Positions 1 to 64,000 of a DNA stretch of 64,000 bases are shown here, piece by piece. The translations under genes and the position numbers were made by a program. Position 1 is the stretch's first letter. Every line of letters starts with the position of its first letter. The notes beneath the pieces were generated by a model that was given only the letters and a program-made list of their open reading frames with translations, searched no databases and was not told the origin of the DNA. The stretch is from Daphnia pulex. Its lineage: Eukaryota; Arthropoda; Branchiopoda; Diplostraca; Daphniidae. The stretch spans positions 186,001 to 250,000 of the forward strand of contig NC_060021.1 in assembly GCF_021134715.1 (NCBI RefSeq), given 5' to 3'.

Positions 1-860
1 CCCCCTATTGTTTATTCCCCCCCAATTTACTGTACAATATTCAGTGTGTTAAAATAGACGAGAGGTAAAAGACACGGTTTTGTTCGTGTCTAATTTATTC
101 AACTTGGAAACTGTAAGTAAACGGCCCGACACGCCGAACATCCCTATTACATTTTCTACAAAGATCTTGTCACGTCATCGTCACGTGTAGCAAAATTTAA
201 ATTACGTGAAAATAACCTACGAAAATAAACAAGTTGGACGGCAACAGGCTTATCATTCACGGTGAGTAGTTGCAAAGCAAGTTTGACCCGTTTGTGAGCA
301 GGTCGAGCAGCCGAAAAACAAAACAAATTTGTAGTAAACACTCATTTAAATAAATTGCGCAACGCTGTCTTATTATGGAAAAGTCAGACAGACGAATAAT
401 AAAGTGGACGAGTCCTCTCCCTGTCCATTACAAGGCTGAAAATAAAAGCTCTGATAGAAGGGCCGCTTAGCAACTCGCACGAGGGAGAAAAGCCGGAGAG
501 ATTTTTCCGTACACGCGCAAGGAATTCCCAAGAAGCGAAACGTGATCCTCCTTAATTGTTTACTGCTTCTTAGTCAGGTATTATAAATTGAATAGGTCCT
601 TTAGTCCTTGGTCGTTTGCGTCATGAGACGTCCGAAAAACAAACAACAACGTTTTGCCGCTGGCGAGGTTTTGTGTTACGTGCCTGCGGTGGCATCGGCA
701 CTAAGAAGACTAGAGTCTTTATTACTTTCATGCTATGCACAATTCTAGCTCAGTTGTGTTTGCCTAGCAACATAGATAAGATCACTCTGGTGAGTGGTAG
801 AAGTCTTGGTATTCTTTTAACTTGCAAGTTGCATTTGTTTTCTTAGGGTTTACCTTCACA
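1..860. promoter_or_regulatory. Upstream region, putative promoter and 5' UTR of pyruvate carboxylase
   Basis: No convincing protein gene is seen in the first 600 bases. A TATA-like element lies near 580-588 (TATAAATT), about 30 bases before a plausible transcript start near 610. A donor (GTGAGT at 790) and an acceptor (AG at 845-846) define a 57-bp intron in the 5' UTR, so the pyruvate carboxylase start at 861 sits 14 bases inside exon 2. An upstream ATG at 623 opens a short frame that closes near 748, before the intron, and is not in frame with the main protein. The TATA assignment is inference. Confidence 0.4.
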
Positions 861-3800
861 ATGCTGGGAGCTTGTGTATCGAGATGGGGCCTCACTGGCT
901 TGCCCCTGCGTCTTCTGAACAGCAAAACGTGCTGCCCCACCACACAGCTCTACCAATCGCAGGCCAATTATTCACCCAACAAATGCAAAGATGTGGAATA
1001 CAAACCCATCAGATCAGTCCTGGTGGCCAATAGAGGTATATCTGACATTTTATTGTTCAATTTGTCCTTTTTATCAATGCCTTTTATCGAAACAGGTGAA
1101 ATTGCCATCAGAGTGTTTCGTGCTTGCAGCGAGCTAGGCATTCGTTCTGTGGCCATCTACTCAGAGCAGGACAAAATGCAAGTGCACAGGCAAAAGGCAG
1201 ATGAATCTTACCTGGTTGGCAAAGGTCTGGCTCCAGTTGCTGCGTATCTTTCCATTCCGGAAATCATCCGTGTCGCCAAAGAAAACCGAGTCGACGCCAT
1301 CCACCCTGGCTACGGTTTCCTCTCCGAGCGAGCAGATTTCGCACAAGCTTGCGTCGACAGTGGCATCCGTTTTATTGGCCCGTCTCCTCGCGTTGTCCAC
1401 CAAATGGGCGACAAAGTAGCTGCAAGGCAGGCGGCCATCGAAGCCAATGTCCCAATCGTCCCTGGAACTCCAGGTATTCACTTTTCTTTCTTTAATTGTG
1501 CACTGATTTCTGACTTGATTTTCATTTATCACAGGCCCAGTAACGACAACCGAAGAAGCAGTCAACTTTTGCCGAGAATATGGTCTGCCCGTCATCTTCA
1601 AAGCCGCTTACGGTGGTGGCGGCCGCGGTATGCGTGTCGTGCGTAAAATGGAAGAAGTGGAGGAGCTCTTCCAGAGGGCCACATCCGAAGCCCTGGCCGC
1701 TTTCGGCAACGGGGCCATGTTCATCGAGAAGTTTGTCGAGAGACCCAGGCACATTGAAGTGCAGATTCTTGGCGACCGAGCCGGAAACGTTGTCCATCTT
1801 TTCGAACGCGATTGCTCGGTCCAGCGCCGTCACCAGAAGGTGGTGGAAATCGCCCCAGCACCTAATCTCGACCCGGCTGTTCGCGAGCGTATGACCATCG
1901 ATGCCGTTCGACTTTGCCAGCACGTCGGTTACGAAAATGCCGGAACGGTCGAATTTCTGGTTGACGAAGCTGGCCGTCATTACTTTATCGAAGTTAACGC
2001 TCGATTGCAGGTAATTTAGCTCTTGGCTGTTTTGAAATTGAATTTACCAATGGAATTTCCTTTGTTGCAAATTAGGTGGAGCACACTGTGACGGAAGAGG
2101 TGACGGGCATAGACCTTGTCCAGCACCAAGTCAAGATCGCCGAAGGCCTGACTCTACCCGAATTGGGTCTAGATCAGAGCAAAATCAAAATTCAGGGCAG
2201 TGCCATCCAGTGCCGCATGACGACAGAAGATCCGGCTAAAAACTTCCAGCCGGACACTGGCCGCATCGAAGTATTCCGGAGCGGCGAAGGTATGGGCATT
2301 CGTTTGGACAGCGCCTCGGCCTTTGCCGGTGCCATCATCTCGCCCTACTACGACTCGTTGCTGGTCAAAGTCATCGCTCACGCCGGAAATCTGCCGGCCT
2401 CGGCCGCCAAAATGGTCCGAGCTCTGCGGGAATTCCGCGTCCGAGGTGTCAAGACCAATATTCCATTCCTACTCAACGTCTTGGAGAACCAAAAGTTTCT
2501 AACGGGCACCCTGGACACTTACTTTATCGACGAGCATCCCGAGCTGTTCCAGTTTGTTCCGTCACAGAATCGCGCACAAAAGTTGCTCAACTATGTCGGT
2601 GACGTCCTGGTCAACGGCCCGCTCACCCCACTGGGCACCGATCTCAAACCGGCCCACGTGGAACCGCAAGTCCCGGCGGTTGATTCCAGCCGCCAACTGG
2701 GCGGATTCCGCGAAATCATTACGGAGCAAGGCCCGGAAGCCTTCGCCAAAGCCGTCCGCAACCACAAGGGTCTCCTGCTGATGGACACGACTTTCCGTGA
2801 CGCCCACCAGTCTCTGCTGGCCACCCGAGTCCGCACTCACGACCTGCTCAAAGTCTCGCCGTACGTGGCCCAGAATTTCTCGTCGCTCTACAGTCTGGAG
2901 AATTGGGGTGGTGCCACGTTCGACGTGGCCATGCGGTTCCTGCACGAGTGCCCGTGGGAGCGATTGGAGGAGATGCGACGCGTCATGCCAAACATTCCAT
3001 TCCAGATGTTGTTGCGCGGGGCCAACGCCGTCGGCTACACCAGTTACCCGGACAATGTCGTCTACAAGTTTTGCGAACTGGCCGTTCAAACAGGTACACT
3101 GGACAGATGAAACACAAGTTGATTGAAACTCTTATTAAATTTGTTTTAATTTTACTTGACGACAGGAATGGACATTTTCCGAGTCTTTGATTCCCTGAAT
3201 TATCTGCCCAATATGATGTTGGGCATTGATGCCGTAGGCAAGGCCGGCGGTGTAGTGGAAGCGGCCATTTCTTACTCTGGTGATATTTCGGACCCGTCAA
3301 GGACCAAGTACACCCTGCCTTATTATTTGGATCTGGCCGACGAGTTGGTCAAGGCCGGCACTCACGTCCTCTGCATCAAGGACATGGCTGGGCTCCTCAA
3401 GCCTCGGGCGGCGACTATGCTGATTGACGGCATCCGCCAACGTCATCCGGACGTTCCCATCCACGTCCACACGCACGACACTTCTGGCGCCGGAGTCGCC
3501 TCGATGCTGGCCGCTGCTCAAGCCGGAGCTGACGTTGTCGATGTGGCTGTCGATTCCATGTCGGGCATGACCAGCCAGCCGTCCATGGGCGCCGTTGTGG
3601 CCAGTCTGCAGGGCTCCGAGTTGGACACGGGCATTTCACTCGAGTCCGTCAGCGACTATTCAGCCTATTGGGAGCAGGCCCGCACGCTCTACGCTCCGTT
3701 TGAATGTTGCGTCACCATGAAGTCGGGCAACGCCGACGTCTATCTCAACGAGATCCCAGGCGGCCAGTACACCAATTTGCAGTTCCAGGCCTATTCTCTC

Positions 3801-4826
3801 GGACTGGGCAATCAATTTGAGGACGTCAAGAAAGCCTACAGGGAGGCCAATCAACTCCTTGGCGACATTATCAAAGTCACTCCGTCCAGCAAAACTGTCG
3901 GAGACTTGGCCCAGTTTATGGTCCAAAATAAGTTATCTGGCCAGGACGTCCTGGATCGCGCCGAGGAGCTCAGCTTCCCCAAATCGGTGGTTGAATTCAT
4001 GCAGGGATATTTGGGCATTCCGTACGGTGGATTCCCCGAACCGTTCCGCACTCGAGTTCTCAAAGGTATGCCCAAGGTCGAGGGCCGTCCAGGAGCCTCA
4101 ATGCCGTCCATGGACCTGGACAAATTAAAGGAAGATTTGATTGAAGCTCATGGCAATCAGGTACTACCCATTAATTCTATATATTTCTAAATTTAAAATT
4201 TTGTTGCTGTTCGTCACAGATCCGCGATGTTGACGTCATGTCGGCCGCCATGTACCCGTCCGTCTGCAAAGAATATCTCGAGTTCCGCTCCAAGTACGGT
4301 CCGGTCGACAAATTCGCAACGCGCATTTTCCTCACGGGCCCCAAAGTCGGCGAGGAATTTGAGGTGACCATTGAGAAGGGCAAGACGTTGCACATCAAAA
4401 CTTTGGCCATGGCCGAAGATTTGACCAAAACTGGCGACCGCGAAGTTTTCTTCGAGCTCAACGGCCAATTGCGCTCCGTTTTCATCCGTGACAATACGGC
4501 GGCCAAGGAACTGCACATTCATCCCAAGGCGGAGAAAGGCGTCAAAGGCTCAGTGGGAGCTCCAATGCCTGGAACGGTGATTGATCTCAGAGTGAAAGCC
4601 GGCGATAAAGTCGAAAAGGGACAACCACTGGTTGTTTTATCGGCCATGAAAATGGAAATGGTCGTCCAGTCTCCTTGCACAGGTAATTTTGATAAGATAA
4701 ATCATTAAAAGAATAGAAAATCAATTTTTACTGTTTGTTCCAGGAACCGTGAAAACGGTGGACATCGCCAAGGATATGAAACTTGAAGGCGACGACTTGC
4801 TCCTGACCATCGAAGAGTCGAAATAA
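861..4826 (+). CDS. PC: Pyruvate carboxylase, mitochondrial
   Basis: Biotin enzyme that carboxylates pyruvate to oxaloacetate in the mitochondrial matrix (anaplerosis, gluconeogenesis). Coding exons: 861-1035, 1096-1473, 1535-2010, 2076-3093, 3166-4160, 4220-4682, 4744-4826, giving 1,195 residues, the normal animal length. The first ~50 residues are basic and hydroxylated, as expected for a mitochondrial presequence. The biotin carboxylase module follows ([17 protein letters not shown]; glycine-rich ATP loop [30 protein letters not shown]). The carboxyltransferase module begins near [17 protein letters not shown], and the C-terminal biotinyl domain carries AMKMEM with the biotin lysine near residue 1157. 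The start is the first ATG in frame after the 5' UTR intron. All junctions keep phase, so the gene looks functional. Confidence 0.97.
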
Positions 4827-5936
4827 AACTCTAGTTGAAACCAAAAAATAGAAATGAATACAAACAAAATCGTTTTCGTAGTCATGGTTGGACGTATAGC
4901 CATTCAGTGTTTGGTTTGGAGGGGGGTGGTGGTGAAGGGCGTCGAATGGCTCATCAAATCATTTCAAAAATCCAACAGTCATATCTGTTCGTTTTCGCTT
5001 GTCTCTTTTTTGGATTCATTCAGTTTTGAATTGTTCTCTCTCTAACAAGCCGTTCGGCCCGTGGGGCGACGCATATCGTCTTCCTAAATGTTTTCTTCTT
5101 TTATTTTCGATTTATTTGTTCTCAAGTTTATCTGTTAGCGTGTGGCCTTGTGTTTGCTTTGCGCTAACTCCGTTTTTTTTTTGGGGTCTACATCTCGATT
5201 GAGAAGTGTAAACCTTGTCATAGCTTTGTCTTGTTTGGCTTTTCCTGACTATAGCATTCACAATTGTCCTAGGAGGTTTTCTCTGTTAACTTTTTTTTTA
5301 ACTGCTGTTGCAGAGTTACAGATGGAATGTTGTTGTCTCATTGTATGCGAAAATATAATAGATGACTTGTGTTCAATGTTCGATAATCTTTTCATTTCAT
5401 GTAGTTTTTAAAAAATAGGGTTCTCCTATTTTATTCGTGTATCATAAAAATGAGCTGGCGAGTGGGCGACTATCGTTTCAACAGGACATTTGACAAGTAA
5501 TTAACAAGATACACATTAACTTTACTTTGAAGGAATGCGAAACATGAAAAGATAATTAAAATTGGAAATTATTTTGCACATTAAGTAATAGTGTAACTGT
5601 AATACTTTTGAAAAAATGATTGGTCTGGGTATGTTGGATTTGCATCATAGATTACTATGGCAACCGCGGTCATTGTGCAGACGAATTAATCTGTTATCAA
5701 AGTTAATGGCGTTAATGGTAATACATTTAAACGGTGATTTTCAAAGATTATTTTGTTTGTAACTGTGTGAACAATAACCTTTAACTTTTGTATTATATAA
5801 CATCAATAATTCTCAATCCATAACATTTTTCCTTCCAAAAAATGAGGCTAGCATGAGGATGCTTGCTCTATTTATATACCTCGACTAAAGAACTGCGAAT
5901 ATTTTGAATGGTTCTGCAGGACGCGAAGTGAAAAAA
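4827..5936. other. Intergenic: pyruvate carboxylase 3' UTR and ALG12 upstream region
   Basis: T-rich, AT-rich DNA without a supported gene. Open frames here are short and lack coding character. An AATAAA overlaps the pyruvate carboxylase stop (4822-4827), too close to the stop to be the likely poly(A) signal. No clear TATA box precedes ALG12. Confidence 0.5.
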
Positions 5937-8012
5937 ATGGATTGGCTTCTGATTCTTTGCTCTTTAGTCCACATATTCCTATGTCCATTCACCAAAGTTG
6001 AAGAGAGTTTCAATCTTCAAGCTATACATGACATACTTTACCATCGGACAGACATTCAAGAGGTAAATTTTATTTTCATTTCAGCTTCAGAAATGTAATA
6101 ACTTTTGGTATTTCACTAGTATGACCACTTGGAATTCCCTGGTGTGGTCCCACGCACTTTCCTTGGCCCAATAGCTGTATCGTTTGTGTCTGCTCCATTT
6201 GTGGCCTTGTTCCGTGCCTTGGAAATTCCCAAAGATGCTTCCTTGTATTTAGGTAATACCCTTTGAATCCTTTTTGCTTTTAATCATCTCGTAACCAAAC
6301 CAATTTCTTAGTGAGATGTGCTTTGGGGGCTATCGTTCTATGGCCACTCATTAAATTGAGAAAGAGGATCCAAGAAATGTTGGGCCAGGGAACATCAAAC
6401 TGGTTTGTTTTTATTACCGTTTCCCAGTTCCACTTTCTTTTCTACCTCAGCCGGCCCCTTCCTAACACTATGGCTCTCCCTCTTGGTAAAGTTTTGTTTT
6501 ACTTGAGGAGAACTATTGAACACTTTAACCAGTGGCGCTTTTACCATTTTCAGTGCTGCTTGCTTATTACTACTGGCTTGGCCAGCAGCACGGGAAGTTT
6601 ATCGCTTGTTCAGCGGCTGCTATTCTCATCTTTCGCGGCGAATTGGCCATCCTTCTTGGCTTGATATTGCTGGGTGAATTATTGACCCGGCGCCTGTCTT
6701 TAGTCAAGTATGTAACACGATTTTATTGTTTAATTAATGAACAACTAATAGATTGAAATTCTTTCCACTAGAACTGTGATTTTTGCCGTGCCTTCTGGAC
6801 TCATCTGGCTGAGTCTAACTGTTTTGGTTGACTCTTTCTTTTGGCAACGACTTTTGTGGCCTGAAGGAGAAGTTCTGTGGTTCAACGTCGTTTTGAACAA
6901 GAGTGGCGATTGGGGTGTATCCTTTTTGAAATCAAGAAAATTATTATCTTATCAAAATATTGTTTAAATGGTATATGAACCTTAACTTGTAACTAGACTT
7001 CTCCGTTTCTTTGGTACTTCTACTCGGCCATCCCGCGAGCTATGGGCACGTCGCTGGTCCTGGTACCTGTGGGCATGTTTTTGGAACGAAGAGTTTTGCC
7101 TTTGACGCTACCACCGCTGTTCTTTGTCCTAGCCTATTCGTTCCTGCCTCACAAGGAGCTGCGATTCATCGTCTATGCTCTACCGCTGCTCAACGTCGCA
7201 GCTGCGGCCGCCTGCAGCCGATTGTAAGAGCCAATCCATATTTGAACTATTACCAAACTAATTGTCCCTTTTTAAATTGTAGGTGGGAGAACCGGACGAA
7301 GGGCAAATGGCGAACGTTACTGGCACTAGTAGCTATCGGTCATTTGGTGGCCAACTTGGTGTTGACTAGTTTCCTTTTGATGGTCTCGCGTGCTAATTAT
7401 CCTGGCGGAGAAGCCCTTTCCCTACTTCACAAAATGGAAAGCTACGAATCCAACGTGACTGTTCACATTGATGTGCTGGCTGCCCAAACAGGCATTTCTC
7501 GTTTCGGACAACTTCACGATAACTGGATGTAAATAATTTTATACATGAAACCGATTACTGTTATTTGATAGTTGCTAATGTTTTAAATTTCAAAAAGGTA
7601 CGACAAGACGGAGAATCTCAAAGCCGGAAGTCCGGAATTGAGGATGTTTCATTATTTGATTGCAGAAGCGAAAAGTAAACACGCCTACAATTTACGACCC
7701 TACTCGGAAACGCATGATATCGTAGCCCATATCGAAGGATTCTCTCACATCCGTTCTAGCTACAACCATTTCCCGCCTATTCGAATCAAAACAAAACCTT
7801 GCCTCTTTATTCTCAAAAACAAATACCCACCAGAAGAACTAGACTTTTCATTTACTCTGAGAAAACATCCAGTGGATACTTTTGAGGAACAAGCTACACC
7901 ACCCGCAGCAGATGTTGAAGTACCAGATCTTGAATCGACTAACAACTCTGAAACTGAAGGATTGCTACCTGATAACTCTACTGAAATCCCTGTTTCGATT
8001 CAGAATGTGTAA
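5937..8012 (+). CDS. ALG12: ALG12-like dolichyl-P-Man alpha-1,6-mannosyltransferase
   Basis: Polytopic ER enzyme that adds the eighth mannose (alpha-1,6) to Man7GlcNAc2-PP-dolichol during assembly of the N-glycan precursor. Exons: 5937-6062, 6120-6252, 6312-6485, 6554-6707, 6772-6916, 6997-7223, 7283-7528, 7598-8012; 539 residues, typical for the family. The N-terminus has the GT22 signature [17 protein letters not shown] followed by [13 protein letters not shown]. Several hydrophobic segments follow, with the conserved [13 protein letters not shown] and [15 protein letters not shown] blocks. The ATG at 5937 places the first membrane segment ([15 protein letters not shown]) at the N-terminus as in homologues. 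The stop lies 142 bases from the stop of the convergent COX7A-like gene. Confidence 0.95.
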
Positions 8013-8154
8013 GATTGAATCATCTGATATTTGGTGTGTTTTTGTATCTATCTAGTCAGATTACAGCTGCACAAACTCCTCAGTCTTTTTTTTATTTTTC
8101 AGCAAATTTTGCCTATATACAGTCTAATCAACACAAACTTTCAGGATGTTAAGT

Positions 8155-8680
8155 TTAGGCTTTCTTGGGGAAAGCAAAGTCGTAGTAGAACTTCAGTGTC
8201 ATTCCCATACCAGCAACAATCAGCGCAGAGGTTAAGAAGAAAGCCACACGGTCAGCTGGGGTCTTTTCATGGACCATGTTTCCATCAGCCAACTAAAATT
8301 TAAAAAAAAAATTTATTGTTTTATTAACATGAATTGCTTGTTGTAATCCTCCATTAATTTAACAGCTTTTAACGAAACAAGATCTGGACCCAAAAGTAGT
8401 TTCAAATACTTTAAAATATTGCTAAGAACTGTTACTTTCATTGAACTTGAGTTCTTTATATCTAAAACAACAGCATTTGTCAATAAAAAATACCTGAAAG
8501 AATTCTTGTTTGGCTCTGATTTTGGCCAGCTCTGGTGTCATTTTTGCCGAACTCATTTGGCGAGTACCAGCCAGGCGCGAAACAGTTGCAAGACGCTGAA
8601 ATAAGGAAAACAACAATCTTAAGTAACGAGTATGTTTAATTTAACACACTTAATCAACTATTTACCTGAATAGCATTCAT
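8155..8680 (-). CDS. Cytochrome c oxidase subunit 7A-like
   Basis: Small single-pass subunit of mitochondrial complex IV. Exons on the minus strand: 8666-8680 (only five codons, MNAIQ), 8494-8595, 8155-8292; 84 residues. The N-terminus is an amphipathic, arginine-rich presequence. KQEFFQ, then DG..VHEKTP.DR, then one transmembrane segment (VAFFLTSALIVAGMGMTLKF), then a short charged tail match the order of elements in COX7A. Both introns are phase 0. The protein could instead be a related 7A paralogue, since sequence identity to vertebrate COX7A is modest. Confidence 0.75.
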
Positions 8681-9508
8681 GATTGTAATTTTCAATATCG
8701 ACGTGCGAGAAATCTAGACTGTAATGGCGACTGGAGCTTATCGACTAATGCGACGTTGAGTTTCAGCGGTGAAAAAACAAACTAAAGTTGGTGTGAACGA
8801 TAAGCTTGAATATCGATTATTATATCGGCCGCGCCAATTTTAAAAGATCTTCAGACAAAATCCGCATTCGTTGCATTTCTGTTTTTAATGGATTTTCTTT
8901 CTAATTCGAGTCGGATTTTAAAAAATGTGTCGCGGATATAAAATTGAAATGTAAGTGGACAGGAGAGAAACTGAAATTACAAAACAATTTCAAAAGTAAT
9001 AAATAAAGCTAAAAATCTGATTACATACCACCGTGTTGAATCAATTTTTAAAAGCAATTTCAAATAATCGGACGTGGGCCAAGTTTTCCAAGTAGGATCT
9101 TTTGTTTGTAACGCCGCTAGGTTCTCTAGTAGTAGATCTATCCGTCCTCCTGTCAGTGTGGCAGGATTGTTCGTGGAACACGGACGACAAAAAGCGTAAT
9201 AAACCCTCATCTCAAATCTCATATAATACTTGTGAGTATTATTTTTTTACCTCTAACGTTTATCGCCTGATAATTAAGTTATAAGAGTTGTTCAGTCGAT
9301 TGAAATAAACGGTTATGTGAGATGTGTGTTTATGAACGAATCGATTGAACAATCTCTTTTGTGTGTTCCTTAGTATAATAATAGAAAAGACGAAAATTTT
9401 GTTTTTGAAATTTTTGTTTTTATTGATTGATATCCAATTTAATTTAAGACGAATTAAGAAATTTTGACATTTCAATATGTTGTTCAGCTCCGGTGTTTAT
9501 CCTTTCCA
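8681..9508. other. Intergenic with direct repeat copy 1
   Basis: Upstream region of the COX7A-like gene followed by AT-rich DNA. No gene is seen. Bases about 9140-9240 are one copy of a diverged direct repeat whose second copy is at about 10970-11110. Confidence 0.5.
9140..9240 (+). repeat. Diverged direct repeat, copy 1
   Basis: Shares ordered blocks with 10970-11110: GTCAGTGTG, GATTGT..CGTGGAACAC, GACAA..AA.CGT, AAACCTC/AACCCTC, and AATCTCATA.AATACTTGTGAG. Both copies end in ACTT followed by a GTGAGT-like donor, suggesting a duplicated promoter plus first exon. The repeat flanks the intronless MIF4G gene. Confidence 0.5.
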
Positions 9509-10672
9509 CTAGCCCTCCAGATCGTCTTTAATCTTCTGATACAACACCAAGCTGTCATAATCCGCTTGTCCGACAAGTGCCATCCCGATTTCATCACCAA
9601 GTCCCGGGCTAGTTGCCGTAGTGTCAGATGAAACGGTGCTGCCCGACTCTGTGGGGGTCCCTGCTGACTGCGGGTCTTTGAATTCCGTTTCATCAGACTC
9701 CGTGTCGCTCTCATCGCCGTCAGGTTTAAACGTTTGTGTCGTTGCATCCGATTTGGCCGGTTGATGTTGAGGCTCTTTGTGTGCCGCTCCTTCCAGATGA
9801 GCCATGCTGACGCAGGCCAGCAATTGCTGTCTCTGTCGTGAGGACGGGGTGATTGGATCACAATTTTCTCCGGGTTCAGCGATGAAAAGCGTCTTCAGGA
9901 AGCAGATGAGTTCTTCAATCGATTGTTCAGTGTTGACTCCGGTCCCGAGACGATGGACCAGAGCATCGGCACAATCTGTGATCCAACCATCCGGCACTCC
10001 TGGAATTTCTCTCTTGAAAATGGCGGCCATCAGTTTGACGTTGTTCAATTTCTTGAGTTTCGAATCGCCATTTATTTCGTCGTCACTGGGCAGCGGCCGG
10101 TTGAATTCCTCGACGGCGAGTTGAAACAAGAGACGGGCGATGTTTTGTGTCCAGCGTTTGTAGTAGCCGCTCCTCAGTCGCTTCAACAGTTTGGCGTAAA
10201 GGTGAGAAATGTTTCCGTTTTCTAAAGCTCTGCTGAAAATGATATCGACAAATTCTTGCTCCACTTCCGATCGACGGGATTGGTGGTTAAACATCAGGAC
10301 CTCGATGATGTCTTTGGCCACCTTCTCGATTGACTCTGGCGTATTCTTCAACTTGCTCAGGTAGTCGCCGATTAATTCGATTTTAAAATAAGAGACGCAA
10401 AGAGGTGCCATTTCATCCCACTTGCGTCCCTTGAATAAATCTCTCAGAGGTAACGCAGTCATCTGTTCAAATTCTGATTCCATTAGAGGGATATTATGTC
10501 GATCTTCCAGCTTGCGAGTCGGTTGTAGTACTGGTAATCCTCGCAGTTTCAGCTCCGATTTGCATGGAGATTTTATCAAGTTGCGTAGAGTGCGAACGCA
10601 CCAACTGGCCAAGAGACCCGCAATAAAAGCGACAGAGACGAGAGAAATAATCATGTTGGTGGTGAAAGACAT
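9509..10672 (-). CDS. Intronless membrane-anchored MIF4G-domain protein
   Basis: 387 residues from the first ATG (10672), with no intron although neighbours are intron-rich. Residues about 7-25 form one hydrophobic segment (MIISLVSVAFIAGLLASW) followed by basic residues, so a signal-anchor with the bulk in the cytosol is likely. Residues about 85-270 resemble the HEAT-like MIF4G fold of eIF4G: IIFSRALENGNISHLYAKLL corresponds to the helix IFEKAI..P.FS..YA.LC, followed by ARLLFQLAVEEFNR, NNVKLMAAIFK and IEELICFLKTLF. The C-terminal ~100 residues are acidic, Ser/Thr-rich and probably disordered. Function is unknown; a role tethering translation or mRNA factors to a membrane is inference. The missing introns suggest retroposition. 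Confidence 0.7.
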   Translation of the reverse strand: MSFTTNMIISLVSVAFIAGLLASWCVRTLRNLIKSPCKSELKLRGLPVLQPTRKLEDRHNIPLMESEFEQMTALPLRDLFKGRKWDEMAPLCVSYFKIELIGDYLSKLKNTPESIEKVAKDIIEVLMFNHQSRRSEVEQEFVDIIFSRALENGNISHLYAKLLKRLRSGYYKRWTQNIARLLFQLAVEEFNRPLPSDDEINGDSKLKKLNNVKLMAAIFKREIPGVPDGWITDCADALVHRLGTGVNTEQSIEELICFLKTLFIAEPGENCDPITPSSRQRQQLLACVSMAHLEGAAHKEPQHQPAKSDATTQTFKPDGDESDTESDETEFKDPQSAGTPTESGSTVSSDTTATSPGLGDEIGMALVGQADYDSLVLYQKIKDDLEG

Positions 10673-12153
10673 GGTTGTTGAATTCAAGTTTTGATCTCTG
10701 AAATTCAGTTTATTTTTTTAGAAAACTTTGGTCCCCTATAAGTAACCTTTGGTGGTCAACAGTCGACTGGCAACTCCATTTTTCCTGGTTTAAGTGGCAC
10801 CATCATTAAAATTTAATTCATTTCAGGTTGCAATTTATGTTAATCGAATGTCAAATATTTTTTCCAATATTTATCAATTAAAATATTGGCAAATGGTTAA
10901 TATCACATATCTAAACTTTGATTCGAAAATTGCAACATCTCAATCCGACTGAACGTGAAGACCGCGAAACCCTCAGTGTCAACGTCAGTGTGTGGAAGTC
11001 TGATTGTCCTCGTGGAACACTGACAACGAGAAAACGTAAACGTGATAAAACCTCGATTAACATCCCATTAATTATTTTCCGAATCTCATACAATACTTGT
11101 GAGTTTGTGAGTTCAAGCTTGATCTTTTAACTCATTTGATTAAGATGGATGTTGTGTGAATCTTTGGAAATTAGGCTTCAGTTGGCTAAGCTATTGTGCT
11201 TGCAAACAGCTAGCAGGAACAGTATTACCATGTGTTATTGTTACCAGAATATTACCATTCATTATTGTTACCAGTATATTATTACCAGTAAATATGTTAT
11301 TTGTATATTATGCAGTGTAATTGGCACCCAAGAAGTTGGCAACACAACAAACTTTGTCATTACCCTGGCTTGGCTGAATTGCATATTCACATATAAATCT
11401 GACTCCAAATGAAATTGTTGGAGGATTTAGTTGTATGAAAAGGCATTAGGAATTCTGCCCAGTTTGTTGTGCCTCAAGATGTCTTTACGATAACCAGTAA
11501 AACTGCCTATTTCCTGATCTTTTCATTACATTATTGTGAAGCTTGTATAGTACATAAAATGTAGATATCAGAGAACTATTCCTTATTGTGATTTGTGACA
11601 AATTCTAAATTAAAAAAACAGTATCGATCCTTACGAACAAAGAAACGACATTCAACGACGAAATACGAGTTTCCACATTCCTGTTTGCTGCCTGCATATC
11701 AATCACACGTCGTGCAGTGAATGGTTTTCAATCGTCAAGTAAAAGTTGACTTTAGAAAGTCAAAATCGTCGTCTACAAACTTGTTTCCATCGACTCCATG
11801 TCCTTACTGAGACAAAACCACATTTGGTAAATTGCCATTTTAAATTAATTCAATTCATGGTATATTTATTTGTCTCTTTTGTTTTAGATTCATCAATTAG
11901 CCGAGGATATGTCTGATCTTATCTACACGGATTATATACATGGAACATCTGGCTGGGCCAGGTGTCTGATGGGAATTGGATGAAAATGTTGCATTTCGTA
12001 GTACTTGTAGCTTTGTAGTACGATGGGTAAGAAACTAAGAACTAAAAAACGGAAATCAATTTCTATACAGCCAGTTGGTTGTTGGACGATATTAATGCAT
12101 CTATTCAAATTTCAAAGTAACGGTATTTCGGCACGGAATTGGAGTTGTACAAC
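10673..12153. other. Intergenic with direct repeat copy 2
   Basis: AT-rich. Holds the second direct repeat copy (10970-11110, ending in a donor-like GTGAGT) and possible untranslated exon material near 11889-11990 (acceptor TTTTAG at 11883-11888). No protein gene of convincing length is seen. Confidence 0.4.
10970..11110 (+). repeat. Diverged direct repeat, copy 2
   Basis: Partner of 9140-9240. This copy is about 40 bases longer, with an extra AT-rich insert before the shared AATCTCATACAATACTTG block. It ends at a donor-like site and may be the first exon of a plus-strand transcript running into 11.9-12.4 kb. Confidence 0.45.
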
Positions 12154-12375
12154 ATGGACAACTCGTCTCAAATGTCGATGCGCAGTTTCCCTGTCAACAG
12201 TCTCAATCAAAAGTAAGTTTATTATGTCTCCCTAATTTTTCAATTAGATTTTCTCCATCGAAAGAAAATTTCATAATCTTGGACTAGTCTTAAAATTTTA
12301 AATATTCAATGCAGCGATCGTCATCTGTCGTCATCCGTGCGTGTTCTATTTATTAACGAAAGAATTGACGCATAG
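12154..12375 (+). CDS. Possible small spliced ORF, unrecognised
   Basis: Two exons (12154-12212 and 12315-12375) with good splice signals (GTAAGT; TTCAATGCAG) join in frame to give 39 residues rich in Ser and Asn. An acceptor at 11888 and a donor at the end of the direct repeat near 11104 suggest upstream untranslated exons. The product is not recognised. It may be a relic of a larger gene or a non-coding transcript. Confidence 0.25.
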
Positions 12376-12641
12376 AAATAATAATGGCCGCAACATCTGC
12401 ACGGCACATCTGTTAATAACACCGCATCCGCATGAATACATAGGTACACACAGATTCGTACTGCTCAGGTGAGGTCAATTGATGCCACAACTAATGTATT
12501 CTCAATTGCGTGTCACATTTAGAAATTCGAGCGATAGAAATGCTTACACACCCAGCTGCAGTCATTGTACGAAACTGCCATAAATAAAGGTAGAAGCTCA
12601 AGGTTCGTTTTAAAGGATCCACACAAGCTGTCCAGTTCGCC

Positions 12642-13765
12642 ATGAAGTTCATTGCTGTGATGGCCGTTTGCGTCATCAGCGCCCTCCATGTTAAAGCCCA
12701 TGCAGGTAGAAACAAGACAATTCTGTCGTTATAGATTGATCTATCATTTTGTTATTTAGTTGAAAGGGCCACTGTAACTGATGCCGAGCTTCAGGCTCTT
12801 TCCCAACAGCTTCACATTGATGACGTCAACGCTGTCCAGGGGATCGTTTTGAACGTGCAATCCACCACAACATCTGGAAGCACCACCGACAAAGCCCCCT
12901 TGCCGTTAGTCGATCCTATTACACTCTTAATTATTATATAGGCTATAGATTTTTCTAAATATTTTGACGTAGATTGTTCTCGAGTGTCCCGGCTGGTGCC
13001 TTCTCCGGGCCGACAGTAAGCAAACTGCTTGCTCTTTTTGACAACTACGACGAGAACTGCAAAGTGACTGAGGTCATCACAGCTGAAGAACAGACTGAAA
13101 ACGATGCCTTCCTCGATGCCATTTTGGGCACTAGCGTAATGCAACAAGCCCACCAGTTTCTCGTCTCTAAAGGTTAGTCTTTCAAATAAATAAAATACCT
13201 GTGTAATAATAGTTTCATCTTAAATCAGGCTTGGCTGACTCCAGTGTGGCTGTTTTCAAGGAATACCTGCGTCAGATTTGGCTTGGTCAATACAACCGCG
13301 GAGGCGGGTATCAAAGTTCATCCGGATTTGAACACATTTTCCTCGGCGAAAAAGACAACACGACCATCCAGGGCTATCACAGCTGGTTCAAATATTACCG
13401 GGACGAACAAGCAGGAAAGATCAACTACCTGGGCTATTTGCGTAACATTAATCTGGGAGTGGTACGTCTATACCTTTATTAGTCTACACACCCTTTTTTA
13501 TTGTTTTAATGTTTTATTTCTTGGATGTCAGAGCTCCGTCATTGGTCTGCCTATGAGTTGGAATGGCCTTTACAAGTCAATCAGCTCCATTTCTATATCT
13601 GGCAGCCCCGAAATCGAATTGGCGTTGGCCACCGTCTGTTTCCTGGCCAGGCCCAACGCCAAGTGTCCCCTGTACGGTGCCAATGCAACACCTTACGCCT
13701 ACCAGACTTATACTCTCACTTACAACAGCAAAACTTATATCGGTAGCGCTTACCCCACCTATTAG
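12642..13765 (+). CDS. Secreted EndoU-family endoribonuclease
   Basis: Poly(U)-specific endoribonuclease of the XendoU fold. Exons: 12642-12705, 12760-12904, 12973-13172, 13229-13461, 13532-13765; 291 residues. The first 20 or so residues are a clean signal peptide (MKFIAVMAVCVISALHVKAHA), so the enzyme is probably secreted. The family catalytic triad is visible: histidine in FEHIFLGE (about 172), histidine in GYHSWFKYY (about 186) and lysine in GLYKSISS (about 229). The hallmark SGSPEIELALATVCFLARP follows. AATAAA at 13953 fits as the poly(A) signal. An AT-rich TATA-like stretch (CATAAATAAAGG) lies about 55 bases before the ATG. Confidence 0.93.
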
Positions 13766-15440
13766 TCTTCTAACGTAAGAGGCCCTGCAATAGTCTTACA
13801 GAGGTGATTTAAATGTTTAATATTTGCTGCTTCCCTGGACACATGAATATTTTTATTTAGTACAGTAACTAAATTGAAAGCCTGCAATTTACCACACAGA
13901 CCATTATCACCGTACAGTGCAAATCGACATAATTAACAACTTATTACAGAGAAATAAAGTGCTTTATTTGCATGGCCTGTTCAATCAAGTTCTCCTTGTT
14001 CATTTGACAATTTTAATTTTTCAATTCTGCAGTATCAAGTCAATTGGTAAATTAATTTATATTGACACGACCCATCTAGAAGCCCATTGATTATACGTTG
14101 ATCAGCATTTCAAGCGCGTCTGAACAAAAGAAGAAAACAATTGCGCAATGGAATTTGGTTATCGAAAAAGTCAAATGGTGTGCGCATCTACAGATTGCCA
14201 TCACGCCAAAATGCCACGTGCCATTTAACCGTGTCGTTTAATCCGACATCCTTGCCCAAAGCAGTTGTTTATTAGAGGAATGTGAAAAATTCAGTTTTCA
14301 TTGACATTCTTATTTCAGGTCATGGAACATAAAGATTACAGCAACTGGTTATGTTTACTATTACCAAAATTTCAAAGAATGAAATATGCCGGTTGAAGGA
14401 CAACCGCTGACTAGTTTTAGAAGCCTGGACAATTTATGCCAAATATGTAAGTTATACATAGTTTTGAAATCCTTGTTATTATATGCATATTGGTTACCTA
14501 TAAATTATTCATCACAACTTTGTTCTTTCAGCAGGTATTTGGGAAGGGCAGAGCCTACATGTGATATTGATTGCATTCATTTGAGATGGCAAATTATTAT
14601 ACTTGCCGTTAAAGTTTTAAATTAACATTTTAAATTCAGCTGATTATTTGGTTTTATTTTTCCTTGAAAAAACCCGACAAGCAAAATATATAAATAGGGT
14701 CTTGTCCTCTATAGTTTTAGATTATAGTCGGTGGAAATGCTATTAAGGAGATAACCGTTTTAATGATTCAAAAGAGAAGTTTCATGTAATATCCGTCTTT
14801 TCAGCAGACCCCTTTAATAGGAAAAAGGACGGAGCGGCCATGAAATTTCCCAGCAGCAGTTTGAGCTGGTGGTGGGCCATCACCTGACTTTTTTGGGTCT
14901 CTCAACACAACCTGCTGCAGAGATAAAATTTGATCAGACGTTTTCGCCGAGAGAACGTGCGCGTTAAAAAAGGCGTTGTTCTTCTTGTTTGGATTGAATG
15001 TCACGTGATTTTCGTTTCCTAACCAATCGTCGTTCACCTGTTTTCACAGTGTACACACAACGTTGCCCCGGGCAACCTCTGGCTCGACCGTTTTTAACTA
15101 CAGAGATACACTTGCCTATTTGTTTATCAGCCACTCTGCACCGAGCGAGGCTGCTTCGTTTTCGACGTTTCTCGGCCGTGTTGTGTCGTTTTTCTCATCG
15201 GTTTTCAGGTAAATCTTTGTATTCAATCTCCATAATGACGATGCAATCGCTTCACTGACGATTGCAATCTGATTTCACCTGTTTAGTCGATTTTTCGTCG
15301 ACATGTGTGAAGTTGAGGGCCACTTGTTCTTATGGTGAACCTCATCACCAGTCTCGGCTCTCCCCCGGGCACTGGGTGAAGGTCTCACCGCCGTGAAAGT
15401 GTCCCTGCTCTTTTCATCACACACACACACAGCAGCAGCC
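13766..15440. other. Intergenic region before the ZC2HC1 gene
   Basis: AT-rich to about 14780, then a more balanced, CpG-containing segment from 14800 that is probably the promoter and 5' UTR of the ZC2HC1 gene. A short CA repeat sits at 15419-15430. No supported gene. Confidence 0.45.
13953..13958 (+). other. Poly(A) signal of the EndoU gene
   Basis: AATAAA 188 bases after the stop codon, followed by a T-rich stretch. Confidence 0.6.
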
Positions 15441-17927
15441 ATGTACAAACTATTCAACAGAGGTAACGTAATCTCTCTCTCATTACTCCACTTTCTCAGA
15501 TTTCTCAAATCTAATTACCTTGTTCATTGCGTCTTCTTTTCTCACGAAACACACAGCTGTGGAAACACCCAAGACCACCACTCTTCCTCCTCCCCCGCCC
15601 AAGACTGCCGTAGTCAATGCAGTGGAGGAAGAGCCACCTGCTCAGCTGATCCTGCTACCTTGCCCGATATGTTTCAGAACTTTCAAAGTCGAATCTCTGG
15701 AGCGGCACAAGAATGTCTGCCAGAAGGTGGCCACCAAGAAGCGCAAGGTGTTTGATTCCGCCAAGCAGAGGCTGGAAGATCTGCCAGATGTGCCCAAAGT
15801 CAGTCTGTCGTCACCCCAGCAGCAGCCAAAGGTCCCGTCATCACCTCTTCTGGTCAGAAGGTCTCTCCTCGATTCAAACAAAAAAGTCCCTCCATGGAAG
15901 GAGAAACACCTCAGTTTGATTAAAACGGTCCGCCAAGCTAGAGGAGCCGACTCCAATCGCTGCCCCTGCTGCGAGAGGTATATACTATATTTTCGATGAT
16001 AATTCTGGTCCGGGTGGCATTGACAAATAAATGTCGTCTTCTCGTTTGTCCAGGAATTTCGGCGATAAGGCATTCGATAGGCATGTGGAGTGGTGCAGGG
16101 AGCAGCAGTCACGGATCCCCAAGTCTCCGACAAACACAGAAGCCAAAGAGCGATGGGAAGCGCGTACCAAAGTGAGTCGGTGGGGTCTTTCTTTACCAAC
16201 AAGAGGCCGGACGTGACATGCATAATGATGCTACCTGCTGGCCTTGTCTTGTTTGTTTTTTAAATAATCCTTTCTTCTAATTTTATATTTTTACTTTTTT
16301 AAAATTCCAGTACCAAGCCCCGCTACTGCGTCGTTCCATTCGTTCCAAGTACTCACCGACCAGGAGTTTGTTTAGCACGTCGGGCAGTCCAGCCCCGTCG
16401 GTCGATGGCCGGCTCACCGTGCCCGACTGCGCCCAGAGTTTGAGCGGCAGCCGGGCGTCGTTGGACTCGCGAGCTTCATCAACTTATTCATACCAGCCAA
16501 CCAGCACGTTCAGTCGCAGCTACAACAGCAATTACAACAACAACAACAATAACAACAACAGCAGCAACAGTAGCAGTCAGAAGAAAAACTTGTACAATAG
16601 CAGCACGTTGGGTCGGACGGGCGGAAGCGCTTTTTTGCGCCAGTCCAACGACCGTCGCTCACTTCGAGTGACTCCGCCGTCTCCGCCGCCCATTCGACGC
16701 GTCGTCGAACCGCCGCCACCCGTCCGGCGTGTCACCGAACCGCCGGTGGCCGTCACTTTGACGCCCCTCAACAACAACCGGACGTCAGCGCTGAGGGCTA
16801 GTCTCCGAATGAAGAATCCTTTCACGTCCATGGCCAGTTCTTTCCAGTCCAACCATCCGCCCAACAAACCAATTCAGCGACAACCGACCCTCGTTGCTCC
16901 GGCCTCACTGCCGGCCTCTTCGTCATCAGCTGCATCCAGTACCAATAAACGTCCGACCGTTTTGCAGTTGTTTACGTCAGCGTTCAGCCGCCCCAGTCCG
17001 GTAGCTCCGGCTAAAAATCGTGGCAACACGACGTCGACGCTATCCATCGGTCAATTGGGTCAAGGAAGAAGGGTGGAGCCGGAAGGAGTCGAGTCTAAAC
17101 TCATGACAGGCAGCTGTTACAATTATCCAGCGCCCAGTAAAATCAAACCCAGCAGGTTAGAAATTTCATTATTTCAATTTCCCCTCACGTTTAACTACTA
17201 ACATAAGCCTCACCCTCTTTTTTCTAATCTTATCTCTTCAACTAAAACCACAAAGATCAACTCCTAATCTTGGGAAACGTTTGGTGATTGGAACTTGTCT
17301 TCTCCCTAACAAAATCCGTCCTCTAACTTATACAAAACAAACAGGCAGAAGGTTAATATTTGCATAGTGGGCCTTTCATCTTTATTCCCTCTTAAATGAT
17401 TTCCCCTTTTAATCAGCAGGTTCGGGAGTGACAATTACAACCCGTATTTGTCTGCCGAGCGCCAGATGGCCGAACTGTTTGACGACCGCCCGAAACGAGA
17501 CTCTTTAATGAAAGATCATCCGAGCGATAGTGCCGTCACGACTCCGACCACCCCTTCTGCCAATAATAGTACAGCCCAGGCAGACGAGACGGCCAGTATG
17601 GAGCAGCTGGAACTCGATTTGAAGAGTATCCTATCGGAAATCAGTCAACTGGGCCAGACGAGCAACAATGAACGAGAGACCAGCTGGCAAAATAAGAAAT
17701 CGGCTGCTGCTGCTGCTGCTGCTACTGGTCCGTCCACTATGACGCCGTCCGTCCGTCTATCAACGACACCCAGAGTGGCCACTGCTGTGACGACAGTGGA
17801 ACAACCCAAGGAAGAGGAATCTGCCAAACCGGTCCCGAAATTCTGTCATTCATGCGGCTCTTCTTATCCGGAACGCCACACCGTCAAATTTTGCTGCCAA
17901 TGCGGCGCCCGTCGCCTTTACGTTTGA
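15441..17927 (+). CDS. Zinc finger C2HC domain-containing protein 1 (FAM164-like)
   Basis: Exons: 15441-15462 (seven codons), 15557-15977, 16054-16171, 16311-17155, 17420-17927; 637 residues. Two C2HC fingers typical of ZC2HC1 are seen: CPICFRTFKVESLERHKNVC and [20 protein letters not shown]. They are separated by a basic linker and followed by a Ser/Arg-rich disordered region with an Asn/Ser microsatellite run (about 16510-16580) and a poly-Ala run (17701-17727). The C-terminus adds a CxxC...CxxC zinc ribbon (FCHSCGSSYP and FCCQCGARR). Exact cellular role is unclear in the family. The second possible acceptor at 17416 (NAGNAG arrangement) would add one codon. Confidence 0.88.
16510..16580 (+). 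repeat. AAC/AGC trinucleotide microsatellite, coding
   Basis: Imperfect AAC and AGC repeats inside the ZC2HC1 coding exon, encoding a run of Asn and Ser. Length polymorphism between individuals is likely. Confidence 0.8.
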
Positions 17928-18326
17928 AAAGCGAAAGGAAAAAAGACGATGAAATCGTGAAGAAAAATATGTATAACAACTCTGGAAGAATGCTTAACCC
18001 CAGATTACTTGTACTAAATCTGATTCAGGTTGGTGAAGGGGCAACCAAAGGAAACCCATTGATTTTTATTTTATCATCTTTCTGTTTTGTCAATGTATTA
18101 TTTGTATTGATTTTTATTAGCCTTTCGGTGCCATTATTTCCGTCCAACAACAATAGCAGCAAAATGCTTTTTATTTTTTTCAAATGTTAACCGACCAAAA
18201 CCAACGAGTTAGTAAAAAATTTCGTTCGTCGGTGTCTAATAACCAAAAGTGAATTAAAAAACGAATTGATGAAAATTGTGTGTTCACAACTACCAAATGA
18301 CCAATATCTAAAACAAATTAATGCCG

Positions 18327-18340
18327 CCGTTAGATGGCAG
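18327..18340 (+). promoter_or_regulatory. CTCF-like motif CCGTTAGATGGCAG
   Basis: Fits the CTCF core CCDSNAGRKGGCDS except position 4. It lies between the ZC2HC1 3' UTR and the Pellino 5' end. By-eye match only. Confidence 0.35.
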
Positions 18341-19039
18341 ACTTACGGCCTTGATAAAAACTCGTGCGTGTCAATTAAATTCGTGTGTGCGTGACTCTGT
18401 GTATGTGTGCGTATTATAACGGACCAATTATTTTTGATCGTCTTTATCATCCGTCCTTATATAATTTTCCCTTTCTGTCTTTAATCATTTATGCAAGAAA
18501 TCAACTTTTTTTCTGTTGGAAATTTTCCAAGGATTTTTTTTTTTCGTTTTTTTTCCTGTTTTTTGTTTGTTGGGAACTTGCACAAGACACACAGGATGGC
18601 TAGGCGCATTGCGCCATTTTGCTACTTTATTTTACAACATCGCGCGCGTCACTTTGGCGTTTCCTGCCGTCTAGTCGTTTCCTCCCTTTTTTTTCGTGGA
18701 TCAGTTTCCGGTGTACGAGTCCTAACGTCGTAATATTTGTCACACCGAGTCGATAATATCAACAGAGAGAGAAAAAAGGGCGTTTGCTGTGTGTATGCCA
18801 TTAGCTGATGAAAATGCGACAATGCTCATAGAAAGTCATTTTTCCAAATCAACTTTTTTGCCATTGGAGGATCATTTGAATAGATCGCAGTTGTTGTTGG
18901 GGCGTTTTCACTATCATCATCCCCAAGGTTGGTTGGTTGGTAACCGTCACTCTGCGATTGCGTCGTCACACGAAATTGAGTCCAAAACAAATTTTGAATG
19001 GAATGCGCCGTCAGTAGTCCAAAGTAGTTGATAAAATGA

Positions 19040-19053
19040 CCGCCAGGTGGCCT
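19040..19053 (+). promoter_or_regulatory. CTCF-like motif CCGCCAGGTGGCCT
   Basis: Matches the CTCF core at 12 of 14 degenerate positions (CCGCCAGGTGGC exact), about 190 bases before the Pellino start codon. Confidence 0.4.
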
Positions 19054-19230
19054 ACGGCTGACTTTGGAATAGCCCAAAGCTTCTCCTCCTCCTCTCATGT
19101 ACGGACTCGTCTAACCACGCAGCAGCAGCAGCGTAAAAAGCAGCAGACTCTCTTGTGTCTTGTGTGTTGTTTAATTCACATTGTGTTATTCATCTGCCAA
19201 GTGTTAAATTGACCATCAGGGTTTTCATCA

Positions 19231-21727
19231 ATGCCATCAGAGTGAGTTTCTTGATTCATCTTTTCAATGCGACTTGCTCATCTCTGTGTACACCTTTCAC
19301 TAGAAAAGTGAAATGTTTGGGTCGTATTTTCACTGCTCTCCCGCAAGGTTTTTTTTTTTTCTTTTTCCAACACGCTCTTCGACCCTTTGTTTGGTTCCCT
19401 TACGTGTACACTGACCCTTTTCGTGTCTCTCATCTCATTAAATTAATTGCTCATGATTTTGTCTCTTTGTTGTTGAATGTGTTGATAACGTAAGAGTATG
19501 TGTCAGCTGATTTCATTTCATGACATTTTTTCTCTTGTCTTTTTCATGTTGACAGCAGTCGTGGCAGCAGCAGTGGAGGAAGCCAGGTGGGAAGCAATGG
19601 CAAGATTCATGGATACCTCATCGTTCTTGGGTGAGTTTCGCCCAGCACAAACTCTCTGGTTTGACAGTTGAAACACAGCTGACAGATAGTGCTTTTTTTT
19701 ATTATTATTCTTCAAAAATTCCTTGGCAATCAGTTCAGTGTTGTTAGACTCTCGTGTGGGTAGCGCTTCGTTACTCGTATCAGGGCATGCCCGGACCTGT
19801 CCGTGTGTTGCCTGGACATTCCCAACCCGCCGAGGGGATCAGAAAGGGGGAGAGAAACAAGGCAGGGCAGGATGAGTGGTGGGGGGGAAGTTGTTGCAAT
19901 CAGATACGTATAGCGCTGCTAGCTGCCTTTATACTGCCTCCTTAAATATTTTTGAATATATGGTGTCGTATTCTCGGCCACCTTTATATTGTCATGTTCT
20001 TTTTTTTTCCCCATTTTGATTTGATGGAATTTTAATCCCTTTTGAAATTTTCTTAATGCAGGAACAATGGCAGTTTACCCTCGGGCGACAAGGGTCGCAA
20101 GCGTTCCAAATACGGCGTGATGCAGCGGCCGAAACCCAACGGAGTCCAGCCATCCAACCAATACCGCGTCCAAACACCTCAAACCCATCCCGTAAATATC
20201 CCAAGCTGCGTCATTTTGAGAGAAAGAGAGAGGGTGTGTTTTTCTTTTTTTCTCTATGTCATGTGATATATCTTCCAGGCTGTAACGGATGTGAATCAGC
20301 ACACGATTTTCTACACTTTGCCCCGGCACCAGGCCGTCATCGTCGAGTACACTTCCGATCCTACAAAGGACATGTATCAGGTAGTCCTCTACTTCCGTTA
20401 TCCCCTTTTCCAGGATTTATTTTATTTTGTTTAAACTATTCAGATTGGCAGATCTTCAGAGGAACCCATCGACTTTGTGGTTGCCGATACTGTGCCGGGG
20501 AATTTAAACAAGTCGTCGGTGAATCGGACGTCTTCCTGCCCAAGCAATGGTGGTCAAGTCATGGCAGTTGGCAGAGTGGCACAGAGCACCATCAGTCGCT
20601 TCGCTTGTCGTCTTCTAGTCGAAAGAGACAGTCTACCTGCCAGAGCTTATGTCTACGCTGCTGGATTCGATTCGTCTCGCAACATTTTTCTAGGCGTAAG
20701 GAATAACAATTAAAAACCCCACAATTGTTTTTAGGATAATATTGACGTTCTTTTGTTTGACAGGAAAAGGCGACCAAATGGGAGACGGACAAAGGCATCG
20801 ATGGCCTCACGACAAATGGAGTCTTGTTGCTGCAACCCAAAGGAGAATTTGAAGGTGGGGCCGCTTTGCCTGGACAATGGGTCGAAGTCTCGGTCGGAGG
20901 AGCCTTGTACCATTTAAGAGATTCCAGATCTGCTCCGCAAAAGAAATCACAGGTTCGTTTTCACCTGCTCCTATTTTTGCTATCCAATTTTTCATCCATT
21001 GATTTTTTTCTAAAATTTGGTTAGGTGGAAAATGAATTGAATTTGCTGGTGGATGGATCATTAATCGATTTGTGTGGCGCCACATTGCTGTGGAGGAGTG
21101 CCGAAGGCCTTGCCAAAGGACCGGTACTATTTGTTTATCAATAAATCATTAATAGTTTATTTGATGTGTTTGCATTGGTTTGTGTATTGCAGACGGCTAG
21201 ACATTTGGAAAAGATGGTTGACGAGTTGAATGCAGGCAAACCGCAGTGTCCAGTCGGTTTGAACACGCTGGTGTTGCCGAGAAAGTCGACTTTACCGCCG
21301 CCCGATCAGACTCCGTACGTTTATTTGAAATGTGGGCACGTTCAGGGCCAGCATCACTGGGGGAAAGAAGGAGAAGATCGAACATGCCCCATCTGCCTTA
21401 AAGTTGGCCCTGTCTCACAACTCAGCATGGGTCTCGAACCAGCCTTTTGGGTGGATCGCGAACCACCCACGTACGCGTTCAATCCCTGCGGTCATATGGC
21501 TTCCGAGAAAACAGTCAAGTATGCAATCGCTTTTTAATTTGCACACTTGGCCTTTTTTTTATTGATCCGACTCTTATATTATTATCAAACACAATTATAG
21601 ATACTGGGGAGCTATTCCTATTCCTCACGGTACTAACGGATTCATTGGCAAATGCCCGTTTTGCGCCACACCGCTGGAGGATCGAGGCTTCGCAAAATTA
21701 ATATTCCAGGACCATTTAGATAGTTAA
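19231..21727 (+). CDS. Pli: Pellino E3 ubiquitin ligase
   Basis: Scaffold and RING-type ubiquitin ligase acting on IRAK/Pelle kinases in Toll/IL-1 signalling. Exons: 19231-19241, 19556-19630, 20062-20191, 20279-20380, 20444-20695, 20764-20952, 21025-21123, 21193-21518, 21601-21727; 436 residues, the family length. The first coding exon is only 11 bases (ATGCCATCAGA before GTGAGT); it was chosen because it alone gives an ATG in phase with exon 2. The FHA-like substrate domain includes the conserved HGYLIVLGNNGSLPSGD, QHTIFYTLPRHQAVIVEYT and ISRFACRLLVERD. The C-terminal RING-like domain shows CGH....H.WG....CPICLK, then PTYAFNPCGHMASEKTVKYW and CPFC. It converges with ARL2, whose stop is 165 bases away. 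Confidence 0.95.
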
Positions 21728-21892
21728 TTAAAATAATTGAATGAATGCCGTTTTGTTTTGTTGCCTTTTTTTTCCACGGTCTGTCTAATTCTTTTCATCG
21801 ATTGTACATTATAAAATTAAGACGGCCACAATTTCTTATAACCTCCCAGCCCGTACTGACTTTTAGAGAGAACGAGAGAGAGAGAATACACA

Positions 21893-22726
21893 TTACTCTA
21901 ATGTAAATATCCTGGCTCCGATATCTTCGACTAGCCAATCGATTCCTGACAACAAATTGTCTCCGTTCATGGCGCTGCAGCCGACGATACGCCAGTGATG
22001 AGTTTCAATGCTGTCGAGATTCAGTGCCTGTTGTCATTACAACGTGATTTAGTTTAACTGTAAGTGAATGGATGGCAGTGGACAATATACCTCTTTGATT
22101 TCATCAGCTGTCATTGACCCTGGCAAATCTTGCTTGTTGGCAAAAACAAGCAATGTTGCACCTGCCAATCTCTTTTAAAAGGTAGGAATGTAAAAATGTG
22201 TTTTAAAAATACCAATAAGTAAAGAACTACCTCTTCTTGTAGTAAGGAATGTAATTCTTTTGTGCAATCTTCCATCCTCCTTCTGTCAATGCTGTCGACA
22301 ACCCAAACTAGGCCATCTGTGCTTTCAAAGTAGTTTCGCCAGTAGGACCTCAACGATTTTTGCCCTCCAACGTCCCATATATTGAGCTGGTAACTTTTAA
22401 AAATAGAAGCATGTTGTTAAAAGACATCAGTCTAAAAAGTAAGAATAATGAATTAGGTCAATCGGCACTTTTGGTGTTCCAGGGTCTTGATGTTGAATCC
22501 GAGAGTTGGTGAAATCGTATGGACATCTTCTCCATTGAATTTTTTTAATATGGTGGTTTTGCCAGCATTGTCAAGGCCCCTGAAAGACAGTTATAAATTG
22601 TACAAGTTAGCAATTTTTTAAGAGTTATTTTGAATAGCAAACGATTGAAGAAAAAACTGACAGCATAAGTAGACGCATTTCTTTCTCTTTCTGTTTCAAT
22701 TTTTTTAGTATGGTCAATAAGACCAT
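21893..22726 (-). CDS. Arl2: ARL2 small GTPase
   Basis: ARF-like GTPase that works with tubulin cofactors in tubulin dimer assembly and with BART/PDE6D-type effectors. Minus-strand exons: 22662-22726, 22469-22579, 22231-22393, 22091-22171, 21893-22027; 184 residues, identical to the family length. It starts [20 protein letters not shown] and lacks an obvious glycine at position 2: valine replaces the glycine of vertebrate ARL2, which is not myristoylated anyway. GTPase motifs: GLDNAGKTT (P-loop), [13 protein letters not shown] (switch I), [17 protein letters not shown] (switch II) and FANKQDLPG. All phases agree. Confidence 0.97.
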
Positions 22727-22852
22727 TCTGGTTACTGAGGCAAGTAGCAATTTATTTGATTTCACTTGGTTTGACTTGTTTGTTGTTGACAGTTTGTTTG
22801 CAAGGGGCAGGCCTTGAACAAATAAGGCCCGCCCTTTTTTCAAGTTTAAACA

Positions 22853-22866
22853 GCGCCATCTGTTGG
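22853..22866 (-). promoter_or_regulatory. CTCF-like motif in the ARL2 upstream region
   Basis: GCGCCATCTGTTGG, reverse complement CCAACAGATGGCGC, 127 bases upstream of the ARL2 start. The AGATGGC core is shared with other sites in the window. Confidence 0.3.
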
Positions 22867-23026
22867 TTAAAAATTGTATCGCGTCGTCTCGACAATCGAC
22901 CGGAAGAAAATATCAAAATACAGGACAGGTCACTGTTTGACGTTTAAGAAAGTTGATTGAAAATTCCGTCCAAAACTAGGTGTATATTTGATAAGAGATG
23001 TAGTAAATTTACAAGTCATTTATTTT

Positions 23027-24288
23027 TTAAAACTCTTCGGGTGCGACTTCGAAGATGAGAGGACAAGAAGAACGCGCCATCTGCGCGTAATACTGATTGG
23101 AATTCTTGTTGACTAACCAATGAGAGCTCATGCTGTTCCAAACGTGAGCTCCGACAACAGACTCGTCCCAGTTCACCTTATCCACTGGTTTGTCGCCACG
23201 TTTGTAAAAGTAATCTCTCCATCGATGATAGTGCACTGGGTAAAATGACTTTGGCGCTAAAATCCGGAACCCTTGGCATCGCTCCGGAGTCATCCAGCTA
23301 ATGTAGTAAACTTGACACCAATTTTGTAGGATCCGCGTTACCAAATCGGGCCCATTATGAGACCAAACATACCACCTGTATTATCAAGAATTCTATTGAA
23401 AATGAGATCACTAAAGGTTTTTTATTAAATTATTTAGTACTTGTAATCAGCTGCAAATGTTTCGACAGCAGTTCGAATGATTGGATGTTGATGGTCGACG
23501 TGAATGACACTCGATCCGAGTTTGTCACCATCTTCGGCCACCACAAAATTCCGGTACGGAGTCACGGGTCGGAGTTGGATCACGTCCAAATCGAAATAGT
23601 ATCCACCGTACTTGGACAGGGTCAGAAATCGTAGAGCATCGCTGAGATGGGCCACGGCGTACCATCCACGGTTCCACTCTGTGCAGAAATACCAACGCTC
23701 CAGCGGAGTGGCGACCATGTAGTCGCCCAAATTGATGCTGGTGATTTGCACGTTGGGGTAGTTGAGCCTCAGCGTTTTCATCGTCACTGAATTTAGATCT
23801 AAATGCTTGCCCGTCATGAGGAGGTGGACGGTCAAGTTGGGATTGTGAAAGGCCAGCGATTCGACCACGCAAGCCTGGCGGAAGTTGAGAAAAGTGGCGC
23901 CGGAAGTTTCGTGAAAAAACGCCTTGTCCTGAGTAACATTTAAATGTTTGTGTTCTTGCAAGGCAGGATAAGGACACGGCCATAGGCAATCTGGTCGTCC
24001 GCACATGTCGGAACCACTGGTGTTGCCCGCCAGACAACATCTGGATCGTCCAGCTCTCACGTTCACTCGAGGATCCATCTTGCGTGTGATTCAAATGCGT
24101 TAATTTACAGAAATAATTGAAGATATAAAAACACGTTTGATAATTACCTGGTGCAGAAAGATTTCTGACGTGAGGTAATTATAAACTATCAAGAAAAGAA
24201 CCAAAAATGAAAACATTCCATAATAGAAACGGCGACGTGTGACCGAACGGCATTTACGGGAACGGTTATTCGAAAATTTTAGATCCAT
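23027..24288 (-). CDS. Gb3-synthase-like alpha-1,4-glycosyltransferase (A4GALT/A4GNT family)
   Basis: Golgi type II transferase, GT32. Minus-strand exons: 24148-24288, 23441-24078, 23027-23375; 375 residues. A short basic cytosolic tail precedes one membrane anchor (FYYGMFSFLVLFLIVYNYL). The catalytic domain has AVVESLAFHNPNLTVHLL-like start (ACVVESLAF), SDALRFLTLSKYGGYYFDLD with the DXD metal site near residue 207, and the C-terminal Gb3-synthase region WSHNGPDLVTRIL..WC. YPVHYHRW and VVGAHVWNS are also family blocks. The exact acceptor sugar cannot be told from sequence. The acceptor before exon 2 (CACGCAAG) is weak but phase-consistent. Confidence 0.9.
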
Positions 24289-25700
24289 TCTTCTGGCAAT
24301 TGGCCTTCAAAATGGTTAGTAGATGCAGCACTTTGACACAGCCGCATTGCCACCAAAATTTGATGGTGATTTCTTTAAAATCTGATGAAATAAAATCGTA
24401 GTTTGGCCGAGGCTTTGCACCCGCACGTCCCTCAGCACCGACGAATGTTTTCTTGTGATCTTTGGCTTTCAGAATGAAGTCGGACGGTAGTGACAGAAAT
24501 AAAATAATTGAGCAGTCGTTATCAGCAGACAGCCAGATTTTTAACTGTGACTAATCTGGATAACAACTGATAAACGACTACGGTGGGTTGGGTCGGCATC
24601 GAGTGGCTGCTCAAGTATACGTCAATAAAAACCTACGTACTATCAATGTTGACGAAGCTGCCTTTCAAGTGTCAATTGTCACACGGCGATACTCCTGTTT
24701 TTTAATTATAGTTCATTTTAGTATAGTGTATCTTTAAAATTCAATTGCATTATATTATATTAGCCAGAACTAAAATGAGGAAGGGGTGATTACATTTACC
24801 TTGCCTTATGGGGAAGAGGAAAGCCGACTCAGGAAATAGGGGGGACCCATAAAAGACGTAAAATATTTCTGTTTAAAACCAGTTTGAAGCACAACCTTTC
24901 CGTGTATAACGTTGAAGGGGTCCTGACTCGTTCATTACATTTCCTCGACTGACTGAATGCATGACATGACTAAATTGATTTTTCTTTCTTTCGTCATTGT
25001 TTATTCAAGAAATGGGCGGGGAGTTAAACCCAACCTGGCGGCCTTCCTTAATTATTCATCGGAAGTATGGGGGGACAATGTCCGAAACGGGCACAACTGT
25101 GGAAGGACACACCTGAGATCGAATAACCGTTATTGACAAACAAGCCGACAGGAAACAGCCGATCGCAATAACGCACTCACAAAAACGAGAAATGTACACA
25201 CACCAAGTCTCGTTTTGTGTTTACTTAACCGCTTTGAAAGTTCTTCAATTGCACTACACGTCGAGTAGTTGTAGTAACAAATGCTGGACGTATTTTTCTT
25301 TATCAAGACATTTGCTGTGTCAATAGGGTAAAAAGACTTTGCTTAGCTTTATATTGTTGCAAAACCAACCCGTATTTAAACTGAAGAAATTTCAACATTT
25401 TTTGGCGCTTTATTATTTACGAAACGCCATCTAGAAGAATAATTTTGTACTGCTTCATAGGTTTTTGTTTTCTCATTCGTCGCCTGCTTTGTTCTCGCAT
25501 GGCCGAAGTCCGAAGCGTGCTGGTTGTACGTGATCTCCGAATGTATTTTCAATTCTAAGTATCTTTCTGACTATATTTCTAATTGTTTCAATGTGGTTGA
25601 ACTAGCACATAGTTATTGGTTTAAAAATTCCATGTGTAGAGTCAAGTTTATTTTTGAATACCGCAATGGTTGGTGTGACAACACATCTTTTAGAACTTTC
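24289..25700. other. Intergenic, no clear gene
   Basis: Upstream region of the glycosyltransferase, then AT-rich DNA. An ATG at 25499 near a GTACGT donor could be a first exon of an unknown plus-strand transcript leading to the duplicated exon-like blocks below. A CTCF-like AGATGGCGT core lies at 25424-25437 (minus). Confidence 0.35.
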
Positions 25701-25709
25701 CTTCATTTT

Positions 25710-26700
25710 GCTTGGTTTCATTTTGAAAATCTGCTTTGACACATTTACATTCCAGTCTTGTAGTGTAACTAAAACTTTCGCAAACTCATGCAAAATTAGG
25801 TATCACATTTTCAAAGAATGTAACACAGTTTTCTTTTTACGATTCAGAATGTAATTTTTGCTAACTAGTTCTATCCATTTATCATTAGATGTTATGATTG
25901 ACAAACAAGCTGTGTGTAATAATTGTTTCTTTTCATATATCTAGACTACCTGACTGAAAGAAGTTTGAATCTTTTGTTGGATTGGTGGAGTACATGTGGT
26001 GAATCCAGAACAGAAAATGAAGATTGCCTTGATGGGGATTCACACCATTTATAGGTGTGAATATTTTATAGGCTTATTCCTTGAATATGTCTTTTGTTGA
26101 ATCTTGAACTAGAGTAGAAGAAGGAAAACTGCCATGCTAGGTTGTTGTGGTTTAAATTCCAGTCTCTCGGTGTGGGGCATAAAGCGCAAAACCCTATTTT
26201 TGGGGAACAATAGCTGCTTGACAGGACATAGTTTTGATTAAAGTTTAAAACTTCCTCGTTTTTACCTTTCTCCAACTTTGTTTCATTTTTAAAATCTTCT
26301 TTGACACATTAGCTTTCCAGTTTCCGTAATAAAATTTGTTGGGCTATTATATTTTTAAAGAACATGGTGCAAGCGTGCAACACAATTTCTTTTTAATAAT
26401 TTGATATGTAATTCTCATTAGTACCTATTTTTATCACTGTGATAATGTGGTTAAATATGAACATGCCAGCAATAATTTTTTTTTCTTTTCTTGTTTCTAG
26501 ATTCCCTGATTGAAAGAAGTTTCGAATATTTGTGTTGGAGTTGTGGAGTACCTGTGGTGAAAACTTGCAAATCCTATTTTAGGATTTTATTCTTTTACAT
26601 TACTTACGTGATTTGGTTTAAAAACTGCAATCCTTCTGTATACCGAATTTTAATCAATCATAATCGAAAGACTCGGGGGAAGGAGGTGATAAACCATGTA
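25710..26700 (+). repeat. Diverged tandem duplication, unit about 560 bp, with exon-like cores
   Basis: Unit 1 (about 25710-26270) and unit 2 (about 26279-26700) share ordered similarity: GGTTTCATTTT.AAAATC, CTTTGACACATT, TTTCTTTTTA, and CTGA.TGAAAGAAGTTT, then TTGGA and GTGGAGTAC.TGTGGTGAA. In both, the best-conserved block follows a polypyrimidine tract ending in CTAG (25944 and 26500) and ends before GTGAA, like a duplicated exon. Read after a phase-1 junction they encode D.L.ERS...L peptides. The product is unknown. Confidence 0.5.
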
Positions 26701-26861
26701 CCTTAAAATTAGTTTGGTTTATACTTATCATAAAGAATGAAAATAAATAAAATTGTAAAAGTATGCAAAGTAGAATTGTTTTATTTGTCCCACCTCCACC
26801 CACAATTCCACCACTTTTCAACATATATACATACATACATTTACACATACACTTAAGTTAA

Positions 26862-27187
26862 CCCGTTGGCTGCCACGCCATACAACCCGTAGGTTGTTTT
26901 CTACTACTCTACGCGCCACGTCTGAAGGATCCATGGCTAAGGTGGGACTTGCCATTGCTGACAAGTCCGGGCTGACACGGTGATAGGAGAAGATGGAATG
27001 CACAACCTCTAGAATCCATCACCGTATCGACAAGGGGGAAGTCCCTATGGTGCATTGCCTAACGGGGCCTTTCGGCGAATCTGGGGCTGGTGCGACTGTC
27101 CGACCCCGCGGCATGAAAACCACGAGACCGAACAGCGCGGCCCGTGCTAAGGAGCTAGGGGAGAACAAAGGCGTGGCAGACAACGGG
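26862..27187. mobile_element. piggyBac-type MITE (326 bp)
   Basis: Terminal inverted repeats CCCGTTGGCTGCCACGCC (26862-26879) and GGCGTGGCAGACAACGGG (27170-27187) match at 17 of 18 positions. Both are directly flanked by TTAA (26858-26861 and 27188-27191), the target duplication of piggyBac transposons. There is no transposase, so it must be mobilised in trans. The GC content of the element is clearly higher than that of the flanks. Confidence 0.8.
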
Positions 27188-27635
27188 TTAACTAACACAA
27201 ACGCAATAATACCAACAATACAAAGATCCACGTTGATGACGAGTGTCGGTGTCCATTTCCATTGCCAGAAGTATTTTGTTGGCGTATTCTAATCAGATAA
27301 AAAAAATTTGATAAGAATACAATACACACAACCTAAATGTGATTAACTTGTAAATGATGAACTTACATCCATTCACTCCACCGAGTTTCGTTCGCACCAG
27401 AAGCAGGGGCAACATCCGACGGAGACCGGTGACGATTGTTAAAGATGAGAAAATCCATCTTCTCGACGTCTCTTCTGCATTACCTGAATAAAGATAAAAC
27501 AATTCTTATTAAGTGACATGCCAATAAAAGTTACATAATTGATAATAGTCACATAATACATATAGGTTCATTGATCTGGTTTTTGGGCTCAAAACTTCAA
27601 AGGCGCGCTTTAATTTGCTTAAAATCTACCTAACA

Positions 27636-28079
27636 ATATTGATAACTGACCACATAACAAAGCTCATTTGCTAGTCTTTAAAAAAAATTCCGGAAGTAAA
27701 CCGGAAGTAGCCACAACTCCTCAACCATTGAGCTGTCATCAAATTAAACCACATATTCGTGATCTCCATGAAATTTGGGGTCGATTAGGTGTGATTTAAA
27801 CGAAATCCAAAATTTGGCCAAAATCGAGAATTTTCCTGAACTATAGTTCAGGAAAATTTTCAAAGCCGGAAGTACGAAAACGTACAAAACGAAACATGAA
27901 CTTTACCACAAATTCGACGAGGATCACGAATATGTGGTTCTTTTGTGCGTCAGATGAATATTTACTGAACTACTGACTAAAAAGAGTAAACCGGAAGTAG
28001 AAAAAAAAAGCAATTTTCGAAAATTTAACAAGTGAGCTTTGTTGGGGGAATAATAATCGTCAGTTATCACTAAATATTT
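27636..28079. mobile_element. Inverted-repeat element with CCGGAAGTA repeats
   Basis: Arms of about 40 bases face each other. The left arm (27636-27671) contains ATTGATAACTGAC and AACAAAGCTCATTTG. The right arm (28029-28079), as reverse complement, contains GTGATAACTGAC and AACAAAGCTCACTTG. Between them are four CCGGAAGTA-type repeats and a perfect 30-bp palindrome. The pattern fits a non-autonomous DNA transposon or fold-back element. No coding sequence. Confidence 0.5.
27829..27858. repeat. Perfect 30-bp palindrome
   Basis: Fully self-complementary with no spacer, centred on CTATAG at 27841-27846. It sits near the middle of the inverted-repeat element. Confidence 0.9.
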
Positions 28080-28162
28080 CAACAAAATAACTGTCGAAAC
28101 ATGTTTAAAGAGGTGTGCAAAGTAACTGTAACTGACTGTTTTGACAGCTGTAAATTATCAAA

Positions 28163-28176
28163 AAGCCATCTAGCGT
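28163..28176 (-). promoter_or_regulatory. CTCF-like motif (AAGCCATCTAGCGT)
   Basis: Reverse complement ACGCTAGATGGCTT contains the CTAGATGGC core seen elsewhere in the window. Confidence 0.3.
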
Positions 28177-29423
28177 TAGAAAAAAGAAACGTCTAAGTAC
28201 TTTGTTTGCGCGCAAAAAGGGCCTGATTTTGGAATTCTTATTTTGTCACAGAGTTTAACGCAAGTAGATTATTAGTAGATAATCTACGAAAGTAAGTCAA
28301 TTATCGGTTACCTGGGCATAATCCCGTGGCGAGTGACTGCAGGTATTTCACAGGGGACGGAAGCGAACACTGAAGTGATCTTGTTCGCCAGTGAAGCACA
28401 AGAAGCAGCGTACGTCGTGTAGATAAGGATCCGAACGTTGGTAGAAGTCCCTCTTCTGTCATGGACAAATCCAGCATTGACTCAAGAATCTCCGTGCCAG
28501 GCCAGGACCTCACGATTCCACGAAGAAACTGCTTTGTAGATTGAAACTGGTGGCCGACTCGCGATCTTATGGGACGTCACAAATAGTTCTGTAAAAACGA
28601 GTTGGGAATTAAAAGGAAGCTCAAACAAAATCAACTCATAGTAGTAACTCATGTAAAAGGTGATAATGATGTTTACCTTTATCATTTGGGTGACGAATTC
28701 AGCAAGGCATTTGACTTTCATCAAGCAGATCTGGTACATGCTCATGGCAGGTTATTCACTTCACACTCTTTATGTCACTGAAACTGGAACTCTAAGTAGC
28801 AATGAGATAAGGAAAATTATCTACATTACTTACAAATTTACACAAATTTACCTATGAAAAATAAAACTCTACCTATTTCTCAGCTGGGTGGTTTCCCGAC
28901 AAATGTAGAAAACAACCATAACAAACATGCTGCCACAGGTTACACCATCGAAATTGCAGATAAGATACTATGGTTCACGAACAAGAAGACCTACATATTA
29001 GACATTATTTGAAAATCTGAATTATAATGGTTTTACTGCTTAATTGTTCTGGTTGGTAGTGCTTAGTAATGGGAAAATACCTTGCACATTGTCTGATTTC
29101 CATTGTGGGTTTCAAATATGAGTTTTAGGCTTTTGAGCATAAGGAGCTAACGGATGGAAGGTGACTGCATCTGGAATTTGAAGAAATAATTGGGTATAAT
29201 ATAAAACAATAAGAAAACTAGGTAAAGAAAAACCCACGTTTGATATGCAGTTCAATTTGATATTTGCAATAACAGAAAAACAAGTATAAATTAGCAACAA
29301 TTTGTTTCGCCATGTTTCATGATGCATGAACAACAATGTCGACACTGCGACATCTAGTGATGATTTTCTGAATGTTATACATTTTAAAGAATTATTCTAA
29401 ATCCTACTAAAAAGAAATTGGTT

Positions 29424-29590
29424 GCTAACAGTAGAACTCCAGCGACAGTACAACTCCTTTTTTTAATATTATAAAAAATACTCGACAAGAGAACTCCAGT
29501 GCCCGACAGTAGAACTCCACTACCGACAATAGAACTCCAATAATTTGTATAATTATTTTCATGTCCGACAATAGAACTCCAACGATTTAG
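29424..29590. repeat. Minisatellite of the CCGACAATAGAACTCCA type
   Basis: About six degenerate copies of a 15-17 base unit (GACARTAGAACTCCA) separated by variable AT-rich spacers. No gene overlaps it. Confidence 0.75.
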
Positions 29591-29941
29591 CACTTCCAGT
29601 GCGGACAAGGCGGGACGAGTATATACCAACTATCAAAGTATGTTATCCAGAGAACAACACGCATTGTGCGACGGGAAGAATGAATCTTGTGAGTTTATTC
29701 ACGTCCGAATATATAAAAGCAAAAGTTGGCAACAGGATGTAACAGCCTTTGGGGACCTTTTTAACTTTTTTTTATTTTAAAATTCAATTTCATCCGAAAA
29801 ATCTGATTGCTTGTTATGGGAATAAGAGATTTCATTACGAGAGAATTAAATGAACTGTTAATATTTGTGAACATAGATCGATGTATTCATTTTTCGGTTA
29901 TAGACGATTGATCCATCTTATTTGTATTGAGGAGTACATTT
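29591..29941. other. Intergenic, 3' flank of the RING gene
   Basis: AT-rich. Contains a T-run at 29760-29775. No gene or repeat family is recognised. Confidence 0.4.
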
Positions 29942-30739
29942 TTAGTTGATTGCCGCTGAAATAAGCCATTCAAGAAACACACACGACACAGCTAAAAGCA
30001 AAGCGGTACAAACGTAGAGCCCATAGATAATGACGCTGTTGACAAAGATCTCATTCATTTCTTGTTCCTCATAATAATCGAACGTTAACAGAAGAATGTC
30101 AAATTGGAAGTCATTGCCGTTTTCATCTTTTGGTTTCTGCTCGGATGTTACAACGGTGACTGGTCCTTTACAGATGGGACATGTTGTCTTGACCTTAAGC
30201 CAACTCCAGAGGCAACTGCAACAAAAAGTATGGCCGCATTGAGGCCGCGACGCGTTGACATGCGGACTTAAACAAATTGAGCACACTCCGTCGTCAAAAA
30301 TCGCGAACGTTTGGTCTTCCGTGTCGTCATCTTTTACATTTCTGGTCATGTAATACTGTTTACTCTTGAAGTAGTATTCCTTTATCAGAAAAGGCCAGGC
30401 GAAACACATGTGTAGGATGTAAGGATTGAGAGTTAGAGGCAAGTTGATTCCTTGGAAGAAATTAAGAGCTTGGATTAAGGGCGAGAGGCCAGTTAAAAAT
30501 GAGGAAATTCCAAAATGGGCGAGATAGATCCAACTGTAGTCGTTAAACACCCCTCGAATTACTGGCCGACTTGGTGGTACGATGTTGAAAATCAAAACAA
30601 GAATCGAAAAAGCAAAGATGCTGGTAATCAAGTCGATAAAGGAACCCTCGTAGAATCCATGCAATCCATGCACCCAAAAGACTCCGGCGATAATCCCAAT
30701 GAAGATCTCGGTCACGAACGATGTAATTATCTTAATCAT
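29942..30739 (-). CDS. Intronless RING-finger membrane protein, putative E3 ligase
   Basis: 265 residues from the ATG at 30739. The N-terminal half holds several hydrophobic segments (IITSFVTEIFIGIIAGVFWV; ITSIFAFSILVLIFNIV; a third around the YILHMCFAWPFLI block). A C3HC4 RING at about residues 150-190 reads CSICLSP..., RPQCGHTFCCSCLWSW, TTCPICK. One more membrane segment closes the C-terminus. The order of TM segments and RING resembles RNF170 and related ER ligases, but similarity outside the RING is not evident, so no symbol is given. Single-exon structure is unusual here and may reflect retroposition. Confidence 0.75.
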   Translation of the reverse strand: MIKIITSFVTEIFIGIIAGVFWVHGLHGFYEGSFIDLITSIFAFSILVLIFNIVPPSRPVIRGVFNDYSWIYLAHFGISSFLTGLSPLIQALNFFQGINLPLTLNPYILHMCFAWPFLIKEYYFKSKQYYMTRNVKDDDTEDQTFAIFDDGVCSICLSPHVNASRPQCGHTFCCSCLWSWLKVKTTCPICKGPVTVVTSEQKPKDENGNDFQFDILLLTFDYYEEQEMNEIFVNSVIIYGLYVCTALLLAVSCVFLEWLISAAIN

Positions 30740-31045
30740 TTTGGTTTGTAAGTGAATGGTCAAGATGTGGTGTTATTTTCGTCACATCGCTGTTCCCTTA
30801 ATATAGACATTTCGTTGCACTGCTAGAGGAGCAAATCTCCAATGTTCTGATTTTTCGTAATTTACGTTCAAAATCTCGAATAGCAATTAGCAAGAGATGA
30901 CATTTTCAGTAAATTAGTAATTTTACGCATATCATTCAAAATTAATCACACCCAATTTAAACAAAATTATAAATCTAAATGGAAAAAAACCTACAGTTAT
31001 AGTTATACCACACCACGTAACGGAAGGGATCTTGTGCGTGGACCA
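30740..31045. promoter_or_regulatory. Shared upstream region of the RING gene and a possible small ORF
   Basis: 306 bases, AT-rich, between the minus-strand RING gene and a plus-strand small ORF. No clear TATA box. Confidence 0.3.
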
Positions 31046-31249
31046 ATGTTGCGCCGTCTGGTGTTGTTGCTTGGTAGCCATTCGACTGTACAGGCGATCG
31101 TGGAAGTGCAAAAGGATATAATAGGCTTGGGGCTTCGTACATCACCTGCGCGATTTTCTAAACAGTTTCAACAGGACTCACATACCGAATTCACATTCGT
31201 TTTCAACAAAACCAACAGCAATAACTCGCCAAGTAGTGAATACGCATAG
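31046..31249 (+). CDS. Possible small protein with mitochondrial-type N-terminus
   Basis: 67-codon ORF. The N-terminus (MLRRLVLLLGSHSTVQ) is basic and hydrophobic with no acidic residue for 18 positions, as in mitochondrial presequences. The rest is Ser/Asn-rich. AATAAA at 31278-31283 follows the stop by 29 bases, which supports a short mRNA. No family recognised; chance is possible. Confidence 0.3.
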   Translation: MLRRLVLLLGSHSTVQAIVEVQKDIIGLGLRTSPARFSKQFQQDSHTEFTFVFNKTNSNNSPSSEYA

Positions 31250-32372
31250 CTAAGGAATTTAGCTAGAACCCGTCACAAATAAATTATTTTAACGATTTAA
31301 CCAAAGGTTTTTTCCCCTCACGGTTGCGGGAAATACCCCACTCTTCGCAATAGCCGACGCCATCAAATTACAATTTGTTCGAATAAATAAAACGGTGGCC
31401 AAGAGTCAGGATAAACTTTATCCATCGAATGCGGTGGGAGGGGAAAGGCAAAAATAGTTAATGGGAACGAAAAGTGGATCAACAGGCGCAGATGATCGAG
31501 GCAAAAAAACAAAACGAAACCACCAGAGTACAAAAAATTGTCGTCTAGTTTGAAAAGGATGAGACAATACGATCAAAGAAGAAAGAAAATGAAAAAGAGA
31601 CGGTTCGATGTGAAGAGCGCATACATTCCCTATGATAACATTTTTTGCACACATTCATCATTCTCCATTTTTAGAATGAATGAAAATTCGAAATCTATTC
31701 ATAACATATTCGCAATGCACCATTTACCTAACAAAGGGGGGTTCAAACAAAAATGAACAATTTCGCATGTGAATTTAGAAATTGAAAAATGGTCCGTACT
31801 CCCAGATTCAATTTCGCGATTCAAGGGAAAAAAGGTAATAAAAAAAACCCCCGCATAAAAACCCAATCCCAGGTGTCTTCTCGTCAAGTAATAAATTGTC
31901 TATCGTTTTGCAATTTTCGTTTTGTTTTCTGCTCCAAACTATTAGACAACCAAATAATTTTCTGTTTGCCTTTCACATCAAAACATATCTGCCGCCCTGC
32001 CCAACAAAAAGGCACACTGGTATACAACGAGCAAAGAGAAATAGAATATCAATCGAAACAAAAAGAAAAGAAAGCTCAGTATTGTTTTTCTTAACTTCGA
32101 ATCGTGACCCCCCCTTACACAAATCTTTATCTAGAATCCTCAACGGAATCTTTTCAATGTCCAATCCGTCAAAAAGCTCTTGTCAGACTTTCTGCATAGA
32201 ACCATTGTTACTTGTGCACATGTTGTGCAGTGGCTTCGCCACAACCGTCTTACGCTTATGTCGGAATTGCGACTCTAGGCACTAACAAGACGAAGAGCTG
32301 AAAACCAACCAAAAATAACAAACAAATTTGTGACAATTTCAAATAAAATAGGATAAATCAATCTTTTACCGA
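31250..32372. other. Intergenic, nothing recognised
   Basis: AT-rich with A-rich runs. Short open frames here have low-complexity composition and no splice support. Confidence 0.4.
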
Positions 32373-32870
32373 TCACTGGAACTGTGGTGATTTCCGATGT
32401 CGAATGGTGAACAACAACTTCATTTGGTACGAGATCGGAAAATTCGGCCAAGGAGTCCCCAAATGGCATGAATAAGCGAGTTGATCCTGGACCAGATTTG
32501 TGAGCTGTGAACGGACCGGGTCATCTGAGAAAACAGAGATCTTCTTCAGCCAAAGGAATGATGCGATCCACGATCCAAATTCGGCAGCACTTGATCGAAT
32601 TCCAAATCTATCGATTTCAAAGGTGCCCGAAACTAAAATTAAGAGTTCAAATCTAATTGCAAGTTCCAATAGGTAGCATTTGTACCCACCAATTTTCATG
32701 GAATAACCACAAGAGGTTTGCGGCTGCGGCGAATTTTCTTCAATCAGTTTGACTGGGGGCAAACTTAGTCCACACTGGCAAGGACTTGATCTAATGTAAA
32801 ACCCACCACAATCGAATAGATTTGAGTTACACATACAGTAGTTCAAATGGAATTTTACTCGGTAGGATAT
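32373..32870 (-). CDS. Unrecognised cysteine-rich ORF, partial or decayed
   Basis: Open frame with a first block rich in cysteine (YCMCNSNLFDCGGFY, SPCQCGLSLPP), then a possible 57-bp in-frame intron (GTGGGT...TTTTAG near 32633-32690), then a second block ending at 32373. No start is obvious upstream of 32846, and another frame of the last block also looks coding, which suggests a frameshifted relic. No family is recognised. Confidence 0.25.
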   Translation of the reverse strand: MSYRVKFHLNYCMCNSNLFDCGGFYIRSSPCQCGLSLPPVKLIEENSPQPQTSCGYSMKIGGYKCYLLELAIRFELLILVSGTFEIDRFGIRSSAAEFGSWIASFLWLKKISVFSDDPVRSQLTNLVQDQLAYSCHLGTPWPNFPISYQMKLLFTIRHRKSPQFQ

Positions 32871-33156
32871 CTGTGTCTCTTCCTATAACAAAAAAGCGTT
32901 CTAGTTTCGAAATTTGATGAAGGTCCTTTCAAATTAAAATTCAACTTCAATTCAATAACATTAGATTTTTAAATTATGAAATTAAATACTTTTGCAAGGC
33001 GATAAAATCGAATCTGAGTGAACACTATTCCCGTGGATCGATTCTTTGGCTTGGATCTCCGACTAAAAGCTAATTTTTAAATTAATATCTCTATTTTGCC
33101 TAATTTCTGAGATTGCTAGTTCTTCTTAAATGAATTCAAAACAATCAAAAATTATA

Positions 33157-33325
33157 CCACGGGATGAGGTGAGGGAATGTTGGAAGTGTCTGTTCTTCGT
33201 CTGGGTGGTCCAGCAGCAGTGGTCTTGGGTCCGCCAACACCCTGCATCTACAGGTTCTCCATTTCTTACGCCATTTTACTGGCCTGGGCTTGAAGATAAC
33301 CGCAAGCCTCTTTCTTCTCATCCAT
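33157..33325 (-). pseudogene. Decayed fragment of an MRCK/Gek (CDC42BP) kinase coiled coil
   Basis: Minus-strand frame beginning at 33325 reads MDEKKEACGYLQAQASKMA, stop, EMENL, stop, MQGVGG. This aligns with the MRCK coiled-coil segment whose conserved core is DEK.ARGYLQALASKM.EE.EAL. The two stops fall where Glu and Lys/Arg codons would be expected (GAA to TAA; AAG to TAG), so single changes explain both. No other part of the kinase is visible nearby. It is a relic of a duplicated or retroposed copy; the intact gene must be elsewhere. Confidence 0.6.
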
Positions 33326-33950
33326 TTGCCTTCACTAGTAATCGAACATCATCAATGGTAAACAGCATCATATTGACTGTAAAGAAAATATGTTTTGACA
33401 TAAGAAATAGTTCAATGTTGTTGTATAATCTATTAAATTATTTGTTATGCTGTATTATTTTTAGAGAAAACTTTCATTAGAACACTAGAAGTGTCCTGTT
33501 TCTTTTCAAACCACAAACATTGTTCTATAAGTAAGAATGAAAATACAAAGATTATCGAAAATATCAAAGCAATACAATATAGCCTAAAAATTGACGATAA
33601 TTTACCTAAAAATGCATTGATGAATTTAACTAGACCGCAAAACTATTTGTGACAACAAAACAGAAGTAAGAAAACCACCTTCATGCCGCCATGATGGTGG
33701 CACCAAGGCAAGTACATAACAACGATGTCAAAGGTCTTAAAATAATCTGTTAGTGTTGCAATAGAACATGCCTACACATTCATAATTTTAATCTATCAGG
33801 AATAAAGTATTTTAATTAAAGTATTACGCGAGAAATAGAACATAGCCATGACATACCAGAACGTATTCGAAGTTGCAACACAGACAGTGGTTCCAACATG
33901 ACTGTATACGAATATGCGTGGGGGTGGGGCCGTGCCGCCGTGGGCATGAG

Positions 33951-33975
33951 ACGTTAACCGATTATCGGTTAACGT
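33951..33975. repeat. 25-bp palindrome, ACGTTAACCGAT centre
   Basis: ACGTTAACCGAT-T-ATCGGTTAACGT: perfect 12-base arms around a single T. A further TTACCGATAG partial repeat follows. Confidence 0.85.
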
Positions 33976-34590
33976 TTACCGATAGCATAGAGGAGGAGAT
34001 TTCACACGTTAAAAGTTAAAACTAAACGTTATGAACCTGAAGCTTAACAAAGTCTACGAAATTTGTTTTTTTGAAAAATACAAGGACCACAAATTAAGGT
34101 CACCGTACAGCAGTGGCAGCAAAATTACAGCATTAGAAACTCAAATGAATCACGCAACTGAAAGAGATAGTCCGATTTAGAACATGTACTGCCCCCTTAA
34201 TAATGTGCTGTACCCTTAATTTTGTAACGAAACCAATCATTCAATCACATAAAAAGTATTAACCGTCACTATTTTACTCTTGTTTCTTTTAGTTTTACAC
34301 CATTTTGAAAGAATATCGTCTTTGTATTTCACTGATTACATGCATAATCCAATTAAGTACAGAGTATTATTTTTTTAAGGCTGCATAGGGAAGGTCACTT
34401 ATGCCAGTTAAACTTATTTTAAAGGTACCTGAGATCGTCAACCAATAAAGGATGGGAATAATTTTAATGGGACAGCATTTAGGCCAATATATCACATAAA
34501 AGAGCGTTACTTCATTCAGCGAATTGTGTACCAGTTGACTGATTCAAGGCCTTTTGATGAGTTGAAATACAAACGAAAATTAAATCATGA

Positions 34591-37500
34591 TTAGCTAGCC
34601 TTGTGAAAGTGAACCGTTACTCGATGTCTAGAGAGCTTGTCTCTCCGAGTAAAGGTCTTATCGCATTGATCACAATCTAGTCGTTCTCCGGTGTGAATTA
34701 CCAGGTGGCGTTTTAATTTGTCTCTGGTGACAAAAGTCTGTCCACAATCGCCACATCTAAAAGCTCTTGTTCTTGAGTGAATAAGTTGGTGGCGATTTAA
34801 TTTGTCTCTGGTGAAAAAAGTCTGTCCACATTCTTCACATCTAAAAGCTCTTGTACCTGAGTGAGTTAGCTGATGGCGATCGAGTCGGTACTTGTCTCTG
34901 AAGGATTTGGAGCAAAACCCACACTCGAAGGGGGGCTCTCCGGAATGAATTTTACGCCGATGAGTTTTCAACCGATTGCCATCGTAAAAGGCACGTCCAC
35001 ATTTCCGACTTTGAAATGAACGGTGGCGTGGAGGCGGCGATGAAGTTTCTGTGGGATTTGAAGTGTGTCGTTGGCTTCTTCTCAACTTTTTGGGTGTGCA
35101 TACTTCTGTCACTGGCCCATCGTTCGTGTCGACAACATCAAATTGAACCGACGAAGGCTCGTCATCTAGATTCGGAAGCATTCGAGCCGGAACGGTTTCG
35201 GATCCGCCACCGAAATTGGAAAATGGTGACATGAGGCCTACTGAATGGGTGGAGTCTGAGCCAATTTTCTGGTGTAAGCCACCGACGGAAACCAGCATGT
35301 GTCCATCCTGTCAAATAAAATATTCGTAATTAGTTCAGAAAAAAAATAAGCGTCGAACCTTTTCAAAAGAAAAGACTCGAAACGAACGAAAAAGGCCAAC
35401 AATAACCGACCTTGATATTCGGAATGTCCATCTCGTTTAGCATATTCATGGGCACGATTTCTGTGATGGGTGCAGTAGGCATCGTCGGTAAAACAGCTAA
35501 ACTGAAATCAACACCAGGCACTTGTATTAGCGGGAGTTGTCTTTCTGTCTTACTGCTGATCGATTTGACGCGTTCTTGTAAGTCAATGCGCAACTTTTTC
35601 ACTTGCCATAGCTCCGATTGTCTGGCATGAAATGATTTCAAGACTATTTCATAATCACTATTGTTCTTCTCTATTTTGCAAAATGCCTTTTTTCCAATTC
35701 CGCCAAAGGATGAATGAACGCTGAATCCATTTCTTGGTCCTGATTTGTCGTCGAGTAATTTGCCAAACTGACGAGCTTCATTGATGCCACGAAATTTTGA
35801 ATAGATCATACTTTCTTCCGACGAACGAAGAAATGTTTCTACTTCGGGATAGGCAGGAAATGAAGCTTGGGGCATACTCCAGTCGACAGCTGGTGGATTC
35901 TTTGTCGGACTTGACTCTTCTATCCAGTGATCCAAGATGCGATTAAAAACGGTAAGACCAAGAGGGGCTTCAACAAGAGTTTCTTGAAGGGCTTCATTGC
36001 TGACTACAAACTGCACAAAGAGATTTCCTTCATCGGAAGGAAAGGATTTACAAATTTGAACTTTAAAGCTTTCCCAGCAACGTTCGTCGTTGAGCCACAA
36101 AAGGCAATCAAAAATCTTCTTTATTACTCCATCTCCCATGGAGTTAACCAAATGGACAAAGTCTTGCTGAAAAAAGAGTTGACAGGCATTACGATACCAG
36201 TCAATGCAGAGAGGTAATTGCTTGATGTCAGAAAGTGCAGATAAGCCAAGATTAAAAACAAGTTCCACTAGTTGTGGGGTCGATATCTTTTTCATCAGCT
36301 GCTGTAGAACACTAGAAGTAATCAATCGATTATTCTCTGCATCAGAGAAATGATTTTTTTCGACGTCGACGAAGAATTGGACACAGTCGACGAGCAGAGA
36401 CGTACTGTTTGAAAGGTCGCTAGAGTTCAATAGTTGTTCCGAGATCCCCAACAAAACGAGATCGCTACAAGTTTTCAATACCATCAACTTGGAACTGGAA
36501 TTCAAATTCGCCCATATGTCAGACGTTGACATGAGCATTCGAAATAGCTTCTGTTTTTCCTGGTGGGCCCAGCTTCCGGATATTTCATTAACACAGACGT
36601 GATGAAGAAGCGTATGCGTTTGGGACTCGTCGCCTGCCTGTAGGAGCCACCTCACCATTTCCAGGATCACTTCTCGGCGTGGCATGGCAGTTGACTTCTC
36701 CTCCACAAGAGGCAAAAATGATTTGCAGATGAGAGGAATCATGACGGACTGGCCCAGTTCAGAAGTGGTAGCCAACTGATAGATGACGGGCGAAGTAATC
36801 AGTTTTTCGATCAAATCCTTCTTCATCAGGATAAATGTTTGACTTTCCGATACAGTCGGCTCTCGGCACACATTAGAGATGAAAGTTTCAAGCCACTGGG
36901 CATTTCCAAGACGAAGAAAACAGCTCACCAAGTCCACGGCGAAACACTTGACGGACGGCGCGTAAATGTTGCAAGTAATCGCCAAAATCTTCTGGCATAA
37001 ACCATGTAGAATGAATTGACAGGACCGGTGCTTCTTCGAATAATGTGAGCAGAATCTGGTTTCAAAATCGAGCACAAATCGACACTGCATGGATAACTGG
37101 AGCTTGGAAAAGAATTGAAAAAATGAGGCGATTCTCTCTCTGCTGGCGGTTTCAGGATTCATCTCCAACGCCACAATCATGTCCATATAGGATTCTACAT
37201 GGGACTGCTTTGACTGCAAAATAAAATATGATTCAAACGAAATTACTTTATATGAAATTATATTATTAGATACTTGTGAAGCTTTAAGCAAGTCGATATC
37301 AGTGAATGAGGAAGATACAGCCTCTCCAATCATTATAGCTCCTTCCTTGAAATTGAGATCAAGAAAACATTTTCCCAGCTTGACAATCGGGATTAACTGT
37401 TTGGCAATAATCCGGCTTGAAGAGATAATTCGCTTAATTAATTCAGCGACATCGTCCCAATCTAAAAATAAAATAAATCTACAGTAAAATTTATCCCAAA

Positions 37501-39260
37501 TTTACATAATGAAGAAACAAAGGCTTATTACCACTGACTTGGCGCACAAAATCGGCACACACGAATTCCGCAATTGTCTGAGCAACATCCTCGGTTTGAA
37601 TTCCTTCAAACTTCTCAATGCCGTGCCAGGACTCTTCATAAAAATTGGAGCAGACCAGTTTCAAGAGATTGATGCCCTCTTCACGAGCCTTCAAGGTGAT
37701 GCAGAAACGGAACAATCTTAACGTCAGTTCACCATTTTCCATTCCAGCCAACGTCCAGACTTTTTCAGGTTCGGCGCAACAAAACGAAATAAGCTGCCGT
37801 AATTCGTTTTTGGCTTGTTGTCGCGTTTCTTCCTTCCAGTTGGGCGCTGACACCAATGATTTGCTCATCCGGATGAGAAGTGACTGGAGACCATATCGGC
37901 AGTACATCTGGAAAGAATGATGTTTGGGCCAAATTACTAGTACTCCGTGATGTTCAGTATTTACTCCTCGATTTTCCATTTTCTTATCTTGATCCAGTTG
38001 GGTTCTACTCGATGAAAAACGATCTTCAATCCGTCCAACAAAATGCTGGTTCGAATTCAATTCGATGCTCAAGTTTCTAACCACATCATCAGAATCTATC
38101 CAACGCAATTTTCCAACAGAATTAAAGTCGACGGAATCTTTGTCGTAAATTTGTTGAATTGAATGTGTGGCCATCGCGAGGTGAATATCGAGGAAACCGC
38201 TGCTTTTGAGTAGTTCGGCCGCTTTTCTATCTTGACTGCAAAGGAATTCAAATGCAAAATTTTCAATATCGTATTTGTCGTGTAGAACGAAGAACAAAAT
38301 ATTTTCTTTCAATTCCTTCTCGGAGTACAGGTAATCGTGCTGTGTGTTATGAGCAGAAAGTTCGATCTCTTCAGACTCGGAGTCTTCGCTATCTTCCGAA
38401 TCCAGGGAGTCTTCCTGCTTGACTTGAATCAGCCACGGTTTAAGTACTTCTTTAACTTGTTTCAGAGAGGTAAGAAACACCGGAAAATCCTGGGGAATTC
38501 TGATCTTGGCATTTGTCCAAATGAGATCAAAAACTAGAGTTAATTGGTATCCTTGCGTTACGGGTTCCGTAAAATATTCGCAACAGTCGAAAAAGGTAGT
38601 GATGTAAAAGTCTCGGTCACTGCTTGCATGGTTTTCAAAGGGTTGATTTCTTCCTTTATATTCGACACTGAAACACCCACCTTGGTGCCCTCCTTCAACT
38701 GGCACTTGAAGGATCGCAGTACCAAATTTACCATCAACACCACAGCAACCAGGGTTTTTTATTTTGTTGCACGATTGACCACCATGTTTGTAAAGCACAA
38801 GTTTTTGAAGCTGTGCTTTGACATTCATCAGTTTAGTGGGCAGTCGAAAGAAGCAGCTGATCAAGGATGACAAACCGAGGCCTTCATAGGTTTTATCACA
38901 TATTTCTGATGCACTGATCTCCCACTCGTGTCTTTCAGAAGGATCAACATGTCTGTTGTATCTCGCACTGCCAGCTGTTGATTTATTGGCAACCTCTTTC
39001 AGCATCCCGATATTCTAGATGGAATAAGCAGTAAGAAATAGGGTTCCAGTTGCTAAAACATAATTTTTTTTTCATACCTTATAAGAAACTGGTATCTTGA
39101 CATCTAGTTCTTTGAAAGCTATAATGTTCAAAGTGAATTGTTCCGCTGTCAATTGCTTTCCACAAGCAAAATCAACCAAACTACCTTGGTTTTCAAAATT
39201 CACAGCTTTTGTTAATAGTTTCTTATTAACAAAGCAGCACTCTTCATTTGAAGAAGCCAT
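34591..39260 (-). CDS. 2OG-Fe(II)-oxygenase-like / C2H2 zinc-finger fusion protein
   Basis: Minus-strand exons: 39078-39260, 37532-39014, 37274-37461, 35411-37213, 34591-35307; 1,457 residues, all junctions in phase. Exon 2 holds a 2OG-oxygenase-like module: FGTAILQVPVEGGHQGGCFSVEYKGR, then FFDCCEYFTEPVTQGYQLTLVFDL. In active relatives the second part reads DCEH..PV..GYR..L; here His is Tyr and Arg is Gln, so iron and 2OG binding are probably lost. A long helical region follows, then FPAYPEVETFLRSSEESM, also seen in that protein family. The last exon encodes five C2H2 fingers (the first lacks its first Cys), e.g. CEECGQTFFTRDKLNRHQLIH-type repeats. Exon 4 joins exon 5 at phase 0 (AAG/GAT). 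The alternative is two adjacent genes; the ZF exon has a clean acceptor and no obvious promoter. Confidence 0.7.
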
Positions 39261-39422
39261 ATTTTTTTTTGTTATTGACTGAGAATTATGCGCAATTAAT
39301 GTTTACCAACAAAATAAAAACTATTGTTTCTAACAGTCTACACTGAAAACAGAGGCACAGACTACGACAGTAGTACCACAGACTAAGATTATAAAGACGA
39401 CTATCTCCTATACAGCCAGTGA

Positions 39423-40060
39423 GGATCATGCTCGTGGCTCCCGCTGCGGCGCTGCGATCGACTTGGAGGAGACTTTTCTGTGAATTTTCCTTTATCCCTA
39501 CTGATTGGAGTCTTCACACACCTTAATTTTAAAAAATTACTATTTGTGCTACATTTTTACTTTTCCCTGTGTAATTTTGTTTGTGATTTCTTGATTATGT
39601 AATAAAAATGTCAAATAGATTGGTTTATTTGTTGGTGCCTTAAAAAATTGGTTTTTTAGACACCCTTTCTCGCTTATTTTGTGACGATTTATAGTGAATC
39701 GTGAAACGCTGGACTAATAGACTATTCATTTGGCGCCTAAATTGTCCTTCTTTCCCAACGGCACAAGAATCCATCGTTTCACGATTCATTATAAATCGTC
39801 ACAAAATAAGCGAGAAAGGGTGTCTAAAAAACCAATTTTTTAAGGCACCAACAAATAAACCAATCTATTTGACATTTTTATTACATAATCAAGAAATCAC
39901 AAACAAAATTACACAGGAAAAAGTAAAAATGTAGCACAAATAGTAATTTTTTAAAATTAAGGTGTGTGAAGACTCCAATCAGTAGGGATAAAGGAAAATT
40001 CACAGAAAAGTCTCCTCCAAGTCGATCGCAGCGCCGCAGCGGGAGCCACGAGCATGATCC
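39423..40060. mobile_element. Large fold-back element: 291-bp inverted arms, 56-bp loop
   Basis: Bases 39423-39713 and 39770-40060 are near-perfect reverse complements; only a few differences are seen, all near the loop. Outside the perfect arms a diverged inverted similarity continues (ACCACAGACTAAG at 39384 versus CTTAGTCTGTGGT at 40107-40119), so the original element was longer. It lies 160 bases upstream of the 2OG-like/zinc-finger gene. It has no transposase. Confidence 0.85.
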
Positions 40061-40180
40061 AGACGGTTCCTCTCAGCCCTATAGGGACGATCGTGGTCTT
40101 TTCCTCTTAGTCTGTGGTATATGGCACGCCGAAACCGACACAAAAAAAAAATGTTTAAAAAAAAAAAAAAAAATTGACTA

Positions 40181-40194
40181 GCGCCATCTAGCGG
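40181..40194 (-). promoter_or_regulatory. CTCF-like motif in the left arm
   Basis: GCGCCATCTAGCGG; reverse complement CCGCTAGATGGCGC fits CCDSNAGRKGGCDS at all 14 positions. Confidence 0.45.
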
Positions 40195-40356
40195 CCAAAA
40201 AAACAACTACGTGCAAATTTAGCGCTCTTCACACAATTCACTCTGTGTAATCACTATCTGAGTATCTGTAACACCTTTATTGGTGATTGTTTCACATTTC
40301 ATACGTGTCTTGCTTGTCGTACAAAATTTCTTTTTCAGCTATATAAGTGAAGTAAA

Positions 40357-41215
40357 ATGGTTAAGCAGATTACCCGGGAGGAATTACAAAATCTTTTAGG
40401 TAAATAAATAATGTAGGCTCCTAGGTAGTGTTTAGTGTCACCTTACCAATCCTATTACGAAGTTAAAGAAGAAGAAACCTACAACAGGCATTAGGGTTAG
40501 CCAATAGTTACGTGGCGCTAAATTGATAGACGACTAATTAAGTAGTAAGCGTTGGATGGTTCCAATAAATTTGTTGTTGCGGATGTTGAAAGTCAGCTCC
40601 ATTCGTAACAAAATAAGCCCCGTAAAGTTCACGATGCTGGAAAGATTGCGATGCCGAAAGATTAGCCTGTGCCAATTAATGACGACAGTTCAGTATGGCT
40701 AGACTAGAAGACAGCTTGTCTGAGTCAGATAGCGCTTAATAATTTAAACTTGAGAGAATAACGTGATATGCATCCTCACATTTCTTGGGGCCCATCATCA
40801 TGCGTCGGTAAACTAAGCTACTCTGTAATTTACTTGGTCTAAAAAGTAGAAAATTGATCGTTCCAACAGACTGGAGTAGCATTTTTTGTGTGAGTTCTGG
40901 CTGTCACGAACGTAGAAAGCAAATAAGGGTGACATCTAAATAACGTTTATGAGTTCAAAAGTTTAGATTGTAAAGTTAATCACAAACACAAGTCGTGTTT
41001 TAAGTAAATAACGACACGCGCGATTGCACTTGATAAAAGACCGTCCTTCTGTTCATTCTGTTCATATTACAGAACCGATCTGGCAAGGGACGAATGGCCA
41101 TCGTAATATATCTGGCTATCAGGGCTCAGATTCAATAACGAAGCGTGAGGTTGAGCAATCGATGAAGACCTCCTTGTTCCCGTTCCAGACGGCCCTGGAC
41201 GGCCCAGTTACCTGA
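40357..41215 (+). CDS. Two-exon ORF inside the inner TIR element
   Basis: Exon 1 40357-40399 (MVKQITREELQNLL plus one base) ends before GTAAAT. Exon 2 41073-41215 follows CATATTACAG and continues in frame to a TGA, giving 61 residues (EPIWQGTNGHRNISGY...). A TATATAAG box lies 10 bases upstream of the ATG. The ORF may be the first and last exons of a deleted transposase or a captured host fragment. Internal exons between 40400 and 41072 cannot be excluded. No family recognised. Confidence 0.35.
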
Positions 41216-41418
41216 ATGCCAGGATTTAATTTCTTAAATCTTGATTCGTATCTAGATTGTTTTTCAAGAAGCTGGATTAAAAGAAATTTTGTACGACAAG
41301 CAAGACACGTATGAAATGTGAAACAATCACCAATAAAGGTGTTACAGATACTCAGATAGTGATTACACAGAGTGAATTGTGTGAAGAGCGCTAAATTTGC
41401 ACGTAGTTGTTTTTTTGG

Positions 41419-41432
41419 CCGCTAGATGGCGC
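41419..41432 (+). promoter_or_regulatory. CTCF-like motif in the right arm
   Basis: CCGCTAGATGGCGC, inverted partner of the site at 40181, so the element carries two identical sites in opposite orientation. Confidence 0.45.
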
Positions 41433-41496
41433 TAGTAGATTCTTTTTTTTTTTTTTTTTTAACATTTTTTTTTTGTGTCGGTTTCGGCGTGCCATA

Positions 41497-42054
41497 GTGG
41501 TAGTACGACGAATACGATTCCAATTTCATTAGAACCATAGCCAGTGACATCTAGCGTTCGGAGTTGAGGATAAACTAATTTGAATATTTATTTTCGATTA
41601 CCAATGAATTTCCTTAGCTCGGTGAATATTCCGTTACCAATTAAGTCCTTTATAGCTGAGTGAATATTTTCAAAGGTAATAAAACGAGCGTTGTTCAAGG
41701 TTTTGAATGTCAAGCCAGTCAAGCACTGGATTTCTTTCGAGTTGTACACCAATGAAATTGAAACAGTTGCCGAGAATGTTTAACTGCTCTATAACACAAT
41801 ATATTACCTTCAAAGAAATAGCTCGATTACATCAATTGATTATAAGAAAAGGGTTATATAAATATACAAATAAGTATATCTGCGATCTCTATGACTAGGA
41901 ATATATGGTTGAGCTCTTTGTGTCATCATATTACCTTAAACAATTTAAAGATTTCTTAAAATATACAGGTCGACATTTAAAAAATTGCGAAAAGCATATG
42001 AAGCAGGGCTCAGATAATTTGAAAATTTCGAGTGCAATTTTAACAGATCTTTCA
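41497..42054. other. Intergenic, right flank of the nested elements
   Basis: AT-rich. The first ~15 bases (GTGGTAGTACGACG) continue the outer element's flank. A weaker CATCTAGCG motif lies at 41549-41557. No gene is seen up to the TPRA1 stop. Confidence 0.4.
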
Positions 42055-43578
42055 TTACTGTTGGAAAGTGACGGAATGGTCAGCATTCACACTAGAGATA
42101 CTATAGCCTGTAACACTGTCGGGACTTCGGAGCGAGACTGCGTACAACGGATGAATTGGAGTTGAGCTAATATCTAGCTGAGTACTGTCATAGAAGCCGT
42201 TTGCCTAAGAAAAAAATGAACAGTCAAAAGGAGTGAATGCTCAGCCAGTAAGAGAACCAATCTATTTACCTGATAGATGTAATCAGAATCCGCTTTGAGG
42301 GACGAGAACGAGTGTTGGTGAGGTAGAGAAACGCTCTCCTCCTCTCCAGAATCGTCAATTTGGGATTTGTACGAAAATAAAAGTACCGGCTGGGCGACAC
42401 TACAATTTCAAAATATTATTTCACAATTTTTAACAGAGTAATAATGTAACTTGATAAGCACCTGAAAAAATCTGACAAAAAAGTGTAATAGACAAAAGGT
42501 GTCAGCAGAGTGTAATAAAGAAGAGTGGTGACGTCGACTATGCACAGCCCACATTCCGTAACACGATAGAGAAGTAGTCCACTGCCCACACATTGGATTC
42601 CGTTAAGTCCAGATAGGATTGCAACGTAGTAATAGAAATTCTTTTTAGTTGGCAAAGCTAGTCTTTCTCTTAATCTTGACCAGGGGAGAAGTGTGATGAT
42701 TGCATAAACCTGAAACAAAAATTGTTTTTGAAAATGAAAGGGATTATTCTGTTGATCAGATTGATTCAAATTCATCCATACTTACTGATGCAAAAACTAT
42801 GGATGAAACAAACCAAAACATCATTCCACCATGGCCAAACAGATCATAATCCTTTGTATGCACATGAAATGATTCATCTGGAGAAACAAATTCTAGAGCT
42901 CCTTGACTAACTGAGAATGCTAGAGAAATACACGAGGTTGCCAAAAGGACTCTTCTTATACTTGTTTTACTTTCAAGATGACCTAAAGAAGAAATGTATT
43001 AAAAATGGCATCTTACTTCCATATTGTTGATAAAACCTACCAAAAGCAAGTCCAAAAATCACCACACTCATTTCTGTAGAGAGAAGGAAAAAGCGCACTA
43101 CTATCCACAACACTTTGTCTGCATAGTCTCCTGCAGCTAAAGAGGCGTTCACAGTCATTGAGACTATGCAACGAATCAGACTTATGAGAACATTAAGAAC
43201 CACCTATGAAAACACACATGAATTATGGAACAACTATTTCATTTAATTAACTGTAAATTACCAAACTAAAGAATGTGGCGAAAATAGGGCTTGATGTAGC
43301 TCTTAATTTCAGTCTAGCTCTGTTGAATCGCACAAGCATAAACAAGAAGAAAATAAAGTTGGGGATGAAAATGGCCAAATCCCAAATCCTGACTCTGAAA
43401 AAATAAAAACACGTGAAACAGAAATAATTCGATTTTTCACTCCACAAATGCATTGATTTTACCGTGAATATCCCACTTCATAATAAAGAATCCACTTGCA
43501 AAAAAAATCTTCATCACTAGGCTGAACTGGTTGAATCGTTGTGTTTTCCGGAGATTCTAAGGGAAACTCTGTGTTCAT
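42055..43578 (-). CDS. TPRA1: TPRA1 (transmembrane protein adipocyte-associated 1)
   Basis: Seven-transmembrane orphan receptor-like protein (GPR175). Minus-strand exons: 43463-43578, 43262-43394, 43041-43203, 42786-42982, 42462-42709, 42270-42399, 42055-42204; 378 residues. Family blocks in order: [111 protein letters not shown] and the cytosolic [11 protein letters not shown]. The C-terminal tail is Ser-rich. In vertebrates it is linked to Hedgehog signalling modulation. All junctions are in phase. Confidence 0.95.
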
Positions 43579-44098
43579 CCTTGATTAACTAGGATCAAAG
43601 GATCAATTACAACTTTTGGCACGAAACAAAATATCGTGATTTTGGGTAAAAAGTTAACAGTCAAGACCGTGGTAACTGGTAAAGACCATTGGAGATTCGA
43701 CTACTACAACAGAGACCCAGTCTCGTGTGACAGATCTCAGTGTGTTTACAGCTTGCAGGCCTGTAAGGTGGGCGGTGGGGGCGAATGGGCTATTCCACGG
43801 ATTAATAAAACAAAAATATCAATAAATAGAATAATAAATGCTGATTCAAACTGGATTAATTGTTTTTAGTGATATGTATTAGTTAAGAAGCTATTTCCAT
43901 ATTGATTTCAGAAGGAGGGGTAAAAATGGGAGCAATGGTGGTGCTATCTAGCGCCCAACACCTAAGCTCTTGTAAACGAACAAAATACAAAAGTCAATAA
44001 GACATGAGCAAATGGCTATCGACCTATCGTTTGGACTTTGGATATCAGAAGGGGCAACAGCCGCAACATTTCACACGAAGAAAAAAAAAAAACGCAAA
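43579..44098. other. Intergenic, TPRA1 upstream
   Basis: AT-rich with a degenerate CTCF-like motif (GTGCTATCTAGCGC, 43941-43954). Nothing else recognised. Confidence 0.4.
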
Positions 44099-44293
44099 AT
44101 GAGTTTATTTACTCTAATATCGCGTACGGATAATATACGGAAGTTGAGAGCCGCAGTTGAGCATGCACCGGATGTGGTCAATTTCGGAATGTTTGTTGAA
44201 GACGACTTTAAAGTAATTCACGAAAAAACGATCGGCGCTACGAACCAGTCAATTAGAGTCCCTCATTTTCCCGTGAGAAAATCGCCATTTTAG
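44099..44293 (+). CDS. Possible small protein, unrecognised
   Basis: 64-codon ORF starting MSLFTLISRTDNIRKLR and containing APDVVNFGMFVEDDFKVI; amino-acid composition is protein-like and not low complexity. A poly(A) run precedes the ATG, and AATAAA lies 80 bases after the stop. No family recognised. It might be a short mitochondrial or cytosolic protein or a gene remnant. Confidence 0.4.
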   Translation: MSLFTLISRTDNIRKLRAAVEHAPDVVNFGMFVEDDFKVIHEKTIGATNQSIRVPHFPVRKSPF

Positions 44294-46075
44294 TTCCTTG
44301 GTGAATTTTATGTCGAATTCTAAACTATAAGTTATTGTTCATTATTTTCCGTTTACGAAAATTCGCCGGTATAATAAAGACACCCAATTGGCGTCACTGA
44401 GCACAAATTGCAGTTGGCCGATGATGATCTTGTTATCACCAAAATAAAAATGACATTAAACTTTGTGTTTTTTTCGAACCCATTCTAATTATTTGATGTG
44501 GTGATATCGTGTGAATTGGTGCGTAACTCGACGTACAGATGGCATTGGCCTTGTTGTTCGCTCATTATTGTTCTGTTGATTATATACCTTGCTGCTGCGT
44601 ACTGCTGTTGTTCTTGTTGATTAATCAAAATTAATTGGGCGTGACAAGTCAACGTACTTAACCCTTTTCAATTACAATCATTAGTGTGCGTCTAGCGTGA
44701 AAATGAGTTGATTTCAGGCATTTCCAGTTGAGAGAACGATATGTACTCGTTTCCTCAATTATGCCAACGAATCTAACTGTCGATCTACATATTTTAGTCC
44801 AGTGTAGTCTACATGTAAATACAGGCAACATGACATTTGAAAAGAGTTTCAATATAATACCTCCCAGTTGGCTGTGAAGCAAAACAGACGACGACAATAG
44901 ATTCTTTTGTGTTGATTGTCAATTGCCATCGTCCATAGGCTAACGGTAAATTATTGACTGTATCGAAGAACAACGTCTATACTACTACAAGAAAAGGTGC
45001 ATACTCCTATGGTACAGGGAGAGGAGGAGGAACAAACTTTAAGAGCTGGAGGAGTTGTATAGTTTCCTGGTGCAGCAACCAACCGGACCATCAGTTGCAA
45101 GTCCACCGCGGTCCGAGTCGCACACAACCTCCAAACACGTCCGACCAAAATTCAATTGATTGACAATTTTTTGAAAAAAACAAGTGGCATTTATTCATAA
45201 TGTACGTCGTATAAAGTTATCACCGTTATTCATTGTCATCACTTTTATAGTGAACGTGAGTTATTAATCCCAGAGCAGATTAGGAGGAGGTGAGTTTGAT
45301 CATCTGACCCACGACAGGTGGGTGCAAAGACCTTTTTCTAGTTCTTCATTTTTATTTTGTTATTTTCTGGCTTCCTGGGTGTATATGACACTGAATGTTT
45401 CTTCCAAGGGACTTGTTGGGGTTTTTCTGTTGGGTGCTCTAGAATCATTCGAGTTAAAATTGGGTTTTTTTCAGGGAAAAAATGTCGAGGTATAAAAATG
45501 TGTTGAGCTGCTAGCACAGGTGGCCGTGAATTAGCCATGAAGAAAATGGCTGATCTCGTAACGGTACTTTGCGATGTATCTCGTCGCCCCCCCACACCAT
45601 TTTCTGTTTATACTTCCGTGTCTGTGTGGAGGGCACTGGCCCGACTATACAGCCTTTTTCTTTTGGTAGAATAATAACAAGCCGTCGTTTTAAACGCTAG
45701 AAAGTAATCAATTGATGGTGGTGTTGGTCAGAGAAAGAGAAAAGGACTAGAAAGTGTTTTCTCCGTGCTCTTATTGAACTCTTCAAACCATATCTAATAT
45801 AATGAAATAGTACCTCACTATTTCACATTTTTCAAACTGGCCCCCCTCCCTGCGGATGGATTTAAAATTTAGATAGAGAGAAAATAGAACTTTCTCTCTA
45901 AAATACCCCATGAAGAGGTCATGAACCTTGTGGCAAGGATGAGTCGCCAAAGGTCAAGGAACCTCAAATTGTATTTGTCTTTTATTAGTTTAAACCAACT
46001 TGTCTTTTATTTTGATCGTTTTATATATCGAGCAGGAAAAAATACGACTGGACATTTTCATCTGGCAATCTCATC
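44294..46075. other. Intergenic, acid sphingomyelinase upstream region
   Basis: No gene is supported. Open frames are short and have no splice signals. AT-rich with some C/T-rich patches near 45590 and 45840. Confidence 0.45.
44373..44378 (+). other. Poly(A) signal after the small ORF
   Basis: AATAAA, 80 bases downstream of the stop at 44293. Confidence 0.4.
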
Positions 46076-49042
46076 ATGACTATTTACATTCTAGTGGCTC
46101 TACTGTCGGCCAGTTTCGTCACCATCTACGGTAAGAAAAATACGATAAAATAAAACTATAAACAATTTCACCGAGAAAGTGACGAGCTTTCTAATAGACT
46201 TTTTTATCTTTTCTGAAATATTTTGAGTTTTAAAAAAGAGTTATTTGATATTTGTGAAAATATGTCGAGTCAAGTGTGACCTAGATTCGCTTGTTCCATG
46301 TCTAGTAGTAGTAGTAGATGTGCTATCGTTTTTCTTGTATTTCTAAGGCCAGAGGCGAGTTGTTGATCGCCTGACCCCGATAGACATATTTGCGGGTTGT
46401 TTTTTTAATGCTGATTTTTCAATTTTACGCAGGCAACCCGTTGGACCAGCCATTGCCACTCAATTCCGACTTTTGGGAGAACAAATCGCAATACTATTCG
46501 CACGGAACATCCAGTGACGAAGATGTCCGATTGGCTGAAGAAGTCGTCGCCCATCGACTCCAATTAAAACACGACGACAAGAGTCGACGATTAGAAGCTC
46601 AACTGGAACTTATCGCTCCGGTGGTGGACAAGGCCGAGCGCAAATGGGCCGAACTGGTCGACGATGTGGACCATTTGAATTTCACGGCTATCGAATGGGA
46701 AATTGAAAACGAATTGCCCGAGCCCAACGACCGCACTTGGCGTAAAGGACGTGAGCGGGGTCGAGGGGCACGTGGATTGCCGGCCTTCCTGGGCAACGCT
46801 GTCAAATTGTTCGACCTCAAACAGGTCGTCAAAGAATTGGAAACATCTGTGATGACGTCAGTTTCCTGCTCGGCTTGTAAAGCAGGTACCACTACAATCT
46901 CAAACGGGATAATATAATCTAAACCCGTTACGTCATTCCATCAACATTTCAACAGGTGTCGGTTTGCTGCAGCATTACGTCGATTCCGGCAAGTCGACGG
47001 ATGAAATCGTTCACGCCTCCACCAAACTGTGCATGAGTCTGAAAATCGAATCACGCCGAGTGTGCGAGGGCATCATCCTGGCCATGGCCGACGAAGTTGT
47101 TTTCGTCCTGTCCAGGCTCATTCTGACGGCCGATGAAATTTGCGGTTTCGTCATTGGCGACGTTTGCGCCATCCCTTACAATCCGTACCACGACTGGGAA
47201 GTGGCCCTGCCGCCCATTCCCAAACCGGCCCTCATTAGCCAACAAATGCCCAACGGCGGCGTCAGCAGCCCACCGTTGAAGGTCCTTCACCTGTCCGACA
47301 CCCATTTTGATCCGTACTATCACGAAGGAAGTACAGCCAATTGCAACGAGCCACTTTGCTGCCGGCTGACGGACGGCATTCCCGATTCGCCCACTAACGG
47401 GGCTGGACGCTGGGGTGATTACCGTAAATGCGACACGCCCAGGCACACCATCGAAAGCATGCTCCAACACATTGCCAATTACCATCAGGTTTGATTTCAT
47501 TTATTATTTTAAATTTGAATTGATTAACTTATCGATTAAAAAATTAGGATATCGATTTCATCATTTGGACGGGCGATTTGCCTCCTCACGACGTCTGGAA
47601 TCAAACACGCAACGACAATCTTTACGTTTTGCGTGAAACTGTCCGCCAATTGACCTTCTACTTTCCCAATACGCGAATTTTCCCCGCCCTGGGCAATCAT
47701 GAAAGCGCACCTGTCAACAGGTGAGTGCCTATAATAATACAAAAGTCAATATAGAGTCTTAAACAGCATTTGATGACTAGTTTCCCGCCACCCAACATCG
47801 AGGCCACTCACACGATGGATTGGCTCTACGACGAACTGGATCTCCTCTGGCGACGATGGCTGCCCGATTCCACTTCGCCCACCGTACGCAAAGGCGCCTT
47901 TTATTCGGTACTCGTCAGTCCAGGCTTCCGAATGCTTTCATTAAACATGAACTATTGCAACAACAAAAACTGGTTCGTCTGTGCTAAACTTGTTTTATCA
48001 AATGTTTGATTCGATTTAAAAAAAAACGAGTTTATTTTATTGCCACAGGTGGTTGCTGCTCAACAGCACAGATCCAGCCCAGGAGCTTCAGTGGCTCGTT
48101 TATGAACTTCAAAGTGCCGAGCTCAAAGGCGAAAAGGTGCACATTCTAGGTCACATTCCCCCTGGGCACAGCGATTGCCTCAAAGTTTGGTCTCACAATT
48201 ATTACCGAATCGTCAACAGGTATCTTATAAACATGAATTCGATAAGTGAATAATAATTTAAAACATTTTATCCGCGATAGGTACGAGGCTACCATCAGCG
48301 GCCAGTTTTTCGGCCACACTCATTTCGACGAATACGAAGTCTTTTACGACGAAGTCTACCGCGGACGGGCCTCCAGCATCGCCTACATCGGACCTTCAGT
48401 CACGCCTTATTACGGCCTCAATCCAGGCTACCGAATCTACCACGTCGACGGGTATGGAATTTCAACTATTTTTTAAAAAATTCCCGCGTGATTAAATTCA
48501 TTTGACGGTTTATTAGCAACTACGCTGGGACGTCGCGAATGGTTGTCGATCACGAAACGTGGATCATGGACCTTCAAGAAGCCAATCGGCACAATGTCGA
48601 TTCGCCACGATGGTACCGCCTTTACACGGCCCGTGAAGCTTTCCGCATGCCGTCATTGACGCCCCAAGATTGGGACCATTTGGTCCACCGGATGACCTAC
48701 GACGACAATCTCTTCCAAACTTATTACAAGTATAAAAATCCTTTTTAATTCCAATTTTGTTTTTAGACTGACAGTTTTGTCTATTGTAGGTACTATTGGA
48801 AGGCGTCACCTGTGCGGCCCAGCTGCGATGCCGATTGCAAGAAGCGGTTGCTGTGCGATCTGAAATCGGGTCGATCCAACGATCGGAAATTGACCTGCCA
48901 AGAAATCGAGGAGCGAATCGACAGCACCAAAAAGAGTTCCTCGTGGAAAACGTGGCTCTTCAATGGGTTCGCTATTTCATCCGTTTTCACTTTTTTGGGA
49001 GGATTTGGCTGGCTGGGCGACTCGGTTGGATCTTTCTTCTAA
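46076..49042 (+). CDS. Acid sphingomyelinase (sphingomyelin phosphodiesterase 1-like)
   Basis: Lysosomal or secreted zinc enzyme hydrolysing sphingomyelin to ceramide and phosphocholine. Exons: 46076-46130, 46433-46885, 46956-47488, 47548-47720, 47781-47972, 48049-48219, 48281-48451, 48517-48729, 48790-49042; 737 residues. Signal peptide 1-18; saposin-B domain about 146-230 (CSACKAGVGLL, CMSLKI...[12 protein letters not shown]). The metallophosphatase domain has metal-binding motifs [12 protein letters not shown] (about 280), [17 protein letters not shown] (about 396), LGHIPPG and [13 protein letters not shown] (about 537). The C-terminus adds a cysteine-rich region and ends in a hydrophobic stretch ([21 protein letters not shown]-like), which could be a GPI signal or membrane anchor. 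Confidence 0.96.
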
Positions 49043-50030
49043 AAAATAATCTTCCAATTGCCTCATTTCGGTCGACATCTGCGGGAATCTGTTTTTTTAA
49101 TTTAATTTTTCCGGTGCTGGTATTTTTCTTTTCTTCCATTTTTGAAAAATTGTTATTTCCTTGGCTGTAAGTTTATAACGCTTATATTTCAGCCCACCAG
49201 TGTGTGTACAACCATTTCTATTGTCTTGTAACGATTCTCAATTGATTGGACAGAGTTTCAGTGTTGGCACTTGGTTTCACCTTACCACATCTGCCAGCCC
49301 TATTCGGTTGATCATCAGAGAGAGCCTTTCCGTCTGGATTTTGTTGAAAGTGATACTCGACTTTTTTTCGTACCATATTAAAAAGAGGAAACAAATTCCA
49401 TTTTCTACCGCATATTATTGTTGCCCGTGTACATAAATTAAAAAATGATGAAAAAAACAAATTAAAAAATTATTGAATCGTGTTTCCCATCATAATATGG
49501 CATTCTGTATTTATTCACGATTATTATATTTGGCATCAACACATGAGTATAGACACATACTTAAAAGAGGGAGAGCATTATTATGTTTCCAAAGAAAGTT
49601 GTTCGGTAAATTTGTTTGAAAAGAGTATAGCGCCAAGGCACGAAAGAGAAATGCCAATTTCTGTTGGAATGAGAAGGTTGTTGGTCTTCTTTGCAAAGTT
49701 TTTTAAAAAGGCAGTTTCGGATGAGCAAAATGGCGATTGAGCAATTGATAAAAAGGAAAGAAATTTTTTTTCATGACAGATAAAATCACGCTCTCTGAAG
49801 TTTGGTACCAAACCGAAATAGAAATTAAATATAGTATAAACAAAAGAGGACACAATAAGAAAAATAATTTGCAATGTAAAAACCAATGTACAAAAAGAGT
49901 ATTTTCCTTAAAAAGAAAAGACCGGGCCGTGTGCGATTCGGGCGAGCTCAAATAAATTGAAAAAATAGGACAGACAAGAATGAAGGAGAAAATAAACAAA
50001 AATAAAAACATTTTGAAGAGGAACAATTTC
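49043..50030. other. 3' regions between convergent genes
   Basis: 988 bases between the sphingomyelinase and F-box gene stops. T-rich then A-rich, as expected for opposing 3' UTRs. No gene. Confidence 0.5.
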
Positions 50031-50942
50031 TCATCTGTGAGTTGCAAACAGTTTCGCTTTCGTAACGGGCCGACTACTTCCGATTTTACGCCCGGAACGT
50101 TGAGAACAGCGTTGACATTCCACCAATTTGGGATGATGGAGCCGGACGGCGATGAGGCTACGGCAAGTGTGACAATTTGTGACGCAATGATGTTCAGACA
50201 ATGTCCTGGTCATACCAATCAGTGTCTGAAGCTGGCGAGGAATGCTGTTCATGTCGACGCTTTCCAACGGAGACGGGACCGTCCAGACGACTCCACTCTG
50301 CGTTAGAGGCATCACATTTTGAATGGGGCGGAGGACTCCTCCATAAGGCCGGCCGTCGTTGTTGTGGCTCAACGTCGTTCGATTCTCACCGTTTTGCTGG
50401 GTGCAAATGAGAAATTTCGACAGCCGTTTGAGGCAAGATTGATCATCACATACAGCTCCACAATATTCATCTGAAACTTGACAGAGCCTCATGAGATCTT
50501 CATCGCCAAGGTACATCAGGATTCTTTGGATGGAGGGTGTACAGCGACTTCTGATCAAGCAACTCAGAACGTCATTTGGACACTCGGTGGAATCTTGATC
50601 AAGGGCAGTTGTCCCCCTGTTGAGAGGAACCCGATCTTCTGTGAAACTTGACCTGCTTGACGAAACTGATTGAACAGGAGTATCTAGCACTGGGTCTAAA
50701 TTGGATGTTGTGTAGGGTAAAATTGAGTCTTCGGTGAGTGGAGTGCTGCAATAAAGGCGTGATGATGAATCTGAGACATCTGACGATGGAGTGAAAGAGT
50801 TGGTTAATGAGGCAAAGCTGGACTGGTAGCCAGAATCTGCTGTCCGATTAAGAGAACTCTCATGAAGTCTCGAGAAACTGCTCATCATCAGTGGTGTAAG
50901 CCTAGGGTTGCCCCTCACACTGCCAGGATATCTTCCAGTCAT
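50031..50942 (-). CDS. F-box protein resembling FBXO5/FBXO43 (EMI/Rca1)
   Basis: 303 residues from the ATG at 50942, which lies two bases after an acceptor (TTGTCACATTAG), so an untranslated first exon is likely upstream. The Ser-rich N-terminus contains TADSGYQSSF, like the DSGxxS beta-TrCP degron of EMI proteins. An F-box-like helix set follows (IQRILMYLGDEDLMRLCQVS), then a C-terminal cysteine cluster (CVTNCHTC...VECQRC) that matches only half of the EMI zinc-binding region. EMI proteins inhibit the APC/C. The short ZBR and absent RL tail make the assignment tentative. It could be another F-box protein. Confidence 0.55.
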   Translation of the reverse strand: MTGRYPGSVRGNPRLTPLMMSSFSRLHESSLNRTADSGYQSSFASLTNSFTPSSDVSDSSSRLYCSTPLTEDSILPYTTSNLDPVLDTPVQSVSSSRSSFTEDRVPLNRGTTALDQDSTECPNDVLSCLIRSRCTPSIQRILMYLGDEDLMRLCQVSDEYCGAVCDDQSCLKRLSKFLICTQQNGENRTTLSHNNDGRPYGGVLRPIQNVMPLTQSGVVWTVPSPLESVDMNSIPRQLQTLIGMTRTLSEHHCVTNCHTCRSLIAVRLHHPKLVECQRCSQRSGRKIGSSRPVTKAKLFATHR

Positions 50943-52753
50943 TTCTAATGTGACAAATAATGGACAATAATGGAAATTATTCAACAATTTTGAACAAATT
51001 TGAAAATTTCAGTCAAAATGGCAGTTAACATTCGTTACAAAAAGGCAGTTGGTGTGACGACCTTGGAAACATGGGTTTGAATAATTTAAAGTTTATAAAG
51101 TGATAAACTTACTGTGTTTTAAAAAGAGCCAAGTATTAGTTCTTGGTCAGCTTTTGCTCGTGTATCTAAGACATGTGAATTAATATTCTATAAAATTGCC
51201 TCACACCGATAACGTGACGTGAGGCACTGAGCGTCGACAGCAGTTTGGACTGTTTGGTTTTGAATTCGAAATAAGCCCAACGGTATCCTAGAGGGGGTTA
51301 CTGGTTAGCGTTGCCATATTTATCAAATGTTGCTTACTTTTTTCTTTTACGTCTTTCAACGTGCATTTTTCTCTGCACTTCTTTTTATTTTCGTAAAATA
51401 AATTAAAGAAAACAGTGTTAATTTTTGGTAATTTAACAAGTAGGCCGTAAACGTTTATTATTTTCTAGCGTTTTCAACGGTTTATGCATCTGGATTTTAT
51501 ACTCGAGTCGAGTGTCAAGAAAGTTAACGCTATTTTCGAAACTATTTGAATTCTTGGAATTTTGTCAAATTGGAAGTCGGTATTTCCGCAGTATTTTCGT
51601 ATGAAATTTTTGCAAATAACGGTTGTAAACAACTAAATGTTATTTTTTAAGAAATCCTTGTGTAGTTTGGCCACAAATAGCAGAGTCCACCACTACTAGC
51701 GTGATCTTTATCTGCGGCTAACAGAAAATATTTTTTTCCATTTTTCTATCCCGTTTTTCTTGTTTTTTTTGTTTTCTACAAGAGTCTGACACGACGACCG
51801 TTAGATGGCGAGGATCAAAAACTAATTTCATCACTAATAGATGGCGTCTGTCCCAAAATGATAAATAATTCCCCTCCCCCAACTCCCCCCCTTTTTTCTT
51901 TTACCGTGAAAAGTGCGCGGTGATTCCCAACAAACCTCCTTCCCATCCTTTTCCGCCTCCTACTCGTAGCGGAAGAGGAGGGGGGGAAAACTACGCAGTT
52001 AAAAAGTGTCTTGAGGGGGAAGGGGTGCTATCGAGTGGAGTGGGTGGGTGACTGGGTGAATGAATAAGGCTTTCCTCTGACTCAGTGCCAACACACATAC
52101 GTTCTTCTTCCACACACATATCCCAACGCGTATACATATTTATATATAAATTGTTCATTTCTCTGCTCTGTTGTTTCATATGAGAAAAATGTCGAAATTT
52201 ATTTAACGAGCAGCACATCCTTTTTGGCTGAACTTTCGTCACGACGTGGTGGCTGCTGCTGGTCAGATATAATAAAAAGAGATTTTCGGTTAAAAGGAAA
52301 AACAGTCAAGTGACGTACTACTAGGCTGTGGCCTGTGGGCTGGGGAAAATACCACCGGTGAATGGTCGCCCATGTTATATACACTCCTCCTCTCCCTTTA
52401 TCCTCTCATTCGTTTCACACACGAAAGGAAGAAGAAAGAGGAGAGAGAACTGAGAGAGGGGCTATCCCTTTTGGCGTTTCAAAACAAAATCCCCCAAAAA
52501 GTTTCGTTTCCCCAGTTAGACGGGAGCATCTCACCCGGTTGGACTCGTTGAAATTTTGCGCTATACCTATTTTTGAGTGTGTGTTTTAATTTCATCAAGT
52601 TTTTTAATTCAACATAAAAGAGTTTTGTTTGGTGTGTCATGTGACTGTTAATCAATTTTCGACAATGGCCATGGGGATAAGATAGTCGCCGAAGAAAACA
52701 TTTTTGTTTTTACATTTTTAAGTAGACAAAAATTGTGTCTCCCAACACCTGTC
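50943..52753. promoter_or_regulatory. Divergent intergenic region between the F-box gene and Schnurri
   Basis: 1.8 kb between divergent genes. Contains two TAGATGGCG motifs (51801-51809 and 51837-51846), one preceded by CCGT. Pyrimidine-rich tracts at 51870-51960 and 52380-52500 precede the Schnurri first exon. No coding sequence. Confidence 0.45.
51798..51811 (+). promoter_or_regulatory. CTCF-like motif CCGTTAGATGGCGA
   Basis: Shares CCGTTAGATGGC with 18327. A second TAGATGGCG lies 37 bases downstream. Confidence 0.35.
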
Positions 52754-55700
52754 ATGCCACGACGGAGAGGATCGACCAACGCTGGACGTCGTACCACCAG
52801 TAAGTTTTTTTAAATTATCTATTTCCAACGTCACCTATCGAATCTATTTGCAATGACGTCACTTGAAATTGAACTAGTAGACGCTTTAAAGAATTTCTGG
52901 AAACTTGGTTTCAACCAGTTCAATCGTTAACTTTTTGTGTATATTTATTTTTATTTTGAGAAGAGTCGCCACGATGAGTCGTGTATGTGAATGGTTGAAT
53001 TCCCACCCACCCACCCACCTCCTACAAGGTTGGCACAGTGCCGGCCACCAGACCCTCTCCAGACTGCATCCTCCTCCCACCCTCGGCATCACCCACCGTC
53101 GTTTACTTGTCCGCTTTTTTTATTCCTGTTTTTCTCACGAAAAATTGATAACGATTAGTCCCGATAACATTTTTAATGCAACTAGTATGAAAAATAATTT
53201 TTAGTTGAAAATAATATTTAAAAAATGGAATAGATTCGAGTTGAGGAATCCCCCGCAGTTTTTCGGTTGGTTGGTGGCAGCACTGGGCGTCCTTGAACGA
53301 GTACGTCCGAACCCATAGACAAAAATTGTCGTTGGACGACGACGACAAGGAAACGCACACAACTTGTATTTTGTGTGTCGGGGAATTCAAGTGCCCTGAA
53401 TTTATAATCAGAATGATTTCTCCTTAAAACTCGTGCGGTCAGACATTAAAAAAAAGATTGGGCGCCAGACGAAATTGGCAGTTGTCAAAATGGCGCCGAC
53501 GACGTACGACGGAGAATGTGCGGGCAAATGGCCAAAACGTCGAAAAAGATTGTCGTCGTTTGCTACTCTCAACTTGTGAGAAAAGAAAAGCCCCAACATG
53601 GGGTTTCTCATATTATTATTTTGTAGGCCTCCTTTTTCTACGAAATTCCGTCCAGCACACACACACACACCTGATGTCGGAATGTTGTGGAAAGAAGAAG
53701 GAAGAAAAATAAAAAAGATAAAGGAAAAAAGATGGCGGTAGCCACCAGGCCACCACGTTAGGGGGGGATAGCCCGGGTGGGTTCGCGCAAGGGTTTCCCT
53801 CCCACCACACCAGCCTTGCCTTCAACCTTGACAGCCTCCGGGGGGAATTGGACTCTGTTCTCTCATTGGTTTAAAACGATCAGCAAAAGATTGGGAGGAA
53901 TGCGCGCGCCCTCCCCTTTTTCCCGCCGACAGCCACGTCTCCCCCCCCCCATTCACCGTGGTGGCGCGCGATGTTGCCACTTTGCCCGTAATTTTAATTT
54001 CAAAAAAAGATGACGGAATTGATAATGAAAAATCAATCACACACACACACATACGCCGAGGTCATTTTATATAATCTGTAAACGACATTTCTCTCATATC
54101 ATCTTGACGCAAGTTATTGGACTTTGATTGCATAGGAAAAGTTAAAAGCCGCTGCTGTTTTGGTTTGGCTGGGGTCGCCCCTAGTCTATTTTCTGGTTCT
54201 AACGGATCCGTCCAAAAGTGTCTGGTTTTGGCTCGTATATTTTAGGGCTTTTGTGTTGTATTCAATGGAGAATGAGGAGGAGGGTGGTAGAAGGAGGAGG
54301 TTGTTGTGTGACTACATTCCATTTTGACTGCTGTTCTCCGCAGACCCGCCATTGAGGCGCCAACGCGTTACCCTGCCGACAGTCTCATCTTCTTTTCCCT
54401 CAAAAAATATTATTAGATTTAAATTAATTCATAATCAAACACAATCGGGTTATTATATTATTTGGTCGTTTTATTTTATTTAAAAAAAGAACAAATGGCG
54501 TAGTTGTAACACACACAAGTGGGTGAATTTAGTCATCCGGTCAAATACCTTGAGGGCATTAGCCAGAAGGAGAAAGGGGCCACATCGTCGTCAACTCTGT
54601 AAATAAACAAAGTGCAACTGCGGATGGAGGAATGGAATGTGACCTTGCCAAACAGGTCATCCGGCAAGAGCCCCCGTTGTCAAGGTTTCCTTCTCACCTC
54701 AAGGCTCTTTTCACCTGTCTCTCCTCTTTTATCCCCCCCCCCATTCTTATACCCACCACCACTTGATGATTCAATTCAATGGGATTTCCCTCACACACTA
54801 AGAATTAACATTTTTCCTATTTTATTTTGGACATTCTCGCAGTTGACGATGGACGTTGCAACGGCAATAATAAGAAACCCATGGCGCCTATCCGAGCTGC
54901 CAAAGTCACGGCACCCGCCGTCTCACCGTCACAATCAGGTACAATCATTTGAAAATCTAAATTCCATTATCAGCTCTTATCTAATCTTTAATTCTTTTAT
55001 TTTTAAATATAAAGTCAACGAAGCTACTCCGGAAGCCACTCAATCCAGCGATCTTGGCTATTTGCACAAGAAATTCAAAAAAGTAGCCGCCACTTTTTCA
55101 ACTACTCCGGAACCGGCTCTTCCGGTGGCGGCTGATCCCCCGACGGATGAATCATGTGCTGTTGTTGTTGTTGATCCAGCCAAAAAGGAGGAACAACAAC
55201 CCGATAGCAATGGCTCGTCGAAATCTTCCAGTAAAGGTGGCCGGTATGTTTGTCACTACTGCCAACACGCCTGCGCAAAGCCCAGCGTCCTGGAAAAACA
55301 CATCCGGGCGCACACAAACGAACGGCCCTACCCGTGCGTTCCGTGCGGATTTGCTTTCAAAACCAAAAGTAACCTCTACAAACACTGCAAGTCACGCACA
55401 CACGTTCTCAAATTGGAAGAAAACGGAACGGCCCATCCGCAGTTAACTGGATCAGCCGGAATCATCATCGATCCGGTCGAAGGCGGAAGTGACGATACTT
55501 CAGACGACAATGTTATGCTCGACGACAGTGACGAAGGAGAGCCACTGGTTGTTGTTGTTCCGCCACAGCCGGCCGAAATCATCGTGTCCGTTTCATCCGC
55601 ACCATCCACTCCGGAGAAATTCAAAACGCCGTACAAACCCAAATTTCATAATTTAAAAAGTTCAGACGACATTTTAGAAACTCCACCGACCACCGATGAA

Positions 55701-58700
55701 GGACGGCCCAGCCCTGGATTCCTGCACGAAAGGATCAGTCAAATCATCAGCAAGAATCAAGCCATTGTCGAAACGCTGGATCCGATTTGGCCCAGGCGAT
55801 ATGTCCGCCAATCCAGTCGAGACAATAAAGAAACGGCCAAAAGTCCCCGGCCGGACATTGTCATTTCATCTCCATCAATCAAGAAATCCGGTCTAGCCGG
55901 AAGAGAAAGAAGTTGCAGTTTAAGTTTGGTTCCGCATGCGGATCAGACGACCGACTCGATGGTTCTGGCCGTCCCCCCGTCTGTTGCTCCATCGTCTACC
56001 CACCGACTGTTGCAAGAGGATGAAAATCAGAGGAAGAGATGCTACTCGGAAGGTCCAGCCGTCACGGAAATTCGCCATTCCGTCCGGAATTTATTGCAAC
56101 AGTCTCCCAAGCCGCCGCGAACGGACGTTTTCAATCCGCAAAATCCGGAAGGTTCCATCATTAAGGATATTTTGTTAAAAAGTCGCGGATTACTTCCGGC
56201 CAACTGCGAGGCTAAAGAATCGGCGGTGGCCGTAGTCGATCCGCCAACGAAAATGTCATCGTCATTCACCGTGAGTGCTCTACTGAATCCGTCCACGACC
56301 CGTGCCAAACCCACGGTCGAATTTCCCCATCCACATATCAGTTTAGAACCGGCGGATGATCCGGCAGAACGGCCGCCATCAAAACGATCCAAGATTTCAG
56401 ACGTTCCGCAATCCGCTCCATTTCCACGTCCGCCAGTCGATCCTGAAATGATCCGATCAACATCGTCGTCTTCTTTTGTCTCCGATCGAATCCGGACGTC
56501 GCTTCCGCTTTTCGGAGGTGAAGTGGAGATCCATGATGGTCCCCAGAGGACAGTGTTGCGAATCGATCCAGCGGGTTATGTTGAATCTAATCGATCCAAC
56601 GGCCAATCTACTGCAACCACCGAGTCGCCGTCCTCGGTTGTCGTGACAAAAGTGTCGAATTTAAATAATTCCGGTGGTTTGTTTCGTCTGCAACCGCAGG
56701 AATCCCGCATTTCCGTTTTCCCCGTCATGAAAACCGCCGAAACCAAATCCGGCGGTGATCCAGCCCGTGGCGTCATCATTCATCAACCTTCCGTGCCTTA
56801 TATTCCGGGAATTCCCGGCCCCTACAGTTCAAGCGGATGGCTTCCGGCTTCCACCATGACGTCTGTCACCGTTTCCTACACCACCACGGCGTGTACCAGC
56901 CAATCAACAACAACATCACAACGTCCGGTTCCATCGATTACGGTGCATCCGCCAGCCGCTAGTCTCCTACAACCTCCGCACCCGGAAGAGCGAACGGATA
57001 GCGGATTCGACGATGAAGATCCATCCACTCAGGCGTCACCCAAATTCCTTCGCCCCAATTCTTTATCGTTGCAGCCGGGCACGTTCAATTTGAAAAAGAG
57101 CAACATGGCCGGCCTGGATCCCCAGAGCGGACAACCCAACATGCTGTGCGTTTCGGGAGCCGGAATGACGCTCATCAGTCCCGAGACGCCTCGTCCGCGC
57201 AAGCTATTTCGCCAGTTATATCTCAACGGCCACGCCTACACTTATTTGGGCCTCAAATGCTCGACCAGGGTCTATTTTTGTTGCCTGTCCCGAGCCCAGC
57301 CCATGTACGTCCCGCATCATCCCAAATTGTCCATGTATTCGCAATGGAAGACGAGAGCTCCAGCCTCAGCCGGCCCGCCGGGATTGGAAGCCTCCAGCCC
57401 GACCCAAACCATGTCCCTTTACGATTCCAGACAACGCCCGACGACTTGTACGACGGCCCAATCGACCGATCACGGCCGGATGATTTTGACTCATTCGTCT
57501 TATTGGACCAATCGCGACAGACCCACAACGACGCATTTCAAATTGCAAGTGGCACCCGCCGCCCAGGACGTCGTTCACATTGAAATTCCTCCTGCTCAAT
57601 CGACTCCGGAAGAATCCCGTCCGCCGGATCAAGTCATCAGTCCAACGATCCAGACGAAACCGGTTCAACCCAAACGAGTGCGGATCTTTGCCGGCGGCTA
57701 CAAATCCACCGAAGATTACACGTACGTGAGAGGTCGAGGGCGAGGCCGTTACGTGTGCGAAGAATGCGGAATCCGCTGTAAGAAGCCATCCATGTTGAAG
57801 AAACACATCCGCACGCACACGGACCTGCGCCCTTACACTTGCCGCCAATGCAATTTCAGTTTCAAAACCAAAGGCAATTTGACCAAACACATGAAATCAA
57901 AAGCTCATCACAAAAAGTGCACCGAGCTGGGCATCGTGCCCGTCCCTACCACCGTCGACGAGGCCAACATTGACGAGGACAGTCTGGCCCGGCAGGAAAC
58001 GCTCAAAAAGATGAAACTGGCCGGCGGGTCCGGCAATGAAGGCGATTCCGATTTAGACGACGATGAAGATGAAGATGAAGATGACGAGGAAGATGAAGAA
58101 ATTGAAGGTGAAGAGGAGGAAGATGAAACGGAAGATGATCCGCCAGTGACGACTAAATTATTGCCAACTGGACAATTTGAAGATGCCACCACAGCAGCCG
58201 AACCGGTTCGTGAAGAACGTGAGCAAGAAGTGGCCAGGAGTTTACTGGATTTAGGTGTTATTGCTCCAGCTGGATGTAAACCCACGACATACCCTTACGC
58301 CAGCCATTTCCATCCGCCGGAAGAGGAACAACAACCTTCGGTTGAAATGAAGGAAGAGCCTCCAGCGCCCGTTTGTAAACAACAGCCGATGGATTTATCC
58401 ACTTCAACCGCTGCTTCATCGGCTCTTTTGGCTTCCATCTATTCGCCCATCGTGAGCGAAACGGCCGCTCGTCGATTATCTCCCGAAAATTGCGTCCAGC
58501 CGGCCACCAGCGGCATGCTGCAAGCCTACCTGACGGAAAAAGCTTTGAAGGAGGGACTGATGAAACGTCACCAGGTCAAATTGATGACTCCGCCCTCAGT
58601 CGTCGTGGAAAATCCCGTCGTCACTTTATTCCCGACTCAATCCAAATCCAGCCGCTCGGAATTCGTGGTGCCTCTGTCGTCCACTTGTCCGGCGGCCATT

Positions 58701-60464
58701 CCGACCTCGGTGACGGCCTACAAATTGACAGACGACGGCAAAACGGCGTGCAGCATTTGCAACAAAGTTTTCACGAAACCATCGCAACTGCGATTGCACA
58801 TCAACATCCATTATTTTGAGCGGCCGTTTCGGTGCGAGGCCTGCGCCGTTTCCTTCCGCACCAAGGGCCACCTGCAGAAGCACAAACGATCCGTGACTCA
58901 TTTCAATAAAGTCAACATGAATTTGACTTTCGGCACGCCCAGCACGGAGAATCCTCGACCGTTTAAATGTTCCGATTGCATGATCGCCTTCCGCATTCAC
59001 GGCCATCTGGCCAAACATCTCCGCTCCAAAATGCACATCATGAAACTGGAATGCCTGGGCAAATTGCCCTTTGGCACTTATGCCGAAATGGAACGATCGG
59101 GAATCAATCTCAACGAAATTGACACGACCGATTGCCACAATTCACTCGAAAGTCTCCAATCATTGGCCCATCGTCTCTACAAACAAGATCCATCCAAAAT
59201 CCAGCAATGGCAACAAGAGGTTTCTATCTATTTAAATTCCATTTGAAACTTTTAAAATTAATTCATTTTTGATGACTTAATTAGGCTCAAGTGGTAGCCG
59301 AGGCTAATTTGAGGGAACGGACAATTAGCGAATCGTCGGAAGAATTTTCGGATGTTGCGGATGATGAGCTGGATGAAGATGGGGAAGATAGCGACGGCCT
59401 TCCGGATGGAGCCGGTGTCGAAGAAGCTCCTCCTCCACGAAAATTGACACCAGTTGAAACACTTCCGGCACAGCCAGAAATGAGCCATCCGCCTCGTGCT
59501 GCTGCCGTGTCTCCAGACGCCAGGAAAGCTCCGCCTCCGCCACCAGCCATGTATTGTTCCGCTTGTGGAGATTCGTGCGTTTCCATGGAAGCGTTCCAAT
59601 CGCACGTCATGGAAAAACATCGGCCTCTGTCACCACCTACGACTAGGACACCCTTCAAGGCTTCTCCTCCCGCAACGGCTCCCGAGTCTCCCGCCAAATT
59701 GGCACCACCGTCCAACATCCAGCCAGACATTGGCAGGTATATCTTGTTGCACTCGACTTGGTTTATTCTTTTTACAAATCTCATTTACATTTATAAAAGG
59801 GTCGTCAATTTGGCTGTGGAATCGAGACGATCTCCATCCCGCGTGATGGAGACGGGCCCCAAGCCTGGCCCACCCTGGAACCGTGGTCCAGGTGACCTGC
59901 AATATGCACAACCCCGTGGTGGCTTTTACAGTGGCCCATCGCATTCATCTTCGACCATGTGGCCACAACCGCGACAGCCAACGATTGGTGACCTCATGAG
60001 CCTGGGCAATCCGCTGTCGGCTATTCCACCTCAGTGGCATCAGGATCCAGCCGCCATGGCCTGGATCGCATCCCGCCACATGATGCTGCCGGGTCATCCG
60101 CCCACTTATACCACTCCGCACCACTCTGGCGGCCATCACACCACCAACGGAGTAGCCATGCAGCCGCGCCTCTACAGTCCCACCTCCTCGAGTTCTTCCA
60201 TCGCAGCCAACGACGTCGACGTCGTTTTTCCCTGCGAACTTTGTGGAAAATCTTTCAATGCCAAAGACACACTCCGACAGGTATATTAACATACAAGAAA
60301 TTGAATCATCTCATCAATTAATACATTTTTTTATTTTTTATTTCTAGCACATGTTGGCTCACGCTCAACCGCGACCGTTCGTTTGTGAGTTTTGCGACGC
60401 TGGGTTCACGACTCAGAAGCACCTTGAATCGCATCTGGTTCTGCATCGGCCTCGTACGTCCTGA
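52754..60464 (+). CDS. shn: Schnurri/HIVEP-type large zinc-finger transcription factor
   Basis: Nuclear C2H2 factor that partners with Smads in BMP/Dpp transcriptional repression. Exons: 52754-52799, 54843-54938, 55015-59219, 59285-59736, 59800-60280, 60348-60464; 1,798 residues. The first intron is 2.04 kb, long for this window. Fingers: pair 1 (about 127-180; YVCHYCQHACAKPSVLEKH), pair 2 (about 959-1012; YVCEECGIRCKKPSMLKKH) followed by a long Asp/Glu run (about 1063-1090), a triple set (about 1292-1389) with MNLTFGTPSTENPRPFKCSD and LGKLPFGTYAEMERSGINLN, a single finger (about 1540-1560) and a last pair ending 6 residues before the stop. The acidic run after a ZAS finger pair and the triple set are diagnostic for Schnurri. 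A different first exon is possible, as exon 3 has an in-frame ATG-free start. Confidence 0.93.
52800..54842 (+). other. Large first intron of Schnurri
   Basis: GTAAGT donor at 52800 and TTCTCGCAG acceptor at 54842. Contains CCCA repeats (53003-53022) and CA runs (53657-53670, 54038-54050). A plausible site for enhancers; no gene seen. Confidence 0.7.
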
Positions 60465-61061
60465 TGATGCCAGTTTGATGACGTCACCCGGTGAAGTGTC
60501 CTCTCCACGATGTATATCTCTGATATATAAGCCTCACGATTTTTCGTGAACCGAGAACGTTTGTTTGTTTGTTGTAAATAATTGGCTTTTGCTATAGACA
60601 CTGTTGGTCGCTTTCTTTTTATTCTTGCTTGTAAATCCCTTTTGCGGTATTTTATCACGTTCTTCAGACATGGCGTAATTCAGAAACATATCAGATTGAC
60701 CCTAATCTTAATCGAAATGTATAGATGACAACTAAGTTTTGCGTTTACTTTATACCTGCTCAATCAAACTTGTTAATAAACTTATTTTTCAATACGGGAT
60801 TTATTTTCATTTTTCTCGACTTTCTTTATTTTTTTATAGACAATAAAAATGATTAATTAATTGTTTAATTTTATCAAATGAATTTTGATTGGAATGAATT
60901 TAATCTTTTTAAAAAATTAGCGAAAATTTAACGACTTGGCATCGTTGGGTTCTAGAATAAAATCGTCTGCTTCGTATGTTGACATCATTCCGAATCCGAA
61001 CATCTGATTTTCCGCATGCGTTCAATCATTCCACGTTGATCCTCAATTTAACCCAAATAAA
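60465..61061. other. Schnurri 3' UTR and GNL1 promoter
   Basis: 597 bases between two genes on the same strand. No gene. Confidence 0.5.
60775..60780 (+). other. Poly(A) signal of Schnurri
   Basis: AATAAA 311 bases after the stop codon, followed by T-rich DNA. Confidence 0.55.
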
Positions 61062-63359
61062 ATGGCTCCACCAAGTCGTCGCGTAGCTTTTTCTGCCAAA
61101 GCAAAGAAGAAGCAATTACAGAACAAACGAGAAGAAAACCGAGAACGTGACAAGGGAGATGGAGACTTTTTGGAAAAACGTAATACAAATTTATAGTTAT
61201 TTGTTAACTGTCTCTTGAAAAATTTGTTGTCGTGAAACAGGTAAAAAGAACTATGTTGCCCAACACCTGTTGACAAATGACAGTCAGGTTGCAGCAGGTC
61301 CATCGATGGAGGCAATTAATCTTCAACCCGGAACGGGCAGGAATGTCAACCGATTCAATTTGAAATTTCACGTAGAATCCAAGGAAGAAATTGAAGCGAG
61401 GAAAGAAATTGCCAGACAGGCAATTGTCCCTGAAGCAGAATCAGGTCTTGAACTGGGAACAGATTTCTGCTTCGTTCCAGGGCTTGAATTCCCCCAGAGA
61501 CCAAAATGGGACTATAATCTAACCCAACAAAAGCTGGTATTGTGGTTTTTCTTTGAGTTGCATTAATATGGCTAAATTTTTATTATATTGCAGGACATGA
61601 AAGAAAACAAGTATTTTCGTGAGTACATTGATGACATTGAAAAGTCTTTTCCTTTAGCTGAATTAAGCTACTTTGAATTGAATCTGGAAACATGGAGGCA
61701 GTTGTGGCGGGTTTTGGAAATGACTGACATATTGCTTGTTGTCATTGATTCCAGATTTCCAGTAAAGTTTCACTCAGTCCTTTTATAAAATCATTGTTCT
61801 AATTTTTTATTTTGTAGTCTTTGCTGTTTCCTCCATCTCTGTACAATTATGTTTCGCAGCACTTAAAAAGAGATGTCATTTTGGTCTTCAACAAAATCGA
61901 TTTGGTTCCCGCATCTGTTTTAGCTGCATGGAAACACTACTTTCAAACACAGTTTCCCTTACTACGCGTAAGTATACTCACTTTTATGTTTTCCCCGAGT
62001 TGATTTACTGATCTTCCCGGTTTTTAGATTGTTTTCTTTACGTCTTTGCCTTCTTATAACTTGAGAGATGGAGGTAGCAAGTCTGGTATGAAAACACAGC
62101 GCCGTAAAGGAACTATGAAAATGGCTGCTGAAGGTGCCAAAAAATTACTCGAGGTACCATTTATTATTATTCTACGTTTATATGCAATTATTTTAAAATT
62201 TTGTCTTTACCACTCAGGTTTGCGAGGATATCTGTGGAACTCAAGGCAAGTTTCATTCAGTTGTTATGTTACGGTAAGGTCAGGATTAAACGAAATAATA
62301 ATTGATGCAGTTGATTTGAGCGCTTGGCGGTCTAAAATCACTGAAGAAATGGCATTAAAAGGTGACGATGAAGAAGTCGAAATCGGAGAACTTATTCAAC
62401 AGGTTTGTGCCATTTAATATTGCAAACTATTGAAATCTTTTTATCAAGTAGTCTTTGGGTTACAGGTAAAGAAACCTGATGTAGGTTTTCATCAACAAGA
62501 AAGATTCCAAAGCGGTATGCTGACTATTGGATGTGTTGGACAGCCTAACGGTACTTGTTATACTTAAAAACTTGTAATATTCTTTTGTTTAATTCCCGTA
62601 TTTTAATGTAGTTGGAAAAAGTTCCCTTATTAATGCATTGATGGGGAAAAAGGTAAAAATCCTGTCAGTTTTAAAGTCGATTTTGTAAATTAACTTGTTA
62701 TCGATATTATTATACAGGTTGTGAGTGTTTCCAGAACTCCAGGTCATACCAAACATTTCCAAACCATCTTCCTGACACCCAATGTGAAATTGTGCGATTG
62801 TCCGGGATTGGTTTTCCCCTCGCAACTTCCACGCACGCTGCAGGTGTTGGTAGGAAGCTATCCCATCGCCCACCTACGAGAGCCTTACACAGCTGTTGGT
62901 TACGTTGGCAAGTATTTGAATTTGCCGGAATTGCTCAAGATGGGCCATCCTAGTGGCGAGAAAGCAACAGAAGGTCAAGAATGGTCGGCCTACGATATCT
63001 GCGAAGGATGGGCTATCAAACGAGGTTTCATGACCAAACGGGCTGCCCGACCCGACGTGGCTCGTTCTGCCAACCATCTTCTAAGACTAATATTGGAGGG
63101 GAGAATCACTTTGTACTTGCGGCCACCCAACTATAAAGCGGAAGAGTCGAAATGGCAGTCACACCCGGATGTAGCCGAAATTACCAACATTCAAGCACTC
63201 GGTCAAATGAAAGACGATGGTTGGCTGGAAGCAGCCGCAGAGGTGGTTGAAGAGGAAGATTCTAATCAAGAGAGTGAAGAAGAAGAAGATGATGAAAGCG
63301 AGGAAGAGCAAGTCCCTGCGTCTTCGAATAAATTTGCTTTACTGGAAGATGATGATTAA
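61062..63359 (+). CDS. GNL1: GNL1 circularly permuted GTPase (HSR1 family)
   Basis: YlqF/YawG-family GTPase linked to ribosome biogenesis. Exons: 61062-61179, 61241-61536, 61594-61761, 61818-61967, 62028-62153, 62218-62245, 62311-62402, 62466-62550, 62612-62652, 62718-63359; 581 residues. The motifs come in permuted order: G4 FNKID (about 218), then G1 GQPNVGKSSLINALMG (about 350), then G3 DCPGL (about 395). VVSVSRTPGHTKHFQT and EPYTAVGYV are GNL1 blocks. A Lys-rich N-terminus suggests nuclear targeting, and the C-terminus is acidic. The intron at 62246-62310 uses a GC donor (AAG/GCAAGT); the conserved protein (CEDICGTQVDLSAWRSKI) requires it. Confidence 0.96.
62246..62310 (+). other. GC-AG intron in GNL1
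   Basis: 65 bases from GCAAGT to TGATGCAG. Using the nearby GT (62274) instead would put a stop codon immediately after the junction. Confidence 0.85.
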
Positions 63360-64000
63360 AATGTATCAGATGTGTGAGATATATATAACTGAATCACAAA
63401 TCAACGTCGTTTATTTGAAAGAGCACTAGTTGGAACGCTTTTGTTTCTATAACATCGGTTCACATCGCCGTGGTTCCAAAGTAAGATGAGAGCCACTGAG
63501 CAAGGAAGAGAAAATAATTCATTTTATAGAGTCGATCCGCTTACAAAATTTTTCCCACAAGTTCCACAAAGTAAAACTCCCCGACATTATTATATCTAAC
63601 TAACCCCCCCGCAATTCAGAAGAAATGAATTTGTCGGTTGTTCCGGTAATGTATGACGACTTCCAGATTTGAATTTTGTTAGGTAATATGTCAAGAAAAA
63701 AAGCAAACAGGATAAGAGGTTGAATTTAGAGTATTTCACACACCATTAAATTCAACCCCTGGTAAAGAGCAGACACATTAAATATAGATGAAGAAAAAGG
63801 CCGAATGGAAATGCCATGCACATTCTCTCAGATTGCCAAGTATAAGAAATCAGATTGATCTAATTTCGCATTTTACTAATTTCTGTACAGAAAAATCACA
63901 ACGGGTCATCGACGTGTCCCTTCTAATGTAAAAAAAAAAGAGCCCTGAAGCTCCAATTGGCCCCGAGAATGTGAAAGGCAAGTTCAATGCCACATGAAAA
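63360..64000. other. GNL1 3' flank, no gene recognised
   Basis: AT-rich, with no open frame of interest. It may contain the 3' UTR of a gene beyond the window. Confidence 0.4.

Follow-up and report, generated by a model that had tools for sequence, protein, structure and literature searches.

The plant proteins REF6 and ELF6 combine a JmjC domain with C-terminal C2H2 fingers that target DNA, and the cited text describes REF6 as an active JmjC histone demethylase (PMC7105484). JARID2, a chromatin protein, carries an inactive JmjC domain together with ARID and C5HC2, putative DNA-binding domains, and is described as working as a recruiter (PMC11241480). In the vaccinia protein C16, the N-terminal domain resembles PHD2 in fold but has not conserved the cofactor residues, and another domain blocks Ku (PMC9674614). 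Arthropod HGT-chimeras, in which foreign-type sequence is fused with animal domains, are reported to include a mosquito C2H2 case and two Daphnia clusters (PMC13389597). Closest in sequence to the locus analysed here are long bacterial 2OG-Fe(II) oxygenases (WP_173948947.1 and WP_331748791.1, so annotated, PF13640), homologous to it over residues ∼30–520.

I analysed a window of 64,000 nucleotides from Daphnia pulex (contig NC_060021.1, positions 186,001–250,000), in which a gene on the minus strand was proposed from the sequence in an earlier note. I consider it probable that this is one gene encoding a 1,457-residue nuclear protein, in which a dead P4H-like scaffold is joined to a C2H2 array as a DNA-binding adaptor. 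As in REF6 and ELF6, a 2OG-oxygenase fold would lie N-terminal and zinc fingers C-terminal, but the JmjC domain of REF6 is active, whereas the Daphnia protein has a P4H-type domain without an active site (PMC7105484). The likeness to JARID2 is that of a dead 2OG-oxygenase fold beside putative DNA-binding parts, built there from JmjC, ARID and C5HC2 and here from a P4H-like domain and C2H2 fingers (PMC11241480). C16 ranks 19 among the Foldseek matches listed for the exon 2 model, but is viral, and the cited text describes no zinc fingers in it (PMC9674614). With the HGT-chimeras the Daphnia protein would share the joining of foreign-type sequence to animal domains; the main text of that study does not contain the terms "oxygenase", "hydroxylase", "dioxygenase", "2OG" or "P4Hc" (PMC13389597), nor does the main text on Daphnia C2H2 genes contain "hydroxylase" or "oxygenase" (PMC2889900). 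Among open-licence papers, no description was found of a dead P4H-like domain combined with a C2H2 array. Calling this a new architecture, as had been proposed, is nevertheless too strong, since an active 2OG oxygenase with C2H2 fingers (REF6/ELF6; PMC7105484) and an inactive JmjC with putative DNA-binding domains (JARID2; PMC11241480) are precedents in the cited texts.

Gene model and oxygenase ancestry

The five exons join, as previously read, into a CDS of 4,374 nt (1,457 codons plus stop), with no frameshift or break in the reading frame, and all four introns (63, 70, 60 and 103 bp) have GT-AG borders. All features are on the minus strand, and coordinates refer to the window. Exon 1 (39078..39260, residues 1–61) starts with an ATG at 39260, and exon 2 (37532..39014, residues 62–555) encodes the degenerate 2OG-Fe(II) oxygenase domain, predicted as a P4H-like double-stranded beta-helix (DSBH), with a "WP" module and helices after it. 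Exon 3 (37274..37461) covers residues 556–618. Exon 4 (35411..37213, residues 619–1219) is a long region, helical by eye from its sequence, ending in a linker-like stretch. Intron 4 (35308..35410, 103 bp, GT...AG) is the proposed fusion junction, and exon 5 (34591..35307, residues 1220–1457 and stop) encodes a linker, a basic stretch and the C2H2 array.

A tblastn search of plasmids returned only three matches (E 0.02–0.04), all three annotated as 2OG-Fe(II) oxygenases, and two of them (H1 and H2) were fetched and translated. Matching ORFs were collected from 82 bacterial loci, namely two plasmid loci and 80 others; these 80 are the best among 159 confirmed relatives, which two patterns had located. 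At least 500 aa were found in 79 of the 82 family ORFs, and 49 were left once near-copies of >75% identity were removed. A multiple alignment (A2) was built from 48 bacterial rows and exon 2, omitting one 334-aa piece (L022).

A family HMM of the 49 relatives matches the 1,457-residue protein with 65.6 bits (E 1.9e-22, one-sequence search), in two domains, residues 54–294 (44.7 bits) and 416–567 (15.7 bits), the second of which extends 12 residues past the exon 2/3 junction. Against the 375 ORFs of the window the exon 2 ORF scores 65.0 bits and the next one 2.4, and the best among 132 entries listed for 300 shuffles reaches 1.5 bits. Alignment with hhalign to the bacterial family covers residues 55–520 (Prob 98.4), a two-sequence blastp search gives E 4e-9, and the blastp match to the Streptomyces relative (P0005) begins at residue 30 in exon 1 and continues into exon 2. 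Pfam and NCBIfam scans of single exons found no oxygenase match, which, given the strength of the relatives' profile, was not read as absence. With phmmer nothing was found for exon 2 in the PDB, while the A2 profile reached E 0.028 to a PKHD-type hydroxylase and E 0.15 to an unrelated enzyme; exon 2 had no tblastn match in phages, and scans of viral contigs with exon 2 and with the bacterial pair found no relatives.

A structural model of exon 2 was predicted by AlphaFold, with a mean pLDDT of 73.6 when guided by the alignment with the bacterial rows and 35.9 without an alignment. A DSBH match for this exon had been set beforehand as a test, and one was obtained with the predicted model: Foldseek matched it to 83 PDB chains at E ≤ 0.001, including PiuC (E 2.4e-5, TMt 0.39) and PHD2 (E 4.0e-5, TMt 0.45). 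Of the 50 matches listed, 48 are PHD, P4H or PiuC-type oxygenases, and the other two are 6n1f, another 2OG-Fe(II) oxygenase, and vaccinia C16; TM-scores among these 50 are modest (0.36–0.49, normalised by target), with an rmsd of 4.4–15.1. The model thus predicts a DSBH fold in exon 2. By profile and predicted fold, the N-terminal part is a P4H-like descendant of 2OG-Fe(II) oxygenases, in agreement with the earlier note, whose quoted motifs (GG.F.V..KGR and FF.CCEYF.EPV.QGYQLTL) are present in the translation.

The active site and exon 4

The region common to the bacterial oxygenases, which are mostly ∼730–860 aa long, and the Daphnia protein comprises the N-terminal segment, the 2OG domain, the WP module and the helices. 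The four columns for the iron- and 2OG-binding residues (H, D, H and R) are kept in 48/48 bacterial rows, a non-random sample because the search pattern FYAD adjoins the distal His, and all four are replaced in the Daphnia protein. At the place of the HxD motif (38733..38783, residues 139–155, GGQSCNKIKNPGCCGVD), K145 and K147 stand where the bacterial rows have H and D; residues 139–154 contain no H, D or E, the sole such residue of the segment being D155, its last position. At the place of the distal iron-binding His (38571..38594, residues 202–209, FFDCCEYF) there is Tyr208, and at that of the 2OG-binding Arg (38544..38546) there is Gln218. These last two replacements had been pointed out before and do stand at those columns, but the extent of decay was understated, as the loss of the HxD motif went unmentioned. 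With neither the HxD...H triad nor the 2OG-binding Arg present, the aligned residues indicate that the N-terminal domain has lost the usual means of binding Fe(II) or 2-oxoglutarate. The description as a pseudoenzyme is borne out by this, but nothing supports the suggestion that it senses, since it lacks the residues that would bind Fe and 2OG. Fold-related residues common to the bacterial family are still kept, for example D85, R89, W92, Y136, C206 and W423.

Beyond the common region, a C-terminal Cys motif is found in 74 of 79 bacterial relatives but was not detected in the Daphnia protein, where the bacterial C-terminal domain obtained no significant score by hmmsearch or hhalign. Exon 4 itself gave no Pfam match above the cut-off, no plasmid match, no relatives in viral contigs, and no PDB match below E 1.5. 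A stretch at 35639..35902 (residues 1056–1143, with the Cys lost) was considered as a remnant of the bacterial DW...Cys domain. There hhalign gave one colinear local placement per run, not significant (E 0.16 with Prob 0.4% in one, E 0.29 with Prob 0.2% in the other), and the non-significant best matches of hmmsearch fall elsewhere, so it is kept as a tentative candidate only.

The zinc-finger exon and its junction

Exon 5 begins with a linker and an NLS-like basic stretch (35068..35094, residues 1291–1299, PKKLRRSQR), a function suggested by its sequence. Pfam finds five zf-C2H2 stretches (PF00096, E 1.1e-23), matching DNA-binding C2H2 proteins. A search with the C2H2 pattern yields four complete motifs, starting at residues 1348, 1376, 1404 and 1431, with all ligands kept: finger 2 (34861..34923, residues 1348–1368), finger 3 (34777..34839, residues 1376–1396), a tandem copy of finger 4 (34693..34755, residues 1404–1424), and finger 5 (34609..34674, residues 1431–1452). 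Finger 1 (34945..35010, residues 1319–1340) is degenerate, with Ser1319 for the first Cys, and does not match the pattern; the five fingers counted earlier are thus four complete ones and one broken. The same pattern (C..C-12-H-3..5-H) occurs in 0/79 bacterial relatives. No JmjC or JmjN Pfam match was obtained at E ≤ 10 for residues 1–260, exon 2 or exon 4, and none is among the 25 of 55 matches listed for exon 5. Positive selection on the duplicated fingers 3 and 4 was considered and is unsupported (NG86 dN 0.13, dS 0.19).

The junction ahead of this exon is in phase 0 in the joined reading, as originally proposed. A codon score, trained on 1,883 codons of window ORFs taken for genes by eye, is best in frame over the 150 nt on each side of the junction (0.025 at the end of exon 4, 0.193 at the start of exon 5), and falls to −0.572 in intron 4 read in the exon 4 frame. 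Three of 12 scored exon segments are not best in frame; the middle of exon 4 scores −0.192 versus −0.162 antisense, residues 1270–1319 score −0.079, below the −0.009 of another frame, and the signal over the fingers is weak (−0.168 versus −0.154 and −0.159 antisense). Splice donors usually begin GTA or GTG, and the intron 4 donor, AAG|GTCGGT, departs from this form. Taken together, the splice sites, the phase, the 103-bp gap and the codon signal beside the junction make it likely that the oxygenase-like part and the finger array form a fusion.

Exon 4 stays open for 15 codons beyond its donor, up to a stop (VGYCWPFSFVSSLFF-stop), so a finger-less isoform is possible: read-through would yield a protein of 1,234 aa, and alternative 3' ends would then provide finger-less and fingered forms, with the oxygenase-like part also acting outside the nucleus. 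This is compatible with the adaptor reading and represents a real, if lesser, possibility, against which no AATAAA is seen by eye in intron 4. The same open stretch, and an early ATG in exon 5 (DGHM), would suit two adjacent genes, one for the degenerate oxygenase, which would stop shortly past exon 4, and an independent short C2H2 gene that would begin in exon 5. I consider this unlikely: the gap is only 103 bp, so that the promoter of the second gene would need to sit in it or in exon 4, and the phase-0 GT-AG pair, the codon signal on either side with its drop in intron 4, and the missing AATAAA all speak against it.

Function and significance

The gene might instead be a pseudogene in decay, or a fusion carried along passively with no function. 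This would fit the loss of all catalytic residues, the broken finger, the three segments in which another reading outscores the frame, and the differences between fingers 3 and 4, which are non-synonymous at each of the seven codons concerned. It is quite improbable in view of 1,457 open codons without frameshift, four fingers with all ligands, and the surviving fold residues of the bacterial family. That an oxygenase or sensor still works through an alternative cysteine metal site is barely credible: cysteines do lie in or beside the pocket segments (residues 143, 151, 152, 175 and 205, where the relatives most commonly have other residues or gaps), but the facial triad is lost at all three positions, as is the 2OG Arg, and no cysteine-based metal chemistry is known for a 2OG-oxygenase fold.

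In the single-gene adaptor reading, which I prefer, the N-terminal part comes from a long P4H-type 2OG-Fe(II) oxygenase, with its 2OG domain, WP module and helices, and has lost the catalytic residues, while the C-terminal exon would add an array with four complete fingers through splicing of exon 4 to exon 5. Nuclear location and binding of DNA or RNA, as put forward in the earlier note, are inferences. The protein would be located in the nucleus, where the fingers would most likely dock on specific DNA and the dead beta-helix, with the long scaffold behind it, may hold a protein partner; that partner recruitment is the job of the dead domain is a conjecture. With its fingers on DNA and a partner held by the scaffold, it would therefore act as a catalytically inactive adaptor. 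More tentatively, and on the doubtful side, it could be a lineage-restricted chimera, in which a crustacean genome took up a long 2OG oxygenase of bacterial or fungal type that then ceased to be catalytic and gained an animal zinc-finger exon, giving a new sequence-specific chromatin adaptor with the dead P4H fold as its protein-docking module.

If the fusion is transcribed, a P4H-type pseudoenzyme would be tied directly to a DNA-reading array, REF6-like by architecture and JARID2-like by logic, but arising within another branch of the oxygenase superfamily. Such a protein could then serve as a test case for how gene control reuses a dead oxygenase fold, and for whether arthropod proteins that combine foreign-type with animal domains turn into regulators.

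The gene model and its oxygenase ancestry

The gene under study was read from the DNA of the window as five minus-strand exons, exon 1 at 39078-39260, exon 2 at 37532-39014, exon 3 at 37274-37461, exon 4 at 35411-37213 and exon 5 at 34591-35307. They can be put together in the way the earlier note had proposed: all introns (63, 70, 60 and 103 bp) are bounded by GT-AG, exons 1 to 4 end in phases 0, 1, 0 and 0, and the predicted product has 1,457 residues. With no N anywhere in the window, the junction before exon 5 contains no marked assembly gap.

As single queries against Pfam, exon 2 (aa 62-555) and aa 1-260 matched no oxygenase family. A tblastn search of plasmids with exon 2 gave only three matches (E 0.02-0.04), each annotated as a 2OG-Fe(II) oxygenase; two were translated (761 and 802 aa), PF13640 being above cut-off in both, and a two-sequence blastp search aligned aa 30-226 to the 802-aa protein with 24% identity (E 4e-9). 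Scanning bacterial and archaeal genomes yielded 159 confirmed relatives, the best 80 of which were taken further, and a matching ORF was recovered from all 82 loci (80 genomic, two plasmid). The profile built from 49 non-redundant members scored the window protein at 65.6 bits, most of it from aa 54-294 (44.7 bits), followed by aa 416-567 (15.7 bits), with a best score of 1.5 among the 132 reported of 300 shuffles. Among 375 window ORFs, that of exon 2 scored 65.0 and the runner-up 2.4, and hhalign aligned aa 55-520 (Prob 98.4). The same oxygenase family is also known from fungi and oomycetes.

The blastp match to a bacterial relative crosses junction 1/2 and the profile match crosses junction 2/3 (by 12 residues), and these splices are therefore supported independently; junctions 3/4 and 4/5 have no homology support.

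Elsewhere in the window, a near-perfect foldback (39423-40060; 291-nt arms, 99% complementary, 56-nt spacing) begins about 160 bp upstream of the ATG of the gene, and has no second copy within the window. Near it, a second element (40120-41496), whose long inverted ends (218 nt) are about 97% alike, resembles a non-autonomous DNA transposon. By eye, exons at 801-4705 (plus strand) resemble pyruvate carboxylase, and an ORF at 29945-30772 (minus strand) carries a RING-type motif and hydrophobic segments.

Predicted fold and active-site residues

With 48 bacterial rows, AlphaFold gave a model with a core rich in strands (mean pLDDT 73.6, pTM 0.61); the identical sequence without relatives reached a pLDDT of 35.9, and the model therefore leans on the bacterial relatives. 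Foldseek matched this model to the beta-helix fold, so the outcome that the earlier note had named as refuting its reading of exon 2 did not arise. At E <= 0.001 there were 83 PDB matches, with PiuC (2.4e-5) and PHD2 (4.0e-5) at the top; the 50 listed also include P. putida P4H and vaccinia C16, with modest target-normalised TM-scores (0.36-0.49). Of the 50 viral-library matches listed, most are Fe2OG-type proteins from giant viruses, phages and some poxviruses, several unnamed, one with a TMt of 0.61.

In 48/48 bacterial rows, H, D, H and R fill the ligand columns, versus K145, K147, Y208 and Q218 in the window protein, the assignment of K145 and K147 hinging on gap placement. Yet H, D and E are all missing from aa 139-154, and aa 200-225 lack both H and R, which makes the loss independent of the alignment. 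Other family residues are kept (D85, R89, W92, Y136, C206 and W423). Judged from its sequence, the protein is a predicted pseudoenzyme, with all four ligand columns replaced and an active-site loss more complete than the earlier note had claimed, while the sensing role also offered there is unsupported. Cysteines at aa 143, 151, 152, 175 and 205, in exon 2, lie within or beside the dead pocket; the commonest bacterial residues in these columns are others or gaps.

The zinc-finger exon and its junction

Exon 5 (aa 1220-1457) matches Pfam zf-C2H2 in five stretches (E 1.1e-23). Of the five fingers claimed earlier, four are complete C2H2 motifs (aa 1348, 1376, 1404 and 1431) and one is broken, its first Cys being replaced by Ser1319. 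In the PDB, the fingers are matched best by C2H2 arrays, among them ZNF568, PRDM9, Aart and CTCF, and the basic stretch PKKLRRSQR, N-terminal of the fingers, resembles a nuclear localisation signal. The 84-nt units of fingers 3 and 4 are tandem copies of each other (87% identity), with 11 nucleotide differences that alter seven codons, none synonymous. In each of fingers 3-5, helix positions 2, 3 and 6 are D, K and R, a set that by the recognition code would favour G-rich triplets. A very long plus-strand ORF with C2H2 fingers (54603-59243; 1,547 codons), Schnurri/HIVEP-like by eye, matches these fingers weakly.

It is likely, with good confidence, that exons 4 and 5 form one fused gene. The junction has GT-AG sites, phase 0 and a shared strand, and only 103 bp separate the oxygenase-like and finger parts. 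The true frame has the highest codon score both in the final 150 nt of exon 4 (0.025) and in the opening 150 nt of exon 5 (0.193); within intron 4 the score drops to -0.572. Overall, the true frame scores best in 9/12 exon segments (one nested inside another), the exceptions being the middle of exon 4, aa 1270-1319 and the finger region. Against a fusion, the GTC donor is unusual and exon 4 is readable for 15 codons past it. The whole proposed mechanism, in which the fingers would bind DNA in the nucleus and the dead oxygenase scaffold would hold a partner protein, is less certain, the balance leaning modestly in its favour.

Comparison with known systems

The bacterial relatives have the first half in common with the window protein, but none of 79 has the C2H2 pattern. 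Within their last 160 residues, 74 of these 79 (loci L003-L084, proteins of at least 500 aa) carry C.C..C..L or C...C..C, a possible metal site in a C-terminal domain.

REF6 is described as an active JmjC enzyme directed to DNA by C-terminal zinc fingers (PMC7105484), JARID2 as an inactive JmjC protein whose role is to recruit partners (PMC11241480), and vaccinia C16 as a PHD2-like fold without cofactor residues, serving as a binding module (PMC9674614). A 2026 survey of arthropod chimeras reports 104 genes fusing foreign and animal sequence, and names two clusters in Daphnia; its main text makes no mention of oxygenases (PMC13389597).

The reading of the earlier note is mostly right; its interpretation, with a predicted fusion and a putative nuclear role, is partly supported. 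The separate parts, a P4H-type domain and a C2H2 array, are of known kinds; provided that both lie in one transcript, their union, with the P4H-type domain dead, would be a new variation on them.
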